Assembly (NCBI RefSeq): GCF_000745185.1
Contig: NZ_JQNJ01000001.1
Location: forward strand, 4,012,501 to 4,076,500
Source: Muricauda sp. MAR_2010_75
Lineage (GTDB): Bacteria; Bacteroidota; Bacteroidia; Flavobacteriales; Flavobacteriaceae
Direction: 5' to 3'
DNA: 64,000 nt
Position numbers and translations under genes: made by a program. Numbering within the stretch: position 1 is the first letter of the stretch; every line of letters starts with the position of its first letter. Shown here piece by piece: positions 1 through 64,000 of this stretch. Under the pieces are notes generated by a model. That model saw only the letters and a list, made by a program, of their open reading frames with translations. It was not told the DNA's origin and ran no database searches.

Positions 1-1
1 A

Positions 2-859
2 GGTGCATCCCTTTTCATAAATGGTGAACTCAGCGAAGATCAAGAAGCTCTGGAAAACGAGGTTGTTTTTGAAGGAGACCGATTAGAACAAGAATATTCC
101 GACCAACCTGGGCAATGGGGTACCATTTGGATTCGGGAAGGCAGTAGCAACAATCAAATCAACCATCTCACCTTAAAAAATGCAACCGTAGGTCTTCGGG
201 TTGAAGGAAATCAAGCGTTGAACACCCCTACCCTCACAATTCATAATAGTCAAATTTATAATAGTCAAAACCATAATGTATGGAGCACCCGTGCATACAT
301 TGATGCCGAAAATACGGTCTTGGGAAGTGCGGGAGGTTCATCCTTTTATGGGGAACTGGGAGGAAAGTGCAGCTTTACCCATTGCACTTTGGCCAATTAT
401 TGGAACAAGGGCTTTAGAAATGGTGTGGCACTTTCAATTCAAAATTTTGCGATTCTCCCTTCGGGAGATAGGTCCACGGCACCTCTGGAATATGCAGATT
501 TTGTGAACAGCATCATCTTTGGAAGTGCATCTACTGAGCTTGTTCTTCAACAAGATTTGGGTTCAGATTTTAATTTTAACTTCAGCAATTGCCTCATAAA
601 GTTCAATATAAGCGATGGTTCAGTTGACGAAAATCCGCTATATAATTTTGAAAATAGCAGTTTTTACCGTAAAATAGTCTTCAATCAGGACCCTGAGTTT
701 AAAAACCAAACAAAAAACCAACTGAACATACATGAAAACTCTGCTGCTATTGACCTTGCCGCCCCCGACGCTTCACTCACCGTTCCCACAGATATTTTAG
801 GAAACGATAGAACCCAAAATCCGGACATAGGCGCCTATGAATTCGTTACAGATAATTAG
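2..859 (+). CDS. C-terminal part of a beta-helix surface protein (choice-of-anchor Q type), 5' end outside window
   Basis: The frame is open from base 2 to the TAG at 859, so the gene begins upstream of the window; the TTG at 218 is internal. The visible 285 residues are rich in Asn, Ser and short beta-strand periodicity, as in right-handed parallel beta-helix proteins. The C-terminus has the run AIDLA...D..G..R....DIGAYE, typical of choice-of-anchor Q domains of Bacteroidetes cell-surface proteins. No catalytic motif is visible, so the substrate or partner is unknown. It is probably exported and anchored at the outer surface (inferred from the family). Confidence 0.75.
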   Translation, partial: GASLFINGELSEDQEALENEVVFEGDRLEQEYSDQPGQWGTIWIREGSSNNQINHLTLKNATVGLRVEGNQALNTPTLTIHNSQIYNSQNHNVWSTRAYIDAENTVLGSAGGSSFYGELGGKCSFTHCTLANYWNKGFRNGVALSIQNFAILPSGDRSTAPLEYADFVNSIIFGSASTELVLQQDLGSDFNFNFSNCLIKFNISDGSVDENPLYNFENSSFYRKIVFNQDPEFKNQTKNQLNIHENSAAIDLAAPDASLTVPTDILGNDRTQNPDIGAYEFVTDN

Positions 860-911
860 TATTTAACGAATTTTTAAGGAGAATTGTAGGAAAAACAACC
901 GTTTTAAGGGC

Positions 912-972
912 AAACCCCTAGTTTTTTTAAGGGAAAACTGCAATGAGTTTTTTTCGTGCGTTAGTAACTTGC
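912..972 (+). promoter_or_regulatory. Candidate activator-dependent promoter of the LytTR gene (shared motif, copy A)
   Basis: AAACCCC at 912-918, AAGG at 929-932, then exactly 32 bases to TAACTTGC at 965-972, which resembles the Bacteroidetes -7 box TAnnTTTG. No TTTG -33 box is seen 19-21 bases upstream of it. TTTTAAGG also occurs at 872-879 and 902-909, so the region holds three copies of that half-motif. The same layout occurs at 5221-5280 and, on the minus strand, at 11132-11191. The binding protein is unknown. Confidence 0.6.
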
Positions 973-988
973 AATCAGTAAATTGCAT

Positions 989-1723
989 ATGGATTACACC
1001 TACGCCATAATCGATTCCAGTGCAGCCTCCAAGCTGCAGTTGCAGCTCTACCTGCAAGAGTATGACGATTTCACCTGCGCAGGTGTGGCCACCAACGCAT
1101 CAGAAGGGTTGAACACCATTTTAAAATTTACGCCGGATTTGGTACTGATCAATCTTGGCGAAGATGGAATGGATTATTTTCAGATGGTTACGGAGTTGAA
1201 CCAGTATATGCCCTCGCTTCCTATTATTATAGGGTATTCCAAAACCAAAAAATATGCCTACAATGCCATAAAAAGTGGCTTTTTCGACTATTGGATACTT
1301 CCGCACAATGAGTTTGATGTACGCAAGACCATTATGCGGCTTCGCAAACTGCACCCAAAACATCACATGCCCTCTACCATTTGCTTAAAATCGTACAATG
1401 ATTATCGGTATTTGGACACCAAGGATATTCTCTATCTAAAATCCGATAACAACTCTACGGATTTCTATATGCGAGATGGCAATGTGGTCAGTGCCTTTAA
1501 AACCTTAAAGTCTTTTGAGGACAAACTCCCTGAGGGCTTTATAAGGGTACACCAAAGTTATATATTGAATAGCAGGTATGTATCCCGTATTAATTATGGC
1601 AAATCTATTTGCACACTCAACCATGACCGGGAAGAAGAACTTCCTTTTTCCAAAACCTATAAGGATAAGATAGACGCCTTAAAGGAAATGCTCTCCAAAA
1701 CCGCGGTAAAGGCCGTTAATTAG
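989..1723 (+). CDS. LytTR-family DNA-binding response regulator with degenerate receiver domain
   Basis: A 244-residue protein with an N-terminal receiver-like domain (about 1-120) and a C-terminal LytTR DNA-binding domain (about 135-240; note CLKSYNDYRYLDTKDILYL and FIRVHQSYILN). The phosphoacceptor position in PDLVLIN is Asn55 rather than Asp, the conserved Lys of the LxKP motif is Leu104, and only one acidic residue is seen in the first pocket (IIDSS). Phosphorylation-independent behaviour is therefore likely. The ATG at 989 is preferred over the in-frame TTG at 983. The upstream promoter carries shared motif A; two tiny lipoprotein genes follow on the same strand. A cytoplasmic transcription regulator; its targets are unknown. 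Confidence 0.85.
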   Translation: MDYTYAIIDSSAASKLQLQLYLQEYDDFTCAGVATNASEGLNTILKFTPDLVLINLGEDGMDYFQMVTELNQYMPSLPIIIGYSKTKKYAYNAIKSGFFDYWILPHNEFDVRKTIMRLRKLHPKHHMPSTICLKSYNDYRYLDTKDILYLKSDNNSTDFYMRDGNVVSAFKTLKSFEDKLPEGFIRVHQSYILNSRYVSRINYGKSICTLNHDREEELPFSKTYKDKIDALKEMLSKTAVKAVN

Positions 1724-1755
1724 CAAAATTCTAACGCTTTTCTGTAAAATTCTAG
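1724..1755 (+). promoter_or_regulatory. 11-bp direct repeat with 21-bp period ahead of the tiny lipoprotein genes
   Basis: AAAATTCTAAC at 1724-1734 and AAAATTCTAGC at 1745-1755 differ at one base and lie 21 bases apart. LytTR proteins typically bind two about 9-bp direct repeats separated by about 12 bp, so the geometry fits the product of the gene just upstream. The match to the published LytTR consensus is only partial. A -7-like TATCTTAG lies at 1816-1823. Confidence 0.35.
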
Positions 1756-1861
1756 CAGAATTGTGTCATCTGCTAAAACATTTGTTGCAACACACCCTGC
1801 TACTAGGTGGCTAAATATCTTAGCCGTACAAACCTATTTATTAAACCATAAACCTAATATT

Positions 1862-2026
1862 ATGAGAAGAGCACTAAGTATTTTCGCACTTGCACTACTA
1901 GCCGTTGGAATGTATTCTTGCGAACCTGAAACTGATGTACAAGACACCGAAGCACTTATGAAAACTATAGACCAAGAATCTACGGATGGGAAGTCTTCTA
2001 ACGGTGATACCGGACGTGACGGATAG
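1862..2026 (+). CDS. Tiny lipoprotein, 54 residues
   Basis: The start is the ATG at 1862; an in-frame TTG further upstream would extend the ORF but would bury the signal peptide. Residues 1-20 form a lipoprotein signal ending in the lipobox GMYSC (Cys20). The mature part is only about 35 residues, acidic (EPETDVQDTEALMKTIDQES), and ends in a Ser/Gly/Asp-rich tail. No domain is recognised. It is followed after 21 bases by a second tiny lipoprotein gene and preceded by the LytTR gene, so a role in that signalling island is inferred from position only. Confidence 0.7.
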   Translation: MRRALSIFALALLAVGMYSCEPETDVQDTEALMKTIDQESTDGKSSNGDTGRDG

Positions 2027-2047
2027 TATCCAAAGGACAACATAAAA

Positions 2048-2245
2048 ATGAAAAAGGTTGCTACACTTGTCTTGGTCCTTATTTTAACCAGTATGCTTTC
2101 GTGCAAAAAAGAGGAAACTGGAATAAATGCACAATCTTTGACCTATAAGGAAGGTGAAATGCACAAAAAGCTTTACTTGATGGAGAAGATTCGTAGCAAA
2201 ACCCATAAATTAAAGTCCTTTGCGGATGAAGGCAGAGAACTCTAA
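2048..2245 (+). CDS. Tiny lipoprotein, 65 residues
   Basis: The ATG at 2048 gives a 65-residue product with a lipoprotein signal whose lipobox is SMLSC (Cys19), followed by a Lys-rich, probably helical mature part (KKLYLMEKIRSKTHKLKSF). The opposite charge of the two neighbours, acidic first and basic second, is notable and might mean they interact (inference). It lies 21 bases after the first tiny lipoprotein gene and is closed by a strong terminator, so the two probably form one transcript. No family is recognised. Confidence 0.7.
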   Translation: MKKVATLVLVLILTSMLSCKKEETGINAQSLTYKEGEMHKKLYLMEKIRSKTHKLKSFADEGREL

Positions 2246-2268
2246 TTCAAAATAATTAAAATACGATC

Positions 2269-2301
2269 AGCCCCATTTCAGTCAAGATTTGGGGCTTTTT
2301 T
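2269..2301 (+). terminator. Rho-independent terminator after the tiny lipoprotein genes
   Basis: The stem AGCCCCA (2269-2275) pairs with TGGGGCT (2290-2296) and is followed by a T run to 2301. Confidence 0.85.
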
Positions 2302-2344
2302 GTTACCTTGTATTAGGAACAACTCCAATATAACCTACTAAATA

Positions 2345-4441
2345 TTGAAAAAGAGTATTCTTTTCACCCTTATTATCATTTTTTTGGGCTGTACCAAACA
2401 GTCCCAACAGCAATCGGTTGCCGTTGACCCAGAGGCTGATTTAATTGATATATGGATTTCTGCTGCGCGAGACAGTGTTCATCTTTCTATGGATGAGCGG
2501 AAGAATCTACTGCAACAGGCAAAAGATAAGGCCTTTGCCCTCGCCAATGATAGTCTTGGTATTGAAAAACTTTCCAAAATTTCCCTAGCCTACAAAAAAA
2601 TATCAGATTCCTTGGAATTCAGAAAAACCAATCAACAGGTCATGGAGTTGGCCGAAAAATCTAAAATGCATCGTGTTTTGGGAAACTCGCATTGGGATAT
2701 GGCTTATCTATTTAGTTCTTATGGAGTTTTAGATAGTGCCTTTTACCATTATCAAAAAGCACTAAAAAGTTTTGAGCAATTACCATCCGATTCAATTTCA
2801 AATTCGAATAAAGGTAGGATGCACTATCTTATGGGTCGCATTCAAGATTCTTACAAGGATTTTCTAGGTGCAGAAATCAGCATAACTTCAGCTTTACGAA
2901 TTTTTGAAGATCTAGAGGATAGTGAAAGAGTATATAATTGCTACAACATGTTGGGGATTATTGCTAGCGGTATGGACGATAGCGATAAAGCTTTGGAGTT
3001 TTTTAAAAAAGCAGGAGCCTATATTGATGAAGTTGATGAATCAGAGCAAGCGAAGTTCATACAGCAAAATCAATACAATATTGCCCATGAGCTCTCACAA
3101 AAAGGAGATTATTTGGCAGCAGAAGAGGTCTTTGACAAATTGCTCAAAAACAAAACCATAAAGGAAAAAAATCTAGAATTATATTCATTGGCCCTAACAA
3201 GTCAGGCCTATTCTATTTATAAAGGTGAACAAAATGTTGAAAAGGCCAAAACATTGATTAACCAATCCATTAAATTGAATGATAGCATTAACCACAATGT
3301 AGACCAACCCCGAGCAAAACAATACTACGCAGAACTTTTGGCCGAGCAGGGCGATACCGCAACAGCACTCCAGTACGCCAAAGAATCGCGCGCCTTGGCA
3401 CAAGAAACCTATAACAACGAACGGTTGACCGAGGTACTTCGGTTGCTCACCAAGTTGGATGGCGAGAATGCCCTGGCCTATTCCAATGCCTACTATGACC
3501 TTAGCGAGACCATACAGGAAGAAGAGCGCACCAAGCGGGACAAGTTTGCGCGCATCCGTTTGGAAACCGATCAGGTGATTCACGAAAATGAGGTGCTCTC
3601 CCGCGAAAAACAAATCTGGATGGGCACCATTTTGGGGCTTATCCTATTTGGTATGGCCATCATTATCATCCTGTTCCAATATATCAACAACAATAGGCTC
3701 AAATACAGACAAAAACAACAGGAAAGCAACCATGAGATCTATAACCTTATGCTGTCCCAACAAGGCAAATTTGAAGAGGGCAAGCAGTTGGAACAAAAAC
3801 GAATTTCGGAAGAATTGCATGATGGGATACTTGGAGAAATGCTTGGTATTAGACTTATATTAAGTGGTTTAAATGAAAGGGACGATGATGCCTCAGTAGA
3901 GCAACGTGCCGATCTGATCGAACGTCTGCGTGAAGTAGAGGAAGAAATACGGACCATTTCACATGAGCTGAACCATGCCTCTTATGAAAAATTTCATAAC
4001 TTTATTGTATCGCTGGAAGATTTGATCAGAGGTATTGAAAAGTCTTCCGGAATTGCATGTTCTTTTACGTATGACAATAAAGTGAATTGGGACAATCTCT
4101 TGGGAGACATCAAGATAAATGCCTATAGAATTGTTCAGGAATCACTCAAAAATTGTGTGAAGCATGCTCAATGTGAGCATATTGATATTGCGTTTGGAAT
4201 GAATGGCGAAAAGTTGAAGCTGACCATTTCGGACGATGGAATTGGTTTTGACACCAATAAAGGAAAACGGGGAATCGGTATTCGCAATATCATTTCAAGG
4301 GTAAAAAAAGTAAAAGGGACTTTTGCCATTGACAGTGTTAAGGGCAAGGGCACCATAATTACCGTTACTATACCCAGCACATATATTGGGTTGGAGAACA
4401 CGCCAAATGATGTAACACAAAAACAAATTTTGAACGCCTAA
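2345..4441 (+). CDS. TPR-containing sensor histidine kinase (NarL/LuxR-system type)
   Basis: The TTG at 2345 is chosen because the signal sequence starts there (KKSILF..., Cys16 in a lipobox-like FLGC). The 698-residue protein has TPR-like helical repeats over about 30-400 (presumably periplasmic), a coiled linker, one membrane segment at about 425-447, then a HisKA_3 dimerisation domain with His492 in ELHDG and a HATPase_c domain with Asn603 (N box) and the SDDGIGFD motif near 630. Such kinases autophosphorylate and pass phosphate to LuxR-type regulators; the gene 24 bases downstream encodes one. The stimulus is unknown. The leader would make the N-terminus lipidated, common in Bacteroidetes TPR kinases. 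Confidence 0.92.
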   Translation: MKKSILFTLIIIFLGCTKQSQQQSVAVDPEADLIDIWISAARDSVHLSMDERKNLLQQAKDKAFALANDSLGIEKLSKISLAYKKISDSLEFRKTNQQVMELAEKSKMHRVLGNSHWDMAYLFSSYGVLDSAFYHYQKALKSFEQLPSDSISNSNKGRMHYLMGRIQDSYKDFLGAEISITSALRIFEDLEDSERVYNCYNMLGIIASGMDDSDKALEFFKKAGAYIDEVDESEQAKFIQQNQYNIAHELSQKGDYLAAEEVFDKLLKNKTIKEKNLELYSLALTSQAYSIYKGEQNVEKAKTLINQSIKLNDSINHNVDQPRAKQYYAELLAEQGDTATALQYAKESRALAQETYNNERLTEVLRLLTKLDGENALAYSNAYYDLSETIQEEERTKRDKFARIRLETDQVIHENEVLSREKQIWMGTILGLILFGMAIIIILFQYINNNRLKYRQKQQESNHEIYNLMLSQQGKFEEGKQLEQKRISEELHDGILGEMLGIRLILSGLNERDDDASVEQRADLIERLREVEEEIRTISHELNHASYEKFHNFIVSLEDLIRGIEKSSGIACSFTYDNKVNWDNLLGDIKINAYRIVQESLKNCVKHAQCEHIDIAFGMNGEKLKLTISDDGIGFDTNKGKRGIGIRNIISRVKKVKGTFAIDSVKGKGTIITVTIPSTYIGLENTPNDVTQKQILNA

Positions 4442-4465
4442 ATCTTATAAATACACAACCAAATC

Positions 4466-5134
4466 ATGAGTACGCTTAGAATATTGGCCATAGATGACCA
4501 TGAAATGACAATGCTTGGATACAAGTTTATTCTTGAACGCATTGCTTTTGATGGCCACACCATCATTGTAGATACCGCTAATTCGTATGAATCTGGCAAA
4601 AAGCTTATTGAAAATTCAGCCAATTCCTTTAAATATGACATCCTGTTCTTGGATGTTCAACTTTTTGCCCCTAATGAAGATCAGCCTTATACAGGGGAAG
4701 ATCTGGGGATTTTGGCACGCAAAATAGTGCCCGAGAGCAAAATTGTCTATATGTCGTCCTTTAGCGACAATTATCGCATCAACAGTATTCTCAAAACAGT
4801 AGATCCTGATGGTTATTTGGTAAAAACGGACATCGACCCAAAAACGTTGGAAGATGCGGTAAAGACCATTGTGCAAAATCCACCCTACTATTCCTCAAAA
4901 GCCCTCGCCGCCATCCGTAAGAAAATGTCCAGCGACATTGATCTTGATGAAAAGGACCGGCAGATATTGTACCACCTCTCCAAAGGCACCAAAAACAAGG
5001 ATTTGGAAAAATTCATTAGACTTTCCCCTTCTTCCATAGAAAACAGAAAGCGCCATTTGAAAACCCTTTTTGGTACAGAAAACGAGAACGATCTTGCCCT
5101 TATCCTTGCGGCAAAAAATAGAGGGTTTATCTAA
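4466..5134 (+). CDS. LuxR/NarL-type response regulator
   Basis: A 222-residue protein with an intact receiver: Asp10/Asp11, phosphoacceptor Asp63 (DILFLDV), Ser97/98 and Lys120. The C-terminal about 155-222 is a LuxR-like helix-turn-helix (LDEKDRQILYHLSKGTKNKDLEKFI...SSIENRKRHLKTLF). It is the likely partner of the kinase 24 bases upstream, in one operon. Unlike the neighbouring LytTR protein, all phosphorylation residues are present. Its target promoters are unknown; the shared AAACCCC/AAGG promoter just downstream is a candidate (inference). Confidence 0.92.
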   Translation: MSTLRILAIDDHEMTMLGYKFILERIAFDGHTIIVDTANSYESGKKLIENSANSFKYDILFLDVQLFAPNEDQPYTGEDLGILARKIVPESKIVYMSSFSDNYRINSILKTVDPDGYLVKTDIDPKTLEDAVKTIVQNPPYYSSKALAAIRKKMSSDIDLDEKDRQILYHLSKGTKNKDLEKFIRLSPSSIENRKRHLKTLFGTENENDLALILAAKNRGFI

Positions 5135-5160
5135 GATTTTCCATTTTTTTTCAATTGCAG

Positions 5161-5174
5161 TACGGCTTGCCGTA
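5161..5174. other. Short perfect palindrome downstream of the response regulator
   Basis: TACGGC TT GCCGTA is a perfect inverted repeat with almost no loop. No T run follows, so it is not a convincing intrinsic terminator; it could be a weak terminator or a protein-binding site. Confidence 0.35.
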
Positions 5175-5220
5175 ATTTATATCACTTGTTTTTGAGGTAA
5201 AATCCCTACAAACAACGGGA

Positions 5221-5280
5221 AAACCCCAAAATTTTTAAGGATTTCCTCCAATCCAAAAAAAAAGAATCGTTCTAACTTTA
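5221..5280 (+). promoter_or_regulatory. Candidate activator-dependent promoter of gene 5297 (shared motif, copy B)
   Basis: AAACCCC at 5221-5227, AAGG at 5237-5240, 32 bases, then TAACTTTA at 5273-5280. Around the core this copy is nearly identical to copy C at 11132-11191: both read AAACCCC, an A/T-rich spacer of nine bases, AAGGATTTCC. The start codon is 17 bases beyond the -7-like box. Confidence 0.6.
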
Positions 5281-5296
5281 GTGGTACGAATTTATA

Positions 5297-5968
5297 ATGC
5301 TGAAAACAATGTCATCCCAAAGAAAAAATAACCCTAATTTCAACTTTAGCGGCGCAAAGATTTTTGAGGCCGTCAACGGAGTTGATGAGTTTCTCAAAAC
5401 CTTGGAAAGAGAGTTTTTTGCAGAAGCTAAAATACAGTGCAATTTTAACAGTGCGCATAATAAAGCTGATTTGATTCTTGATCTAAATTTCAATTTTGGC
5501 CTTACTGAAATTCTACGTCACTTTAATGGGGGAAATTGGGGCAATTTTGCCTATCCTCAGGAAAGTCAGGCGCACATGTCATCCTGTTTCACCAAGGCAT
5601 TGGAAAAATTAAATGCCCAGAACAGTCATTCATTGGATATCATTGAGGCCTCATTTCATTACAAGGATACCTCCATTGTTATTTCAAGAACAAGTGAGTT
5701 TAGCATTCCCAAACAAATAGGGGCCATCCTATCCAAAATAAGCCAACACTTTGTGTATTTTACCAAAGGCCTTACCGAAATGCCCTATGAAGTCTTTGTT
5801 CCCGTATATGAAGGAAAAGCACAAAATGTGTTTGAACCCAAGAAAAATCAAAGCAGCTATTTTGATTTTTGGGGTCTTTATTTTGAAGATAACATACACC
5901 ACCGGGTTATGATCTACTCCCTGCAGAACAAGGAACTCTGCCACGAAGATCTCTTTCTTCTAGAATAA
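5297..5968 (+). CDS. Protein of unknown function, 223 residues
   Basis: The ATG at 5297 (a second ATG lies four codons on) opens a soluble-looking protein with no signal peptide, membrane segment or recognised domain. It contains phenylalanine- and asparagine-rich stretches (LDLNFNFGLTEILRHFNGG) and a central ISRTSEFSIPKQIGAILSKI segment. It follows the two-component operon by about 160 bases and has its own promoter with shared motif B, so it may be co-regulated with the LytTR gene and the DUF6973-like lipoprotein. Codon use looks like that of its neighbours. Function cannot be assigned. Confidence 0.75.
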   Translation: MLKTMSSQRKNNPNFNFSGAKIFEAVNGVDEFLKTLEREFFAEAKIQCNFNSAHNKADLILDLNFNFGLTEILRHFNGGNWGNFAYPQESQAHMSSCFTKALEKLNAQNSHSLDIIEASFHYKDTSIVISRTSEFSIPKQIGAILSKISQHFVYFTKGLTEMPYEVFVPVYEGKAQNVFEPKKNQSSYFDFWGLYFEDNIHHRVMIYSLQNKELCHEDLFLLE

Positions 5969-6015
5969 AAGAATAAAGGGGCAATCCAAAAATCTTACAA
6001 CCAACAACCCAACCC

Positions 6016-7290
6016 TTACGAATTAAACAAAGGTCTAGATTTCATCAAATCTTTGACCTTTTGTTTTATTTGAGCGATTTGTGCTTCATTTTCGGGGTCT
6101 GTAATTACCCCGTCTATAAATTCCACAATGGTTTCCATATCCGCTTCCTTCAATCCCCTAGTGGTTATGGCAGGGGTTCCAAATCGTATTCCCGAAGTAA
6201 TGAATGGGGACTGATCATCAAAAGGCACCATGTTCTTATTGGCGGTAATGGCCGCTTTTTCAAGTGCTTTCTCCGCATCTTTACCTGTTATACCCTTATT
6301 TCTTAGGTCAATAAGCATCATATGGTTATCAGTTCCACCTGAAATTACTTTGTAATCTCTCGCCATAAACGCTTTGGCCATGGCCTCTGCATTTTTCTTC
6401 ACCTGAATCATATAATGCAAGTACTCATCGGAAAGCGCTTCACCAAATGCAATGGCCTTGGCCGCAATAATATGCTCCAATGGCCCCCCTTGGTTCCCTG
6501 GGAAAACAGCTAGATCCAACAAGGCCGACATTTTTCTCAGATTTCCATTTTTAAGCTTTATGCCAAACGGGTTGTCAAAATTTTCACCCATCAAAATAAG
6601 ACCTCCTCTTGGCCCACGTAGTGTTTTGTGGGTGGTTGTGGTCACAATGTGGCAATGAGGAATAGGGTCGTTCAAAATACCCTTGGCGATCAAGCCAGCG
6701 GGATGCGAAATATCCGCCACCAAAATGGCACCTACACTATCAGCTATTTCCCTAAAGCGTTTAAAATCCATATCACGGGAATAGGCGGAAGCACCCGCAA
6801 TAATCAATTTGGGTTTTTCCTTATCGGCTATCTCTTGGATTTTATCATAGTTCAGGGTCCCAGTCTCCTCATCTACCCCATAAAATACAGGTCGATACAA
6901 TTTTCCCGAAAAATTCACAGGTGAACCATGGGTCAAGTGTCCCCCGTGGGACAAATCGAACCCTAAAATGGTGTCACCGGGATTCAAACAGGCATGATAA
7001 ACAGACGCATTGGCCTGGGAACCTGAATGGGGTTGCACATTGGCATACACAGCACCGAACAATTCCTTGGCTCGGTCTATGGCAAGTTGCTCAATTTCGT
7101 CCACCACTTCACATCCACCATAATAGCGTTTTCCCGGATAACCCTCGGCATATTTATTGGTCAATACAGAACCCGCAGCCTCCATGACCTGTGGACTGGT
7201 AAAATTTTCCGAAGCTATCAGTTCAATACCTTCAATTTGTCTATCCTTTTCTTGCGCTATTAGTTCAAAAATCTTATGGTCTCTTTGCAT
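6016..7290 (-). CDS. glyA: Serine hydroxymethyltransferase
   Basis: The 424-residue product is a full-length PLP enzyme interconverting serine plus tetrahydrofolate with glycine plus 5,10-methylene-tetrahydrofolate in the cytoplasm. Motifs include [31 protein letters not shown] and the PLP-lysine motif [14 protein letters not shown] (Lys222). The ATG at 7290 is preferred over a longer in-frame start at 7332 because the family begins at this point and AAAGGCAAG sits just ahead as a ribosome-binding site. It is transcribed alone, convergent with gene 5297. Confidence 0.98.
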
Positions 7291-7540
7291 CTTGCCTTTA
7301 ATTAAAAGAAAGGCCAAAATTACGAATTGCATATTGATTATCTGCTATAAAAAAGTCGCTCCAAAAGCATTTTATCAAACAGCAATTAACAATTTCTCGT
7401 TTCTCATTAAACCATTGAAAACGAGTTTATTTTAGGTATTTCACCGATAATATACTACCGTTCAACCTTTTTCGTTATAAAAATGTTGGTTTTTGGCACA
7501 GCAATTGAAAAACCACCCATAACCAATAAATTAAAAAACC

Positions 7541-8725
7541 ATGAAAAAAATTCTACTTATCACCGTTTTGGTTTTACTTGCCGCCTGCGGAGGGGTCAAA
7601 AAAACCCAAGAAGCACTCAACAGCGGAAACTACCAAACCGCTATGAACAAGGCTATTAAGAACTTGGCCGATAATAAGACCAAGAAGGGCAACCAAGAAT
7701 ACATTACCCTTTTGGAAGAGGCTTTTGCCAAGAACGCGGAAAGAGAGCACCAAGAAATCGCTTTTTTGCAGAATGATGGCAACCCGGCCAATTTGGAGAC
7801 CATTTACAACAAGTATTTAGGGTTGAAGAACATCCAGCAACGCATCAGGCCCTTATTGCCCCTTACCATTTATGAGGAAGGCAGGGATGCGCGATTCAAA
7901 TTTGTGAATTACGACAACCAAATTTTGAATACCAAGGATGACTTGTCCGAACATTTGTATGAAAATGCCCTAGGTCTTTTGGCTTCTGCCAAGTACAAAG
8001 CCGATTACAGAGCGGCGTATGATGATTTGAAGTATTTGCAAGACATCAATCCTGGCTATAAGGAAACCGTGGCCAAAATGGATGAGGCCTATAACAAAGG
8101 TTTGGAATTTGTGCGGGTTGAAATTGCCAATCAGACTGAGCAGATTATCCCAGAGCGATTGGAAGAGGAATTGTTGGATTTCAATGCATTTGGTATTGAT
8201 AATTTTTGGTTGCAATACCATACCAACCCCTTGTCCAATATAAAATATGATTATGCCATGAACTTGGATTTTATGGAAATCAATATTTCCCCGGAGCGTG
8301 TCAATGAAACCCAAATCATCAAGGAAAAACAAATTAAAGATGGCTGGGAATATGTTTTGGATGCCAATGGAAATGTCGCAAAGGACAGTTTGGGCAATGA
8401 CATCAAAGTAGACAAAATGCGTACCGTTACCTGTAGGTTCTTCCAATTTACCCAGAGCAAGGTTGCTCAAATTGGTGCTAAAGTTAGGTTTACGGATTTA
8501 AGAAGCGGGCAGGAAATCAATGCCTACCCCCTATCCAGTCAATTTGTATTTGAACATATATTTGCCAACTTTCAAGGCGACAAAAGAGCATTGGAAGATG
8601 ACCTTTTAATTTATTTAAATGCCCGAGAGGTTCCTTTCCCATCCAACGAACAAATGGTCTACGATGCCGGAGAAGACCTCAAAGCAAGGTTAAAGGGCAT
8701 CGTCTCACAATATCAGTTTAATTAA
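7541..8725 (+). CDS. Conserved lipoprotein of unknown function, 394 residues
   Basis: The ATG at 7541 starts a lipoprotein signal with lipobox LLAAC (Cys16), followed by a Gly-Gly-Val sequence. The first part (about 25-200) looks like helical TPR-type repeats (ALNSGNYQTAMNKAIKNLA), the second like a beta-rich domain. A structural or assembly role at the outer membrane is plausible but only inferred. The gene is monocistronic with a strong terminator immediately after the stop. No enzymatic motif is visible. Confidence 0.75.
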   Translation: MKKILLITVLVLLAACGGVKKTQEALNSGNYQTAMNKAIKNLADNKTKKGNQEYITLLEEAFAKNAEREHQEIAFLQNDGNPANLETIYNKYLGLKNIQQRIRPLLPLTIYEEGRDARFKFVNYDNQILNTKDDLSEHLYENALGLLASAKYKADYRAAYDDLKYLQDINPGYKETVAKMDEAYNKGLEFVRVEIANQTEQIIPERLEEELLDFNAFGIDNFWLQYHTNPLSNIKYDYAMNLDFMEINISPERVNETQIIKEKQIKDGWEYVLDANGNVAKDSLGNDIKVDKMRTVTCRFFQFTQSKVAQIGAKVRFTDLRSGQEINAYPLSSQFVFEHIFANFQGDKRALEDDLLIYLNAREVPFPSNEQMVYDAGEDLKARLKGIVSQYQFN

Positions 8726-8732
8726 ATGAAAG

Positions 8733-8757
8733 TCCCCGGCGGTTGCCGGGGATTTTT
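8733..8757 (+). terminator. Rho-independent terminator after the 7541 lipoprotein gene
   Basis: TCCCCGGC (8733-8740) pairs with GCCGGGGA (8745-8752) around a GGTT loop, followed by five T. Confidence 0.9.
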
Positions 8758-8805
8758 ATGAAATTTATTGTCTTCTCCATTACAACATTCTTTCAAGAAA
8801 ATGTA

Positions 8806-9120
8806 TTATAGTTTATCTTCCCATTTTCGTGTTTTAGAGCTATAGACCAATTGCTTGTCAAAACCTATGTTAAAATAGATGCGGTAATCCGTATCACTAA
8901 TTTTATCATAATACGGTCCTTCCTCCATTTCTACATTTGACTGGTCTATATCCTTTATTGTTTCCGGGAGCGAATCATTTTTTTTCTTGTATGTTTCAAC
9001 TTTGAGAATGAGTGCCTCGCCTCTGCTTTTATAAGCATTTCTTTCGGATAACTTAAAAACAAAGGTGCTCCCAAACAGTAATAAAAGAGCTAAAACCGAA
9101 AACAATATTACTTTTTTCAT
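8806..9120 (-). CDS. Small membrane-anchored protein, candidate accessory or immunity protein
   Basis: The 104-residue product begins with one hydrophobic segment (about 4-22) and continues into a polar domain with KKKNDSLPETIKDI and an acidic middle (VEMEEGPYYD), then YRIYFNIGFDKQLVYSS. The membrane segment has no lipobox. The layout recalls short pilin-like or N-anchored periplasmic proteins; no family is recognised. It is the third gene on the minus strand after the large DUF6973-like lipoprotein, 89 bases downstream of gene 9210-9554. An immunity role is only a positional guess. Confidence 0.65.
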   Translation of the reverse strand: MKKVILFSVLALLLLFGSTFVFKLSERNAYKSRGEALILKVETYKKKNDSLPETIKDIDQSNVEMEEGPYYDKISDTDYRIYFNIGFDKQLVYSSKTRKWEDKL

Positions 9121-9209
9121 TTTTATGGGCTATGGAAATAGATATTAATGGTTTAAGAATAATTCGGGCAGCACCTATGTGACCTTTATGTATTTATAAA
9201 CCACATTAT

Positions 9210-9554
9210 TTAAAGACTATATTCAATTTCCAATTTTCCTTCGCTTGCCCGGTAGGGATCAAAGGTCCAGATGATATTTTCTGTTCCATAATAATCTCCA
9301 TTCATTAACGTATCTATTTTACCAATTAGGTTTTTGTCATAATACCCTTCTCTCTTGATTTTTATAGTGTCATTGACATAACCTTTTATTCTAATAAAGT
9401 AACCCACATAGCTTTTATTTTTATACGGGACAAGTGTATCCACTCTTTTTTGGGAGAAATCTGTAACAATGAAATTTCTGTGATCCCCGCAATTTTTACA
9501 ATCACAGGAAAGGAAAAAGATGGATAAAATAAATATAATTAACGCCTTTTTCAT
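9210..9554 (-). CDS. Small lipoprotein immediately downstream of the DUF6973-like protein
   Basis: The ATG at 9554 gives 114 residues with lipobox FFLSC (Cys17) and two further Cys close behind (CDCKNC). A TTG at 9563 would add three residues and overlap the upstream stop codon; either start implies translational coupling with the gene ending at 9560. The mature part is beta-rich with YVGYFIRIKGYVNDTIKI and ends TFDPYRASEGKLEIEYSL. No family is recognised. Tight coupling with a large lipoprotein carrying a toxin-like domain makes an immunity or chaperone role plausible (inference). Confidence 0.7.
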   Translation of the reverse strand: MKKALIIFILSIFFLSCDCKNCGDHRNFIVTDFSQKRVDTLVPYKNKSYVGYFIRIKGYVNDTIKIKREGYYDKNLIGKIDTLMNGDYYGTENIIWTFDPYRASEGKLEIEYSL

Positions 9555-9559
9555 TTTAT

Positions 9560-11086
9560 TCAATTTGTTGGTATTAACTTAGATTGATTAGTTGCCGGAC
9601 CACTAGCACCGCCACCTTGCAAGTTTGATAAATATCTTAATTCTCCTTTTGCCATAGCATCCAATATGCTTGCGGGCAATGATTGGTAGCCATCTGCTAA
9701 CCAGTCTTTTTTTGTCCGTCCAACCTGATTATTAAACAAATCCATTTGCTTTTCTTTGTAATGGTTTGAATAATCAAATGGTTTATCTTCATGGGCGGTT
9801 GCCAAATCTTCTGCCAATGAGGGGCCCAGCAGAATTGCATTCAGCGCATTGAAGTATGCATGTCTAAAAGCATCTCCCTTACCGTTGTATAATGAATTTG
9901 GGTATAGATCTTGTGCCTTCCATGTAGCTTTTTGAGCATTAAATAAGTATGCCATTTGTTCAAATATACTTAGAGAATTAAAAATAATTATTTCACTAGA
10001 AGACATTTGACCTCTATAATCTTGCCCAAAATTCACATTATTACCATTCATTATACCTACTAGTATGAATCTTGCATATGCTTTTGCTGTAGCAGACTTA
10101 TTCTTTGCCAAAAATGAAGTGAGCCCTTGAGTTAGTTGACCATTTCTTAAAAGAAAGTTTATTTCATTGGTAGAAAGCGTCAATTTCGTCCTAAGCCCAT
10201 TAACAAGCAACTTTGTACGGCTGGCCATATTGGCGGCCACGCCTCCTGGAGCACTTGGGCATTTGGTGCAACCTCTATCGGTGGCCTTGTTGTTCGCCTT
10301 TGTAGACATCTCATAGATAACCTGACACTCCCCTGGATGTTGGCAAACACTGCCCGACCCATAGCTAAAGGTCCTGCCATCAGGCGTTACGTGGTATACG
10401 GTGATAGAAATGGAATAGGAAGCCACCGTAGGTGAATCAAAACCACTGCTAAATTGTGCCCCGCCCATGCTGGTACCTGTTCCACCACCACCGGAACCGT
10501 TCGTAACATTGGTCCTAATGCACGGAATGGGATCGCCATATTGGTCATGTTCCACGCAAATATCCTTGGAAAGGGAGCCGTCACTGAAAATTTGGTCAAA
10601 AGGATACATGCTCATCGTTCCTACAAAGGCCGTGGGATCAAAACCACTCTCCTCGAACGCTTCATAGTGTTCGGGGTCGCATACATAGTGAAAAACCATA
10701 GGTTCCTGCGGCTGTCCGTCCTCCGATTCGCCCACTACTAAATTGTAAAACTCATTCTCCGCACTGTCCGGCAGAGTAAAGTGAAACGAGTAATTGGACT
10801 GCCCCAAGGAATCGTTGACCCTAATTACTTCCTCAGCAATAGTGGGCCCGTCGTTTTTTCCAGTGGCCGAGGCTTTAAAAATATCCTTGCCCGCCCGGGA
10901 ACTCAGGAAATCGGTAATCTTTGGGATACCCTCCATGTCCACAGAGTTTAGGGTGTAAGGACCTGCCTTAGCATTGACGTCTTGGTCGGTTTCCAGGACC
11001 AACGGTTCTTCCTTCTCACAGGAAAAATGAATTGACAAAACAAAAAATAAGGTTGCAGCAAATTTTGGGAAAGTAGACTTTCTCAT
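9560..11086 (-). CDS. Large lipoprotein with C-terminal DUF6973-like domain
   Basis: The 508-residue product has a lipoprotein signal with Cys23 (IHFSC), a long N-terminal region with no recognised fold, a Gly/Ser-rich stretch (about 200-215), a Cys-rich insert (CTKCPS), then a helical C-terminal domain. That domain contains NGKGDAFRHAYFNAL (about 398-413), a downstream AHE, and MDLFNNQVG, the pattern of DUF6973, a domain also seen at the ends of polymorphic-toxin-like proteins (from memory, not searched). Conserved His, Asp and Glu suggest a catalytic or metal site. Its promoter carries shared motif C. Two small exported proteins follow. Confidence 0.75.
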   Translation of the reverse strand: MRKSTFPKFAATLFFVLSIHFSCEKEEPLVLETDQDVNAKAGPYTLNSVDMEGIPKITDFLSSRAGKDIFKASATGKNDGPTIAEEVIRVNDSLGQSNYSFHFTLPDSAENEFYNLVVGESEDGQPQEPMVFHYVCDPEHYEAFEESGFDPTAFVGTMSMYPFDQIFSDGSLSKDICVEHDQYGDPIPCIRTNVTNGSGGGGTGTSMGGAQFSSGFDSPTVASYSISITVYHVTPDGRTFSYGSGSVCQHPGECQVIYEMSTKANNKATDRGCTKCPSAPGGVAANMASRTKLLVNGLRTKLTLSTNEINFLLRNGQLTQGLTSFLAKNKSATAKAYARFILVGIMNGNNVNFGQDYRGQMSSSEIIIFNSLSIFEQMAYLFNAQKATWKAQDLYPNSLYNGKGDAFRHAYFNALNAILLGPSLAEDLATAHEDKPFDYSNHYKEKQMDLFNNQVGRTKKDWLADGYQSLPASILDAMAKGELRYLSNLQGGGASGPATNQSKLIPTN

Positions 11087-11131
11087 GATAAGTAGGTTTT
11101 AGAAAATGTTAGATTGGGGAATGCTGCACCC

Positions 11132-11191
11132 GCAAGCTAAAAAATTCCACCTAAAGCCTACTGTGGGAAATCCTTAAAATTTCCGGGGTTT
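11132..11191 (-). promoter_or_regulatory. Candidate activator-dependent promoter of the DUF6973-like lipoprotein gene (shared motif, copy C)
   Basis: Read on the minus strand: AAACCCC (11191-11185), nine bases, AAGG (11175-11172), exactly 32 bases, then TAGCTTGC (11139-11132). Spacing equals that of copy B. Copy C also has CCTTAAAG upstream, so TTTAAGG is present as an inverted repeat around the CCCC block. The start codon is about 46 bases beyond the -7-like box. Confidence 0.6.
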
Positions 11192-11264
11192 TTCTTTAAG
11201 GAAAAAACTTTCAAAAGCAATTATTAAAATAAATTGCTCGAACTAGCAGTTTTCCTCATTTCTC

Positions 11265-11654
11265 TTACAAAAAGTCTTTTAGGTTGACCTCAGAAATAGC
11301 CCCATGCGAAGTATCAAAGGTCACTTTCCCATTTTTAATGATAATCAATTGAGGGGATTCATGCCGAACCTCAAACTGGGCTTCCACCGCATTTGAAATT
11401 TCCCGATGCGATTGAATCGTCAAGAAATACAAATCGCATTCCGTGTCCAGTTCATGAGTATCGTTGAACATTCGTAAGGTCATGCTGCTTATTCCGCAGG
11501 TTGTGGAGTGCTTGTAAATGACTTGGGCCCTATGATTTGATTTTTTCGTTATCTCTTCCAACTGCCCCAAGGATTCCAAATGTATCCAAGGTAGTTGCTT
11601 CTTTTCCTCTACTACTTTTTCCTTCTTTCCGAAGACACTGTCAAATATTCCCAT
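11265..11654 (-). CDS. ytxJ: YtxJ-type monothiol bacilliredoxin (bacillithiol system)
   Basis: A 129-residue thioredoxin-fold protein. After a basic N-terminal tail it has the YtxJ signature VIYKHSTTCGISSMTLRMF with one active-site Cys, followed by LIIIKNGKVTFDTSHGAIS near the C-terminus. This family works with bacillithiol, the low-molecular-weight thiol of Firmicutes and many Bacteroidetes, and is thought to reverse protein S-bacillithiolation in the cytoplasm. It is divergent from clpB (143 bases between starts), another stress gene, which may hint at joint stress control. Confidence 0.88.
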   Translation of the reverse strand: MGIFDSVFGKKEKVVEEKKQLPWIHLESLGQLEEITKKSNHRAQVIYKHSTTCGISSMTLRMFNDTHELDTECDLYFLTIQSHREISNAVEAQFEVRHESPQLIIIKNGKVTFDTSHGAISEVNLKDFL

Positions 11655-11796
11655 AATGCAAATTTAAGGGATATGTCGTGAACCGTGAAAAAGCTTACAA
11701 CTGACGAAATGTCTTTTATTTCTAGGGCTTTACAGACATTTTGACGGTTAGTCCGTATTGGTAAGATTGTTGACCCTTATGCAGAAAACAAAGACT

Positions 11797-14397
11797 ATGA
11801 ACTTTAATAATTTTACCATAAAATCACAGGAGGCCATTCAAAGGGCACAGCAATTGGCCCAAGAATTTGGCCATCAACAAATAGAGAACGAACACCTGTT
11901 CAAGGCTATTGGCGAGGTCGATGAAAACGTTCTTCCATTCATTTTGAAAAAATTGAACGTCAACGTCGCACTCCTCAACCAAATCTTGGATAAGGAACTC
12001 CAGAGCTTTGCCAAGGTTTCCGGGGGTGAAATCATGCTTTCCAGGGAAGCCGGCAAAACCGTGAATGAAGCAAGTATCGTTGCAAAGAACATGGGCGATG
12101 AATTTGTGTCCGTGGAGCACTTGCTACTTGCCATTTTTAAATCAAAAAGTAAAATCGCCCAGATTTTAAAGGATCAAGGCGTTACCGAGAAAGACCTGAA
12201 TGCTGCCATCCAAGAATTGCGTAAAGGTGGAAAGGTGACTTCGCAAAGTGCTGAGGAAACCTATAATTCCTTGGATAAATACGCCAAAAACCTCAACCAA
12301 TTGGCCGATAACGGCAAGTTGGACCCGGTTATTGGCCGTGATGAGGAAATAAGAAGGGTTTTGCAGATTCTGTCCCGTAGGACCAAGAACAACCCCATGT
12401 TGGTCGGCGAACCCGGTGTGGGTAAAACCGCCATCGCGGAAGGTTTGGCCCATCGGATTGTACAAGGCGACGTTCCCGAAAACCTTAAGGAGAAAACTAT
12501 TTACTCCTTGGACATGGGTGCCTTGATTGCCGGTGCAAAATATAAAGGTGAGTTTGAGGAACGATTGAAAGCCGTTATCAAGGAAGTTACTTCCTCAGAC
12601 GGCAACATCGTCCTTTTCATTGATGAAATCCACACTCTGGTAGGTGCCGGAGGTGGACAGGGTGCGATGGACGCAGCCAATATCCTGAAACCTGCTTTAG
12701 CCAGAGGGGAACTTCGGGCCATTGGTGCCACTACCTTGGATGAGTACCAAAAATATTTTGAAAAGGATAAAGCCTTGGAGCGTAGGTTCCAAAAGGTAAT
12801 GGTTGACGAACCCGATACCGAAAGTGCCATCTCCATTTTGCGAGGAATCAAGGAAAAATACGAAGCGCACCACAAGGTACGCATCAAAGATGAGGCGGTA
12901 ATTGGCGCGGTTGAGTTGTCACAACGTTATATCACCAACCGATTTTTGCCCGATAAGGCCATTGACCTTATGGATGAGGCAGCTTCCAAGCTTCGCATGG
13001 AAATCAACTCTAAACCCGAAGAATTGGATGTGTTGGACCGAAAAATCATGCAGTTAGAAATTGAGATTGAGGCCATCAAACGAGAAAATGACAAGGCCAA
13101 ATTGCAGACCTTGAACCTAGAGTTGGCCAATCTCAAAGAAGAGCGAAATGAAATCTTTGCCAAATGGGAAAGTGAAAAAACGGTGGTGGACAATATCCAA
13201 AAAACAAAAGAGGATATCGAAAACTATAAACTCGAAGCGGAACGCGCCGAACGAAACGGTGATTACGGAAAAGTGGCCGAGCTTCGTTATGGCAAAATCA
13301 AGGAAGCGCAGGAAAAGTTGGATAAGCTCCAAGAAGAGCTTGCTGAACAACAAAGCGCAGGAACCTTGATCAAGGAAGAGGTCACTTATGAAGACATTGC
13401 TGAAGTAGTGGCCAAATGGACGGGAATCCCCGTAACCAAGATGATGCAAAGTGAACGTGAAAAACTCTTGAAATTGGAAGATGTACTGCACAAACGTGTA
13501 GTAGGCCAAGAGGAGGCCATTGTGGCCGTTTCGGATGCCATTCGAAGAAGTAGAGCGGGATTACAGGATGAGAAGAAACCCATTGGTTCTTTCCTTTTCT
13601 TGGGTACCACTGGTGTTGGTAAAACCGAGTTGGCCAAAACACTCGCCGCATATCTGTTCGATGATGAAAACGCCATCACCCGGATAGACATGAGCGAGTA
13701 CCAAGAGCGTCACTCGGTGAGCCGATTGGTGGGTGCACCTCCAGGATATGTGGGATACGATGAGGGAGGACAGTTGACCGAAGCTGTACGCAGAAAACCC
13801 TACTCCGTGATTCTGTTGGATGAGATTGAGAAAGCACACCCAGATACCTTCAACATTTTGTTACAGGTATTGGACGAAGGTAGGTTGACCGATAACAAAG
13901 GGCGTGTGGCGGATTTTAAGAACTCCATCATCATCATGACGAGCAACATGGGTAGCCATATCATTCAGGAGAAGTTTGAAGATGCTGTGGATATGGAAAG
14001 TGCTTCAGAAGCTGCAAGGGTTGAAGTGATGGGCTTGTTGCGTAAGACCATTCGTCCCGAGTTCTTGAACCGAATAGACGATATTATCATGTTCGCTCCG
14101 TTGAACAAGGCTGATATTAAGGCCATTGTAGAGCTTCAGTTGAACAACTTAAAGAAAATGTTGTCCAAACAACACATCACCTTGGATGCCACTGAAGAGG
14201 CCATCGATTACTTGGCCAAAAAAGGGTATGATCCCCAGTATGGTGCACGACCTGTGAAACGATTGATTCAAAAAGAAGTGCTGAACAATCTATCCAAGGA
14301 ACTGCTTTCCGGGAACATTACATCAGACAGTGTGGTGCTGCTGGATTCCTTTGATGACGAACTTGTCTTCCGAAATCAAGGTGAGTTGATAGAATAA
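11797..14397 (+). CDS. clpB: ATP-dependent disaggregase ClpB
   Basis: The 866-residue product is full length. Order: Clp N-domain repeats (1-145), first AAA+ domain with GEPGVGKT and LFIDEIHTLVGAGGGQ, a coiled-coil middle domain (about 395-535), second AAA+ domain with GTTGVGKTE and LLDEIEKAHPD, and the C-terminal D2-small domain. The middle domain distinguishes it from ClpA/ClpC. It dissolves heat-aggregated proteins with DnaK. The ATG at 11797 (MNFNNFTIKS) matches the usual family start; in-frame starts at 11758 (TTG) and 11779 are less likely. No CIRCE element was found upstream. Confidence 0.97.
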   Translation: MNFNNFTIKSQEAIQRAQQLAQEFGHQQIENEHLFKAIGEVDENVLPFILKKLNVNVALLNQILDKELQSFAKVSGGEIMLSREAGKTVNEASIVAKNMGDEFVSVEHLLLAIFKSKSKIAQILKDQGVTEKDLNAAIQELRKGGKVTSQSAEETYNSLDKYAKNLNQLADNGKLDPVIGRDEEIRRVLQILSRRTKNNPMLVGEPGVGKTAIAEGLAHRIVQGDVPENLKEKTIYSLDMGALIAGAKYKGEFEERLKAVIKEVTSSDGNIVLFIDEIHTLVGAGGGQGAMDAANILKPALARGELRAIGATTLDEYQKYFEKDKALERRFQKVMVDEPDTESAISILRGIKEKYEAHHKVRIKDEAVIGAVELSQRYITNRFLPDKAIDLMDEAASKLRMEINSKPEELDVLDRKIMQLEIEIEAIKRENDKAKLQTLNLELANLKEERNEIFAKWESEKTVVDNIQKTKEDIENYKLEAERAERNGDYGKVAELRYGKIKEAQEKLDKLQEELAEQQSAGTLIKEEVTYEDIAEVVAKWTGIPVTKMMQSEREKLLKLEDVLHKRVVGQEEAIVAVSDAIRRSRAGLQDEKKPIGSFLFLGTTGVGKTELAKTLAAYLFDDENAITRIDMSEYQERHSVSRLVGAPPGYVGYDEGGQLTEAVRRKPYSVILLDEIEKAHPDTFNILLQVLDEGRLTDNKGRVADFKNSIIIMTSNMGSHIIQEKFEDAVDMESASEAARVEVMGLLRKTIRPEFLNRIDDIIMFAPLNKADIKAIVELQLNNLKKMLSKQHITLDATEEAIDYLAKKGYDPQYGARPVKRLIQKEVLNNLSKELLSGNITSDSVVLLDSFDDELVFRNQGELIE

Positions 14398-14417
14398 TTT
14401 CAGCATAACTATATTTG

Positions 14418-14452
14418 AAAGCCTTCTCTGCTTTTGTGGGGAAGGCTTTTTG
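14418..14452 (+). terminator. Rho-independent terminator after clpB
   Basis: AAAGCCTTC (14418-14426) pairs with GAAGGCTTT (14441-14449), followed by a short T run. Confidence 0.8.
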
Positions 14453-14547
14453 TTTCCTTAAAAACCTAAAGCTACGGTTTGAAATCAAAAGCCGACATCC
14501 TTTATTTGGTTTAAATCCTTATTTTAGCTCAAATACAACTCCTAACT

Positions 14548-15861
14548 ATGCCAATCGTTATTGCCGTTCTCGGTATTTTTCTGCTCTTCGTTTTAATTGC
14601 CAAATTCAAATTGAATGCCTTCCTAGCCTTCATCATCGTATGTCTGTTCGTGGGCATTTTCCAAGGCATGGAATTGGGTAATTTGGTGCAATCCATCCAA
14701 CGGGGCATTGGAAATACCTTGGGTTTTTTGGTATTGATTCTGGGCCTTGGGGCCATGTTGGGAAAACTGGTCGCCGACAGTGGAGCCGCTCAACAGATTA
14801 CTACACAATTGGTGAATAAATTCGGAATAAAACACGTACAATGGGCCATGGTCCTAACCGGTTTTATTGTGGGGATACCCATGTTCTACTCCGTAGGTTT
14901 TGTGATTCTGATTCCATTGGTATTCACAGTCGCAATTTCAACGGGATTGCCGTTACTTTATGTGGGGCTCCCCATGCTCACTTCGTTATCCGTAACACAT
15001 GGATACCTCCCGCCCCACCCTGCACCTACGGCCATTGCCGCCATGTTCAATGCGGATATCGGAAAAACATTGCTATACGGACTCATCATTGCAGTTCCCG
15101 CTATTATTGTGGCCGGTCCTTTGTTTGCCCGAACCATTAAAAATGTCGAAGCAAAGCCCCTCAAAGAATTCTATAATCCCAATATCATCCCCAAGGAGGA
15201 GCTTCCATCAACCTTTACCAGCATTTTTACCGCCCTTTCACCAATACTACTGATCGGTGTTGCCATTGCTGCTGAAAATTTTCTGGAAGAAGGTCTTTTG
15301 AGAAACATCCTAACCTTCATTGGGAATCCCGTTATTGCGTTATTGATTTCCGTTTTGCTGGCCATATTCACCCTAGGGATTTCAAAAGGCAAAGACATGT
15401 CCACTCTAATGAACTCCATTTCATCTTCAGTTTCCAGCATCACCATGATTTTGTTGATCATTGCTGGCGCCGGGGCACTCAAAGAAGTATTGATTGATAG
15501 TCATGTGAGCAATTACATTGCCGATAGCCTTAAAGGCTCCACCATATCGCCTTTGGTCTTGGCATGGCTCATCGCCACCGCTATTCGGGTGAGTGTAGGT
15601 TCTGCTACGGTTGCAGGTTTAACCGCGGCTGGAATTGCACTCCCGTTGGCATCAGGTACGGGAACAAGTCCAGAATTGATGGTTTTGGCCATAGGTTCCG
15701 GAAGTTTAATGTTGTCCCATGTCAACGATACTGGGTTTTGGATGTTCAAGGAATATTTCAATCTATCAGTAAAAGAAACCCTATCCACATGGACCGTTAT
15801 GGAAACCCTGGTTGGCATTATGGGACTCCTTGGCGTACTTGCTTTAAATATGATAATTTAG
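14548..15861 (+). CDS. GntP-family proton symporter (gluconate or D-serine type)
   Basis: A 437-residue, highly hydrophobic protein with about 12 membrane segments and GntP-family signatures (LILGLGAMLGKLVADSGAA, HGYLPPHPAPTAIAAMF, SGSLMLSHVNDTGFWMF). The family imports gluconate, related sugar acids or D-serine with protons. A gluconokinase gene lies 18 kb away at 33585, but the immediate neighbours are a RidA-like protein and an M19 dipeptidase, which fits import and use of a D-amino acid or peptide-derived substrate better. Substrate is therefore uncertain. A nested inverted repeat separates it from the next gene. Confidence 0.9.
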   Translation: MPIVIAVLGIFLLFVLIAKFKLNAFLAFIIVCLFVGIFQGMELGNLVQSIQRGIGNTLGFLVLILGLGAMLGKLVADSGAAQQITTQLVNKFGIKHVQWAMVLTGFIVGIPMFYSVGFVILIPLVFTVAISTGLPLLYVGLPMLTSLSVTHGYLPPHPAPTAIAAMFNADIGKTLLYGLIIAVPAIIVAGPLFARTIKNVEAKPLKEFYNPNIIPKEELPSTFTSIFTALSPILLIGVAIAAENFLEEGLLRNILTFIGNPVIALLISVLLAIFTLGISKGKDMSTLMNSISSSVSSITMILLIIAGAGALKEVLIDSHVSNYIADSLKGSTISPLVLAWLIATAIRVSVGSATVAGLTAAGIALPLASGTGTSPELMVLAIGSGSLMLSHVNDTGFWMFKEYFNLSVKETLSTWTVMETLVGIMGLLGVLALNMII

Positions 15862-15892
15862 TACTAGTTGTATATTTTGAAGAAAAATTCGT

Positions 15893-16005
15893 CAGTTCGA
15901 GTTCGTTTTCGGAACAAAGTGGAGAAAATGAGTATCGAGAATCGAATTCAATCTTCAAAAACCGTATTCTCGATATAAAATTTTTGCAAAATTTCACTCG
16001 AATTG
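15893..16005. repeat. Nested inverted repeat (REP-like) between gntP and the RidA gene
   Basis: Outer arms CAGTTCGAGT (15893-15902) and ACTCGAATTG (15996-16005) pair with one mismatch; inner arms TATCGAGAAT (15933-15942) and ATTCTCGATA (15966-15975) pair perfectly. The GTCAGTTCGAG core recurs near 27633-27660 (reverse) and 39066, marking a dispersed family. Confidence 0.65.
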
Positions 16006-16058
16006 AAGGTTCTTACAGTTTAAAAACTTAATGTAATCTGAGATAATATACCTTAAAC

Positions 16059-16529
16059 ATGAACACTTCACCTTCAAAACGAGTTGAAGAATTAAAACTT
16101 CAACTCCCACCTGCTCCACCACCTGCTGGAGTGTACAGACCTGTATTGGTAGTGGATAATTTTTTATATGTATCGGGCCAAGGCACCGTTAATTTGGACG
16201 GTTCCCTAATGAAAGGGCGTGCCGGGGACGACTTGGATGCCGATCAAGCTAAATTGGCAGCAAGACAAGTGGGATTGACCATGCTTTCCACCATCATCAC
16301 CCATTTTGGGAGCTTGGATAAGATAAAAAGGGTCGTCAAGGTGTTGGGAATGGTCAATTGTACCCCGGAATTTGGGAAGCATCCCTATGTTATTAACGGT
16401 TTTAGTGAGTTGATGGCAGATGTATTTGGAAAAGAAAATGGCATAGGGGTGCGAAGTGCCGTAGGCATGATGCTCCCTGAAAACATTCCCGTAGAAATTG
16501 AAGCCATGTTTGAACTTCATACAGAGTAA
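16059..16529 (+). CDS. RidA/YjgF-family protein (YER057c/UK114-like)
   Basis: A 156-residue protein with RidA fold features: VLVVDNFLYVSGQGTVNLDG, a helix with KLAARQVGLTMLSTI, VVKVLGMVNCTPEF, and GVRSAVGMMLPENIPVEIEAMFEL at the end. RidA proteins hydrolyse reactive enamine/imine intermediates made by PLP enzymes acting on amino acids. The N-terminal Pro-rich stretch (LPPAPPPAG) is typical of the subgroup with this longer form. The stop is five bases before the dipeptidase start, so the two are co-transcribed. Specific substrate unknown. Confidence 0.92.
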   Translation: MNTSPSKRVEELKLQLPPAPPPAGVYRPVLVVDNFLYVSGQGTVNLDGSLMKGRAGDDLDADQAKLAARQVGLTMLSTIITHFGSLDKIKRVVKVLGMVNCTPEFGKHPYVINGFSELMADVFGKENGIGVRSAVGMMLPENIPVEIEAMFELHTE

Positions 16530-16534
16530 ATCCT

Positions 16535-17599
16535 ATGTTTTTATTTGATGCCCATTTAGACCTCGCTATGAATGCCATGGAGTGGAATCGTGACCTTACC
16601 GTTCCTGTTTCGGAAATCCGTGAGCGAGAAAAGGGAAAAACCGATAAACCTGACCGCGGCAACAACACGGTTTCCTTTCCTGGCATGCGAAAAGGCAATG
16701 TGGGACTTTGCGTTGCTACGCAAATTGCACGCTACGTAAGAAAGGACAATCCGCTTCCCGGTTGGCATTCCCAACAGCAGGCTTGGGCCCAAACCCAGGG
16801 GCAATTGGCTTGGTACAAAGCCATGGAAGAAGCTGGGGAAATGGTTCAAATAACAGATATTGAAGGTTTGGACTCACACCTCAAACTGTGGGCAAGCGAG
16901 GACGGGAAAAAGCCCATTGGGTACATTTTAAGCCTCGAAGGTGCCGATTCCATTGTGGACATGGGGTATTTGGAAAAATCGTATGAGGCTGGCCTCAGAG
17001 CCATCGGCCCAGCACATTATGGTCCAGGAATTTATGCACATGGTACGGATTCCGTTGGTGGTATTGGGGCCAAAGGGCGGGAATTGCTTAAAAAAATAGA
17101 AGAACTCAACCTTATTTTGGATGCTACGCATTTGTGTGATATGAGTTTTTGGGAAACCATGGATGTCTATAACGGTCCTGTTTGGGCCAGTCATCAGCTT
17201 TGCCGAAAATTTGTGGACCACAACCGGCAGTTTTCAGATGAGCAACTCAAAGAATTGATTTCACGAGAAGCCGTAATTGGGATTGCTTTGGATGCCTGGA
17301 TGATGGTCCCGAATTGGATTCGGGGAAAATCGGACCCCAAAGAAATGGGGGTCAATTTGGAGATTATGGTGAATAATATGGACCACATTTGCCAATTGGC
17401 CGGAAACACCAATCACGTTGGCATCGGCACCGATTTAGATGGTGGTTTTGGCACTGAACAGGGGCCTTATGATGTGGATACCATTGCCGATTTGCAGAAA
17501 ATTCCAGCATTGTTGTCCAAAAGAGGGTATTCAGAAGTCGATATTGAGAATATTACAAGCCAAAATTTCATCAAATTCCTAAAAAGAGTTTGGGGATAA
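16535..17599 (+). CDS. M19 (membrane dipeptidase-like) dipeptidase
   Basis: The 354-residue amidohydrolase-fold protein has the expected zinc-site residues: His7 and Asp9 (DAHLDLAM), Glu135 (SLEGADS), His199 (LDATHLCD), His220 (WASHQLCR) and Asp300 (GIGTDLDGG). No signal peptide is seen, so it should act in the cytoplasm. The family cleaves dipeptides, often with a D-residue at the C-terminal position. Grouped with a RidA protein and a GntP permease, it suggests D-amino-acid or peptidoglycan-peptide salvage (inference). Confidence 0.92.
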   Translation: MFLFDAHLDLAMNAMEWNRDLTVPVSEIREREKGKTDKPDRGNNTVSFPGMRKGNVGLCVATQIARYVRKDNPLPGWHSQQQAWAQTQGQLAWYKAMEEAGEMVQITDIEGLDSHLKLWASEDGKKPIGYILSLEGADSIVDMGYLEKSYEAGLRAIGPAHYGPGIYAHGTDSVGGIGAKGRELLKKIEELNLILDATHLCDMSFWETMDVYNGPVWASHQLCRKFVDHNRQFSDEQLKELISREAVIGIALDAWMMVPNWIRGKSDPKEMGVNLEIMVNNMDHICQLAGNTNHVGIGTDLDGGFGTEQGPYDVDTIADLQKIPALLSKRGYSEVDIENITSQNFIKFLKRVWG

Positions 17600-17697
17600 C
17601 CAGCGTATCTTTCTAAAAACATCTATTCAACTCAATTTTTTGGACCCAAAAAGATTGCAAGACTGTTAAAATAGTGGCTTTACACTTTTCACATACC

Positions 17698-17725
17698 AAA
17701 CAGTATATGTTTTTTTATATCTTAG
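17698..17725 (+). promoter_or_regulatory. Candidate TetR operator and -7 box
   Basis: AAACA-GTATA-TGTTT (17698-17712) is an inverted repeat just upstream of TATCTTAG (17718-17725), close to the TAnnTTTG -7 consensus. Overlap with the promoter core would suit autorepression by the TetR gene starting at 17750. Confidence 0.4.
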
Positions 17726-17749
17726 TTTACCCAACACCAACCAGCCACC

Positions 17750-18346
17750 ATGACCAAGAAAGCAGAACGTACCACAGCATACATCATAGAGACCGTAGCG
17801 CCCATTTTCAACAAGTTTGGCTACGTGGGAACCAGTATGAGCGACCTTACGGAAGCCACTGGGCTCACCAAAGGTGCCATTTACGGAAATTTTGAAAACA
17901 AGGAAGCTTTGGCCCTGTCTGCATTTGAGTACAACCGAAATCTTTTAATGGACGTCATTGACGAAAAATTGGAGATTGAGGGGATGGCATTGGACAAGTT
18001 GTTTTCCTTACTGCATTTTTACAAACAATACGATGTTTTTACCTTGCCCCTTGGAGGCTGTCCCATATTGAACGTTGGGGTGGATGCCCAAAACAACAAC
18101 AATCTTCTAGCTGCGGCCGTAAAAGAAACCATTAAAGAGATTGAAGGCAAAATGGCCTTGGTCCTAGAAAATGGAGTGAATCAGAATGAAATCCATTTGC
18201 CGGTTCCTCCGCTTCAATTTGCCAAACAATTGTTCACTATGATCCAAGGGGCCGTGGCCTTGAGTACCATGACCCGTGATCGAAAGTATTTGATTAATAC
18301 CTTAACGTATCTGGAGCACTTGGTGCAAAAGGAAGTAAAAAAATAA
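17750..18346 (+). CDS. TetR-family transcriptional regulator
   Basis: A 198-residue protein with an N-terminal TetR helix-turn-helix (about 8-55: TTAYIIETVAPIFNKFGYVG, SMSDLTEATGLTKGAIYGNF) and a helical ligand-binding C-terminal half containing GGCPILNVGVDAQNNN, common in a TetR subgroup close to AcrR/QacR-like regulators with a C-terminal DUF1956-like or TetR_C region. Ligand unknown. An inverted repeat in its own promoter suggests autoregulation. It is followed by an AraC regulator after 55 bases. Confidence 0.92.
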   Translation: MTKKAERTTAYIIETVAPIFNKFGYVGTSMSDLTEATGLTKGAIYGNFENKEALALSAFEYNRNLLMDVIDEKLEIEGMALDKLFSLLHFYKQYDVFTLPLGGCPILNVGVDAQNNNNLLAAAVKETIKEIEGKMALVLENGVNQNEIHLPVPPLQFAKQLFTMIQGAVALSTMTRDRKYLINTLTYLEHLVQKEVKK

Positions 18347-18401
18347 TTGCCCTAAGTCCGTTACGGGTACACATTGAAAACCAGACCTTTACCAGGTTAA
18401 G

Positions 18402-19499
18402 ATGAACATTTACGAATATCTATTTTCCCTATTTTCGTTTCTCGCCCTGATTTTGGCGATTCTTCTTTTTTTGAAGAAAAAGGGAGACCGATGGGCCAAT
18501 AGCCTTTTGGGTATTTATGTGCTGCTTTTTGGTTATAATGTATTCTACAATACACTATACTGGTCCAAAAAACTCTTTACCGCAGACTTTATCGGACTCC
18601 TTTTTACCAATGTATTGGTTTGGGTGCTATACGGACCAATATTATATTTTTACATCCGAAGGGTGCTCTACGGCACCAAATTTAGAGGGAAAGACCTCCT
18701 GCATTTTTTGCCTTTTTTGATTCTTCTACTGAACTACTCCCGAGTATATGTAATGGATTCTGCAACAAAAATGGAATTGTTACAAAACCGAACCATTATT
18801 TTGCACTTGTACTTTTTTACATACTATGAGGAGATTGCAATAATAGCACTTATGCTGCTGTATTTTGCGCTCATCTACACCCGACTTAAAAAAGGAACCG
18901 CTGGTTTCAACAAAGACCTTTGGTTAAAATGGGTCTCATTTTCGTATTTGGCGTATGTAATTTCTTTTTCATCCTACTTTGTCCTGCAGGGTTTGGGTAT
19001 TTTGCAAAAGGAGCACGATTACTTCATTGGAGCATCCATGATTTTCTTTATCTCCATGCTTGCCTATTTTGGATTTGCACAGCCAGAAGTTTTTGAAGGC
19101 ACTCCCATGAACAAAATAATGCCCATCATAAAATACAAAACCACAGGATTGACCCACGGCTATGCAATGGAACTCAAAGAAAACCTGCAAAAGTATATGG
19201 AAGAGGTCAAACCCTATTTAAAAAGTGAATTCAGACTGGATGATCTGGCTGAAAACCTCAACGTCTCCAGACACCATTGCTCTCAAGTCATCAATGAACA
19301 GTTTGATTCCACTTTTTTCAATTTCATCAATAAATACAGAATTGAAGAGGCTAAGGAAATGTTGGAAAAAGATCAATCCCTTACTATTTCCGATGTAATG
19401 TACGCCTGTGGCTTTAATAATAGAGTGTCTTTCTACAACGCTTTTAAAAAGTTTACGGGAACCACTCCAAAGTCATTTCTGGAGTCTGCCGCCAGCTAA
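18402..19499 (+). CDS. AraC-family regulator with membrane-spanning N-terminus
   Basis: The 365-residue protein has six or seven hydrophobic segments over about 5-230 and an AraC/XylS DNA-binding domain at about 265-362 (DDLAENLNVSRHHCSQVINE, ISDVMYACGFNNRVSFYNAF). This 7TM-AraC architecture is common in Bacteroidetes, where a membrane sensor is fused directly to the DNA-binding part. The ligand and targets are unknown; the TetR gene upstream and lipoprotein gene downstream are candidates. The ATG at 18402 follows AGGTTAAG, a fair ribosome-binding site. Confidence 0.93.
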   Translation: MNIYEYLFSLFSFLALILAILLFLKKKGDRWANSLLGIYVLLFGYNVFYNTLYWSKKLFTADFIGLLFTNVLVWVLYGPILYFYIRRVLYGTKFRGKDLLHFLPFLILLLNYSRVYVMDSATKMELLQNRTIILHLYFFTYYEEIAIIALMLLYFALIYTRLKKGTAGFNKDLWLKWVSFSYLAYVISFSSYFVLQGLGILQKEHDYFIGASMIFFISMLAYFGFAQPEVFEGTPMNKIMPIIKYKTTGLTHGYAMELKENLQKYMEEVKPYLKSEFRLDDLAENLNVSRHHCSQVINEQFDSTFFNFINKYRIEEAKEMLEKDQSLTISDVMYACGFNNRVSFYNAFKKFTGTTPKSFLESAAS

Positions 19500-19620
19500 T
19501 CCCTAGAACTTCGTCCCATTGTGTAAATCTTTATAAGGATTTATACCCTCTATAGATTTTATGTATTCATTTGTGTGGATACGTTATGGTATACCTCCCC
19601 AACCTTGAAACTTTTGAACA

Positions 19621-20802
19621 ATGAGAGCAAAACATCCTTATATGAGTCCTATTTTTTTACTTCTCCTTACGTTAATCAGTGCCTGCAGTTCAGATTCCAA
19701 TAGTACGGATGATTCTCCCGACAACACACCTGTGCTGTCCAGCATTAGCATTGGTTCATCGAACGGTAACCAACTTGATCTTTTTGGCACCAATACTACT
19801 TCGCTGAGTGTCATGGGAACGGATCAGTTTGGACTAGACATTGCTATTACGGAAACCGTGACTTGGTCGGCCAACAACGACAATGTAAGCGTTGACCAAA
19901 ATGGAATGGTAACGGGTCAGAAAGTTGGAAATTCCACGGTTGAAGCAGCCGTTGGAAGCCTATCAAAAACCATTGCGTTGACCATTGTTGATTCTGAACC
20001 GCAACCCGGCACGTATATCTATGTGAGCGATGCCGTGAATTTCAACAATGGGCCTTGGAAAATATTTCGATATGATGAAAACGGACAAAATCCAACAGTC
20101 TTTATTGATGAAGAACTTGCCTGGCCGCAAGATATTGTCTTTTTGGAAGATCAAGGCCAAGTGCTCATCTCCAATTTAAGTTCCGGCAAAATCAATAGGC
20201 ACGATGCGGCTACCGGGGCACTGATTGGCAGTTTTGCAACCAACATCGGTGGTCCTACACGTATGAAAATCGGCGCAGATAATTTGTTGTATGTGTTGCA
20301 GTGGCAAGGTGATGGACTTGTGCTTCGGTATGGATTGGATGGTACCTTGATTGACAAGTTTACCAGTGTAGCTGTTCCTCAAAGTATTGGTCTGGATTGG
20401 GATTCCGAAGGCAATCTCTATGTATCCTCCTATAGTGGTGCCTTTGTTCAAAAATTTGATTCAGAGGGCAACGACCTTGGAAAGTTCATCGCTTCAGACG
20501 TTGAAGGTCCCACAAACATTTGGTTTGATGAAAATGACAATCTTTTTGCCAATGACTGGACGGGCAACAAAGTGGTTCAATTCGATTCTGAAGGCAACTT
20601 TGTGAAAAACGTAATTTCCACTGGTATCAATCAGCCGGAAGGTGTCGACTTTTTCCCCAATGGCGACTTTTTAATTGGCAGTGGGGGCACTTCCGAAGTA
20701 AGACAATATGACTCCAACGGAAATTTTATTAAAAACCTGGTAAGTGCTGGTGCTGGCGGACTCGTTCGCCCAAATGCAGTTAGGATTAGGGTCATTGAAT
20801 AG
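19621..20802 (+). CDS. Lipoprotein with Big_2 Ig-like domain and NHL-type beta-propeller
   Basis: A 393-residue lipoprotein: lipobox LISAC (Cys22), a Ser/Asp linker, a bacterial Ig-like group 2 domain (about 55-122; VTWSANNDNVSVDQNGMVTGQ), then repeated blades over about 130-390 of NHL/SMP-30 type (repeats such as DSEGNLYVSSYSGAFVQKFD, DENDNLFANDWTGNKVVQFD). The propeller probably binds a ligand or acts as a lactonase-like fold; no clear metal ligands were identified. Outer-membrane location is inferred from the lipobox. It follows the AraC gene by about 120 bases. Confidence 0.88.
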   Translation: MRAKHPYMSPIFLLLLTLISACSSDSNSTDDSPDNTPVLSSISIGSSNGNQLDLFGTNTTSLSVMGTDQFGLDIAITETVTWSANNDNVSVDQNGMVTGQKVGNSTVEAAVGSLSKTIALTIVDSEPQPGTYIYVSDAVNFNNGPWKIFRYDENGQNPTVFIDEELAWPQDIVFLEDQGQVLISNLSSGKINRHDAATGALIGSFATNIGGPTRMKIGADNLLYVLQWQGDGLVLRYGLDGTLIDKFTSVAVPQSIGLDWDSEGNLYVSSYSGAFVQKFDSEGNDLGKFIASDVEGPTNIWFDENDNLFANDWTGNKVVQFDSEGNFVKNVISTGINQPEGVDFFPNGDFLIGSGGTSEVRQYDSNGNFIKNLVSAGAGGLVRPNAVRIRVIE

Positions 20803-21172
20803 GAAGCTGTAATCGGTTCATATATTATTTGGCTTTTCATTTTTCCTTCACTCATGGAAAACTTTAGCTCATGGCTCAATTTTAAAGAGCCCAGGCCATG
20901 AGCACCATACCCGATACTGAATTTATCCCATCAACCCATTATCTGTTTGGACCACTTGATGGTATGGTAAATCAAAAAAAAGTCTTCTTGAAAGGTAGAT
21001 TGGCAACTTGAGGATTAGGCATCCATCAACCCAAAGTTGGCATTCATAAATTACGGCAATTGAAGACCTCTCTATTGCCTTACTTTCCATTCACATAACA
21101 CCCAATCAAAATAAAACTAACCCTGATTGCCGCCAGAAAATAATTACCTAACAGTTTATAGAACACTATACC
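20803..21172. other. Intergenic region without a recognised gene; one inverted repeat
   Basis: This 370-base gap has no convincing ORF. It contains GCTCATGG (20867-20874) pairing with CCATGAGC (20896-20903), with inner GGCTC/GAGCC pairing, making a hairpin without a T run. Nothing else was recognised. Confidence 0.5.
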
Positions 21173-22369
21173 GTGGAGGATTTAACCAAAAAAAGTGAGG
21201 AGCTCATTAACGCCATCCATGATGGTGATTTGGTGAGGGTGCAAGCGCTTACCGAAGAAAGGGTTCCGCTTAATTCCGAATATGGCAGAAAAACTATAGA
21301 TATTCCAGGAGAAACCATCGCAGGTATACCCTATAGCACACCTCTGGGCACCGCTTGTAGTCAAGGACATCTGGAAATAGTAAAATACTTGCTTGGCAAA
21401 GGGGTTAAGGTAGATATTCAAAATTACCATTCACAGACTCCATTTCTTCTGGCCGTAGAAGCTTGTCAAAAAGGTATAGGGTCCTTTGATGCCGTAAAAG
21501 AACTCATTGCTGCTGGAGCCGATATCCATTTCGCGAGTCCATGGGGCAATGCTATCCATTTTGCCATAGGAACTGGTCCAGAAGCCTATGAAATGCTTAA
21601 ATATTTGCTTGAATTGGGAATTGATCCCCAAGTAAAGGATAAAAAATCCCATTCTGTATTGAGAAAAAAATTCTTTTACCTGACAGAATTAATAAAAGAC
21701 AATAGTACGATTGGGGGATTACTCTTGGAGCAGTTAAAATTGTTGCGCCTTTATTGGAACAACGAAGATGCCGAAATGAAAAAGCTTTGGGGAGAATGTT
21801 TGGAAGCCTTAGAAACAAATGAAGCTAAAAAAATGAAATGGGAAAGTATCTTTCAAAATGAAGATTGGGTGAGCCAAGTATCCAAAAAAATTGAGGATAA
21901 TGCATTAAAAGGTCCAAAACAGCTGAAATTTTTTGAGGAAATAACCCAATATTTCCTCAATAGATCTGAGGTAATTGCACACCCCGATTGGGGCAAGCTC
22001 ATCCAAAAAGTGTCCGATATGGGCCCCTCTTCCATTGACTTGATTGAACAAAAAACCGGAAAAAAGACCACAGTATTCAGTCGAACTTGGTATACCAGTG
22101 GAATCATGGATGAGATAATCGATAAACATCTATTTACCACAGATTTTTGTCTAGAGATGCTAAACCACGAGGAAGCCGCGAAACGTGACGACTTTTTGGA
22201 AATCTTCACTTATGTTCTTGAGGAGGCATCCCATAAATATGGATACGCAAAATATGCCTATAGGGAAAACTTTATGAAGAATTTTTTTGATACCGATTAT
22301 GTGAAAAATTACAAACACTACAACAAACCACAGAGAATAGTGGCCGAATGTAATCAAGAACCATCTTAA
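21173..22369 (+). CDS. Ankyrin-repeat protein
   Basis: The 398-residue protein starts at a GTG (21173); no ATG gives an intact first repeat. Residues about 5-165 contain ankyrin repeats (SGS...TPLGTACSQGHLEIVKYLLG, TPFLLAVEA...AVKELIAAGADIHFASPWGNAIHFAI). The C-terminal 230 residues are helical, Lys/Glu-rich and unrecognised. No signal peptide, so probably a cytoplasmic protein-binding scaffold. It is convergent with the PorP/SprF-SPOR gene (13 bases between stops). Partner unknown. Confidence 0.85.
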   Translation: MEDLTKKSEELINAIHDGDLVRVQALTEERVPLNSEYGRKTIDIPGETIAGIPYSTPLGTACSQGHLEIVKYLLGKGVKVDIQNYHSQTPFLLAVEACQKGIGSFDAVKELIAAGADIHFASPWGNAIHFAIGTGPEAYEMLKYLLELGIDPQVKDKKSHSVLRKKFFYLTELIKDNSTIGGLLLEQLKLLRLYWNNEDAEMKKLWGECLEALETNEAKKMKWESIFQNEDWVSQVSKKIEDNALKGPKQLKFFEEITQYFLNRSEVIAHPDWGKLIQKVSDMGPSSIDLIEQKTGKKTTVFSRTWYTSGIMDEIIDKHLFTTDFCLEMLNHEEAAKRDDFLEIFTYVLEEASHKYGYAKYAYRENFMKNFFDTDYVKNYKHYNKPQRIVAECNQEPS

Positions 22370-22382
22370 ATCTTGTTTCGAA

Positions 22383-23894
22383 TCATTTCCCCCTCACTCT
22401 AAAAATCCAGATCTTGTCCGTGTACCTACCATTAAACTGGCTATCCCTAGCCTTTCGGGCTTCTTCCATGGTATTGTAGCGCTCCAAATAGACGTAGTTA
22501 TATTTGTTTACGTTTCGGTAGAACGATTTTGGATCTAGACCTTTCTGTTTCAGGGTTAGCATAAAACTTTCATAGTATTTTTTGGTTCCAAAAACATTGG
22601 CAATAAGGTAAAACCCAGGTTCCAAGCCATCCTCACTGGCCACTTCTTCATATCTTTCATTAGGCCGTAATTCCACTTCCTGTTGTTGAATGGCGGTTAT
22701 GCTATCCCGCTTCTTTTGCTCCAATACTTGGGCGATACTATCTTGCTGTTGCTTTTTCCGTAGTTGAGCAATACTATCCCTTTGCTGCTGCAACCTTGAA
22801 GCTTCCAATTCGGCTTGAGCAATGGAGTCACGAACCCGCTGTTCCTCCGTAAGTTGTTGTCGTCGCAACTGTTCAGCTTCTTGAGCCTCCTGCTTTTCAA
22901 GTCTTTGTAACCTAGCCTCTTCCGCCATCCGTTCTTGTGCCAAAGCATCATCTTTTTCCACATCAAAGCCAACCACTTTATTCCGATTATCTGTTGCGCC
23001 AAATTGGTAGGAAGCTACCAACTCAAAAGTTGACTCACCATCACTCAACTCGGAATCCCCACCAAATTCCATTAGTCCTCCAATAGAAAATACACGGGCA
23101 AAAGTCACCCCAACTCCTCCTGAAGCCCCATAAAAGCTATTATAGCCCCCTTGAGCCCAAAATTTGGGGGTCGATAACAAGGTGTTTAAACCAAATTGAG
23201 TATCTCCATTTGGGATAGATTTGACATAGACCAAAGGTCGTACAAAACTAGCCCCCCAAGTGGGGAATAACCCTACATTGAAATCGTTGCTTAGGGTTCC
23301 CGTGAAAATTTGAAAATTTTCTGGACCGTTCCCACTATCTGACAGATTGAACCCAAAACCATTTTCAAAAGCAAGGCCTACACTAAATTGATTAACATTC
23401 AATCGAACTGCAGGAGAAAACTGAAGAATAAAATCCTTGTTACTTTCTAATTGAGGTACATCCAAATCTGGATCTGGCACAAAACGGTCATCCGCCAAGC
23501 TTTCTTGGAAGGCAAAAAGGTTTATTCCTGCCAGTAGCTCTACTCCATCATCCAATAAAAATGTATGCACATAGGTAAGGTGAGCCCCAACATTTAAAAA
23601 AACACCGGTATTATGCTGAAGAAACCCCAAAGCAACGGATGATGTGGTATTGATTTGATGGGAATAATTTGCAAAGATAGTGGTGGGATCCCCATCCACG
23701 GACTGCCATTGCCAACGGGTCCAAATGGAAAAAGAATTTGGGTTGTTCCAATCAGAAGTATACGTGGCGTTCAACAAATTGGCATTGAACTGAGTGAGCG
23801 TATGTTGCCGGAAATCTGCCGGTAAATCAACCTCTTGTGACGATCCAACCACAAACATCAACCCTATTAGTATACAAACCAAAAGTCTACGCAT
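22383..23894 (-). CDS. PorP/SprF-family membrane protein fused to a coiled coil and SPOR domain
   Basis: The 503-residue protein has a signal peptide (1 to about 19), a PorP/SprF-type beta-barrel region (about 20-320; ATYTSDWNNPNSFSIWTRWQW, NYSHQINTTSSVALGFLQHN), a Gln/Arg/Glu-rich coiled coil (about 325-400; repeats of RDSIAQ), and a C-terminal SPOR-like domain (about 415-503; EPGFYLIANVFGTKKYYESF, YNYVYLERYNTMEEARKARD). PorP/SprF proteins are outer-membrane parts of type IX secretion and gliding; SPOR domains bind denuded peptidoglycan. The fusion would tie a barrel to the cell wall (inference). It is not next to a giant adhesin gene, the usual partner. Confidence 0.85.
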   Translation of the reverse strand: MRRLLVCILIGLMFVVGSSQEVDLPADFRQHTLTQFNANLLNATYTSDWNNPNSFSIWTRWQWQSVDGDPTTIFANYSHQINTTSSVALGFLQHNTGVFLNVGAHLTYVHTFLLDDGVELLAGINLFAFQESLADDRFVPDPDLDVPQLESNKDFILQFSPAVRLNVNQFSVGLAFENGFGFNLSDSGNGPENFQIFTGTLSNDFNVGLFPTWGASFVRPLVYVKSIPNGDTQFGLNTLLSTPKFWAQGGYNSFYGASGGVGVTFARVFSIGGLMEFGGDSELSDGESTFELVASYQFGATDNRNKVVGFDVEKDDALAQERMAEEARLQRLEKQEAQEAEQLRRQQLTEEQRVRDSIAQAELEASRLQQQRDSIAQLRKKQQQDSIAQVLEQKKRDSITAIQQQEVELRPNERYEEVASEDGLEPGFYLIANVFGTKKYYESFMLTLKQKGLDPKSFYRNVNKYNYVYLERYNTMEEARKARDSQFNGRYTDKIWIFRVRGK

Positions 23895-23968
23895 ACAGGA
23901 AAATAGAAAATTAAACGTTACTTTTAAAAGCGAATACTATAAACTAAGGGAAACTTTAGACCAATACT

Positions 23969-24490
23969 ATGCGAATAACCAAACTCTTAATTGCATTTGC
24001 AATTATTATTGGAAGTATCAGCTGCAAAAAAGATACGAAAATTGTGGAAGATCCTGTGGTTTCCACCTTCTATTTTATCCGGCATGCCGAAAAGGACAGA
24101 ACCGACCCGGACAATCCTGACCCCGAGTTAAACCAAGATGGGCTGGACAGGGCCATTCGATGGGCTGAAGTCTTTGACCCAATTGATTTGGATGTCATTT
24201 ATTCCACAAACTACGAGCGCACCTCCATGACAGCTGCCCCCACTTCGGTCAAAAAAAACATTGATATAAAATATTATGACCCCAATACGTTGGATGTTGA
24301 ACAGTTTAAAGCTGAAAATGAAGGACTGAACGTTTTGGTAGTCGGACACAGCAATACCACTCCAAACTTTGTGAACAAGGTCATTAATATTGAAAAATAC
24401 AATGCTATGGACGACGACGACAATAGCAGCTTGTTCATTGTGCGCATCGTTGATGGTATACCTACGGACATCCGCCTTAAAATGGATTAA
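23969..24490 (+). CDS. Histidine-phosphatase (SixA/phosphoglycerate-mutase-like) lipoprotein
   Basis: A 173-residue protein with lipobox SISC (Cys19) and the catalytic motif FYFIRHAEK (Arg38-His39), a second Arg in STNYERTSMTA and the second His in VVGHSNT. The acceptor Glu region is less obvious. Members dephosphorylate small molecules or proteins; here the location is periplasmic or outer-membrane because of the lipobox. Substrate unknown. It is convergent with the next gene and their stop codons overlap by four bases. Confidence 0.88.
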   Translation: MRITKLLIAFAIIIGSISCKKDTKIVEDPVVSTFYFIRHAEKDRTDPDNPDPELNQDGLDRAIRWAEVFDPIDLDVIYSTNYERTSMTAAPTSVKKNIDIKYYDPNTLDVEQFKAENEGLNVLVVGHSNTTPNFVNKVINIEKYNAMDDDDNSSLFIVRIVDGIPTDIRLKMD

Positions 24491-25230
24491 TCCGCCTCTA
24501 CTTTTATATTGGTAAGCTCTATTTTTGAAAGGAGTTCCAGTTCACCTGTATCGAAAAGTTGTCCAATCTGTAATATGTCAGCATCCTCATCTTCTGGTTT
24601 GTAATTTTCATAGTCTACAAACCGGATTCCACCTACATACCGTTCATTATAAGCTTTTCTGAACCGTTGTCCTCCACCATTTACATGAAAGCTATAGGCT
24701 AAATAGTCCGGCTTAAAAGTCTCCACATCAAACCAATACACATACACATCATCATAATCGTCGCCTCCACCGCTTTGATCAAAGGTCACTTTTATTTTGT
24801 AATATTCTTTTCCTTTGATGGTTTCATTGCCCAAAAGCTTTTTGTTCACCGCTGCGTCATTTAATCCATAAGGAAGTCTCGCAAAATAATGCACCGAATT
24901 CACCGAATTGGCATATCGACCTGCTATGGAATCTGAAACAGCAACAAGCGAGTCATTCATAAAACGTTGAAACTCATTTCCTGTTTTAACATCGGTTATG
25001 GTAACCGAATCCACCTGAAAAATGCGTTTTAATACCTTTTTACCCTGTTTATTTTCAGACACATACGTTCTGTCTCGGAAGTCAAAGGAGGTTGAGTGGT
25101 CTTCGTAAAGTTTTCCTCCACTTTCTGCAATGGATTTATCCACTATTTCCTGAGCAGTAAGCTGGGTTTTTGATTTTTCTTTACAGGCAAAAGTCAAAAG
25201 CAAAATCAGGGGAACTAAGATTTTCTTCAT
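24487..25230 (-). CDS. DUF6503-like lipoprotein
   Basis: The ATG at 25230 gives 247 residues with lipobox LTFAC (Cys16); the 12-codon extension to 25266 is disregarded. The mature region has a LolA/LppX-like half-barrel feel: EIVDKSIAESGG, FDFRDRTYVSEN, YYKIKVTFDQSGGGDDYDDV, VYWFDVETFKPDYLAYSF. DUF6503 is the best family match by eye. A role in lipid or hydrophobic ligand carriage is possible but not shown. It is divergent from smpB (80 bases). Confidence 0.75.
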   Translation of the reverse strand: MKKILVPLILLLTFACKEKSKTQLTAQEIVDKSIAESGGKLYEDHSTSFDFRDRTYVSENKQGKKVLKRIFQVDSVTITDVKTGNEFQRFMNDSLVAVSDSIAGRYANSVNSVHYFARLPYGLNDAAVNKKLLGNETIKGKEYYKIKVTFDQSGGGDDYDDVYVYWFDVETFKPDYLAYSFHVNGGGQRFRKAYNERYVGGIRFVDYENYKPEDEDADILQIGQLFDTGELELLSKIELTNIKVEAD

Positions 25231-25310
25231 GGGCTTGGTTTTATAGATAATCGTAAAATCTCCCATAACATTACAATTTTCTTGGCAAAGAGTTTATATT
25301 TTTGCCCACA

Positions 25311-25772
25311 ATGCAGAAAAACATCAACATAAAAAACAGAAGGGCCCGATTCGATTATGAGATTTTGGAGACGTATACCGCAGGTATTGTATTGGGAGGT
25401 ACCGAGATAAAATCCATTCGCTTGGGGAAAGCTTCCATATCCCAAAGTTTTTGTGAGTTCAATGACAAAGGGGAACTTTTTGTCATCAACATGCAGATTG
25501 ATGAGTACAGTCATGGCGGGCATTACAACCATAAACCCAAAGCGGAACGAAAACTGCTCCTCAATAAAAGGGAATTGAAAAAACTCAGAAAAGAAGTCGT
25601 TACTACCGGAAACACTATTATTCCGTTAAACCTTTTCATAAATGACAGGGGACTCGCAAAAATGAACATCGGTTTGGCCAAGGGTAAGAAATTATACGAT
25701 AAGCGAGATACAATTAAGGACCGGGACAGCAAGCGAAATTTGGACCGTATCAAAAAGAGTTTCAACAACTGA
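25311..25772 (+). CDS. smpB: SsrA-binding protein SmpB
   Basis: A 153-residue protein with the complete SmpB set of motifs: [65 protein letters not shown] and a basic tail. It binds tmRNA and rescues stalled ribosomes. The ATG at 25311 fits the family; an in-frame TTG at 25302 is upstream. No ssrA gene was found in the window. Confidence 0.97.
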
Positions 25773-25905
25773 TTGAATGTTGGGTTAATCAGTTATTGGG
25801 TTATTTAGTTACTGGTTTTTGGAATTTGGGATTTGGGATTTGGAATTTGGTAATTGGTTTTTTCTTTGTGCTTGAACCTAAACTTGAACTTGCTACTTAA
25901 CACAA
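25773..25905. repeat. Low-complexity intergenic tract
   Basis: Short phrases such as GGGTTATT, GGAATTTGGGATTTGG and CTTGAACCTAAACTTGAACTTG are repeated in mosaic. The style matches the tracts at 48552, 51196, 53776 and 59736. Confidence 0.7.
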
Positions 25906-26547
25906 TCAATTCTTATCCTCTAATAACGGGACAAAACGAAAAGCACCCAGTTCCTTCTTTTCAAACTCCTTTTCTGATTTGCGTACAAAAAGCGTCATCA
26001 CCTGCTCATTCTCACCTACGGGAATTACCAGTCTACCGCCAATTTTGAGTTGCGACATCAACGGTTTTGGAACCTCAGGAGCACCTGCGGTAACAATGAT
26101 CCCATCAAAAGGGGCTTCTTCGGGCAATCCTTTATAGCCATCCCCAAAAATCATTTTCTTGGGCCTATAGTGCATCTTATTAAAGAACAAGCGTGTCTTT
26201 TTAAAAAGCTCCAACTGGCGTTCAATAGTATACACTTTGGCTTTTAAATGCAACAGCACTGCTGCTTGGTAACCACTCCCCGTCCCTATTTCCAAAATCT
26301 TGTCATTGGGTTTCACTTGAAGCAGCTCGGTTTGAAACGCCACGGTATACGGTTGCGAAATGGTCTGTTCCGCACCTATGGGAAACGCCTTGTCCTGATA
26401 AGCATGGTCTTCAAAACTGCTATCCAAAAATAAATGTCGGGGTATGGTTCGTATGGCATCGAGCACACGTTTGTCCTGTATTCCCTTGGCTTGCAATATC
26501 TCCGCCAATTTGTTGCGCATTCCCCTATGCTTATGTGTGTCCTTCAT
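25906..26547 (-). CDS. pcm: Protein-L-isoaspartate O-methyltransferase
   Basis: A 213-residue SAM-dependent methyltransferase that repairs isoaspartyl residues in aged proteins. Motifs: RHLFLDSSFEDHAYQDKAFP and GAEQTISQPYTVA (substrate side), LEIGTGSGYQAAVLL (SAM binding), FDGIIVTAGAPEVP. The ATG at 26547 is chosen over an upstream GTG at 26565. Full length for the family. No signal peptide, so cytoplasmic. Divergent from the Gfo/Idh gene at 26661. Confidence 0.95.
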   Translation of the reverse strand: MKDTHKHRGMRNKLAEILQAKGIQDKRVLDAIRTIPRHLFLDSSFEDHAYQDKAFPIGAEQTISQPYTVAFQTELLQVKPNDKILEIGTGSGYQAAVLLHLKAKVYTIERQLELFKKTRLFFNKMHYRPKKMIFGDGYKGLPEEAPFDGIIVTAGAPEVPKPLMSQLKIGGRLVIPVGENEQVMTLFVRKSEKEFEKKELGAFRFVPLLEDKN

Positions 26548-26638
26548 GGTTTTGGTCTGGTTCACGAATTTAAAAAGTTCTTCAAAAACTTTACCGACAG
26601 TTCACGTGTTATTTTTATGAAGAGTGCCTCCATATCCG

Positions 26639-26646
26639 TATTTTTG
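26639..26646 (+). promoter_or_regulatory. Candidate -7 box ahead of the Gfo/Idh gene
   Basis: TATTTTTG matches TAnnTTTG exactly and lies 14 bases before the ATG at 26661. The -33 region shows only a weak TTTATG. A short leader is implied. Confidence 0.4.
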
Positions 26647-26660
26647 AAAAAAACAGAGAT

Positions 26661-27626
26661 ATGCTTAAAGTTGGTGTCCTGGGTGCAGGACATTTGGGAA
26701 AAATTCACCTAAGGCTCCTGAACCAGTCAGAACATTACAAACTTGTTGGTTTTTACGACCCTGATGAAATCAACGCCAAAAAAGTGGCGGCCGAATTTGG
26801 GTACACCTATTTTGAAAACATCAACACCCTAATGGATGCCGTGGACGTTGTGGATATCGTAACCCCTACCCTTTCCCATTTTGACTGTGCCAAAAAAGCC
26901 ATTGAAAAAGGCAAGCATATTTTTATTGAAAAGCCCATCACCAACACTTTTGAAGAGGCCCAAGAATTGTTGCAACTGTCCCAAAAGCATGGCATAAAGG
27001 GCCAAGTGGGGCATGTGGAGCGCTTCAACCCTGCATTTTTGGCGGTAAAGGACAAAATTGAAAACCCCATGTTCATTGAAACCCACCGACTGGCCGAGTT
27101 CAATCCAAGAGGTACCGATGTTCCCGTGGTATTGGATTTGATGATTCACGATATTGATGCCATTTTGAGCGTTGTTCCTTCAGAAGTAAAACAAATCAAT
27201 GCCAGTGGGGTTTCCGTAATCAGTAATTCGCCCGACATTGCCAACGCCCGGGTAGAATTTGAAAATGGGTGCGTCGCCAACCTAACTGCGAGTCGGATTT
27301 CATTGAAAAACATGAGGAAGTCACGTTTTTTCCAAAGAGATGCCTACATCTCGGTGGATTTCTTGGAAAAAAAGGTTGAAGTAGTGAAAATGAAGGACGC
27401 CCCGGAACAACCTGGAGATTTTGATATGATCCTGCAAAATGCCGAAGGTGAGAAAAAGCAGATATACTTTGAAAACCCCGAAATTGAGGTCAACAATGCC
27501 ATCTTGGATGAATTGGAAACCTTTGCGGATGCCATTAACAATGATACTACCCCGGTGGTGACCTTGGAGCAGGGTACCAAAGCATTGCAGGTGGCCCTTC
27601 AGATTATAGAATCATTTGAAAAATAG
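26661..27626 (+). CDS. Gfo/Idh/MocA-family oxidoreductase
   Basis: The 321-residue NAD(P)-dependent enzyme has a Rossmann fold at the N-terminus (VGVLGAGHLGKIHLRLL), the family motif IFIEKPITNTFEEAQELLQL with its catalytic-type Lys-Pro, and the downstream GQVGHVERFNPAFLAV. C-terminal alpha/beta substrate domain ends in GTKALQVALQIIES. Substrate, usually a sugar or cyclitol, is unknown. It begins a plus-strand run of genes. Confidence 0.92.
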   Translation: MLKVGVLGAGHLGKIHLRLLNQSEHYKLVGFYDPDEINAKKVAAEFGYTYFENINTLMDAVDVVDIVTPTLSHFDCAKKAIEKGKHIFIEKPITNTFEEAQELLQLSQKHGIKGQVGHVERFNPAFLAVKDKIENPMFIETHRLAEFNPRGTDVPVVLDLMIHDIDAILSVVPSEVKQINASGVSVISNSPDIANARVEFENGCVANLTASRISLKNMRKSRFFQRDAYISVDFLEKKVEVVKMKDAPEQPGDFDMILQNAEGEKKQIYFENPEIEVNNAILDELETFADAINNDTTPVVTLEQGTKALQVALQIIESFEK

Positions 27627-27631
27627 TTGTT

Positions 27632-27660
27632 TGTCGTTCTCGACTCCGCTCGAACTGACA
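27632..27660. repeat. Dispersed REP-like element
   Basis: On the reverse strand it reads GTCAGTTCGAG-CGGAG-TCGAGAAC, a core also met at 15891 and 39066. It fills the gap between two genes. Confidence 0.6.
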
Positions 27661-27679
27661 AAATTCTAATCAAAATACC

Positions 27680-28567
27680 ATGAAAAAAATAGCAGTTATC
27701 GGTGCGGGAACCATGGGCAACGGAATCGCCCATGTTTTTGCGCAAAATGGATTTCAAGTTCATTTGATAGATATTTCCCAGGCTTCCTTGGACAAAGGTT
27801 TGGCCACCATCACCAAAAATTTGGACCGAATGATGGCCAAAGAGGTCATTGATCAAGCTAAAAAAGAGGCTACACTTAGCAACATTTCAACCTTTACGAA
27901 TCTAAAAGATGGAGTTTCCCAAGCGGAGTTGGTGGTTGAAGCTGCCACGGAAAACTTGGATATCAAGCTTAACATATTCAAGGACTTGGACGAGGTATGT
28001 TCAGCGGATACTATTTTAGCCACGAACACTTCCTCCATTTCCATCACCCAAATTGCGGCAGCTACCCAAAGACCTGAACAGGTCATTGGCATGCATTTTA
28101 TGAACCCCGTTCCCATCATGAAATTGGTGGAAATCATTCGCGGTTACAGCACTTCCGATGAAGTGACCCAAACCATCATGCAACTTTCGGAAGAATTGGG
28201 CAAAACCCCAACTGAGGTCAACGATTATCCTGGTTTTGTCGCTAATCGGATATTGATGCCCATGATCAATGAGGCTATAGAAACGCTTTATAATGGCGTG
28301 GCTGGGGTTCAGGAAATCGATACGGTGATGAAATTGGGTATGGCCCACCCCATGGGACCCTTGCAATTGGCGGATTTTATTGGGTTGGATGTTTGCCTGT
28401 CCATCCTAAATGTAATGTACAACGGCTTTAAAAATCCGAAATATGCCCCTTGCCCCCTACTAGTGAATATGGTTGTGGCCGGAAAGCTGGGCGTGAAATC
28501 CGGAGAAGGATTTTATGACTACTCCGAATCCCGTAAAGCGGAGCAGGTCTCTTCTCAATTCAAATAG
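27680..28567 (+). CDS. 3-hydroxyacyl-CoA (3-hydroxybutyryl-CoA) dehydrogenase
   Basis: The 295-residue protein is the stand-alone short form, not the fused FadB type. It has the NAD-binding GAGTMGNGIAHVFAQNG, the catalytic His in IGMHFMNPVPIMKLVEII, Asn in FVANRILMPMINEA, and GLDVCLSILNVMY in the C-terminal dimer domain. It oxidises 3-hydroxyacyl-CoA (typically 3-hydroxybutyryl-CoA) with NAD in fatty-acid or amino-acid degradation. The neighbours do not specify the pathway. Next gene begins six bases after the stop. Confidence 0.94.
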   Translation: MKKIAVIGAGTMGNGIAHVFAQNGFQVHLIDISQASLDKGLATITKNLDRMMAKEVIDQAKKEATLSNISTFTNLKDGVSQAELVVEAATENLDIKLNIFKDLDEVCSADTILATNTSSISITQIAAATQRPEQVIGMHFMNPVPIMKLVEIIRGYSTSDEVTQTIMQLSEELGKTPTEVNDYPGFVANRILMPMINEAIETLYNGVAGVQEIDTVMKLGMAHPMGPLQLADFIGLDVCLSILNVMYNGFKNPKYAPCPLLVNMVVAGKLGVKSGEGFYDYSESRKAEQVSSQFK

Positions 28568-28573
28568 AAACGA

Positions 28574-29809
28574 ATGGCCCTCATTAGACCTTTTAAGGCA
28601 ATCCGCCCCACAAGGGACAAGGTTTCTTTTGTAGCATCGCGTTCCTATGAGGAGTATTCAGATGAGGAACTTAAAGCGGTGCTCCAATACAATCCGTTTT
28701 CTTTTTTGCACATCATCAATCCTGGGTTTAAGTTCCATAAAAGCATTACAGGAAAGGAACGTTTTCATCTGGTTCGCAACCGCTATTTGGAATTTTTGGA
28801 GGAAAACACCCTGCAAAAAGATGAGGAAGCCAGCTTTTATCTCTATCAAATTGAAAAGGATGATTTTAAAAGCCTCGGTTTCTTTTGCGCCTGTAGTGTT
28901 GCCGATTATCGGAACGATGTCATCAAAAAACATGAGGATACCATTAAACACCGAGAAGAATTGTTTGCGGATTACTTGCACACGGTGGGATTCAATGCCG
29001 AACCGGTACTGATGACGTATGCTGACAACACTGCTGTTTGGGAAGTATTTCAGGATGAAATCCAACGGAAACCTGTGTATGATTTTACCACCACAGACCG
29101 TTTTAATCATAGCCTTTGGAAGATTTCCAACGAAAAAGCCATCGCCAAACTGGAAACCGCCTTTGCCCAAATTGATGCACTCTATATTGCCGATGGCCAC
29201 CATAGAAGTGCCTCGAGCAATCTACTGGCAAAACAAATGGAAGCTGAAAATAAGCGTCATACGGGAGATGAGGCCTACAACTATTTTATGGCCTATCTCA
29301 TTCCCGAATCACAGATTCGGATTTATGAGTTCAATCGCATGGTCAAGGATTTGAATGGATACTCCAAAGAAGAGTTCCTCATTCAACTTGATGAATATTT
29401 TCGGATTGAAAAACAAGAAGAAGGGCCCTTAAAACCAATAAAAAAGCATCACTTTAGCATGTATTTGGATGGCGATTTTTATTCGCTCCACCTTAGAAAA
29501 ACCAATTACACCTTTACCGATGCGCTAAGCCGATTGGATACCCAAATTCTCCACAAAACCATTTTGGAGCCCATTTTGGGCATCATAGACCTTAGAAATG
29601 ACAAACGAATTGCCTACGGATATGGAAAAAACAACCTCATCCAAATGAAGGAGAGTGTGGATTCCGGCAATTTTGCCGTGGGGTTCAGTATGTTGCCCAC
29701 CACCATGGAAGAAATCAAGGCCATAGCCGATGCCGGTTTGGTAATGCCCCCTAAAAGCACGTATATTGAACCTAAATTGCGCAGTGGATTGGCGATTTAC
29801 GAATTGTAA
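28574..29809 (+). CDS. DUF1015-family protein
   Basis: A 411-residue protein matching the DUF1015 family: N-terminal PFKAIRPTRDKVSFVASRSY, the signature IADGHHRSASSNLLA (about 210-225), YNYFMAYLIPESQIRI, and the C-terminal AVGFSMLPTTMEEI. Function of the family is not established; conserved His and Asp suggest an enzyme, and its members are often found near serine or phosphoglycerate metabolism genes. Here it is between a hydroxyacyl-CoA dehydrogenase and a YggS gene and is probably in the same operon. No signal peptide. Confidence 0.9.
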   Translation: MALIRPFKAIRPTRDKVSFVASRSYEEYSDEELKAVLQYNPFSFLHIINPGFKFHKSITGKERFHLVRNRYLEFLEENTLQKDEEASFYLYQIEKDDFKSLGFFCACSVADYRNDVIKKHEDTIKHREELFADYLHTVGFNAEPVLMTYADNTAVWEVFQDEIQRKPVYDFTTTDRFNHSLWKISNEKAIAKLETAFAQIDALYIADGHHRSASSNLLAKQMEAENKRHTGDEAYNYFMAYLIPESQIRIYEFNRMVKDLNGYSKEEFLIQLDEYFRIEKQEEGPLKPIKKHHFSMYLDGDFYSLHLRKTNYTFTDALSRLDTQILHKTILEPILGIIDLRNDKRIAYGYGKNNLIQMKESVDSGNFAVGFSMLPTTMEEIKAIADAGLVMPPKSTYIEPKLRSGLAIYEL

Positions 29810-29817
29810 TAATTTCT

Positions 29818-30477
29818 ATGTCTATAAAAGATAATCTCAATAAAATAAATTCTGAATTACCCAGTGGGGTAACCTTGGTCGCTGTGTCCAAAACCAAGCC
29901 TAACGAGGACATTTTGGAGGCCTACAATACCGGGCATCGCATCTTTGGCGAAAACAAAGTGCAGGAGATGGTTGCCAAGTGGGAAGCTTTGCCCAAGGAC
30001 ATTGAATGGCACATGATAGGCCATGTACAGCGAAACAAGGTCAAGTATATGGCCGAGTTCGTAGCCTTGATTCATGGGGTGGACAGCCTAAAATTGTTGA
30101 AAGAGATTAACAAACAGGCCAAAAAACATGACCGCGTCATTCCCTGTTTACTTCAAATGCATATTGCTGAGGAAGACACTAAATTTGGTCTGGATGATTC
30201 AGAACTGCAAGACCTTCTTCAATCTGATGAGTTCAAGGCCATGGAAAATATAAAAATTATGGGGTTGATGGGAATGGCGACCTTTACCTCGGATGAAAAT
30301 CAGGTACGGAAAGAGTTTGCCCACCTTAAATCCGTTTTTGAAAAACTCCAACAAAAATTGCCTGAAATATCCATCCTTTCCATGGGTATGAGTGGGGACT
30401 ATGCCCTAGCCATAGAAGAAGGCAGTACTATGGTACGCATAGGAAGTAGTATATTTGGGGCAAGAAATTATCAGTAA
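29818..30477 (+). CDS. YggS/PLPBP-family PLP homeostasis protein
   Basis: A 219-residue TIM-barrel protein with the PLP-lysine motif TLVAVSKTKP, GENKVQEM, WHMIGHVQRNKVKYM, IMGLMGMAT and a C-terminal LSMGMSGDYALAIEEGSTMVRIGS. It binds PLP without known catalytic activity and maintains vitamin B6 and amino/keto-acid balance. Full length for the family. It is eight bases after the DUF1015 gene and 18 before the exonuclease gene, so these are co-transcribed. Confidence 0.96.
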   Translation: MSIKDNLNKINSELPSGVTLVAVSKTKPNEDILEAYNTGHRIFGENKVQEMVAKWEALPKDIEWHMIGHVQRNKVKYMAEFVALIHGVDSLKLLKEINKQAKKHDRVIPCLLQMHIAEEDTKFGLDDSELQDLLQSDEFKAMENIKIMGLMGMATFTSDENQVRKEFAHLKSVFEKLQQKLPEISILSMGMSGDYALAIEEGSTMVRIGSSIFGARNYQ

Positions 30478-30495
30478 AATCGATTCAAATTTTTC

Positions 30496-31833
30496 ATGTA
30501 CGCCATACTTGATATAGAAAGTACCGGAGGAAAATACAATGAAGAGGGCATTATGGAAATTGCCATTCATCGGTTTGATGGCCGCAAAGTGGTGGACAAA
30601 TTTATCTGCTTGATAAATCCAGAGCGGGAAATACAACCTTTTGTGGCAAAACTTACCGGAATCAACAATAAAATGCTACGTTCCGCCCCAAAATTCCATG
30701 AAGTGGCCAAACGTATTGTGGAAATTACCGAAGGAGCCACCTTGGTAGCGCACAACGCCCAATTTGATTATCGCATCCTTCGGACCGAATTTAGGCGATT
30801 GGGGTACGACTATCAACGAAAGACCCTCTGCACCGTTGACCTATCCAAGCAAATGCTCCCAGATGCAGAGTCACACAGTTTGGGAAAATTGGCGCGCTCC
30901 CTGGGTATTCCTATGAGTGACCGCCACCGAGCGAATGGTGATGCTATTGCCACCCTAAAACTGTTTAAACTGCTGCTTGGTAAAGATTCGGATAAGAGCA
31001 TCATAAAAAATGTGGTACGGGAAGAGACCCATGGAGAACTCTCCCCAACGCAATTGGATATGGTCTTTAGCCTTCCTTCGGAAACGGGAGTGTACTACAT
31101 GCACGACAAGGATGGTGAAATCATCTTTTTGGGCAAGACCAAGAACATTAAGAAACGAGTGAACCAACATTTCACCAATGTTGGCAGTTTGGCACGAAAA
31201 CTCCAAAAAGAGACCAAAAAAGTCACTTTTGAGGAAACCGGAAGCGAATTAGTGGCACTCCTAAAGGAATATCAAGAGCTACTGAGGACCAAACCCAGAC
31301 ACAACAGCATCAACCGAAGAAAGCTCTTTTCCCATATCATCAATTTTGAACAAAATGGCGAGGCACATATCAGTTTGGATATCGAAAGCAGTAAATCCAG
31401 AGCGAATCAGAAGATTGGATTCAATGGGGTTCCCTCTGCCCGAAGTTTTTTGAACAAGATCTGTTCTGAATTTGAAATATGCCCCTGCTCTATTGATTCT
31501 GAGGGAACTTGCATACAGAAAAATCCAAAAGATGAGGATTTGGATTGCAATGAAAGAGTGTTGTCGGCCTTTGACAAGTACAGCGTTTTTGGTAAGAGCA
31601 TGGCCCTCTTGGATCAGGGAAGGGAAACCGGCGAGCGAAGCTTTGTTTTGATCAAAGAAGGTAAACTTAAAGGGTTTGGGTTTGTTGAGCTCAACCATCA
31701 AGTCAATAATATTCATATCTTGGAGTCGATAATGACATCGATGCCAAGTGATGAAAACACCACTTTTATCATTGAGTCATATCTGCGAAAAAACAACCGG
31801 CTCAAAATAGTTCCATTAAATTCTGCCACTTGA
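30496..31833 (+). CDS. DnaQ-like exonuclease fused to a GIY-YIG (UvrC-like) nuclease domain
   Basis: The 445-residue protein has an N-terminal DEDDh 3'-5' exonuclease (about 1-165: ILDIESTGG with Asp6/Glu8, VAHNAQFDYRIL, HRANGDAIATLKL) and a GIY-YIG domain (about 195-275: TGVYYMHDKDGEIIFLGKTK, KNIKKRVNQHF, ALLKEYQELLRTKPRHN). The rest has a Cys group (ICPCSIDSEGTCI). This epsilon-Cho-like fusion is known in several phyla and is thought to act in DNA repair; its substrate is not established. The channel gene start overlaps its stop by four bases. Confidence 0.92.
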   Translation: MYAILDIESTGGKYNEEGIMEIAIHRFDGRKVVDKFICLINPEREIQPFVAKLTGINNKMLRSAPKFHEVAKRIVEITEGATLVAHNAQFDYRILRTEFRRLGYDYQRKTLCTVDLSKQMLPDAESHSLGKLARSLGIPMSDRHRANGDAIATLKLFKLLLGKDSDKSIIKNVVREETHGELSPTQLDMVFSLPSETGVYYMHDKDGEIIFLGKTKNIKKRVNQHFTNVGSLARKLQKETKKVTFEETGSELVALLKEYQELLRTKPRHNSINRRKLFSHIINFEQNGEAHISLDIESSKSRANQKIGFNGVPSARSFLNKICSEFEICPCSIDSEGTCIQKNPKDEDLDCNERVLSAFDKYSVFGKSMALLDQGRETGERSFVLIKEGKLKGFGFVELNHQVNNIHILESIMTSMPSDENTTFIIESYLRKNNRLKIVPLNSAT

Positions 31834-32672
31834 CGGATGAAAAGGCACATTCTGGATGGAAACACAAACTTCATGAGGTTATTTATGAGGCCGATACCCC
31901 TGCGGGGAAATTTTTTGATATTGTCCTTTTTATATTGATTATTCTAAGTGTGATCTTGGTCATGCTGGAAAGTGTTGATCATATTGACGAGCAACATCAT
32001 AAAATCTTACTGACCCTGGAATGGATCATCACCATTTTCTTTAGCTTGGAATACATTGCCCGGATCATCAGCATTAAAAAACCTTGGAAATATATCTTTA
32101 GTTTTTACGGGGTTATAGACTTTGTTTCCACAATTCCACTATACCTTTCTTATATTCTTGCGGGATCCCAAGTACTTTTAGCAGTAAGGGCCTTTCGATT
32201 GTTACGGGTGTTCCGGATATTGAAATTGGTGAAGTTTATTGGTGAAGCATCACAACTGCAATCCGCCTTAAAGGCAAGTCGGACCAAAATTGCCGTGTTC
32301 ATTTATGTGGTTTTGATCCTATCTGTCATTTTGGGCACCTTGATGTATCTCATTGAAGGGGATGAAGCCGGATTTACCAGCATTCCCACAAGTATTTATT
32401 GGACCATTGTTACCCTAACCACGGTTGGCTATGGTGATATCGCCCCCCAAACGCCTTTGGGGCAATTTTTGGCCACGGTAATTATGATTTTGGGGTATGG
32501 CATCATTGCCGTTCCAACGGGTATTGTCACTGCCGAATTTTCCCGAAATAAAAAAAGTAGGGAAAGTAATGGCCACACGGTTCATGTAAACACCCAAGCT
32601 TGCCCCAGTTGCTCTGCTGAAGGCCATCGGGACAATGCTACCCATTGTTATAATTGTGGTCATTTATTATGA
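31830..32672 (+). CDS. Voltage-gated potassium-type ion channel with C-terminal zinc ribbon
   Basis: Start is TTG at 31830 overlapping the upstream TGA (TTGA). The 280-residue protein has six membrane segments with an Arg-rich S4 (VRAFRLLRVFRILKL), a pore with TTVGYGD, and the channel tail GIIAVPTGIVTAEFS. The final 30 residues contain CPSC-x11-CYNC, a zinc-ribbon-like module, unusual for this family. It should sit in the inner membrane with that module in the cytoplasm. The gene overlaps miaA by four bases. Confidence 0.9.
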   Translation: MTDEKAHSGWKHKLHEVIYEADTPAGKFFDIVLFILIILSVILVMLESVDHIDEQHHKILLTLEWIITIFFSLEYIARIISIKKPWKYIFSFYGVIDFVSTIPLYLSYILAGSQVLLAVRAFRLLRVFRILKLVKFIGEASQLQSALKASRTKIAVFIYVVLILSVILGTLMYLIEGDEAGFTSIPTSIYWTIVTLTTVGYGDIAPQTPLGQFLATVIMILGYGIIAVPTGIVTAEFSRNKKSRESNGHTVHVNTQACPSCSAEGHRDNATHCYNCGHLL

Positions 32673-33598
32673 GCAATAAGGTACTGATAGCCGTGGTAGG
32701 ACCGACCGCCATCGGAAAAACAGCTTTGGGGATTCTTTTGGCGCAACATTTTGATACGGAAATCATTTCTGCGGATTCCCGACAGTTTTTTAAGGAAATG
32801 AAAATTGGTACAGCAGTCCCTTCGGATGAAGAGCTAGAAGCCGTTCAACATCATTTCATTCAGCATAAAAGCATTTTTGACCCCTATTCCGTTGGTGATT
32901 TTGAAAAAGAGGCTTTGACGCTACTGAACAGTTTGTTCCAAGAAAAAGATATTGTGGTCATGGTAGGTGGCAGTGGTCTTTATGTGGATGCCGTGATACG
33001 TGGTCTGGATGAATTCCCGGAGGTAAATCCCAAGCTTCGGGAATCCTTGAACCAAGAATTGCAGGAAAAAGGACTGGAGCACCTTCAAAAAGAACTCAAA
33101 TCCAGAGATCCCGAATATTACAAAAGGGTAGATTTGGACAATCCCCATCGGCTCATTCGGGCTCTTGAAGTTTCCATTGCTGCAAACAGACCCTATTCCT
33201 CATTTTTGTCACAGAACAGGCCTAAACGCCCCTTTAAACATCTCTATGTTGGGCTTGAGGCGCCCCGGGAAGTGGTTTATGAGCGCATCAATGCCCGTGT
33301 AGACCAAATGATGGAACTAGGATTGTTGGAAGAGGTTAGAGCATTGCATCCCCATAAACATTTGAATGCACTGCAAACAGTTGGTTACAAAGAACTTTTT
33401 GAATATCTTGACGGTCACTGTTCATTGGATGTTGCCATTTCGGAAATCAAAAAGAACACCAGGCGTTTTGCCAAACGACAACTGACCTGGTTACGAAAGA
33501 ACGACAACATCCTTTGGATAGATCATAAAACCAACGAAGAACTGATTTTGAAAAAACTAAACAAGCAACTTAAAGCCCTCAACCATGCCCAACGGTAA
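32669..33598 (+). CDS. miaA: tRNA dimethylallyltransferase
   Basis: The ATG at 32669 overlaps the upstream stop (ATGA). The 309-residue enzyme has the P-loop GPTAIGKTAL, SADSRQFFKEM, VGGSGLYVDAVIRGL, RLIRALEV and the C-terminal RFAKRQLTWLRKN. It transfers a dimethylallyl group to A37 of tRNAs reading codons beginning with U. In Bacteroidetes the family is of normal length. The 3' end overlaps the gluconokinase gene by 14 bases, implying translational coupling. Confidence 0.97.
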   Translation: MSNKVLIAVVGPTAIGKTALGILLAQHFDTEIISADSRQFFKEMKIGTAVPSDEELEAVQHHFIQHKSIFDPYSVGDFEKEALTLLNSLFQEKDIVVMVGGSGLYVDAVIRGLDEFPEVNPKLRESLNQELQEKGLEHLQKELKSRDPEYYKRVDLDNPHRLIRALEVSIAANRPYSSFLSQNRPKRPFKHLYVGLEAPREVVYERINARVDQMMELGLLEEVRALHPHKHLNALQTVGYKELFEYLDGHCSLDVAISEIKKNTRRFAKRQLTWLRKNDNILWIDHKTNEELILKKLNKQLKALNHAQR

Positions 33599-34079
33599 AA
33601 AAGTATTGGTGGTCATGGGGGTAAGTGGCACCGGAAAAACCACGGTGGGAAAACTTCTTGCCAAAAAATTAAAGTACCCCTTCTTTGATGGGGATGACTT
33701 TCATCCCAAGGAGAATATTGAAAAAATGAAAGCAGGTCAACCGCTCACCGACGAAGACCGGAAAGAATGGTTGTTACGCTTGAACCAAGTTGCCCGCGAG
33801 CATAGGCATACCGGAGCCATTATCTGCTGTTCTGCCCTGCGGAAAAACTACCGGAGCCTTTTGCGTGCCGGAGTGGGCACTTGTATGGAGTTTATTTACC
33901 TAAATGGTTCTTTTGAATTGATAAAATCCCGCTTGGAGGCCCGTAAAGACCATTTTATGCCCATTGAACTGCTCAAATCCCAATTTGAAACCTTGGAACC
34001 TCCTACAAGGGCCATTTCGGTTTCCATCAGCAAAAAGCCCAATCAAATTATTGAAGAAATTGTTGGGCAGATAAAATAA
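33585..34079 (+). CDS. gntK: Gluconokinase
   Basis: A 164-residue P-loop kinase: VMGVSGTGKTTVGKLLA, the substrate motif FFDGDDFHPKENIEKM, and CCSALRKNYRSLLR. It phosphorylates gluconate to 6-phosphogluconate. Full length for the GntK family. It is the last gene of the overlapping chain, closed by a strong terminator. A gntP-family permease occurs at 14548, but the link between them is not shown. Confidence 0.95.
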   Translation: MPNGKKVLVVMGVSGTGKTTVGKLLAKKLKYPFFDGDDFHPKENIEKMKAGQPLTDEDRKEWLLRLNQVAREHRHTGAIICCSALRKNYRSLLRAGVGTCMEFIYLNGSFELIKSRLEARKDHFMPIELLKSQFETLEPPTRAISVSISKKPNQIIEEIVGQIK

Positions 34080-34084
34080 GAGAT

Positions 34085-34113
34085 AAAAAAAGCCACCCAA
34101 GAGGTGGCTTTTT
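34085..34113. terminator. Bidirectional terminator between gntK and the RprY-like gene
   Basis: AGCCACC (34091-34097) pairs with GGTGGCT (34103-34109), flanked by A run and T run, so it can terminate both converging transcripts. Confidence 0.88.
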
Positions 34114-34129
34114 GTTTTATGGGATTTTT

Positions 34130-34843
34130 TTATTGATTTTCGGCCTTGACCACTAATCTAAACCCTTCTCCGTGAATGTTGAGAATTTCCACTAGATCAT
34201 CCCGTTTGAGGTATTTTCTCAACTTGGCAATGTAAACGTCCATACTTCTGGACGTAAAATAGTTGTCGTCTCGCCAAATTTTGGTCAACGCCAATTCACG
34301 TGGCATCAAATCATTTTCATGCAAGGCCAATAAACGCAATAGCTCATTTTCCTTGGGTGATAGTTTAATGGGTTCCTCTTCTTTATATTTTAGGAAACGA
34401 AGCTTTGAGTTTAAGTGGAAATTTCCGATTTCGAACTCAAATTGCTTGCTATCGGCCAAGGTGCTGGATGCCTTTCTTTGAAGAATGGCTTTAAGTTTCA
34501 TTAGAAGTACTTCCGAATCAAAGGGCTTGTTCAAATAATCATCGGCCCCAGCCTTATATCCTTTAAGAACATCTTCTTTCATGGTCTTGGCAGTAAGGAA
34601 AATGATCGGAACGTTTTCGTTCTTTTCCCGGATTTCCTTGGCCAAGGTAAATCCATCCTTATAAGGCATCATAACGTCCAAGATACAAACGTCGTAATTG
34701 TCCTTTTTGAACTTTTCAAAACCTTCCATACCATTTTTGGCCAGAACCACATCAAAGTCGTTCATGGTCAAATAATCCTTTAGGACAATCCCAAAATTTG
34801 GGTCATCCTCCACCAATAATATCTTCTTTTTTTCTGTTTCCAT
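34130..34843 (-). CDS. OmpR-family response regulator (RprY-like)
   Basis: The 237-residue protein has a complete receiver (Asp13/Asp14, Asp56, Thr84, Lys106) and a winged-helix DNA-binding domain (about 140-232; SPKENELLRLLALHENDLMP, RSMDVYIAKLRKYLK, LNIHGEGFRLV). It is eight bases downstream of a histidine kinase gene and is its likely partner. The pair resembles RprX/RprY of Bacteroides, a stress and Na/energy-related regulator; homology by motif, role not shown. Confidence 0.92.
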   Translation of the reverse strand: METEKKKILLVEDDPNFGIVLKDYLTMNDFDVVLAKNGMEGFEKFKKDNYDVCILDVMMPYKDGFTLAKEIREKNENVPIIFLTAKTMKEDVLKGYKAGADDYLNKPFDSEVLLMKLKAILQRKASSTLADSKQFEFEIGNFHLNSKLRFLKYKEEEPIKLSPKENELLRLLALHENDLMPRELALTKIWRDDNYFTSRSMDVYIAKLRKYLKRDDLVEILNIHGEGFRLVVKAENQ

Positions 34844-34851
34844 AGTTTGTT

Positions 34852-36435
34852 TTAAATTAAAGGGAGTTTAATATAGAAAGTGCTTCCTTTTCCTTTTTCA
34901 CTTTCGGCATAAACTTCGCCTTGGTGATCGTCTATAATTCGTTTTACGTAGGCCAATCCCAATCCGTGGCCTTTTACATTGTGTATATCGCCTGTATGCT
35001 CCCTATAGAACTTTTCAAACACCTTTTTTAGGACAGCTTTGCTCATCCCAGCCCCATGGTCCTGTATTTTAATAATGATGTTGTTCTTTACCACTTCGGT
35101 ATATACATCTATTTTGGGAGACTCAGGAGAGTATTTTACCGCATTGTCCAAAATGTTCACAATTACGTTGGTCATGTGCATATCGTTGGCCAAGACTTCC
35201 GATCTTTCGGCATCTAAATGCTCATTGACATAACCACCACGATCTTGCACAATCAATTCAATATGGGCAGTGGCATCCCCTATAATGTCATGGATGTCGA
35301 CCCTATCCTTGGAAATATCCAACTGGTTTTTTTCCAGCTTCGAGATACGAAGCACATTCTCCACCTGGGCATGCATACGCTTGTTCTCGTCCCTGATCAT
35401 TCCCAAATACCGTAGTACTTTTTCCTTGTCCTCAATGGATTTTGGATTGCGTATCGCTTCAACGGCCAGGTTGATGGTGGCAATGGGCGTTTTGAACTCG
35501 TGGGTCATGTTGTTGATGAAGTCCGACTTTATCTCTGATATCTGCTTTTGCTTTATCAATTGGTAGATGGCGCTCGAATAGGCTATCATAATGACCAGTG
35601 TAAAGATCAATGACAGCAATGCCATACCCATAATGGACCTGAACAGGAATTTTTTCATGCTGGGAAACGTCAAGAGCAATGAAAAATTACTATTGCCCTC
35701 ACTATCCTTAAAAATGGGGGCTTTGTACATTTTGGTGCCGGAAAACTTGAACTTTTTGGATCGTACCTTGGTGGGATAACCTTGGCTGTACACCCCATAT
35801 TCATAGTCCGTGTCAATGTTCCGGTTTTTCAACTCCTGACTGAGCAATAACTCCAATTCCTGATTGGACACCCGTTTATGAATGGGCCTAGTCTTGGCGT
35901 ACTCCATGAACACATCTTCCCATTGAGCTCTCTCCATACTTGATAGTCCGCCTATCTTTTCGGCTCTTTGGATAGGTGTTAGACTATAACTTTTACCGTC
36001 TATTCCCGTTTCCTCCTTGTAAATGGCTTTGGTACGCTTACTGGTATAATTCTTAAACGTGGTGGTATCCTCTCCTATTTCTATGTTATCAAAGAACGTA
36101 GATGTTATATTGTAATCTTCTTCCAGAATTCCGTGGGAGTAAAAAAGAATCTCATCGGAGTTTAAATCCCGGTCGACAAACAAAAAATTTCTGAACTGCG
36201 TGCTTTTGGGCTGACCAATACTATCTACCAGCGAAGCCAAACGATCGGAATATTCCTTCATCTCCCTCTTCTCTACCCTGCTCGCCACCTTGTCCAATAT
36301 GTCCGTGACCGTCCTTGAGAATTGTTCCTCTTTGTCGTTTATGGATGTCCTGATCCAATAAACCTGAACAAAGATTATCCCGGTAAGGGATAAACTCATA
36401 AGAATGACCAGAAGAACGAATAGCTTCTTGTTCAT
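34852..36435 (-). CDS. Sensor histidine kinase (RprX-like)
   Basis: The 527-residue kinase has membrane segments near 5-27 and 270-297 around a large periplasmic sensor region, a HisKA domain with His312 (NMTHEFKTPIATINLAVEA), the N box ILDNAVKYSP and the G boxes DHGAGM and GHGLGLAYVKRI. It precedes the response regulator gene by eight bases. The ATG at 36435 has no clear upstream ribosome-binding site. Stimulus unknown. Confidence 0.94.
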   Translation of the reverse strand: MNKKLFVLLVILMSLSLTGIIFVQVYWIRTSINDKEEQFSRTVTDILDKVASRVEKREMKEYSDRLASLVDSIGQPKSTQFRNFLFVDRDLNSDEILFYSHGILEEDYNITSTFFDNIEIGEDTTTFKNYTSKRTKAIYKEETGIDGKSYSLTPIQRAEKIGGLSSMERAQWEDVFMEYAKTRPIHKRVSNQELELLLSQELKNRNIDTDYEYGVYSQGYPTKVRSKKFKFSGTKMYKAPIFKDSEGNSNFSLLLTFPSMKKFLFRSIMGMALLSLIFTLVIMIAYSSAIYQLIKQKQISEIKSDFINNMTHEFKTPIATINLAVEAIRNPKSIEDKEKVLRYLGMIRDENKRMHAQVENVLRISKLEKNQLDISKDRVDIHDIIGDATAHIELIVQDRGGYVNEHLDAERSEVLANDMHMTNVIVNILDNAVKYSPESPKIDVYTEVVKNNIIIKIQDHGAGMSKAVLKKVFEKFYREHTGDIHNVKGHGLGLAYVKRIIDDHQGEVYAESEKGKGSTFYIKLPLI

Positions 36436-36447
36436 TGAATCAAAATT

Positions 36448-36509
36448 AAAAATTTAACATTTAGGCGTTTTACCGTTTAACCTAACCTTAACAAAAATGT
36501 TAAAATTTT
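36448..36509. other. A/T-rich inverted repeat between coaE and the kinase gene
   Basis: AAAATTTAACATTT-like arm (36448-36462) pairs with 36495-36509 with one extra base. It covers the coaE stop and the kinase leader. It may be a regulatory site or chance in A/T-rich DNA. Confidence 0.25.
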
Positions 36510-37096
36510 GAAGCGGATAAGGCCAGTAGTTTGGCGTGAAGGTCTTTTACCTTTTGTCTGGTGGTTTCCAAATCAACGTTCTCGATGAAAAAATCAGCAA
36601 GGTGCATCTTCTCATCGTCCTCTATCTGGTTTTTCATGCGTTCCAATACCTGCTGTTCACTCACTCCATCCCTATCCATGACACGTTGCAGTCGTATCTC
36701 TTTTGGCGAGGTAATCAGTAGGGTGTAGTCATACTTGTCTTGCACTCCATTTTCAAAAATCAGTGCTGTTTCCTGTATAACATAAGGTACAGCTTTTTTT
36801 TGGACCCATTTTAAAAAATGCGCTCTTACCGCTGGATGCACAATGGCATTCAATTGTTGCAACAATTCAGGGTCTTTGAACACCTTTCCTGCTATGAACG
36901 CCCTGTCCAAAACAGCATCTTTGTACGCCCCCTTCCCCAATAATTCAATAATGGCTTTTTTTACTTTTTTTGAGGAAACCATCAATTTTTTAGCCTCCTC
37001 ATCCGAATCGTACACAGGAACCCCAAGTTCCCTGAACATTTTGGCAACGGTGCTTTTGCCACTGCCTATCCCTCCTGTCAACCCAACTATTTTCAT
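36500..37096 (-). CDS. coaE: Dephospho-CoA kinase
   Basis: The 198-residue P-loop kinase, GLTGGIGSGKSTVAKMF, carries out the last step of coenzyme A synthesis. It has the usual VYDSDEEAKKL and NAIVHPAVRAHFLKW motifs. The start overlaps the ybbR stop by four bases (ATGA), so it is translated coupled to the upstream gene. The coaBC gene of the same pathway is 6 kb away at 42762. Confidence 0.96.
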   Translation of the reverse strand: MKIVGLTGGIGSGKSTVAKMFRELGVPVYDSDEEAKKLMVSSKKVKKAIIELLGKGAYKDAVLDRAFIAGKVFKDPELLQQLNAIVHPAVRAHFLKWVQKKAVPYVIQETALIFENGVQDKYDYTLLITSPKEIRLQRVMDRDGVSEQQVLERMKNQIEDDEKMHLADFFIENVDLETTRQKVKDLHAKLLALSASKF

Positions 37097-38049
37097 TGCT
37101 GTTCCAATACAAAGTTAACGGTCTTCTCGGAGAGACGTACATCATATATATTTTCTGGCTTTCTGGTAATTGTCAAAAACAAAGTGTTCTTGTTTGTGCC
37201 GTTCAACTGTGCATAATCTGCTTCCACTTCAAAATCTGATGAGGATATTCCTTTTAACCGTTCAACTGTGGCCTTGCAAAGTACGGTTACGGCGTTGGGA
37301 AAGGTCTTCACCTGGTATCCTTCGGGAGAATTGACCACAGTAATTGGCGTTTCAAAAACCTTTTCTGAAAACTTGACCACCTTGCCCGAAACGTTCACTC
37401 TTCCGATGGAAAAAATGCTATTGTCCAATCCTTTGGGAAAGACCAAGGGCACATCTCTTGAAAAATCGGTGGCCAAATTGGTGAGTTGTATAGGTTCGGT
37501 CTGAATTTCATCCAGCGTATCAATCTCGCTTTCCGGACCCTTTACCACTACATGATCTGGGGTGATTTGTGGTTCGCCTTGCATGATGTAATTCTGTTGA
37601 AACTGTAAACTTAAACTGGCCCTGATCGGTATTTCCCTTGAAGCAACTTGATACAGGTCAACCACCAGTCTACTCCGATCCAAGTCCAACAATGAAATGT
37701 TTTGCGACAGTTGCACATCTATCTGTTTTCGCAACACATCATCGGTCAATACATATTGCCCATTCTGATATTCCACTTGCGACACATCAACATCAATGCG
37801 TTTTTTTACAAAATTGTAAAACAAGAATTGAAACCCGCTGGTCCGTAGCTTGGCTTCAATGAGGTTCTCTGAGTTTTTTCCCAGCAAAAGGGAGTCGGGA
37901 AGGTTTCTGTAATTCAAGGTTAAATTGGCCCTTGATTCATAAGTTTCCGAGAGATTGCTTAAAAACCAAGCCAGAAAAGAGCACGCCAAGAACAGTGAAA
38001 ACACCTTCACTTTCTTTTGATTGAGGCCGTGCAATACTTTTTTGAACAC
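37093..38049 (-). CDS. YbbR-like domain membrane-anchored protein
   Basis: The start is GTG at 38049. The 318-residue product has one membrane segment (about 17-35; FSLFLACSFLAWFLSNL) and YbbR-like beta-barrel repeats (PEITPDHVVVKGPESEID, SPEGYQVKTFPNAVTVLCKA). In other bacteria YbbR/CdaR regulates c-di-AMP synthase; no CdaA gene is in the window. It lies three bases after the glycosyltransferase gene and overlaps coaE. Confidence 0.88.
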   Translation of the reverse strand: MFKKVLHGLNQKKVKVFSLFLACSFLAWFLSNLSETYESRANLTLNYRNLPDSLLLGKNSENLIEAKLRTSGFQFLFYNFVKKRIDVDVSQVEYQNGQYVLTDDVLRKQIDVQLSQNISLLDLDRSRLVVDLYQVASREIPIRASLSLQFQQNYIMQGEPQITPDHVVVKGPESEIDTLDEIQTEPIQLTNLATDFSRDVPLVFPKGLDNSIFSIGRVNVSGKVVKFSEKVFETPITVVNSPEGYQVKTFPNAVTVLCKATVERLKGISSSDFEVEADYAQLNGTNKNTLFLTITRKPENIYDVRLSEKTVNFVLEQQ

Positions 38050-38051
38050 TT

Positions 38052-39059
38052 TTACTTCCGTTTAAAAAACAGTTTTGGAAACAGCTCTTCCGGCTCCTTG
38101 TTACTAAAGTTAAGCAAGATTGTAGACTTCAGAAAACCAGTTCCATATCCTGTAAACTGAGTTAGTGCTGCAAAAATTGCCAAGAAGGCCACTTTTACAT
38201 TTCTATTTTTGAGCAATGCATCCAAAAATAGTATCAAAACGTAAAAGGCATACAACCACAAAGGCAACAGAATACCTGCCAACGCCAATAGTAAGGATAC
38301 AAAAAGACCTGTCATAAAAAGAGTTGGAAACCAGTATGTGGGACGTGCTGTGCCAGGGTGCCATTTACTCAAAATAGGGCGTACCATTCCAAACTTGTTA
38401 ACTTGACGGTAGAATTTATTTAGGTCTATTCTTCTTTTATGATAGACAAAGGCTTTGGGGAAGAGTCGAGTGTCAAATCCCGCTTGCCAAATACGGAAGG
38501 TCAGATCAGGGTCTTCCCCTGGGTGAATCCTTCCAAAACCACCTACCTTTTCAAAGACATCTTTGGAAATGCCCATATTAAAACTCCGTGGTTGGAATTT
38601 TCCAACTGATTTTTCACCACCTCGAATGCCTCCCGTGGTAAAAAAAGAGGTCATCACATAATTTATCGCCTTTTGAACATCCGAAAAAGAGGCATCAGCC
38701 GCATCTGGTCCCCCGAAACAATGCACAAATTCCTGTTTCAGTTCTTTGTCAACCTCAATAAGGTATTGTTTGGGCAAAATACAATCGGAATCCAAAATGA
38801 TGTAATAGTTGCCCTTGGCCTTTTGCATTCCATAGTTTCGGGAATCACCAGGTCCTGAATTTTCTTTGAAGTAATAGGAAATCTGGAGCTTGTCCTTAAA
38901 TATTTCTACAATGTTTTCCGAACTTTCAGAAGAACCATCCTCTACGATGACTATTTCATAAGGAGCATTAAAATCCTGCCGAACCAAACTTTCCAACAGC
39001 TCCCGAATCTCTTCTGGTCTGTTGTACACCGGCACCACTATGGAAAAGGATGTCTTCAT
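38052..39059 (-). CDS. Glycosyltransferase family 2 protein
   Basis: A 335-residue GT-A enzyme: FSIVVPVYNRPEEIRELLES, IVIVEDGSSESS, the DxD-type motif IILDSDC (about 94), RPRSFNMGISKDVFEKVGGF and PGEDPDLTFRIW. One or two membrane segments lie at about 248-300. It probably adds a sugar to a lipid or surface polysaccharide. Acceptor unknown. Upstream is a REP-rich gap, so the promoter may lie within it. Confidence 0.92.
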   Translation of the reverse strand: MKTSFSIVVPVYNRPEEIRELLESLVRQDFNAPYEIVIVEDGSSESSENIVEIFKDKLQISYYFKENSGPGDSRNYGMQKAKGNYYIILDSDCILPKQYLIEVDKELKQEFVHCFGGPDAADASFSDVQKAINYVMTSFFTTGGIRGGEKSVGKFQPRSFNMGISKDVFEKVGGFGRIHPGEDPDLTFRIWQAGFDTRLFPKAFVYHKRRIDLNKFYRQVNKFGMVRPILSKWHPGTARPTYWFPTLFMTGLFVSLLLALAGILLPLWLYAFYVLILFLDALLKNRNVKVAFLAIFAALTQFTGYGTGFLKSTILLNFSNKEPEELFPKLFFKRK

Positions 39060-39065
39060 GGGAAG

Positions 39066-39178
39066 TTTTGAATGTCAGTTCGAGTCTTTCGACTGCGCCC
39101 AAGATAAATTAAGGTCGAGAACGCTTTAAATTGTTATCAATGCAGCACATCTCGACTGCGCTCGATGTGACAACCAAA
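39066..39178. repeat. REP-like elements in the gap before fabI
   Basis: GTCAGTTCGAG (39075 region), GGTCGAGAACG, and TCTCGACTGCGCTCGATGTG are fragments of the dispersed family also seen at 15893 and 27632. They can fold into TCGA-centred hairpins. Confidence 0.6.
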
Positions 39179-39200
39179 AGCCTTATAGCTAATTATACCG

Positions 39201-40013
39201 CTATTCGGAAAACTCATCGATCACCTCCTGACTTACCCCAGTATTGGAGAATCCACCATCATGAAACAGGTTCTGCATAGTCACTTTCCTGGTAAGATCG
39301 GAAAATAAGGTCACGGTATAATCTGCACATTCATCCGCCGTGGCATTACCCAGCGGGGACATTTTTTCGGCATAGTTGATAAATCCACCGAATCCTTTTA
39401 CGCCTTGACCCGCTGTGGTTGGTGTTGGGGATTGCGAAATGGTGTTTACCCGTACTTTTTTCTCCTTTCCGAAGAAATAGCCAAAACTTCTGGCAACAGA
39501 CTCCAAGTACGCCTTGTTGTCGGCCATATCATTATAATCCGGGAAAGTTCGTTGTGCTGCCATATAGGTCAGGGCCACAATGCTTCCCCAAGGGTTCATG
39601 GCATCGGCTTTATATAGACTCTGCAATACTTTATGGAACGAAAGTGCCGAAACATCCCAACCTTTAGCAGTAAAATCGTAGTTCTCATCAGTATAGTGCC
39701 TTCCTTTTCTAACATTGACAGACATGCCAATGGAATGCAATACAAAATCCAATTTTCCACCCAAAATTTCCATGGATTTCTCAACAAGATTCTTAAGTTC
39801 TTCCTCATTTGTGGCATCAGCAGGAATAATCTCGGAGTTGGTTTTCTCGGCCAATTCCTTTATTTGACCCATTCGCATGGCAATTGGTGCATTGGTCAAC
39901 ACAAACTCTCCACCTTCTTCGTGCACGCGCTCGGCGGTTTTCCATGCAATGGAATTCTCATCCAAAGCGCCAAAAATGATTCCTTTTTTACCTTTTAAAA
40001 GATTGTATGCCAT
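39201..40013 (-). CDS. fabI: Enoyl-[acyl-carrier-protein] reductase (NADH)
   Basis: A 270-residue short-chain dehydrogenase with the FabI pattern YNLLKGKKGIIFGALDENSI, LHSIGMSVNV, LTYMAAQRTFPDYNDMADNK (catalytic Tyr-x6-Lys in YNDMADNK) and TPTTAGQGVKGFGGFI. It completes each elongation cycle in type II fatty-acid synthesis. Full length. Its promoter probably includes TATCTTTG about 30 bases upstream. Confidence 0.96.
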   Translation of the reverse strand: MAYNLLKGKKGIIFGALDENSIAWKTAERVHEEGGEFVLTNAPIAMRMGQIKELAEKTNSEIIPADATNEEELKNLVEKSMEILGGKLDFVLHSIGMSVNVRKGRHYTDENYDFTAKGWDVSALSFHKVLQSLYKADAMNPWGSIVALTYMAAQRTFPDYNDMADNKAYLESVARSFGYFFGKEKKVRVNTISQSPTPTTAGQGVKGFGGFINYAEKMSPLGNATADECADYTVTLFSDLTRKVTMQNLFHDGGFSNTGVSQEVIDEFSE

Positions 40014-40041
40014 AGTTTTTTTGCTATTGTTGGTTCTACTG

Positions 40042-40049
40042 CAAAGATA
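40042..40049 (-). promoter_or_regulatory. Candidate -7 box of fabI
   Basis: On the minus strand TATCTTTG matches TAnnTTTG exactly, 28 bases upstream of the start codon. No clear -33 TTTG is seen at 19-21 bases further up. Confidence 0.45.
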
Positions 40050-40104
40050 TTATTCTATTTTGATTGATTGTTATGGATAACAACATAGATTCTTCGTCAT
40101 GTAG

Positions 40105-40175
40105 AACCTGTCTCGGCATTCCATTCTTACTTTCTTCTTTATGGATGAGACCCTGAAATAAATTCAGGGTGACGG
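40105..40175. repeat. Dispersed hairpin element downstream of recN
   Basis: CCCTGAA (40151-40157) pairs with TTCAGGG (40163-40169) around ATAAA, followed by GTGACGG. This is a well-known kind of dispersed hairpin in Bacteroidetes intergenic DNA. Confidence 0.65.
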
Positions 40176-40179
40176 GGTA

Positions 40180-41832
40180 TCATTGCAACAACTGCCGGGC
40201 ATGGGCCAGTGCGGATTCTGATACCGATTTGCCACCCAACATTTCCGCCAATTCTTGGACACGTTCGTCCCCACTCAACTCTTTCATACGGGTACTGGTC
40301 CCCTCCTCTCCTTCCTCCTTAAACACTTTAAATTGATGCTGCCCTTTGGAGGCCACTTGGGGCAAATGCGTTATGGAAAACACCTGCATGGTCTGGCTCA
40401 TCTGCTGCATGATCTCGCCCATACGATTGGAAATCTCTCCGGAAACCCCTGTATCAATTTCATCGAACATCATGGTGGGCAATTGCTCATACGTAGCCAA
40501 GATGGATTTTATGGTTAGCATAATTCTTGAAAGTTCCCCACCGGAGGCCACTTTCTTCAATTCACCATAGTCTGAACCTTTGTTGGCCGAGAACAAGAAC
40601 ACCAAATCATCCTTTCCATTGGGCTTAAAGGTTTCTGAAGGATTTACTTCGATCTTAAAGCTGGCCGATGGCATCCCCAAGGCATGCAGATTCTCTTGGA
40701 GCATACTTTTTAGTTTGGGAATCACCTTATTTCTGGCATTCCGTATTTTTTTGGCTTGTCCCTCGGCTTGTTCGGCAAGTTGGTCTACTTCGTTTTTCTT
40801 TTCTTTGATTTTCGTTTCGATGTTGGCCACAGCCTCTACTTTTTTGGACAACTCTTCTCGAATCCCTATGAGTTCGCCAACCGAAGCCACATGGTGCTTT
40901 TTTTGCAAATCGTACAATTGCTGTAATTGACCGTTTACCGTTTCCAATCGCTCTGGATTGGCTTCAACGGAATCCTTCAGTTGCTCCAATTCGGAAGCAA
41001 TGTCGTCGGTCTCAATCAATACGGATTGAATTCTCTCATTTAGCGACGCATAGGCCGGCCCAAAGTCGGACAAGTTCTGAAAGGCACGTTTTAGATCGCC
41101 TAAACGACCCAAAATGCCCAGTTGTTCGTCATTCAGCAATTGGAATCCAGCGGATAGCTGTTCCATAATTTCCTCCACATTGCTCAACTGTTCATACTCA
41201 GCTTCCAGTTCTTCTTGCATGCCATCCTTGAGCTTGGCCTCTTCCAATTCCTTCAGCAGAAAGCTGTTATAGTCGTGCTCCTTATCCGCACTGGTCTGAA
41301 AATCTTCCAACTCCTGCAATTCTTTTGAAGTTTTTCTATACTCTGCTAAATGTTTCCTGTAATCTCTAAGAGTATCGGCATTATCCACCAAGGCATCCAC
41401 CACCTTCAACTGAAAGTCGTTTTCGGTAAGGCGCAAGGTCTGATGCTGCGAGTGCACATCCACCAATTGGTCGCCCAAAGCCCTGAGTACATCCAAAGTA
41501 ACGGGGGTATCATTCACAAAAGCACGTGATTTTCCGCTTGGAAGGATTTCTCTTCTAAGAATGGTTCGGTCCTCATAATCCAAATCATTTTCGGCAAAAA
41601 AGGGCTTTAAACCATATTTTGAGACGTCAAACTCGGCTTCAATCACGCATTTCTGCTCAGCATTTTTAAGAGAGGTCAAATCTGCACGTTTTCCCAAGAC
41701 CAACGAAAGACCACCCAAAAGAATGGACTTTCCCGCACCTGTCTCGCCGGTAATGGTAGTAAAACCATTGGAGAACGTAACGTTTACGTCATCGATTAAA
41801 GCATAGTTTTGAATGGAAAGATTTGCCAGCAA
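40180..41832 (-). CDS. recN: DNA repair protein RecN
   Basis: A 550-residue SMC-like ATPase: N-terminal LANLSIQNYALIDDVNV, Walker A GETGAGKSILLGG, long coiled coils (about 150-380), ABC signature VASGGELSRIMLTIKS and Walker B MFDEIDTGVSG. It helps double-strand-break repair. The start is TTG at 41832 (MLANLS...), with GGAGAAAA upstream as a ribosome-binding site. Neighbour to porD and coaBC, a common Flavobacteria arrangement. Confidence 0.96.
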   Translation of the reverse strand: MLANLSIQNYALIDDVNVTFSNGFTTITGETGAGKSILLGGLSLVLGKRADLTSLKNAEQKCVIEAEFDVSKYGLKPFFAENDLDYEDRTILRREILPSGKSRAFVNDTPVTLDVLRALGDQLVDVHSQHQTLRLTENDFQLKVVDALVDNADTLRDYRKHLAEYRKTSKELQELEDFQTSADKEHDYNSFLLKELEEAKLKDGMQEELEAEYEQLSNVEEIMEQLSAGFQLLNDEQLGILGRLGDLKRAFQNLSDFGPAYASLNERIQSVLIETDDIASELEQLKDSVEANPERLETVNGQLQQLYDLQKKHHVASVGELIGIREELSKKVEAVANIETKIKEKKNEVDQLAEQAEGQAKKIRNARNKVIPKLKSMLQENLHALGMPSASFKIEVNPSETFKPNGKDDLVFLFSANKGSDYGELKKVASGGELSRIMLTIKSILATYEQLPTMMFDEIDTGVSGEISNRMGEIMQQMSQTMQVFSITHLPQVASKGQHQFKVFKEEGEEGTSTRMKELSGDERVQELAEMLGGKSVSESALAHARQLLQ

Positions 41833-41878
41833 TGCTAAAGATTTTCTCCGTAAAGATAAATCTCTTTAGAGAACTGCA

Positions 41879-42769
41879 CTAGTAATTTATCTCATTCCAA
41901 GTACTGGAATAAAATGGTGCCACCTTGTTTAGGGTCTCCTTGAGTTTTACGATGTCCACTTTTGGGCCATCGGAGAAGATATTTTGGATTTCCTCTGATT
42001 TTGCATCAAAGAAGGTTTGAATCAAAAATGCATTGGGTCTTCTACTGATCAAAGTCTCAAACAACCGAAGGCTTCCCGCAATAATCTGCTTTCCAGTACT
42101 GTTGTTATCCGCCAAAACATCCAAGCCTTTTCGGTGGTAGTTGTACATGGCAATGCGATATTCACGGAAAGAATTGCTCAACAGGTTGTCCACCAACTCA
42201 AAACGGGTACGTTCGCCTGTTTCTTGGCTCCATCCACTAAAGTTGGAACCTTGTGCCTGGGTAACAATGTTCTGCGCCCTTCGGTAATAATCATCGCCAC
42301 CTTCCAACGAAAACGTATCCGCATCCAAGCCCAAAATTACATACACATAATAGGAAATAACCCCTACCAAATTGGAATCGAAAGAATTGGGGTTGTACAC
42401 TAGAGGCTGAAACTCTTGATACTGAAAATTGAAAGCATCATCCTTGTAGTTGAACACTGGGCTTTCATACGAAGTATTAAAAACGGGGCGTGAGGATTGT
42501 ATCTGAATGTTGGCCTCAAACCTGTCCGATTCATATTGGGTAACGGTTATGAACATCCGTGCATTGACCTTTTCATTCTCCCGATACACGCGATTGGTCC
42601 ATTTGCTGTTGTTCACAAAATCGTTCAAAGAACGCTCCAATGTCCTAAAAATCTGTTGATTGGTCTGTCCTACCTGATCGGAATTTACCGTAACCACACA
42701 GTTAAGTTCCTGAGCGGAGACCGTTAGGATACATGCAAATAAAAAAGTGAGCAATAGAGTGTTACGCAT
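41879..42769 (-). CDS. porD: Type IX secretion protein PorD (DUF4835)
   Basis: A 296-residue protein with a signal peptide (1 to about 19; TVSAQ|ELNCVVTVNS) and DUF4835 features: QQIFRTLERSLNDFVNNSKW, GVISYYVYVILGLDADTFSLEGGD and FFDAKSEEIQNIF. PorD is required for type IX secretion in Porphyromonas. The start overlaps the coaBC stop by eight bases, the usual order in Flavobacteria. Periplasmic or outer-membrane location is inferred. Confidence 0.9.
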   Translation of the reverse strand: MRNTLLLTFLFACILTVSAQELNCVVTVNSDQVGQTNQQIFRTLERSLNDFVNNSKWTNRVYRENEKVNARMFITVTQYESDRFEANIQIQSSRPVFNTSYESPVFNYKDDAFNFQYQEFQPLVYNPNSFDSNLVGVISYYVYVILGLDADTFSLEGGDDYYRRAQNIVTQAQGSNFSGWSQETGERTRFELVDNLLSNSFREYRIAMYNYHRKGLDVLADNNSTGKQIIAGSLRLFETLISRRPNAFLIQTFFDAKSEEIQNIFSDGPKVDIVKLKETLNKVAPFYSSTWNEINY

Positions 42770-43967
42770 GGATTCTGGAGATGATTTCTTCCCAAATATC
42801 GGAAGCCACTTCGGGCTTCGTCTTCAATCCAAACGTTTTAATCTCCAAATTCTTATCAATGAAGGTGATTTTGTTGGTACTTCCGCCAAATCCAGCGCCA
42901 TCATCCTTCAAGGAATTCAAAACAATCCCATCCAGATTTTTACGCTGCAGCTTGCCTTTGGCATTTTCCAATTCGTTTTCGGTCTCCAAAGCGAATCCTA
43001 CCAAAAACTGATGGGTCTTCTTTTCACCCAAAGAAAGCAGAATATCAGGATTCCGCTCCAATTCAATATTCAGGTCACCGTCTTTCTTTTTAAGCTTTTC
43101 TTTGGCCACATGTTTGGGGCGATAATCAGCCACCGCCGCTGCGCATATGGCAACATCGGTATCGGCGTAGTGCTTATGGCATGCCTCAAACATCTCTTGG
43201 GCTGAAGTCACCCGAATCAACTCAATGGAACTATGATTGACATCCAAATTTGTTGGGCCGGAGACCAAAACGACCTTTGCACCAAGACTTGCTGCTTTTT
43301 TGGCCAGTTCAAAACCCATAGTGCCCGAAGAACGATTCCCTAAAAAACGAACAGGGTCAATAGCCTCATGGGTGGGACCTGCCGTTATAAGCACTTTTTT
43401 ATCTGTGAGAGGAAGTTTTTTGGCCAAATCCTCCTGAATGAACTGCACGATATTCTCAGGTTCTGCCATGCGTCCCTCACCATGCAATCCACTGGCAAGT
43501 TCACCAGATTCAGCAGGAATCATTTTATTTCCGAAAGATTTTAATTTTTCAATAGAAGCTTTGGTGGATGGATGTTTGTACATATCCAAATCCATGGCCG
43601 GGGCAAAATAAACCGGGCATTTTGCGGATAGGTACGTTGCCAGCAGTAGGTTATCGCATACTCCATTGGTCATTTTGGAAAGGGTATTGGCCGTTGCTGG
43701 GGCAATAATCATCAAATCGGCCCACAGTCCCAGTTCTACATGGTTGTTCCATGAGACACTTCCGTCCTCTTCGTTAACAAAATCCAGCAATACCGGATTT
43801 TTGGACAGGGTGGACAAAGTGAGTGGGGAAACAAAAGAGCCGGCACTCTGGGTCATTACAATTTTGACCTGGGCACCAGCTTTTATCAATAGCCTAACCA
43901 GAAATGTGGTTTTGTAGGCGGCGATTCCCCCGGAAATTCCCAAAAGAATATTTTTACCGCCAAGCAT
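42762..43967 (-). CDS. coaBC: Bifunctional phosphopantothenoylcysteine synthetase/decarboxylase
   Basis: A 401-residue fusion. The N-terminal flavin decarboxylase CoaC has LLGISGGIAAYKT, His in WNNHVELGLWADLM and PATANTLSKMTNGVCDNLL; the C-terminal CoaB has VLITAGPTHEAIDPVRFLGN and AAVADYRPKH. It makes 4'-phosphopantetheine for coenzyme A. It lies three bases after the rpoZ-like gene. Confidence 0.97.
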   Translation of the reverse strand: MLGGKNILLGISGGIAAYKTTFLVRLLIKAGAQVKIVMTQSAGSFVSPLTLSTLSKNPVLLDFVNEEDGSVSWNNHVELGLWADLMIIAPATANTLSKMTNGVCDNLLLATYLSAKCPVYFAPAMDLDMYKHPSTKASIEKLKSFGNKMIPAESGELASGLHGEGRMAEPENIVQFIQEDLAKKLPLTDKKVLITAGPTHEAIDPVRFLGNRSSGTMGFELAKKAASLGAKVVLVSGPTNLDVNHSSIELIRVTSAQEMFEACHKHYADTDVAICAAAVADYRPKHVAKEKLKKKDGDLNIELERNPDILLSLGEKKTHQFLVGFALETENELENAKGKLQRKNLDGIVLNSLKDDGAGFGGSTNKITFIDKNLEIKTFGLKTKPEVASDIWEEIISRIHA

Positions 43968-43970
43968 TTC

Positions 43971-44297
43971 TTAGGCGTCTTTCTCTGTGTTCCTGTAGTA
44001 GATTTTATCTTCCAACCATTCCTGAACCGCCAAAGCATGTGGTTTTGGCAATTTTTCATAAAATTTGGAAACCTCAATCTGCTCTTTGTTTTCAAAGACC
44101 TCCTCCAAGCTGTCGCTGTAGGTGGCAAATTCTTCCAACTTTTCCAACAATTCCTTTTTAATCTCAGAATTGATTTGGATACCACGCTTGGCCACTATGG
44201 AAATGGCTTCGTAGATGTTTCCGGTTTTTTCATCGAACTCGTTTCGATTAAAGGTAGTTGTGGAAACCGGGGCCTTGGTATTTTTCAAATCTTGCAT
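43971..44297 (-). CDS. rpoZ: Bacteroidetes-type RNA polymerase omega subunit
   Basis: The ATG at 44297 gives 108 residues beginning MQDLKNTKAPVST. TGNIYEAISIVAKRGIQINS matches the omega-subunit core and FYEKLPKPHALAVQEWLEDK is the Bacteroidetes-specific tail. It helps assemble the core polymerase. A 20-codon extension to 44357 is not supported by the family. It is 22 bases downstream of bamD and three before coaBC. Confidence 0.9.
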   Translation of the reverse strand: MQDLKNTKAPVSTTTFNRNEFDEKTGNIYEAISIVAKRGIQINSEIKKELLEKLEEFATYSDSLEEVFENKEQIEVSKFYEKLPKPHALAVQEWLEDKIYYRNTEKDA

Positions 44298-44319
44298 GTG
44301 CAGTTGTTTTAAAAAACTT

Positions 44320-45162
44320 TTATTTAGTAGTACTGGTATCTGAAACGGTGTATGCACTCAATTCCTTTTGGATTTTATCGGATAAATCATCCGCATCTTT
44401 TTTAAACTGTGACTCTGGAAAGTAACGCACTAAGGTGTTATACGAATCAAGAGCTTCTTGTAGACGTTCCTGCTTTCTGTTCTCTGTACTGTTCAAGGCC
44501 AAATTGGTGGTGGCTTCAATGCGATAATACAAAGCTTCCTCCCTGTAAACGGAGCCTGGGTTGTCTGATATAAAATTATCCAAAGCGGTAATTGCAGAAA
44601 TTAAGATAGGGTAATTGAATTTTCCCAACTTATTGAACTGTTTGGCAATTTCCAATTGCTTCTTTTCTTTTTTGGTGGTCAATTCCTTGGCCATGGTATT
44701 CGCCTCCTCAAAATATTCCGATTCTGGATAGGTATTGATGAATGTCTGCAGTTTGGCCAATGCTTTGTCCGTATCCGTTTGATCCAACGAATAGCGCGGC
44801 GAAAGCTGGTAATAACTCTTTGCCCCAAAAAAACTGGCTTCCTGAATCTTATCGCTCCTTGGGTAGGATTTGATGAACCGTTCAAATTGATATCCGGCCA
44901 AATAATAATCGCCTGTTTTAAAATAACAATCGGCAAAAAAGAACATGACCCGTTCTCCTTGAGGTTTTCCTACATATTTGGGAGCAATTTGCTCATACAA
45001 TCGCTTTGCCCTTTTGTAGTCGCCTTCATCATAGAATTTCTCGGCCATGTCATATTTAGGCTTAATGTCCTCGTTCTTGAGTACTTTTTGGTACTCACTG
45101 CAGGACACAAGTAATACAAACACAGCAATTAAAGGGAGTATTGACCTCATTTTCAAAAACAT
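44320..45162 (-). CDS. bamD: Outer-membrane assembly lipoprotein BamD
   Basis: A 280-residue lipoprotein (lipobox LLVSC, Cys21) with TPR repeats typical of BamD/YfiO: DMAEKFYDEGDYKRAKRLYE, FERFIKSYPRSDKIQEASF and YNTLVRYFPESQF. It is part of the machinery inserting beta-barrels into the outer membrane. The start is ATG at 45162; the ATG at 45150 is an alternative and would leave the same signal. It heads the bamD-rpoZ-coaBC-porD-recN series. Confidence 0.94.
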   Translation of the reverse strand: MFLKMRSILPLIAVFVLLVSCSEYQKVLKNEDIKPKYDMAEKFYDEGDYKRAKRLYEQIAPKYVGKPQGERVMFFFADCYFKTGDYYLAGYQFERFIKSYPRSDKIQEASFFGAKSYYQLSPRYSLDQTDTDKALAKLQTFINTYPESEYFEEANTMAKELTTKKEKKQLEIAKQFNKLGKFNYPILISAITALDNFISDNPGSVYREEALYYRIEATTNLALNSTENRKQERLQEALDSYNTLVRYFPESQFKKDADDLSDKIQKELSAYTVSDTSTTK

Positions 45163-45237
45163 TTTGCAAAATTAGTGATAATGAACGGATTTAAAAAAAC
45201 ATTTTACCATTCAAAAATAACGGGTGCAAAACCAACC

Positions 45238-45253
45238 GCCCAAGGTTTTGGGC
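45238..45253. terminator. Weak hairpin between dapA and bamD
   Basis: GCCCAA (45238-45243) pairs with TTGGGC (45248-45253); on the minus strand GGTTGGTTTT follows. The T run is interrupted, so this is only a weak terminator candidate. Confidence 0.35.
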
Positions 45254-45268
45254 AAGTTTTAACGAAAT

Positions 45269-46159
45269 CTAGGCGTGCGCAGTGTTCAGCGTCCTCAAAA
45301 AACCGGTAATTCTGTTTTTCAGCGAAGGAGTCGCTTCAACCAAGGGCAAGCGAACCACTGCCTTGGAAAGTCCCAAGCTTTCAAAAACACTTTTGATTCC
45401 TGCCGGATTTCCTTCCTCAAAAATCAATTGCATCAAGGGCAACAGCTTATGATGAATTTTATATGCTTCGTCCGCACTTTCCTGAAGTCCCAGAGTCATC
45501 ATTTTTGAAAATTGGGAGGGCAAACCCTGTCCCAAAACGGAGATCACACCTGCCCCACCGGCCAATACTGTGGGCAGTGCGGTAAGGTCATCCCCAGAAA
45601 TTACCATAAAATGTTCTGGCTTTTCTTTGATGATCTTGTCAATCTGCACCATGTCCCCGCAAGCTTCCTTAATGGCCAAGATATTAGGGACTTCGTGTGC
45701 TAACCGAAGTGTAGTTTCGGCCAGCATGTTGCTGCCAGTCCTAGAAGGCACATTGTACAAAATAATGGGCTTGGGTGAAGCTTTGGCGATAGCCTTAAAA
45801 TGCTGATAAATGCCCTCTTGGGTCGGTTTATTGTAATAGGGAGAAACGGACAAAACGGCATCAAATTCTGATAAATCCAAGGTTTGCAGCTCCTCTATAA
45901 CTGCCATGGTACTATTGCCGCCCACACCCAAGACCAAGGGCAATCGTCCGGCATTGGTTTGGATCACCGTATCCATCACCAATTGCTTTTCCGCCTTGTT
46001 GAGGGTGGCCGATTCTGCCGTGGTACCCAATACCACCAAATAATCCACACCACCTTGTATGTTGTGTTCCACAATCTGCACCAGCGCATCTACATCCACA
46101 GAAAAATCTGCTTTGAAAGGGGTAATCAATGCAACCCCTGTGCCTACCAATTTCTCCAT
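45269..46159 (-). CDS. dapA: 4-hydroxy-tetrahydrodipicolinate synthase
   Basis: A 296-residue TIM-barrel lyase: [35 protein letters not shown], Tyr in [12 protein letters not shown], and Schiff-base Lys in [10 protein letters not shown]. It condenses pyruvate and aspartate semialdehyde in lysine and diaminopimelate synthesis. The ATG at 46159 is chosen over a GTG at 46162, and it overlaps the DUF6913 stop by one base (TGATG). Confidence 0.96.
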
Positions 46160-46704
46160 CACAATTCGTTTAAAACCTTTAAATACTTTTTCAACTCACT
46201 CTTAAAGAGTGTGAAATCCTTCATATTGGTATTTAAGATCAAATCGTTCACCTTGGGGTCCTGCGAACCCAAACCGACTTTTAATCGGGCTGGGGTCTTT
46301 ACGGACAACAACTTCATCATCAAATTGTCCTCCTCATAATAATTGATCAACATATCGTATTCCCTTCCCAAAAACTCGAGCACATAACCGTTCTCAATCT
46401 GTCCCTTCCACCCCAAATCCTTATCCGAAAAAATCTGGATGGCATAGGGCGAGTTTTTGTCATATTCCCTCTTGTACCCAATAATTTTTATGGCATTGGG
46501 CCTCAGGGAAAACTCGTCAATCAATTCATAAAAGGCCTCCGCATTCTGAAAATTATCCACATCAACAATACAGCCAACACTGGTAATTCCCTTTTCCCGG
46601 GCTATGGGCAAAGAAGGTTTTTCCATTTCCCCCTTTAAATATTTAAGCCCTGATTTAACCTTAAATTTATCTTGGAGCCCCTTTATAAACATATTTTTAT
46701 GCAT
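46159..46704 (-). CDS. DUF6913-like protein of unknown function
   Basis: A 181-residue protein starting at ATG 46704 ([10 protein letters not shown]; an ATG at 46692 is also possible). It has an N-terminal basic helix ([13 protein letters not shown]), [20 protein letters not shown] and [20 protein letters not shown]. It is commonly found next to dapA in Flavobacteria (from memory). Function unknown; no signal peptide. It is divergent from the 5'-nucleotidase C gene, 48 bases between starts. Confidence 0.8.
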
Positions 46705-46752
46705 TTTTACAAAGGTAAATATTCTACCAAGATACTTAACAAAGATACGCAC

Positions 46753-47520
46753 GTGATTGGTTTAAAATTCAAACAATTTGTTGTATTTACAACGCTTTGT
46801 TTTTTATTTTCCTGCAAACAGGAAACCGGAACACTCTCTAAAATTGATGGTGTGCAAATCTCCATAGACGCCTCTTTGGAAGAAGTGGATTCCATTTCCA
46901 GCTTTGTGGAACCGTACCGTAATCGGATAAATGAGGTGTTGGACAGCACTTTGGCCTATGCGCCAAAACCGTTTTTGTTGGATGATGGTGCCCGCAATAC
47001 TTCTATGGGGAACCTTATGGCCGATATGGTATTGAGCGAAGCGGCTCCCATCTTTAAATCCCGTACCGGGAACGATTTGGACTTTGTGGTACTGAATTAT
47101 GGAGGGGTGCGCTCCATTATTTCCGCAGGAAATGTCACCGCTCGAAACGCTTATGAGGTGATGCCATTTGAAAATTACATCTCCATTGTTGAAATGAGCG
47201 GGTCCGCCGTTCGGGAGCTCATCGCTTTTTTAATTTCGGCCCGAAGGGTACACCCCATAGCCGGAATGCAAATTGTGTTGGACAAGAATGGTTCCCTGGA
47301 ATCTGTTGACATCCAAGGGGAGCCGTTTGATGAGAACCGCACCTATTTTGTGGGTACTTCGGATTATCTGGTGCAGGGCGGCCCTAGCATTGGTTTTTTT
47401 AAGGACACGATTTCCACAACACATATTGATTATCTATTGCGGAACGCCATTATCGATTATTTTAAAAAGGTGGATACGCTTAAAGCTGCGGTTGACGACC
47501 GCTTTATTCAATTGAATTAG
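46753..47520 (+). CDS. Lipoprotein with 5'-nucleotidase C-terminal domain
   Basis: The start is GTG at 46753, since a lipoprotein signal with lipobox FLFSC (Cys21) follows directly; an ATG at 46672 would overlap the divergent gene. The mature 235 residues are the substrate-binding C-terminal domain of UshA-type 5'-nucleotidases (ARNTSMGNLMADMVL, FVVLNYGGVRSIISAGNVTA, VMPFENYISIVEMSGSAV). The catalytic metallophosphatase domain is missing and is encoded by the next gene. The two likely act together outside the inner membrane. Confidence 0.9.
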   Translation: MIGLKFKQFVVFTTLCFLFSCKQETGTLSKIDGVQISIDASLEEVDSISSFVEPYRNRINEVLDSTLAYAPKPFLLDDGARNTSMGNLMADMVLSEAAPIFKSRTGNDLDFVVLNYGGVRSIISAGNVTARNAYEVMPFENYISIVEMSGSAVRELIAFLISARRVHPIAGMQIVLDKNGSLESVDIQGEPFDENRTYFVGTSDYLVQGGPSIGFFKDTISTTHIDYLLRNAIIDYFKKVDTLKAAVDDRFIQLN

Positions 47521-47639
47521 ATGAAACGAACATATATTTTCATCATTCCAAATTCAAAAAATAGAACGATTAAAATTTATGTGAGTTACTGAATGTATTC
47601 AAATTTTTTGAAGATTCAGAATCAAAAAATTTCAAACAG

Positions 47640-48551
47640 ATGAAAAGAAGGGATTTTATAACGAATACGGCAGCAGCCTCAACCTTGGTCGGCTTGGGCG
47701 GACTCAGCCTCACCTCCTGCTCGGGTTTGGGGACCAAAAAGTTGACCATCTTGCACACCAACGATGTGCACAGCCATATAGACCCGTTTCCAGCCTCACA
47801 CTCCCAATACCCTAATTTGGGTGGGATTGCCCGAAGAGCTTCCTTGGTGGAACAAATCCGAAATGAGAACCCTAACACCTTGCTTTTTGATGCTGGGGAT
47901 ATCTTTCAGGGTACGCCCTACTTCAATTTTTATGGCGGGGAACTGGAGTTTAAGCTGATGAGTAAACTCAATTATGATGCCAGCACCATTGGTAACCACG
48001 ATTTTGATAATGGCATTGATGGTCTATTGGCGCAAATGCCCCATGCCACCTTTGAAATGATTTCCGCCAACTACGATTTTTCCAACACCGTAATGGATGG
48101 CTATGTGAAACCGTTTAAAACTTATCTGGTGGATGGTATTAAAATTGGCGTCTATGGCCTTGGAATTGCCCTGGATGGTCTCGTGACTAAACGACTGTAC
48201 AAGGAAACCCAATATTTAGACCCTTTTGAGATTGCTTTGGATATGGAACGCCAATTGAAGGAAGAGGAACAGTGCGACCTTATTGTCTGTCTTTCGCATT
48301 TGGGGTACGATTATGAAAATCCGCAACGGCCATCCGATACGCAATTGGCGCAACTCACCTACCATACCAACTTGATCATTGGAGGACATACCCATACGTT
48401 TTTGGAAAAACCGGATGTGCGCATCAACAAAAATGGGGACTCCGTTTTGGTGAACCAAGTGGGCTGCTACGGCCTTAATTTAGGTCGAATCGACTTTTAT
48501 TTTGATGCTGACAAGAACGCATCGGCCAATGGGGTGAGTATTTCGGTTTAA
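47640..48551 (+). CDS. Metallophosphatase (5'-nucleotidase N-terminal domain) with Tat-like leader
   Basis: A 303-residue calcineurin-like phosphatase. The leader MKRRDFITNTAAAST with RRDF resembles a Tat signal, followed by a Cys (LTSCSG). Metal motifs: LTILHTNDVHSHIDPF, LLFDAGDIFQGTPY, TIGNHDFDNG and IIGGHTHTF. This is the catalytic half of UshA-type nucleotidases; the C-terminal substrate domain is the preceding gene, 119 bases upstream. Together they probably release phosphate from nucleotides or nucleotide sugars outside the cytoplasmic membrane. Confidence 0.92.
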   Translation: MKRRDFITNTAAASTLVGLGGLSLTSCSGLGTKKLTILHTNDVHSHIDPFPASHSQYPNLGGIARRASLVEQIRNENPNTLLFDAGDIFQGTPYFNFYGGELEFKLMSKLNYDASTIGNHDFDNGIDGLLAQMPHATFEMISANYDFSNTVMDGYVKPFKTYLVDGIKIGVYGLGIALDGLVTKRLYKETQYLDPFEIALDMERQLKEEEQCDLIVCLSHLGYDYENPQRPSDTQLAQLTYHTNLIIGGHTHTFLEKPDVRINKNGDSVLVNQVGCYGLNLGRIDFYFDADKNASANGVSISV

Positions 48552-49092
48552 TTCCTGCGGAAAGTTCAAAAATCAAATTCAAGAAACAAGCTCAAAATTG
48601 TTATTGACTTATTGAACTTGCTCTTGATCCTTGGTTATTGGGAGAAGGGAGAAGGGTAAAGGGTGAAGGGTTTGCTCTTGAACTTGACACTTGAACTTGC
48701 ACTTGATCCTTGAACACTGCCAACTGCTTATTGCTCACTGACACGAATCACACGAATGAACACGAAGCTCCTTGCGTCTTTTCTCTTTGCTCTTTTTTCT
48801 TGAGTCTTGGTTTTTGGTTATTTGTATTGGGTTAAGGGTAAAGGGTGAAGGGTTTGCTCTTGGCTCTTGAAATTGCTCTTGATCCTTGAACACTGCCCAC
48901 TGCTGACTGCTTACTGTTGTTCGGTTATTGGGTTATTCGTTATTCGTTACTGAGTTACTTGATTCTTGAGCTTGCACTTGATACTTGAACACTGCCTACT
49001 GCTGACTGCTCACTGACACGAATCACACGAATAAACACGAAGCTTTTTGCGTCTTTTGTCTTGATTCTTGAACTTGCTCCTGTCTCTTTAAA
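48552..49092. repeat. Low-complexity intergenic mosaic, about 540 bp
   Basis: No ORF is credible. The tract is built from reused phrases: CTTGAACTTG, CTCTTGATCCTTG, ACTGCCTACTGCTGACTG, GACACGAATCACACGAAT, CACGAAGC, GGGTGAAGGGT and TTATTGGGTTATT. The same phrases occur at 25773, 51196, 53776 and 59736. Confidence 0.8.
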
Positions 49093-49134
49093 CAAAAAAA
49101 ACACCGAGAGGGCCAAAAAGACGCCTCCCGGTGC
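49093..49134 (-). terminator. Rho-independent terminator of BspA-like gene 1
   Basis: On the minus strand CACCGGGAGG pairs with CCTCTCGGTG (one G-T pair), loop about 11 bases, then eight T. The same hairpin follows the second paralog at 51513. Confidence 0.88.
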
Positions 49135-49176
49135 ATGACATGGGTCTGTGTTTAAGTTTAATATTTTAAACGACCC

Positions 49177-51105
49177 TTACGGGTTACAATTTTGGCCATC
49201 ATCATTAATGGTCCATCCTTTATTAAATTCTAAGTTATTTTTAGCGGCCGCTGCCTGGTTGGAGCAATAGTTAACTCCTGATGCGCCCAAAAGAATATTA
49301 TCAGGCGTATTGGGGTTATTGCTCCAGCCGATCAAAGTGGCATCATAATTGGCAGGGGAAAGACCTGATTCAAAGAACATACCATCTAAGTTTGTGTTTG
49401 TAACACTACTGATATCCCATGTGCCAAGAGCCCTGTTAAAATTGGACTCTTGAAACATACTAATCATGTTTTCGACATTGCTTACATCCCAATTCCCTAT
49501 GGGAGCGTTAAATGATTCTGTGAAATAAAACATCCCTTCCATATTGGTGACATTGCTTAGATTTTCACCCCATGTACTTAAATCTGCATTAAAGCTTGGG
49601 CAAGCGGCGAACATATATGACATATCTGTCGCACTGCTCGTATTCCAGCCACTTAGGCCCGTACCTTCAAAAAGGTCAGCATTAAAGAACATATTTGACA
49701 TATTGGTCACTGTACTTACATCCCAACCCGTAAGGTCACCATTGAATGTGTTAGCACTATAAAACATATATGACATATTGGTCACTTGGGAAAGATCGGG
49801 TATGTCCGTGGCATTGTACACCATATTATCACAGCCATAAAAAGCATGGTTCATACTTTTCCATACAGTGGCTCCCCATTGGTCAATAGTTGCCAGTTTA
49901 TCGGGCGTACTGCCCATTACAGACATATTAATGGTAGGAAACACGCCTTTTATAGCCACGGTATAGGTACCCGCAGTTTCATAGGTATTCGATAATAGGA
50001 AGCTTTGCAGATTGGCATCGCTCCAATTTTCAATGGTTCCGTCGCCCCAGTCAATCTGGAAATCATAGCTGCCCGCAAATGGATCAAGACCAAAGGCGAC
50101 ATCTTCCATATCGGCCCCGGTGGTCCATGTGGTCACAAAAGATTCAGGGTCTTCGGCCAGGGTCTCTATTACATCCGTCACGGTAATGGTGATCTCTGCG
50201 GTAACGGGTTCGGTGGTGCCGTCGGTCACCTCCACGGTAATGGTATGTTCGGTGAGGGTCTCAAAGTCCAGCGTCTTACCGGCCAACAGGCTCAACACAC
50301 CGTTTTCGTCAATTTCAAACAGGCCACTGTCATCTACTATAATGTCAAATTTCAGTGTAGCACCTTCAGGGTCTGTGGCCACTACGGTACCGATCTCGTC
50401 CGCATCGGTAATATCCTCTGCGGCATCAAAGCCTTGGTCGCCCATTATGGGTGCTTCGTCCACATCGGTCACGCTTATGGTGATGTCCTTGCTGTCCGTA
50501 CCGCCGTTGCCATCGGAAACACCAATGGTCACGGTATACTCGGGATCAGTCTCAAAGTCCAAGGTCTTGCCCTCGGCCAGGCTTATCTTCCCAGTGGCGG
50601 TGTCAAAGTCAAAAATACCGGATGCATCGGTCATGGAAAAGGTAAGGGGATCCTGATCGATATCGGTGGCAGCCACTGTGCCCACTTCCGCACCGCCTTG
50701 CAGGTCCTCAGCAGTCGAAAGGCTTGTTGTTGAAATGGTAGGGGCATTGTTGCCCGCCTGTGGCTGGGTCACGGTGAAATTATCCGTGGAAGAAACCATT
50801 TTTCCCCCTACGGTAACGCTTACCTTGCCCGTAGTGGCGCCTTGGGGCACTGAAGTGGTGATCTTGGTGGCCGTAGCTGCGGATACAGTAGCGGTGACGG
50901 TACCGATCTTTACGGTGTTCTTGGAGGCTGTGGTGCTAAAATTGGTCCCGGTGATCACAAAAACTTGCCCCACAGGCCCATAATTGGGCGAAAAACCACT
51001 AATGGTGGGTGCCGGTGTCACAGGGGTCGAATCATCGCCCTTGCTACATGAAATTACAAGGCCCAAAGCTAAAAGGGCCAGAACTAACAATTTTTTTTGT
51101 TTCAT
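49177..51105 (-). CDS. BspA-like (DUF285) surface lipoprotein, paralog 1
   Basis: 642 residues: lipobox GLVISC (Cys20); IPT/TIG domain (about 32-115); two cadherin-like domains (about 120-312; STAEDLQGGAEVGTVAATD, AAEDITDADEIGTVVATD); a PKD-like region; and about six DUF285 repeats (430-600; NMSYMFYSANTFNGDLTGWD pattern). BspA-like proteins mediate adhesion in oral Bacteroidetes and protists; here the ligand is unknown. Very similar at DNA level to paralog 2, with the same flanking terminator and upstream block. Anchoring is by lipid, not by T9SS, as no sorting domain is seen. Confidence 0.9.
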   Translation of the reverse strand: MKQKKLLVLALLALGLVISCSKGDDSTPVTPAPTISGFSPNYGPVGQVFVITGTNFSTTASKNTVKIGTVTATVSAATATKITTSVPQGATTGKVSVTVGGKMVSSTDNFTVTQPQAGNNAPTISTTSLSTAEDLQGGAEVGTVAATDIDQDPLTFSMTDASGIFDFDTATGKISLAEGKTLDFETDPEYTVTIGVSDGNGGTDSKDITISVTDVDEAPIMGDQGFDAAEDITDADEIGTVVATDPEGATLKFDIIVDDSGLFEIDENGVLSLLAGKTLDFETLTEHTITVEVTDGTTEPVTAEITITVTDVIETLAEDPESFVTTWTTGADMEDVAFGLDPFAGSYDFQIDWGDGTIENWSDANLQSFLLSNTYETAGTYTVAIKGVFPTINMSVMGSTPDKLATIDQWGATVWKSMNHAFYGCDNMVYNATDIPDLSQVTNMSYMFYSANTFNGDLTGWDVSTVTNMSNMFFNADLFEGTGLSGWNTSSATDMSYMFAACPSFNADLSTWGENLSNVTNMEGMFYFTESFNAPIGNWDVSNVENMISMFQESNFNRALGTWDISSVTNTNLDGMFFESGLSPANYDATLIGWSNNPNTPDNILLGASGVNYCSNQAAAAKNNLEFNKGWTINDDGQNCNP

Positions 51106-51195
51106 CTTTATATGAATTATAGGTTAAATCCACAATTTCCCAAAACCCGTCCGGACTTTTGAAGATGATCTGACGGATGCTGTTTTTGGGTTGAT
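51106..51195 (-). promoter_or_regulatory. Conserved upstream block of BspA-like gene 1
   Basis: On the minus strand: TTTG (51144-51141), 19 bases, TATAATTC (51121-51114), close to the Bacteroidetes -33/-7 layout; and further up ATCAACCC, then CATCCGTCA with its distal base 66 upstream of the ATG. The first is almost identical in paralog 2, the second is shared by all three. Confidence 0.45.
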
Positions 51196-51512
51196 GGGTG
51201 GGGGTTATTGAGCTGTTTGGTTGATGGTTGATGGTTGATGGTTGTTGGATTACTTGAACTTGATACTTGAACTTGCTCTTGGTTCTTGTCATTCTGAGCT
51301 GTTACCCTGAGCGGAGTCGAAGGGCGAGTGAAGAATCTCACTTGAACTTGATTCTTGAGCTTGCTCTTGATCCTTGAACACTGCCCACTGACACGAATCA
51401 CACAAATAAACACGAAGCTTCTTGAGTCTTTTTTCTTTGCTCTTTTTTCTTTGCTCTTGATTCTTGAACTTGCTCCTGTCTCTAGTCTCTAGTCTCTCAT
51501 CTCACATCTAAA
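51196..51512. repeat. Low-complexity intergenic mosaic with a REP-like element
   Basis: Contains TTGATGGTTGATGG, CTTGAACTTG and CACTGACACGAATCACAC phrases, plus a 54-bp element at 51288-51341 (GTCATTCTGAG...CGGAGTCGAAGG...GAATCTCAC) that recurs at 53965-54018 with two mismatches. No gene is seen. Confidence 0.75.
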
Positions 51513-51553
51513 CAAAAAAACACCGAGAGGGCCAAAAAGACGCCTCCCGGTGC
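51513..51553 (-). terminator. Rho-independent terminator of BspA-like gene 2
   Basis: The stem-loop is the same as at 49093-49134: CACCGGGAGG with CCTCTCGGTG and a T run on the minus strand. Confidence 0.88.
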
Positions 51554-51609
51554 AGTACATGGGTGTAGGTATAGCTTAAATATATATAACAATATAGCCA
51601 AAACCCTAA

Positions 51610-53685
51610 TCAATTGCAATTGACATCAATACCGCCATCAGATATGTTCCAACCTCTATCATTGGTCAAAAAGGTAAGTGCCAAACCTGTGGATATATTA
51701 TCACAATATTGAACCCCAAGAGCGTCTAAAGAGATACCTTGTGGGGCACTGGGGTTGGCCCAACCGATCAAGGTGTTGCTATAGTTCTGACTGGAAAGCC
51801 CTGAACCGGTGAGCATAGTTGCCATATTGGTAACACTACTAATGTTCCACCCGCCAAGGTCTCTATTAAAGTTAGAAGCGTCGAAGAACATCTCTTGCAT
51901 GTCTGTAACATTGCTTACATCCCAATCCCCTATGGGAGCGTTAAATGAAACTGCAGAAGTCAACATGCCTGACATAGAGGTGACATTGCTTACATCCCAA
52001 CCACTAATGTCCCCATAGAAGTTAGTGGCAGAATAAAACATACCGCTCATCCTAGTGACACTTCCCGTGTTCCAGCTGCTAAGGCCCGTACCTTCAAAAG
52101 AGTCAGCAAATTTGAACATGTCCCCCATATCGGTGACATTGCTCACATCCCAGCCACTAAGGTCCCCATTGAAGACTACAGCTGCCCTGAACATATATGA
52201 CATATCTGCCACAGTGCTCACATCCCAATTGCTTATGTCCCCGTTGAAAGCAGTAGCGATATAAAACATCCTTGACATATCTGTCACGGTGCTTACATCC
52301 CAACCGCTAAGATCACCATTGAAGGCATCAGTTTCTGCAAACATACCCGAAAGATTGGTCACACTGGATAAATCGGGTATGTCCGTGGCATTGTACACCA
52401 CATTGCTACATCCTCTAAAGGCATCCTCCATGGTGGCCCATTGGTAGGTGCCCCACTGCTCAATAGTTGCCAGTTTATCGGGCGTACTTCCCATTACGGA
52501 CATATTTATGGCGGGAAATGCTCCTTTTATAGCAACGGTATAGGTGTCCGCGGTGTCATAGGTATGCGTGAGTACCGAGCTTTGCAAGTTGGCATTGCTC
52601 CAATTTTCAATGGCTCCGTCTCCCCAATCAATCTGGAAATCATAGCTGCCGGCAAATGGATCAAGACCAAAGGCAACATCCTCCATATCGGCCCCGGTGG
52701 TCCATGTGGTCACAAAAGACTCAGGGTCTTCGGCCAGGGACTCCAAAACGTTGATCACGGTAATGGTAATCTCTGCGGTAACGGGGTCGGTGGTGCCATC
52801 GGTCACCTCCACGGTAAGGGTATGTTCGGTGAGGGTCTCAAAGTCCAGCGTCTTGCCGGCCAACAGGCTCAACACACCGTTTTCGTCAATCTCAAACAGG
52901 CCGCTGTCGTCCGTCTTTATGCTATACGCCAAGGTGGCACCTTCAGGGTCTGTGGCCACAACGGTACCGATCTCGTCCGCATCGGTAATGTCCTCTGCGG
53001 CATCAAAGCCTTGGTCGCCCATTATGGGTGCTTCGTCCACATCGGTCACGTTAATGGTAATGGCCTTGCTGTCCGTACCGCCATTGCCATCGGAAACACC
53101 AACGGTCACGGTATACTCGGGATCAGTCTCAAAGTCCAAGGTCTTGCCCTCGGCCAGGCTTATCTTCCCTGTGGCTGTGTCAAAGTCAAAAATACCGGCT
53201 TCATCGGTCATGGAGAAGGTAAGGGCATCGCCATCGGCATCGGAGGCAGCCACTGTGCCCACTTCCGCACCGCCCTGTAGGTCCTCAGCAGCCGAAAGGC
53301 TCGTTGTTGAAATGCTGGGAGGATTGTTGCCCGCCTGTGGCTGGGTCACGGTGAAATTATCCGTGGAAGTGGCAATGTTTCCTCCTACGGTAACGGTTAC
53401 TTTGGCCGTAGTGGCACCCTGGGGCACCTTAGTGGTGATCTTGGTGGCCGTGGCCGCGGATACCGTTGCGGTGGTGGTACCGAACTTTACGGTGTTCTTG
53501 GAGGCCGTGGTGCTAAAATTGGTCCCGGTGATCACAACTTGAGTACCCACAGGCCCGGTTTTGGGCGTGAAACCACTTATGGTGGGTGCTTTTGCCACAG
53601 GGGTCGATGGACCATCGTCCTTACTACATGAAATTACAAGGCCCAATGCAAAAAGGGCCAGAACTAACAATTTTTTTTGTTTCAT
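51610..53685 (-). CDS. BspA-like (DUF285) surface lipoprotein, paralog 2
   Basis: The ATG at 53685 gives 691 residues; a nine-codon upstream extension is not supported by paralog 1. Order is the same as in paralog 1: lipobox GLVISC, IPT/TIG, two cadherin-like domains, PKD-like region, then about eight DUF285 repeats (WDVSTVTDMSRMFYIATAFN type), two more than in paralog 1. Long stretches are near identical in DNA to paralog 1, so this is a recent tandem duplication or gene conversion. Cell-surface adhesion is the family role; the target is unknown. Confidence 0.9.
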   Translation of the reverse strand: MKQKKLLVLALFALGLVISCSKDDGPSTPVAKAPTISGFTPKTGPVGTQVVITGTNFSTTASKNTVKFGTTTATVSAATATKITTKVPQGATTAKVTVTVGGNIATSTDNFTVTQPQAGNNPPSISTTSLSAAEDLQGGAEVGTVAASDADGDALTFSMTDEAGIFDFDTATGKISLAEGKTLDFETDPEYTVTVGVSDGNGGTDSKAITINVTDVDEAPIMGDQGFDAAEDITDADEIGTVVATDPEGATLAYSIKTDDSGLFEIDENGVLSLLAGKTLDFETLTEHTLTVEVTDGTTDPVTAEITITVINVLESLAEDPESFVTTWTTGADMEDVAFGLDPFAGSYDFQIDWGDGAIENWSNANLQSSVLTHTYDTADTYTVAIKGAFPAINMSVMGSTPDKLATIEQWGTYQWATMEDAFRGCSNVVYNATDIPDLSSVTNLSGMFAETDAFNGDLSGWDVSTVTDMSRMFYIATAFNGDISNWDVSTVADMSYMFRAAVVFNGDLSGWDVSNVTDMGDMFKFADSFEGTGLSSWNTGSVTRMSGMFYSATNFYGDISGWDVSNVTSMSGMLTSAVSFNAPIGDWDVSNVTDMQEMFFDASNFNRDLGGWNISSVTNMATMLTGSGLSSQNYSNTLIGWANPSAPQGISLDALGVQYCDNISTGLALTFLTNDRGWNISDGGIDVNCN

Positions 53686-53775
53686 CTTGAAATGATTATA
53701 GGTTAAAGCCACAATTTCCCAAAACCCGCTCGGACTTTTGAAGATGATCTGACGGATGCCGTTTTTGGGTTGATG
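53686..53775 (-). promoter_or_regulatory. Conserved upstream block of BspA-like gene 2
   Basis: Nearly the same as 51106-51195: on the minus strand TTTG, 19 bases, TATAATCA, and upstream CATCCGTCA with its distal base 65 ahead of the ATG. Confidence 0.45.
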
Positions 53776-54330
53776 GGTGGGGGTTATCGGGGTATTTGTT
53801 GATGGTTGATGGTTGATGGTTGATGGGTGGTGGATTACTTGAACTTGATACTTGAGATTGAACTTGATTCTTGGTTACTGCCCACTGCTTACTGTTGTTC
53901 GGTTATTGGGTGAAGGGTAAAGGGTGAAAGGTTTGTTGATTTAGGGATTTATTCATTGTTCATTGTCATTCTGAACTGTTACCCTGAGCGGAGTCGAAGG
54001 GCGAGTGAAGAATCCCACTTGACACTTGAACTTGAACTTGCTCTTGATTCTTGGGTACTGCCCACTGCCTACTGACAAAAATTGCACGAATGCCACGAAG
54101 CTAACCGGAGCTTGAACTTGACACTTGAACTTGAACTTGAACTTGATTCTTGAACACTGCCTACTGCCTACTGACAAAAATTGCACGAATGCCACGAAGC
54201 TAACCGGAGCTTGAACTTGATTCTTGAACACTGCCTACTGCTGACTGTCAACTGACACGAATCACGCAAATGAACACGAAGCTTCTTGCGTCATTTCTCT
54301 TTGTTCTGTTGTCTTTTGTCTTTCCCATTA
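53776..54330. repeat. Low-complexity intergenic mosaic, about 550 bp
   Basis: Same phrases as at 48552. Includes the second copy of the 54-bp REP-like element (53965-54018) and a 58-bp direct repeat. From 54331 to the MBL gene at 54479 the sequence is ordinary A/T-rich DNA with no recognised signal. Confidence 0.8.
54064..54220. repeat. 58-bp perfect direct repeat
   Basis: Copies at 54064-54121 and 54163-54220, 99 bp apart. Each has ACTGCCTACTGACA, ATTGCACGAATGCCACGAAG and CTAACCGGAGCTTG. Confidence 0.85.
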
Positions 54331-54478
54331 ACATAAACTTTATTTCACCTTACTTTAAAAATGAACTGTGAGAAATTACTTATATTTGATTTGTTCCCTC
54401 CAAGTCAATCCCCCGACGCACATATGTATTGTATAACCGTCTTTTGATTAAAATTCAGAGACCTTTAAAGCCATCGCC

Positions 54479-56026
54479 ATGAGCCATAAATATGTTGATC
54501 TGGGACCTGAGGGAGAATTGGTTTACCTGTATACCTATGACACGAACGACCAAGAACTTAAAAAAGCCAAACAGGTGCTTTGGGGCGATTGGCTCCGGGT
54601 TGATGACAACCACGATTACTCCAACGTTGGCCCGGGATGGACCGCCATCATCTGGGCGCCTAACACCACGAGAGACATTTATTACATAAAAACAGAGTTT
54701 ACCACCAATACAAGACCCTTGGAAATCATTTTTTTGGATGTAGGCCAAGGAGATGGTGCGGTGCTCATCACCCCGGAAGATGATGAAAACGAAAAAATTA
54801 TAGTCATTGATGCTGGGGAAGGTGGCAACATGGCCGCTTTTCTCAACGGACGATTCAAAGCATACCGCGGTTTTGATTTTGAAGCGGCCGTGATCACGCA
54901 TCCTGATAAGGACCATTATTTGGGCTTTAAAGATATTTTTGCAGACCATGATATTGGCTTCAACACGGTTTACCACAGCGGCTTGGTAGAGCGACCTGTA
55001 AACGGCACCTTTGAAAAGCTGGGCGGCACCACCCAAGACCCTCAGACCGGAGACCATTACCTGGAGAATCTGGCCATCGACAAAAATGATATTGAGCAGC
55101 ATTTCAGTGACGCTTCCATCTTTGGTAGAAAGCAGTTCCCACCCATTATGCACAATGCCCTCAACAATCCAAAAGTCAAGGATTTTAAAATGCTTTCCAT
55201 TGATCCCAATCACAGCATTCACCATAATGGAAGGGCCTATATGCCCAATTTTGAGCCAGTAGCTGAACGCGAATACCATATTGAGGTGCTCGCACCCGTA
55301 GTGGAATACAATGCCAACAACAAACCAAGGCTAAAGCGCATCAGCAGCAACTATGGGAAGACCAAGAATGGGCATTCGGTAATTTTACGGTTGCACTATG
55401 GCAAATACAAGGTGCTTTTTGGTGGTGATTTGAATGTTCCTGCGGAAAAATATCTGCTTCAACATTATGCGGATTTGGACTCCTTTCCAAAAAAAGGCAA
55501 TCCCAACTATGCCAAAATGTTGAAGGAGGCCTCACTTTGGTTCAATTCGGAGATCATGAAGGTGTGCCATCATGGTTCGGAAAAAGTCACCGATGAGTTT
55601 ATGATGGTGGTAAACCCCGCCTGCTTTGTAATTTCTTCCGGGGATGAGGAGGGCCATGTGCACCCCAGACCTGATCTTTTGGGAAGACTGGGGAAGTTTG
55701 GACGAGGAAAATCGCCCGTGATTCTCTCTACCGAACTGCAACGGTCCACAAGAGAATTTGAAGACAAGGAACATGTAGAAGAGCTACAAAAAAAAGTGGA
55801 CGAATTGGCTTCAACCCAAAATCCATCACAAGCAATGATCAATGCCATAAAAGACAAAATTGCACATCTTGGCCGAACCAATGTGGATGTATATGGCGCC
55901 ATCTATCTTAAAACCGATGGGGAGCGCTTGATCACGGCCTTTAAGTTTGAAGAACAGTCAGACAAAAAGAAATGGTTCTATTACGAGTACGCCATTGATG
56001 ATGATGGTGAACTCCATTTGTCCTAA
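54479..56026 (+). CDS. ComEC-like metallo-beta-lactamase-fold protein, soluble
   Basis: A 515-residue protein without signal peptide or membrane segments. N-terminal about 80 residues are a separate unrecognised domain; then IFLDVGQGDGAVL, VIDAGEGG, the metal motif ITHPDKDHYLGF, VILRLHYGKYKVLFGGDLN and MKVCHHGSEKVTDEF, the pattern of ComEC/Rec2 C-terminal hydrolase domains. A helical insert near 430-475 precedes the C-terminal strand region. It probably cleaves a phosphodiester or similar bond in the cytoplasm. It lacks the ComEC channel, and no competence genes are nearby. It lies between BspA-like paralogs 2 and 3. Confidence 0.85.
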   Translation: MSHKYVDLGPEGELVYLYTYDTNDQELKKAKQVLWGDWLRVDDNHDYSNVGPGWTAIIWAPNTTRDIYYIKTEFTTNTRPLEIIFLDVGQGDGAVLITPEDDENEKIIVIDAGEGGNMAAFLNGRFKAYRGFDFEAAVITHPDKDHYLGFKDIFADHDIGFNTVYHSGLVERPVNGTFEKLGGTTQDPQTGDHYLENLAIDKNDIEQHFSDASIFGRKQFPPIMHNALNNPKVKDFKMLSIDPNHSIHHNGRAYMPNFEPVAEREYHIEVLAPVVEYNANNKPRLKRISSNYGKTKNGHSVILRLHYGKYKVLFGGDLNVPAEKYLLQHYADLDSFPKKGNPNYAKMLKEASLWFNSEIMKVCHHGSEKVTDEFMMVVNPACFVISSGDEEGHVHPRPDLLGRLGKFGRGKSPVILSTELQRSTREFEDKEHVEELQKKVDELASTQNPSQAMINAIKDKIAHLGRTNVDVYGAIYLKTDGERLITAFKFEEQSDKKKWFYYEYAIDDDGELHLS

Positions 56027-56145
56027 GTTCATGCGCTTAACGCCGTGCAGCTCATCGATTTTTGTTAAAATATGTTAACTGATATTTTTGTAATTGCTAT
56101 TTTTTTAACATTTTTATGAGATACTAGACTTTTAACCCCACCTAT

Positions 56146-57612
56146 ATGAAAGAAAAGATTTTTACGCAACACCCCACACTCTTATCAACTTTCCTTACTT
56201 TTTGCTTTGTTCTTTTTACCTCTGTCAGTTTTGGGCAGAACAGTGAGGGCTTACCTGCACCAATCAGTCAATTGACGGTAAACAGCAATGGTGATATCTA
56301 TTGTGAAATCCATGCGAACGATGCGGCTTCGGCCTTGCACCACAGTATGGGAAAAGCAAAAAGCGGACTTACAATAAATGGGAGCCAAAAATCGGCTTCC
56401 AATTCAAAAAAGACCGCTTCAGGGGCTACCATTTTTGTGGATTACTACAATCTGGATCCCAATCTTCCTGCTGAAGATTTTATCATTGCCGCTACGGCCT
56501 TTCAATCCGCAGTGGATACTTGGGCCAGTTTGTTGTCCTCTGATGTCCCTATTTATGTGGCCGCTGTTTTTCAACCGTTGGATGAAGGGGTCTTGGGTTC
56601 GGCCGGGCCCACCAGTATTTTTGCCAATGCCCCCGGCTTGGAACGCAATACGTGGTTTGGCGATGCCCTAGCGGACAAACTCACAGGCGAAGACCTGAGT
56701 CCTACCACTTATGACATTGTGGCCAATTTTAGCACTGTTTTTCCAAACTGGTACTATGGCACGGATGGCAATACACCCACAGGAATGTACGACTTTAAGT
56801 CCGTAGTGCTTCATGAGCTTGGTCACGGATTGGGCTTCTTTGGGTCTTTGTTTGTGGACAACGAAGCAGGCGTTGGAGACTACGGTTTTGGAATTCCAAA
56901 CCCCGTATTTCCTGCCATCTACGATCGTTTGGCCCATTCTGCGGATGGAAAGTCCATCCTAAAAGAAAACAAATACGCCAATTTCAGCACCGAATTGGGA
57001 GATGTTCTACTGTCTGGACCATTGACCGCAAAGGGACCTAATACCCAAGGTGCCACCCAAGGAAAAGGAGCCCAAGTATTTACCATTTTGGACTCTGATA
57101 TTTTTGGTGAAATTCCGGGTCTAACAGATATTTGGTTACCTGGCTCCAGTTATTCCCACTTGGATTATGTCACTTATGCTGGTGGCACCAACGGACTCAT
57201 GGTTCCATTTTTGTCCACTGGGGTTGCTTTTGATAGCCCAGGCCCTATTGTACTTGCTATTTTTGATGATATGGGCTGGAATGGCAAGGTTAATCGTGAA
57301 ATCCAAGAAAATCCAAATGATAGTGCGGATGACGGTGATGATCCATTGGCCGCTGCCGAAAATGTGGTAGCTCTCTATCCAAATCCGTTCACAAATAGTG
57401 TGAATGTAACCCTCTTGGAAGGACGCTCCATTAAAAGCGCTGTAATTACCGATACTTCGGGATATACTTATAAGGTCCCCAAAGGGAAAATTGACGGTTC
57501 TAAACAAGCCCTTTTGGATCTATCGAGCTTCAGGGGTAAATCTGGATTGTATTTCCTTCAGTTAACGTATGACGATAACTCCAATGAAGTAGTGAAAATT
57601 TATAAGCAGTAA
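56146..57612 (+). CDS. Secreted metalloprotease-like protein with T9SS sorting domain
   Basis: 488 residues with a signal peptide (ending about SVSFGQ), a catalytic region with HELGHGLGFFGS (zinc motif HExxHxxGF, about 225-236) and a downstream NGLMVPF that may be a Met-turn, and a C-terminal type IX sorting domain (about 405-488; VALYPNPFTNSVNVTLLEG, SGLYFLQLTYDDNSNEVVKIY). It should be exported and attached or released at the cell surface by the type IX system. Substrate unknown. Monocistronic with a strong terminator. Confidence 0.88.
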   Translation: MKEKIFTQHPTLLSTFLTFCFVLFTSVSFGQNSEGLPAPISQLTVNSNGDIYCEIHANDAASALHHSMGKAKSGLTINGSQKSASNSKKTASGATIFVDYYNLDPNLPAEDFIIAATAFQSAVDTWASLLSSDVPIYVAAVFQPLDEGVLGSAGPTSIFANAPGLERNTWFGDALADKLTGEDLSPTTYDIVANFSTVFPNWYYGTDGNTPTGMYDFKSVVLHELGHGLGFFGSLFVDNEAGVGDYGFGIPNPVFPAIYDRLAHSADGKSILKENKYANFSTELGDVLLSGPLTAKGPNTQGATQGKGAQVFTILDSDIFGEIPGLTDIWLPGSSYSHLDYVTYAGGTNGLMVPFLSTGVAFDSPGPIVLAIFDDMGWNGKVNREIQENPNDSADDGDDPLAAAENVVALYPNPFTNSVNVTLLEGRSIKSAVITDTSGYTYKVPKGKIDGSKQALLDLSSFRGKSGLYFLQLTYDDNSNEVVKIYKQ

Positions 57613-57636
57613 CAAACACTATCCAACAATGAATAG

Positions 57637-57662
57637 AAATGCCGGCTCGTCCGGCATTTTTG
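57637..57662 (+). terminator. Rho-independent terminator after the metalloprotease-like gene
   Basis: AAATGCCGG (57637-57645), CTCGT loop, CCGGCATTT (57651-57659) and T run. Confidence 0.9.
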
Positions 57663-57804
57663 TGTGGATTATCTATAAAGCTGATTTCGTTTAACTCGCT
57701 ACCTACTACTAGAATGAATTACGCAAATTAGCGCAAATGTTTTGTATGTTGAACTATTGGAATTTGTCCATTATTGATTGGAAATTGTTATGACACACCC
57801 CTAT

Positions 57805-57820
57805 CCCCTCTCGAGAGGGG
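57805..57820. repeat. Perfect 16-bp palindrome of a dispersed Bacteroidetes element
   Basis: CCCCTCTCGAGAGGGG, in the wider context ACACCCCTATCCCCTCTCG, a type of dispersed hairpin often seen in Bacteroidetes. Confidence 0.65.
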
Positions 57821-57824
57821 AGTT

Positions 57825-57857
57825 AAAAACACCGCAGAACAAAAAGCCCTGCGGTGC
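57825..57857 (-). terminator. Rho-independent terminator of BspA-like gene 3
   Basis: On the minus strand CACCGCAG (57856-57849) pairs with CTGCGGTG (57837-57830), then five T. It uses the same CACCG/CGGTG ends as the other two paralogs. Confidence 0.85.
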
Positions 57858-57881
57858 ATTTTAAACTTTGATGTTATTTAT

Positions 57882-59645
57882 TTAAGGACAAAGTTCTGCC
57901 AAACCACCATCATTTATATCCCATCCTAAATTTAGCAATGCGTCTCGTGCATCGCTGGCTATGCACAAGTATTGAAGCCCCTCTGCTTCAAAATTCACAT
58001 CTTGTGGTGGATTGTTTGCCGCCCAACCGATCAAGGTATCCGAATAGTTTTCTGGGGACATGCCGCAATTATCCAACATATCTAGCATATTTGAAAGCAA
58101 ACCTATATTCCATGCACCTAAACTTTGATCAAAGCTAGTGGCTCCAGAGAACATTCCACTTATATTGAAAACATTGCCCGTGTCCCAACCACTAATATCT
58201 TGATTAAAGGAGGTGGCTCCAGAGAACATTGAAGTCATACCCAAAACGTTACCCGTCTTCCAACCACCGATATCTTGATTAAAAGATGAGGCTCCAGAGA
58301 ACATTGAAGTCATACCAAAAACATTGTCCGTTTTCCAACCACCGATATCAGCATTAAACGAAGTGGCCCCGGAGAACATAAAAGCCATATCGGTAACATT
58401 GATTGTTTCCCAACCACTGATATCCCCATTAAACAAAGTAGCTCCAGAGAACATATTTGACATATCATGGACATTACTGACATCCCATTGCTCAATATTT
58501 CCATTAAAAGCTGTATTGGAGAACATGCCGGCCATATCCTCAACTGTGGTCGTGTCCCACCCATTTAGGTCTGGGTCACCTAATCCAAAACAATTCTTGA
58601 ACATGTTCCTCATAAAGGTTACCTGAGAGAGATCAGGGACATCCGTAGCATTTAGTATCACATTATTACAATCACTAAAAGCATTGAACATCGTTACCCA
58701 AGGGTTGGTGCCCCATTGCTCAATGCTTAATAATTTATTATTGGACGCGCCATCGGTAATTTCACTCATCCGTATGGCAGGGAATAATCCCTTTATGGCA
58801 ACCGTATAGGTACCTGCGGTGACATACTCATGTTTTGGGTTGGCAGTCTCGGTAATATCTTCAGTGACACCATCCCCCCATTCTATGATATAGTTATAGG
58901 TAAGGCCATTGTGCACCCCAATTTCTATGCTCTCATTGTCTGTAGTTGTCTGCCAAGTGGTGACAAAAGAAGTAGAGTCTGCTGCCAAACTTTCGTCCAC
59001 ATCGGTTATGGTGATTGTGATCTCTTGGCTGTCCGTACCGCCTTTTCCATCAGCAACACCTAAGGTTACCATATACTCAGGAATGGTTTCAAAGTCCAAG
59101 GTCTTGCCTTCGTCTAGGCTTATTGTCCCTGTGGTAGCATCCATCACAAAAGTTCCGGATTCATCGGTCATGGAAAAGGTTAGGGCATCCCCATCATCGT
59201 CGGTGGCGTCCACTTGGCCCACTTCAGCACCGCTTTGAAGGTCTTCGGCAGCTGAAAGACTCGTTGTTGTAATGGTAGGAGCCTTGTTGGTGGCCTGTGG
59301 CTGTGTAACGGTAAATTTGTCCGTGGAAGTGGCGGTATTTCCCCCTACGGTAACACTTACCTTGGCCGTAATGGCACCTTGGGGCACCTTAGTGGTGATC
59401 TTGGTGGTCGTGGCAGCGGATACCGTTGCGATGACGGCTCCGATTTTTACGGTATTCTTGGAGAGTGTGGGGCTAAAATTCGTACCATTGATCTCGAAAA
59501 CTGTGCCCACGGGTCCAGAGGATTTTGACAAACTTGTTATTGTTGGTGCCTTTGTCTCTGGCGTTGATGGGCCATCGTCCTTGCTACAGGAAATCATAAA
59601 AGCCATGGCAAAAAGCGCCAAGGCCAGCAATTTTCTTTGTTTCAT
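57882..59645 (-). CDS. BspA-like (DUF285) surface lipoprotein, paralog 3
   Basis: 587 residues: lipobox FMISC (Cys20), IPT/TIG, only one cadherin-like domain (about 120-212), a PKD-like part, then about eight DUF285 repeats (MFSGATSFNQDIGGWKTGNV type), which are more uniform than in the other paralogs and may have spread by internal duplication. The cadherin deletion and divergence at DNA level suggest an older copy. The C-terminus ends WDINDGGLAELCP like its paralogs. Confidence 0.9.
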   Translation of the reverse strand: MKQRKLLALALFAMAFMISCSKDDGPSTPETKAPTITSLSKSSGPVGTVFEINGTNFSPTLSKNTVKIGAVIATVSAATTTKITTKVPQGAITAKVSVTVGGNTATSTDKFTVTQPQATNKAPTITTTSLSAAEDLQSGAEVGQVDATDDDGDALTFSMTDESGTFVMDATTGTISLDEGKTLDFETIPEYMVTLGVADGKGGTDSQEITITITDVDESLAADSTSFVTTWQTTTDNESIEIGVHNGLTYNYIIEWGDGVTEDITETANPKHEYVTAGTYTVAIKGLFPAIRMSEITDGASNNKLLSIEQWGTNPWVTMFNAFSDCNNVILNATDVPDLSQVTFMRNMFKNCFGLGDPDLNGWDTTTVEDMAGMFSNTAFNGNIEQWDVSNVHDMSNMFSGATLFNGDISGWETINVTDMAFMFSGATSFNADIGGWKTDNVFGMTSMFSGASSFNQDIGGWKTGNVLGMTSMFSGATSFNQDISGWDTGNVFNISGMFSGATSFDQSLGAWNIGLLSNMLDMLDNCGMSPENYSDTLIGWAANNPPQDVNFEAEGLQYLCIASDARDALLNLGWDINDGGLAELCP

Positions 59646-59710
59646 AACTTAACTTTTTTGGTTACAAGACGGTAAGTAGCAAAAACCTTTTAGAACTTGT
59701 AGAAGTGAAT

Positions 59711-59735
59711 TGACGGATGTCCTGTATGGGTTGAC
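59711..59735 (-). promoter_or_regulatory. Conserved upstream block of BspA-like gene 3
   Basis: On the minus strand CGTCAACCC and CATCCGTCAA, period 21 bases. The distal end of CATCCGTCA lies at the same distance (66) from the ATG as in paralog 1. The -33/-7 layout of the other two is not conserved here. Confidence 0.45.
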
Positions 59736-59969
59736 GTACAAGTCGCCAGTTTTACCGTTTATGGTTAATGGGTGAAGGGTTTTAGGTTCAGGAGTTTGGA
59801 TTAAGGAATCCGTTATTTTGAATCTAGTGCAGCATCCCTTTGTTTTTTTTACGCAAATGGCATGAATTGGCACAAAGGCACATTCTTTTATTTGCTTATT
59901 GGGGATGGGCGATTGGAGAGTTAGACCTTTGAATAATCTGGTGTTTGGTAGTAGTTTATTGTCAATTGT
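59736..59969. repeat. Low-complexity intergenic tract after BspA-like gene 3
   Basis: Contains GGTGAAGGGTT, TTACGCAAATGGCATGAATT, CATTGCCCATTGACAATTG and similar reused phrases; no gene is seen. Confidence 0.65.
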
Positions 59970-60275
59970 TCATTGCCCATTGACAATTGAATTTACCAAA
60001 ACCTGCAGTTCCTCCTCCAACGAATACTCTGGAAACGGTTTTCCCGCTTGTCTATACCAATATCCAGCGTTCCATTTGTCGCCTTCTTTGCGGTGTAGAT
60101 AGGCATGAATCCAACTGCCCATGGTAGTATGGATGTCCTGCGCAATATCATGGGAAGCCTCCCAATCCCCTTTGGCATCGTACCATAAGGCCTGTAAAGC
60201 AGAAGGCCATTCAGGGTTTGGCTCCTGTGCATTCAATGTTTCCATAAAAGCCGAAAAGCTATGTGGATGATTCAT
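59970..60275 (-). CDS. Conserved small protein of unknown function
   Basis: The ATG at 60275 gives 101 residues (MNHPHSFSAFMETLN). It has the conserved-looking WPSALQALWYDAKGDWEASHDIAQDI and WIHAYLHRKEGDKWNAGYWYRQAGKPF. Such small Trp/His-rich proteins occur in diverse bacteria; function unknown. It overlaps the upstream membrane-protein gene by 17 bases, which suggests coupling. Confidence 0.75.
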   Translation of the reverse strand: MNHPHSFSAFMETLNAQEPNPEWPSALQALWYDAKGDWEASHDIAQDIHTTMGSWIHAYLHRKEGDKWNAGYWYRQAGKPFPEYSLEEELQVLVNSIVNGQ

Positions 60276-60678
60276 GTACAATAAATTGTGGCCAAGCAAA
60301 ATGGGCCATTAAACCTCCCGCTATCATAATAGCAAAGTGTACAGAATTATCCAACTTTTCAGGAAGTAATTGGCCCAACACACCCAATATTACAATCACG
60401 GCCATAAAAGCAAAAACACCTGAAATTTCTTTCCGCTTTACCTCAACTTTTCTATTGTAAAAAATTTTGGAAACGAGTCCACCCAGCAAAAAGTTCAACC
60501 ATATTAGCCCTGTTCTGTTTTCTTCAATAACCCTGCTGAAAGTAGGAACTTCTGAATTGGATATCCCGACAGCAACCAAAATAATATCTGCCAATACCAT
60601 AAGTCCCAAAATAGAGGCCACCACAATCTTGGCTATTTTAATGGACTTTTCATTCTTTTTGATATCAAAACGTATCAT
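60259..60678 (-). CDS. Small multi-pass membrane protein
   Basis: The ATG at 60678 overlaps the upstream TGA (ATGA) and is preceded by a strong GGAGGTG ribosome-binding site, which decides the start; the longer frame to 60756 is not used. 139 residues with about four membrane segments (KIVVASILGLMVLADIILVA, FAFMAVIVILGVLGQLL, FAIMIAGGLMAHFAWPQF). No family recognised. Confidence 0.75.
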   Translation of the reverse strand: MIRFDIKKNEKSIKIAKIVVASILGLMVLADIILVAVGISNSEVPTFSRVIEENRTGLIWLNFLLGGLVSKIFYNRKVEVKRKEISGVFAFMAVIVILGVLGQLLPEKLDNSVHFAIMIAGGLMAHFAWPQFIVHESST

Positions 60679-61079
60679 AACACCTCCAAATAATTCATTG
60701 ACCAAAAAAGATGTCCATACAAAAGTCCCAGACCCAATAAAATACTTAAAATCCAAATCGGGATTTTTTTGTCGAGACGCAAAAGGTAAGCAATGCCAAT
60801 ACTCAAAAGGGCTGTACCAAAAAGAATAAGCACAGGATACATGGAATTAGACATGCTATAGTTAGGGTCCTCGGTACCCAAAAACAAATGACCAAGAATC
60901 GCCCCTAAAGCAAAGGGAATAAAGAAAAGCTTTCTCTGTGCTGCTTTCAAAAGAATGACATTGGATGTATCCTCTTCGGCTTCATTTAAATTGAGCAGTA
61001 CTTCAATTGCTACATAAAGTGTGGCAAAACCAATCATTATGTAGGTCACTAATTTGTCATATCCGCCAAGAAAATCCAT
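60675..61079 (-). CDS. Small membrane protein, 134 residues
   Basis: Four hydrophobic segments (YIMIGFATLYVAIEVLL, FIPFALGAILGHLFLG, LILFGTALLSIGIAYLL, WILSILLGLGLLYGHLFW). Motif GILGHLF repeats as GHLF in segments 2 and 4. It is first in a three-gene overlapping minus-strand set (60675, 60259, 59970), 12 bases after the ligA stop. Function unknown. Confidence 0.75.
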   Translation of the reverse strand: MDFLGGYDKLVTYIMIGFATLYVAIEVLLNLNEAEEDTSNVILLKAAQRKLFFIPFALGAILGHLFLGTEDPNYSMSNSMYPVLILFGTALLSIGIAYLLRLDKKIPIWILSILLGLGLLYGHLFWSMNYLEVL

Positions 61080-61091
61080 AACTCTTTAAAA

Positions 61092-63089
61092 TTATAACTT
61101 TTCCATAAACTCCTGCTCCGAAATAATGGGAATCCCCAAGCTCTCCGCTTTGGTCTTTTTGCTGGGACCCATATTGTCTCCAGCCACTACAAAGGATGTT
61201 TTCGAAGAAATGGAAGACGCTACTTTGCCTCCATTGTCCTCTATCAATTTTTTGAGGTCGTTTCTGCTGATAGTTTCAAAAACCCCGGAAACCACAAAGG
61301 TTTGCCCCTTTAACTTGTCGGTCTGGTTTTCCAATTGCGCTTCAGAGAGCGAAAATTGCAATCCGTAGGATTTTAAACGGTCCACAATTTCCAAATTGCT
61401 GGGTTCTGAAAAGAACTTGATCACGCTATCGGCTATGCGTTCTCCTATTTCATCCACCTGGACCAATTCCTCATGACTTGCGGCCATCAATGCATCAATA
61501 TTTTTGTAGGCTTTGGCCAACTTTTTGGCCACTGTCTCCCCCACATATCGGATGCCCAATGCGAACAGGACGCGTTCAAAAGGAATGGCTTTGGAAGCCG
61601 CTACGCCGTTCACCAGATTTTCAGCGGATTTTTCTGCCATGCGTTCCAACGGAATCACCTGTTCCTTGGTCAACGTATATAAATCGGCATAATTGGAAAT
61701 CAACCCTTCCTTAAACAGCAGTTCCACCGTTTCACTTCCCATACCTTCAATATCCATGGCCTTTCTGGAAATAAAATGCTGGATTCGACCTGTAATCTGA
61801 GTTGGACACCCTGTGTCGTTGGGGCAAAAGTGCTGTGCCTCCCCTTCTTTCCGAATCAGCTCCGTACCACATTCAGGGCAGTGGGTGATGTATTCTGTGG
61901 GTACGGAATCCACAGGGCGTTTGGTGAAATCCACTGCGATAATCTTAGGAATAATCTCGCCGCCCTTTTCCACAAAAACAGTGTCCCCAACACGAACATC
62001 CAACTTGGCTATCTGATCGGCATTGTGCAAAGAGGCGCGCTTTACCGTTGTTCCAGCCAAGAGCACGGGCTCCAAGTTGGCCACTGGGGTAATGGCCCCG
62101 GTACGCCCCACTTGGTAGGTGATTTCGTTCAACACCGTAGTTGCCTGTTCTGCCTTGAACTTATAGGCCATTGCCCATCGGGGTGACTTGGCTGTATAGC
62201 CCAACTCCTCTTGATGCTGAATACTGTTTACCTTTACCACAACCCCATCGGTTTCAAAGGCCATATTATGGCGATGGACGTCCCAATAATCCGCAAACTG
62301 CATCACCTCTTCCATACTCTTGCAAAGTTTGGCCACGGATGGAACCTTAAAACCCCACGAGCGTGCTTTCTCCAAGACTTCAAATTGGGAGGAAATCCCC
62401 AAATTATTTCCAGCAATACTGTATAGCAGACACTCCAAGGGACGCTGGGCCACCAAGGCACTGTCCTGCAATTTTAAACTTCCGGATGCCGTGTTTCTGG
62501 GGTTCATATAGGGGTCTTCCCCAGCTTCAATTCGCTCTTGGTTCATTTTGGCAAAACCTTCCAAGGTTAAAATAATTTCCCCACGGATATCAAATTTTGG
62601 TGGGTAGTCCCCTTTCAATTGCAAGGGAACGGATTTTATGGTTTTAATATTGTTGGTCACATCATCTCCCTGAAAGCCATCGCCACGGGTAACCGCTCGC
62701 ACCAGTTGTCCATCTTCATAGGTGAGACTGATGGAAGCGCCATCGTATTTCAACTCACATGTGAATTCCACGGCAACATCACCCAAAATACGTTGGATAC
62801 GTTTTTCCCAATCCTCCAAATCTTCCTTGGAATATGAGTTTTCCAAAGAGTACATGCGGTGTTCATGCGCCACCGTCTCAAAGTTCTTGGTCACCATGCC
62901 ACCCACGCGCAAAGTCGGCGATGTGGGGTCGTAAAATTCAGGGTGTTCTGCCTCCAATTTCTGAAGCTCCTTGAGTTTCATATCAAACTCAAAATCTGTT
63001 ATTGAAGGCTGGTCCAGCACATAATATTTATAGTTGTGCTCCCGAAGTTCATCCCGCAGGGATTCTATTTTTTCTTTGATGTTGGTCAT
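61092..63089 (-). CDS. ligA: NAD-dependent DNA ligase
   Basis: A 665-residue full-length LigA: adenylation domain with the lysine motif CELKYDGASISLTYEDG, OB fold (AITPVANLEPVLLAGTTVKR), four-Cys zinc finger (CPECGTELIRKEGEAQHFCP), helix-hairpin-helix region and a BRCT domain at the end (LKGQTFVVSGVFETISRNDL). It seals nicks in replication and repair using NAD. It lies between the LOG-family gene (three bases upstream) and the small membrane proteins. Confidence 0.98.
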   Translation of the reverse strand: MTNIKEKIESLRDELREHNYKYYVLDQPSITDFEFDMKLKELQKLEAEHPEFYDPTSPTLRVGGMVTKNFETVAHEHRMYSLENSYSKEDLEDWEKRIQRILGDVAVEFTCELKYDGASISLTYEDGQLVRAVTRGDGFQGDDVTNNIKTIKSVPLQLKGDYPPKFDIRGEIILTLEGFAKMNQERIEAGEDPYMNPRNTASGSLKLQDSALVAQRPLECLLYSIAGNNLGISSQFEVLEKARSWGFKVPSVAKLCKSMEEVMQFADYWDVHRHNMAFETDGVVVKVNSIQHQEELGYTAKSPRWAMAYKFKAEQATTVLNEITYQVGRTGAITPVANLEPVLLAGTTVKRASLHNADQIAKLDVRVGDTVFVEKGGEIIPKIIAVDFTKRPVDSVPTEYITHCPECGTELIRKEGEAQHFCPNDTGCPTQITGRIQHFISRKAMDIEGMGSETVELLFKEGLISNYADLYTLTKEQVIPLERMAEKSAENLVNGVAASKAIPFERVLFALGIRYVGETVAKKLAKAYKNIDALMAASHEELVQVDEIGERIADSVIKFFSEPSNLEIVDRLKSYGLQFSLSEAQLENQTDKLKGQTFVVSGVFETISRNDLKKLIEDNGGKVASSISSKTSFVVAGDNMGPSKKTKAESLGIPIISEQEFMEKL

Positions 63090-63092
63090 CTA

Positions 63093-63674
63093 TCAGGTAT
63101 GTTCTTTTTTAATCCATTTTGGAGTTGTTACTGGTCGATAGGATTCCATTTGTTCCAACAGCCCCCTGCACGAGTCATCAACCAGAAGCATATTTCGGTT
63201 TTCAATTTTAAGGAGTTCCCTGACGACCATGGTGTCCAAGAAAGCCAATAATTCATCATAAAAACCATTCACATTTAATATGCCCATTGGTTTCTGATGC
63301 AATCCAAGCTGTCCCCAGGTAATGATCTCAAACAATTCTTCCAATGTGCCAAAACCTCCCGGAAGTGCAATTATCCCATCCGAGAGCTCATACATTTTCA
63401 TTTTGCGCTCATGCATACTGTCCACTATGATCATTTCCGGTACGCGATCATGCACGATTTCTTTGGATTTTAAAAAATTGGGAAGCACACCTATCACCTT
63501 TCCGTTGTTATCCAGTGCTCCATTGGCCACTTTTCCCATTAAACCCAATTTGGAACCACCATAAACCAGAGTTCTATCCTGTTTTGCCAAAGTTTTTCCC
63601 AATTCATAAGCCCTGTCAACAATTTGAATGTCGTTTCCTTCGCTACTTGCACAAAAAACTACTATACTTTTCAT
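63093..63674 (-). CDS. LOG-family protein (cytokinin-type nucleotide hydrolase)
   Basis: A 193-residue protein with the Rossmann-like FCASSEGND start, LVYGGSKLGLMGKVANGAL, MHERKMKMYELSDGIIALPG and the signature PGGFGTLEELFEIITW. The family releases ribose 5-phosphate from nucleoside monophosphates, making cytokinins in plants and some bacteria. In bacteria its substrate is often uncertain. It is three bases from both neighbours' ends. Confidence 0.92.
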   Translation of the reverse strand: MKSIVVFCASSEGNDIQIVDRAYELGKTLAKQDRTLVYGGSKLGLMGKVANGALDNNGKVIGVLPNFLKSKEIVHDRVPEMIIVDSMHERKMKMYELSDGIIALPGGFGTLEELFEIITWGQLGLHQKPMGILNVNGFYDELLAFLDTMVVRELLKIENRNMLLVDDSCRGLLEQMESYRPVTTPKWIKKEHT

Positions 63675-63677
63675 TTA

Positions 63678-63998
63678 CTACATTTTGCACTTAAGCATCC
63701 GATCATTGCCAAAAATATCCTTTCTGAGTTCAATTTCCGAAAAATTATGGGCTTTCAAAAGGGCTTTGGTTTCCGCTCCCAAATATTGGTTGATTTCCAG
63801 ATACAAGCTCCCCTTTTTCTCTAAGTTGGCTTTGGAAAATTGGGCTATGGCACGATAAAACAACAAAGGGTCCTCGTCAGGTACGAAAAGCGCCGTACCA
63901 GGTTCGTATTTTTTTACATTTTTTTTGATTTTTTCCTTTTCCAATTCCCTCACATAGGGTGGATTGGAGACGATGATATCAAAATCAAGTTCAGGACC
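63678..63998 (-). CDS. prmC: Release-factor glutamine methyltransferase PrmC, C-terminal part
   Basis: Open to the window edge. The visible 107 residues contain FDIIVSNPPYVRELEKEKI (NPPY catalytic motif of N5-glutamine methyltransferases), VKKYEPGTALFVPDEDPLLF and LYLEINQYLGAE. It methylates the GGQ glutamine of release factors. The N-terminal helical part lies outside the window. It is followed by the LOG-family gene after three bases. Confidence 0.92.
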   Translation of the reverse strand, partial: GPELDFDIIVSNPPYVRELEKEKIKKNVKKYEPGTALFVPDEDPLLFYRAIAQFSKANLEKKGSLYLEINQYLGAETKALLKAHNFSEIELRKDIFGNDRMLKCKM

Positions 63999-64000
63999 AA

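Follow-up and report, generated by a model that had tools for sequence, protein, structure and literature searches.

A palindromic promoter element with fixed spacing and a candidate two-component conflict regulon in flavobacteria

In a stretch of 64,000 nucleotides from Muricauda sp. MAR_2010_75 (the window), three genes are preceded by a palindromic element at a constant distance from the -7 box. The element is conserved in related genomes, co-occurs with gene B of a signalling cluster, and also precedes cargo that differs between common flanks. Judging from sequence, we consider it likely that the LuxR/NarL-type regulator of this cluster uses the element as its operator; the cluster would then be a two-component system of marine flavobacteria that commands a plug-in conflict regulon.

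Table 1. Features of the signalling cluster and of the accessory insertion in the window
Feature	Position	Strand	Remarks
Site A palindromic operator	913..935	+	AAnCC-N13-GGnnn, before LytTR gene
Site A -7 box	965..970	+	TAACTT, 32 bases past GG
LytTR-domain regulator	989..1723	+	PF04397, E 1.4e-16
Direct repeats, LytTR-type site	1725..1759	+	AATTCTnnC, period 21 bp, before small lipoprotein gene
Tiny lipoprotein 1	1862..2026	+	candidate signal peptide precursor
Tiny lipoprotein 2	2048..2245	+	ends ..EGREL
Sensor kinase	2345..4441	+	lipoprotein-like N-terminus, TPR repeats, membrane helix (by eye), HisKA_3, HATPase
LuxR/NarL-type response regulator	4466..5134	+	proposed activator
Site B palindromic operator	5221..5243	+	before gene B
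Site B -7 box	5273..5278	+	TAACTT, 32 bases past GG
Gene B	5297..5968	+	conserved protein of ~220 aa, putative core target
Small ORF behind C	8806..9120	-	candidate immunity or partner gene
Small ORF behind C	9210..9563	-	candidate immunity or partner gene
DUF6973 lipoprotein	9560..11086	-	modular N-/C-terminal parts, polymorphic-toxin-like; accessory insertion
Site C	11132..11191	-	operator 11191-11169, -7 box TAGCTT 11139-11134, before DUF6973 lipoprotein

The element and its conservation

The sequence-only reading had reported three copies of AAACCCC followed by AAGG, A (912-972, forward strand), B (5221-5280, forward) and C (11191-11132, reverse), and all three were found as described, with exactly 32 bases from AAGG to the boxes TAACTT, TAACTT and TAGCTT, respectively. 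By eye, TTTG was absent from the usual -33 distance. The element behind the pattern AAACCCC-N9/10-AAGG is one palindrome in the register CC-N13-GG. The spacing alternates between 9 and 10 because of an extra C, as A reads AACCC/CTAG.. and B reads AAACC/CCAA... In orthologues, the full element consists of the 23-bp palindrome AAnCC-N13-GGnnn, followed by a TAnnTT(TG) -7 box 32 bases past GG.

The palindrome had 81% symmetric cells, compared to 27-55% in slid registers, and thus the two-fold symmetry expected of a NarL/FixJ operator. Relatedness was left in for all comparisons with shuffles. Thirty-one cells were changed on both sides, a number reached by 0 of 500 shuffles; the number of pairs in which both sides had changed was not above shuffles (319 of 500 as high), and neither was that of further pair types (472 of 500 as high).

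Occurrence at random frequency inside genes had been named as the outcome that would speak against the motif. This is what we found for the bare core AAACCCC-N9/10-AAGG, with 23 matches in the 4.42-Mb genome versus 18 for the reversed control, and not for the full element. As the matches of the bare core are near chance and some of them fall inside open reading frames, the bare core alone is unspecific.

The comparison of orthologous promoters showed that the element is kept across genera. Among the named loci, a search that ignored the -7 box found the core upstream of gene B in 75 of 80 cases and upstream of the LytTR gene in 68 of 70. Of the 75 B promoters with a core, 71 had a TAnnWT box at offset 32 (runner-up offset: 9); of the 68 A promoters with a core it was 65, where the offset is measured from the leading GG of the G run. 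The exact family-wide pattern occurred in 26 of 299 genomes versus 2 matches of the reversed control, and 19 of these 26 occurrences precede B orthologues. Model R2 had matches in all seven family genomes with gene B, three of which supplied training sites, and just 2 weak single matches across the 34 family genomes that lack this gene. Model R1 had matches in 60 of 60 genus genomes, with 2-8 per genome.

R1 was trained on the orthologous A and B promoters together with A and B of the window, and the E-values of the promoter models are rough. As sites A (E 2.5e-15) and B (E 1.2e-14) are members of this training set, their scores are no independent test. Site C, which is outside the training set, had an E of 0.106 and ranked ninth among the 27 listed own-genome matches. 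Its orthologue in a second genome (G341), however, has an R1 site with E 1.1e-10 and identical spacing, so that site C, weak by R1 itself, is supported as a putative member of the class by this orthologous site.

Which regulator reads the element

The LuxR/NarL-type regulator carries the phospho-acceptor Asp in 81 of 81 cases. Its PDB match to VraR (8e-9) covers residues 3-201, and the matches to DevR and RcsB reach residue 213; receiver and HTH are thereby both covered, as in NarL/FixJ proteins. At 0.01, Pfam GerE did not match the regulator; its receiver did have a Pfam match (E 3e-4), which was under Pfam's cut-off. The HisKA_3 match of the kinase was just below the cut-off as well, and gene B had no Pfam match and no convincing PDB match.

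The half-sites appear to go with the recognition helix of this regulator. The helix TTVEN pairs with C as the third half-site base (8 of 8), VES/VEA with T (9 of 9), and IEK with G (1 of 1); the frequent IEN helix is found with A (12), T (10), C (8), and G (2). The helix columns 188, 189, and 193 rank 4th, 2nd, and 9th of 222 in their association with the half-site. Few independent changes, about four helix changes on the tree, are behind this association, and as the independent-pairs test holds one pair per trait, significance is out of reach.

The LytTR regulator was also considered as the activator and judged less likely than the LuxR-type regulator. It would have to bind the motif at its own and at other promoters in a simple autoregulation, which we regard as unlikely. 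The regulator belongs to the cluster and has a motif copy before its gene. In addition, CTGCAAT or CTATA is found as a third conserved element at a distance of about 22 bp from the first half-site, which is a LytTR-like period. However, the classic LytTR arrangement, AATTCTnnCAGA direct repeats with a period of 21, instead precedes the neighboring gene for lipoprotein 1, where 21 was the best period in 51 of 71 sequences and the spacing in all 22 sequences with two consensus copies. LytTR sites are, according to PMC4847170, 9-11-nt direct or inverse repeats that are 11-13 nt apart, and the promoter before lipoprotein 1 follows this rule, whereas the motif is an inverted repeat with a 7-base core. 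The helix association, computed on columns of the LuxR-type regulator, also favors that protein. The LytTR protein does contain the LytTR DNA-binding domain (PF04397), but in its receiver the place of the phospho-acceptor Asp is taken by N (68 of 71) or H (3 of 71), and it does not qualify as a classic phospho-regulated response regulator.

It is quite improbable that an outside regulator or a special sigma factor reads the promoter class, with the two-component cluster being one more target. The fixed promoter architecture would be expected for a sigma class, and the reading of the promoters by the cluster regulator is something we infer, but the -7 boxes are near the ordinary TAnnTTTG box (as given in PMC9723704), the element is two-fold symmetric, and it is nearly missing from the genomes without gene B. 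A bidirectional terminator or another intergenic RNA hairpin in place of an operator is hardly conceivable: AAAACC..GGTTTTT resembles a weak T-tailed hairpin, and site B comes after the regulator gene, but most Flagellimonas A sites end with GGGAAAA, which cannot pair with AAACC, and these sites are nevertheless highly conserved, the spacing to the -7 box is constant ahead of unrelated genes, and Rfam at gathering scores gave no match in six loci.

Accessory cargo behind the element

The site-finding models, trained solely on the two core promoters, detected extra sites before relatives of the DUF6973 lipoprotein and before cargo that is swapped at shared hotspots, where the flanks are in common and the cargo is mostly different. 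This cargo includes OLD/Gabija-like, PDC-S46, PDC-M30, AbiH, and reverse-transcriptase genes. In many hotspots the defence-like gene comes second or third past the site and may have a promoter of its own. The -7 box was at 32 in every site of two fetched sets (25 of 25; 18 of 18), with the box belonging to the models and to the GG choice.

Residues 1-356 of the DUF6973 protein are 76% identical in G341, where they are found inside a longer frame that lacks the last part, and residues 333-508 are 66-74% identical in proteins of three further genomes (G327, G311, G305) with different or remotely similar N-termini. The predicted proteins thus have the polymorphic-toxin layout of a constant N-terminal part and a swapped C-terminal domain. 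The two small ORFs behind C had no Pfam match. Among the upstream regions of DUF6973 homologues, 8 of 21 passed the core test, with window C and repeated ORFs counted in; window C itself misses the T-count threshold of this test. All eight lipoprotein-homologue sites found without the box criterion have the box at 32. A few more such sites were noticed by eye only, and several upstream regions are without the element.

The proposed link between the signalling cluster and toxin-like lipoproteins is supported by a common promoter element that is conserved across genera. The suspected regulon holds as a promoter class covering all three genes, with a single common activator being what we infer, and its scope is wider than assumed, extending to exchangeable hotspot cargo.

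Proposed circuit and relation to known systems

In the circuit that we propose, the LuxR/NarL-type regulator would bind the palindrome as a dimer just upstream of -35, with its center near -52 if the -7 box corresponds to -12 to -5, and would turn on promoters without a -33 element, which would explain the fixed 32-base spacing. It would have two core targets, the LytTR gene and gene B. The LytTR protein, whose receiver is unable to accept phosphate in the usual way, would be controlled by its amount and, on the 21-bp direct repeats, cause expression of the tiny lipoprotein. The signal would be received by the TPR-repeat sensor kinase, probably at its outer side, and could be the peptide of the tiny lipoprotein; the tandem 14-aa repeats in tiny lipoproteins of three Zobellia loci are suggestive of a secreted activating peptide, but only that. 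Further targets would be the accessory cargo swapped at hotspots behind the same promoter, which comprises defence-like genes as well as toxin-like lipoproteins and their putative partner genes.

NarL/FixJ regulons such as those of VraR, RcsB, and DevR are similar in receiver and HTH and in the palindromic operator upstream of -35, but differ from the present case with its exchangeable hotspot cargo, its flavobacterial promoter with 32-base spacing, and its second LytTR tier. The Gram-positive peptide-pheromone bacteriocin regulons (BlpR, ComE, PlnC), which use LytTR direct repeats, share the conserved promoter layout before swappable antagonism genes, the LytTR protein, and a small exported peptide gene in the cluster. 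Here, however, a LuxR-type regulator on a palindrome is the proposed driver of the cargo, the candidate peptides are lipoproteins, and the organisms are Bacteroidota. HdrRM and BrsRM (PMC6193735) are alike in the LytTR regulator, direct repeats about 21 bp apart, and a possible feedback topology, whereas here the LytTR gene would be controlled through a two-component operator. The same flanks with varied, partly defence-like cargo are also a feature of defence islands and integration hotspots, but here the cargo has a common promoter class that is linked to a single conserved two-component system.

To our knowledge, the joint switching-on of defence and toxin genes across hotspots is a largely open question, above all in Bacteroidota. 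Tentatively, a conserved Flavobacteriaceae two-component system, possibly lipopeptide-sensing, may provide a single coordinated trigger for acquired toxin-immunity or phage-defence cargo behind a standard promoter throughout the family, with feedback on the signal peptide through the LytTR tier; the standard promoter would then place exchanged cassettes immediately under a community or stress signal. The operator sequence and its spacing make the class searchable, so that cargo behind a site, unknown proteins included, becomes a candidate for a role in antagonism or defence. Within the cluster, a single regulator, a single kinase, and one candidate peptide stand out.

Conservation of the promoter element

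The three motif copies proposed by the sequence-only reading, in front of the LytTR gene (A), gene B (B), and the DUF6973 lipoprotein gene (C), all exist at the claimed places in the window, with 32 bases from AAGG to TAACTT, TAACTT, and TAGCTT, respectively. The window occupies C1:4012501-4076500 of the genome. The proposed specificity held for the whole element, as seen in orthologues, but not for its box-less part: AAACCCC-N9/10-AAGG was matched 23 times in the strain's own genome (4.42 Mb, single contig) compared to 18 times for the reversed pattern, and some matches fell inside open reading frames, so this pattern is uninformative.

Features of the window and further promoter sites in the own genome
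Feature	Position	Strand
LytTR gene	window 989-1723	+
Tiny lipoprotein 1 gene	window 1862-2026	
Second tiny lipoprotein gene	window 2048-2245	
Terminator-like element (by eye)	window, about 2262-2300	
LuxR-type regulator gene	window 4466-5134	+
Gene B	window 5297-5968	+
DUF6973 lipoprotein gene	window 9560-11086	-
R1 match, E <= 1e-4	genome 548479	-
R1 match, E <= 1e-4	genome 2876636	+
R1 match, E <= 1e-4	genome 3694179	-
R1 match, E <= 1e-4	genome 3776171	-
Weak R1 match	genome 802537	+

The closest named relatives of gene B, with identities of up to 89%, come from Muricauda, Allomuricauda, and Flagellimonas records, which places the window near this group. Relatives of gene B were present in 21 of 149 family genomes (own genome counted), and upstream of them lies a 23-bp palindrome with the consensus AAACC-N-TA-N7-TA-N-GGTTT, followed after 29 bases by TAnnTTTG, which is 32 from the GG. 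Seventeen of the 21 loci could be aligned without gaps, among them L055 and L067 with a box one base closer; L062 and L071-L073 were variable or read by eye. The exact family-wide pattern was matched in 26 of 299 genomes, 19 of these matches standing upstream of gene B relatives, and the reversed control gave 2 matches. Gene B itself belongs to a conserved family of about 220 residues (mean pLDDT of the structure model 80), with no Pfam match and no convincing PDB fold match to the model.

Among the named loci, which are the best 80 of 169, a search for the core CC-N13/14-GG that ignored the box found it in 68/70 LytTR promoters and 75/80 gene B promoters. In the gene B promoters with the core, TAnnWT stood at offset 32 in 71 of 75 and at 31 in four, the runner-up among offsets 22-43 being 38 with nine. 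For the LytTR promoters, the script placed it at 31 in 40 and at 32 in the remaining 28; it had scored the second GG of a GGG run in each of the 40, and counted from the first two Gs, 65/68 are at 32.

The palindrome is more symmetric in other genera than in Flagellimonas, where the left arm is degenerate (AAnCC[A/C][T/C]AG), the right arm is TTAAGG, and an additional element, CTGCAAT, is conserved. Across 52 distinct sites from other genera, 81% of cells were symmetric compared to 27-55% when the axis was slid, and changes on both sides affected 31 cells compared to a shuffle mean of 19 (0/500 shuffles as high, kinship ignored). Two of five symmetry measures for these sites, pairs changed on both sides and pair types, were no higher than in shuffles.

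The candidate regulator and the signalling genes

In nearly all of the 80 named loci that are long enough, the cluster runs from LytTR through the tiny lipoprotein(s), the TPR kinase, and the LuxR-type regulator to gene B and glyA; L163 had neither LytTR nor kinase at E 1e-8, and short loci miss parts. The regulator encoded before gene B, our candidate activator, combines a receiver, with the phospho-acceptor Asp in 81/81 sequences, and a LuxR-type HTH, and its nearest solved structures are VraR, ChrA, DevR, and RcsB. We compared its recognition helix with the third half-site base in 50 rows of 92 distinct ones (fewer where the helix was unread), with SSIEN-helix rows thinned to every fifth. 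This base was C in 8/8 TTVEN helices, T in 9/9 VES/VEA helices, and G in the single IEK helix, and IEN rows had A in 12, T in 10, C in eight, and G in two. The apparent association is supportive but not significant, because the helix changed just about four times on the tree. By excess mutual information (effective sequence number 20), helix columns 188, 189, and 193 ranked 4, 2, and 9 of 222, and seven of the top ten columns lie beyond residue 150, in the HTH part. In a preceding list of 100 loci, a few sites were wrong picks (L105, L106, L122, L148, and L156). In L095 and L098, a regulator with the helix VEKRKKQLK is encoded upstream of CGG-armed versions of the palindrome, and both the site and the ORF behind it are similar in L076; these three loci perhaps represent a sister system with a different half-site.

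In the LytTR protein, the phospho-acceptor position carries N in 68 and H in three of 71 sequences instead of Asp. The stretch from the LytTR gene to that of tiny lipoprotein 1 contains direct AATTCTAnCAGA repeats, with a best period of 21 in 51/71 sequences (shuffles give scattered periods), and two consensus copies occur in 22/71, spaced by 21 in all 22. This arrangement agrees with the LytTR site rule (PMC4847170, PMC6193735). Tiny lipoprotein 1, encoded between the LytTR and kinase genes, terminates in an acidic D-x-R tail; its versions in three Zobellia loci (L173, L174, L175) carry many tandem 14-residue repeats, each with an acidic-Arg end, which would resemble a multi-copy peptide precursor or pro-pheromone. 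The second tiny lipoprotein, present in the window and in Flagellimonas loci, often ends in a [DN]D[DE]REL-like sequence and is followed in the window by a terminator-like AGCCCC..GGGGCTTTTTT. The kinase has a lipoprotein-like N-terminus, TPR, a membrane helix (by eye), HisKA_3, and HATPase. A loop from regulator to LytTR, peptide, kinase, and back to the regulator is possible, in which the step from peptide to kinase is a guess.

Further copies of the promoter and their cargo

Model R1 was built from orthologous A and B promoters plus those of the window, and R2 from non-Flagellimonas sites. R1 matched in 60/60 genus genomes and R2 in 28/28 genomes with gene B (27 genera), which indicates reach and not proof, because many are training species or close kin. 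In a further comparison, R2 matched 7/7 gene B-carrying genomes, three of which supplied training sites, and 2/34 genomes without gene B, each by a single weak match (E 2.6e-5 and 4.5e-5). Six own-genome R1 matches reached E <= 1e-4, namely the training members A and B and four further sites. Site C and 802537 both scored 0.106, a weak class of which several lie within genes; 802537 has the palindrome, the box at 32, and a position that is an occupied hotspot in relatives. Site 3694179 (L303/L262) precedes only an 88-residue membrane-like protein, an unusually small target.

From 60 genus genomes, we fetched 20 stretches with strong distal R1 matches, plus five from the own genome, and the box was at 32 in 25/25 sites, although it belongs to the model and to the choice of GG. 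A hemL-like flank with its neighbors is common to 8/20 enlarged loci, including own 802537; elsewhere, the gene in common is aldehyde-dehydrogenase-like or a small xre-like one. Cargo mostly differs from locus to locus, with a few families common to two loci. The gap between BrxC and Q7541 is at most 195 bases, with no real site, in 70/70 named loci that have both genes, and insertions occur there in the window, L101, and L102; the window site at this position arrived with the insertion. Outside the genus, ten genomes supplied the R2 sample: nine gave 17 distal matches, and the other gave a LytTR promoter. The box was at 32 in 18/18, and a same-strand ORF lay within 600 bases of 16/17 distal sites.

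PADLOC scored eight of 33 hand-picked cargo proteins, in seven loci, better than 1e-10, and the classes were PDC-S46, PDC-M30A, PDC-M30B/M41B, OLD/Gabija, phospholipase effector, RT_UG19, subtilase, and mad3. Pfam added AbiH, haem peroxidase, tyrosinase, patatin, and trypsin with endonuclease I, and many cargo proteins had no family. Sites in L271, L350, and L359 precede a common family of about 190-210 residues (..LYGTxF..); a histidine-kinase-like gene comes next in L271, L350, and L356, and a LuxR-type regulator also in L271 and L350; such cargo may be of a regulator-of-regulator type. About 2840 bases past the site in L361, a 69-residue ORF ends in a Cys/Trp/Gly-rich core (..CPCPDGGWSWLCC) and looks like a putative modified-peptide precursor. 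Cargo 5' leaders are often 100-200 nt long (e.g., L261, L270, L275, L279), with common CTCCAAGTTATTGACTTCCTACGACTTACTTCCCCC-like or GCAGCCCCTCCCC-like blocks between the -7 box and unrelated genes, and Rfam gave no match in those examined.

Relatives of the DUF6973 protein occur in 16/60 genus genomes (own included). Some align to the first 350 residues only and others to the last 175 only, and the protein therefore appears modular and polymorphic-toxin-like. Upstream regions could be read in 21 cases, with window C and repeated ORFs counted; eight passed the core test, and the box was at 32 in 8/8 of these, the sites having been chosen without it. Window C was below the threshold; a few more regions have the motif further upstream, by eye, and it is missing from several others.

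None of the papers listed by a literature search describes the operator, the cluster, or the cargo link. The parts are known in kind; what is new is their combination in Bacteroidota, in which a conserved two-component system is paired with a standard promoter that precedes exchangeable conflict cargo.
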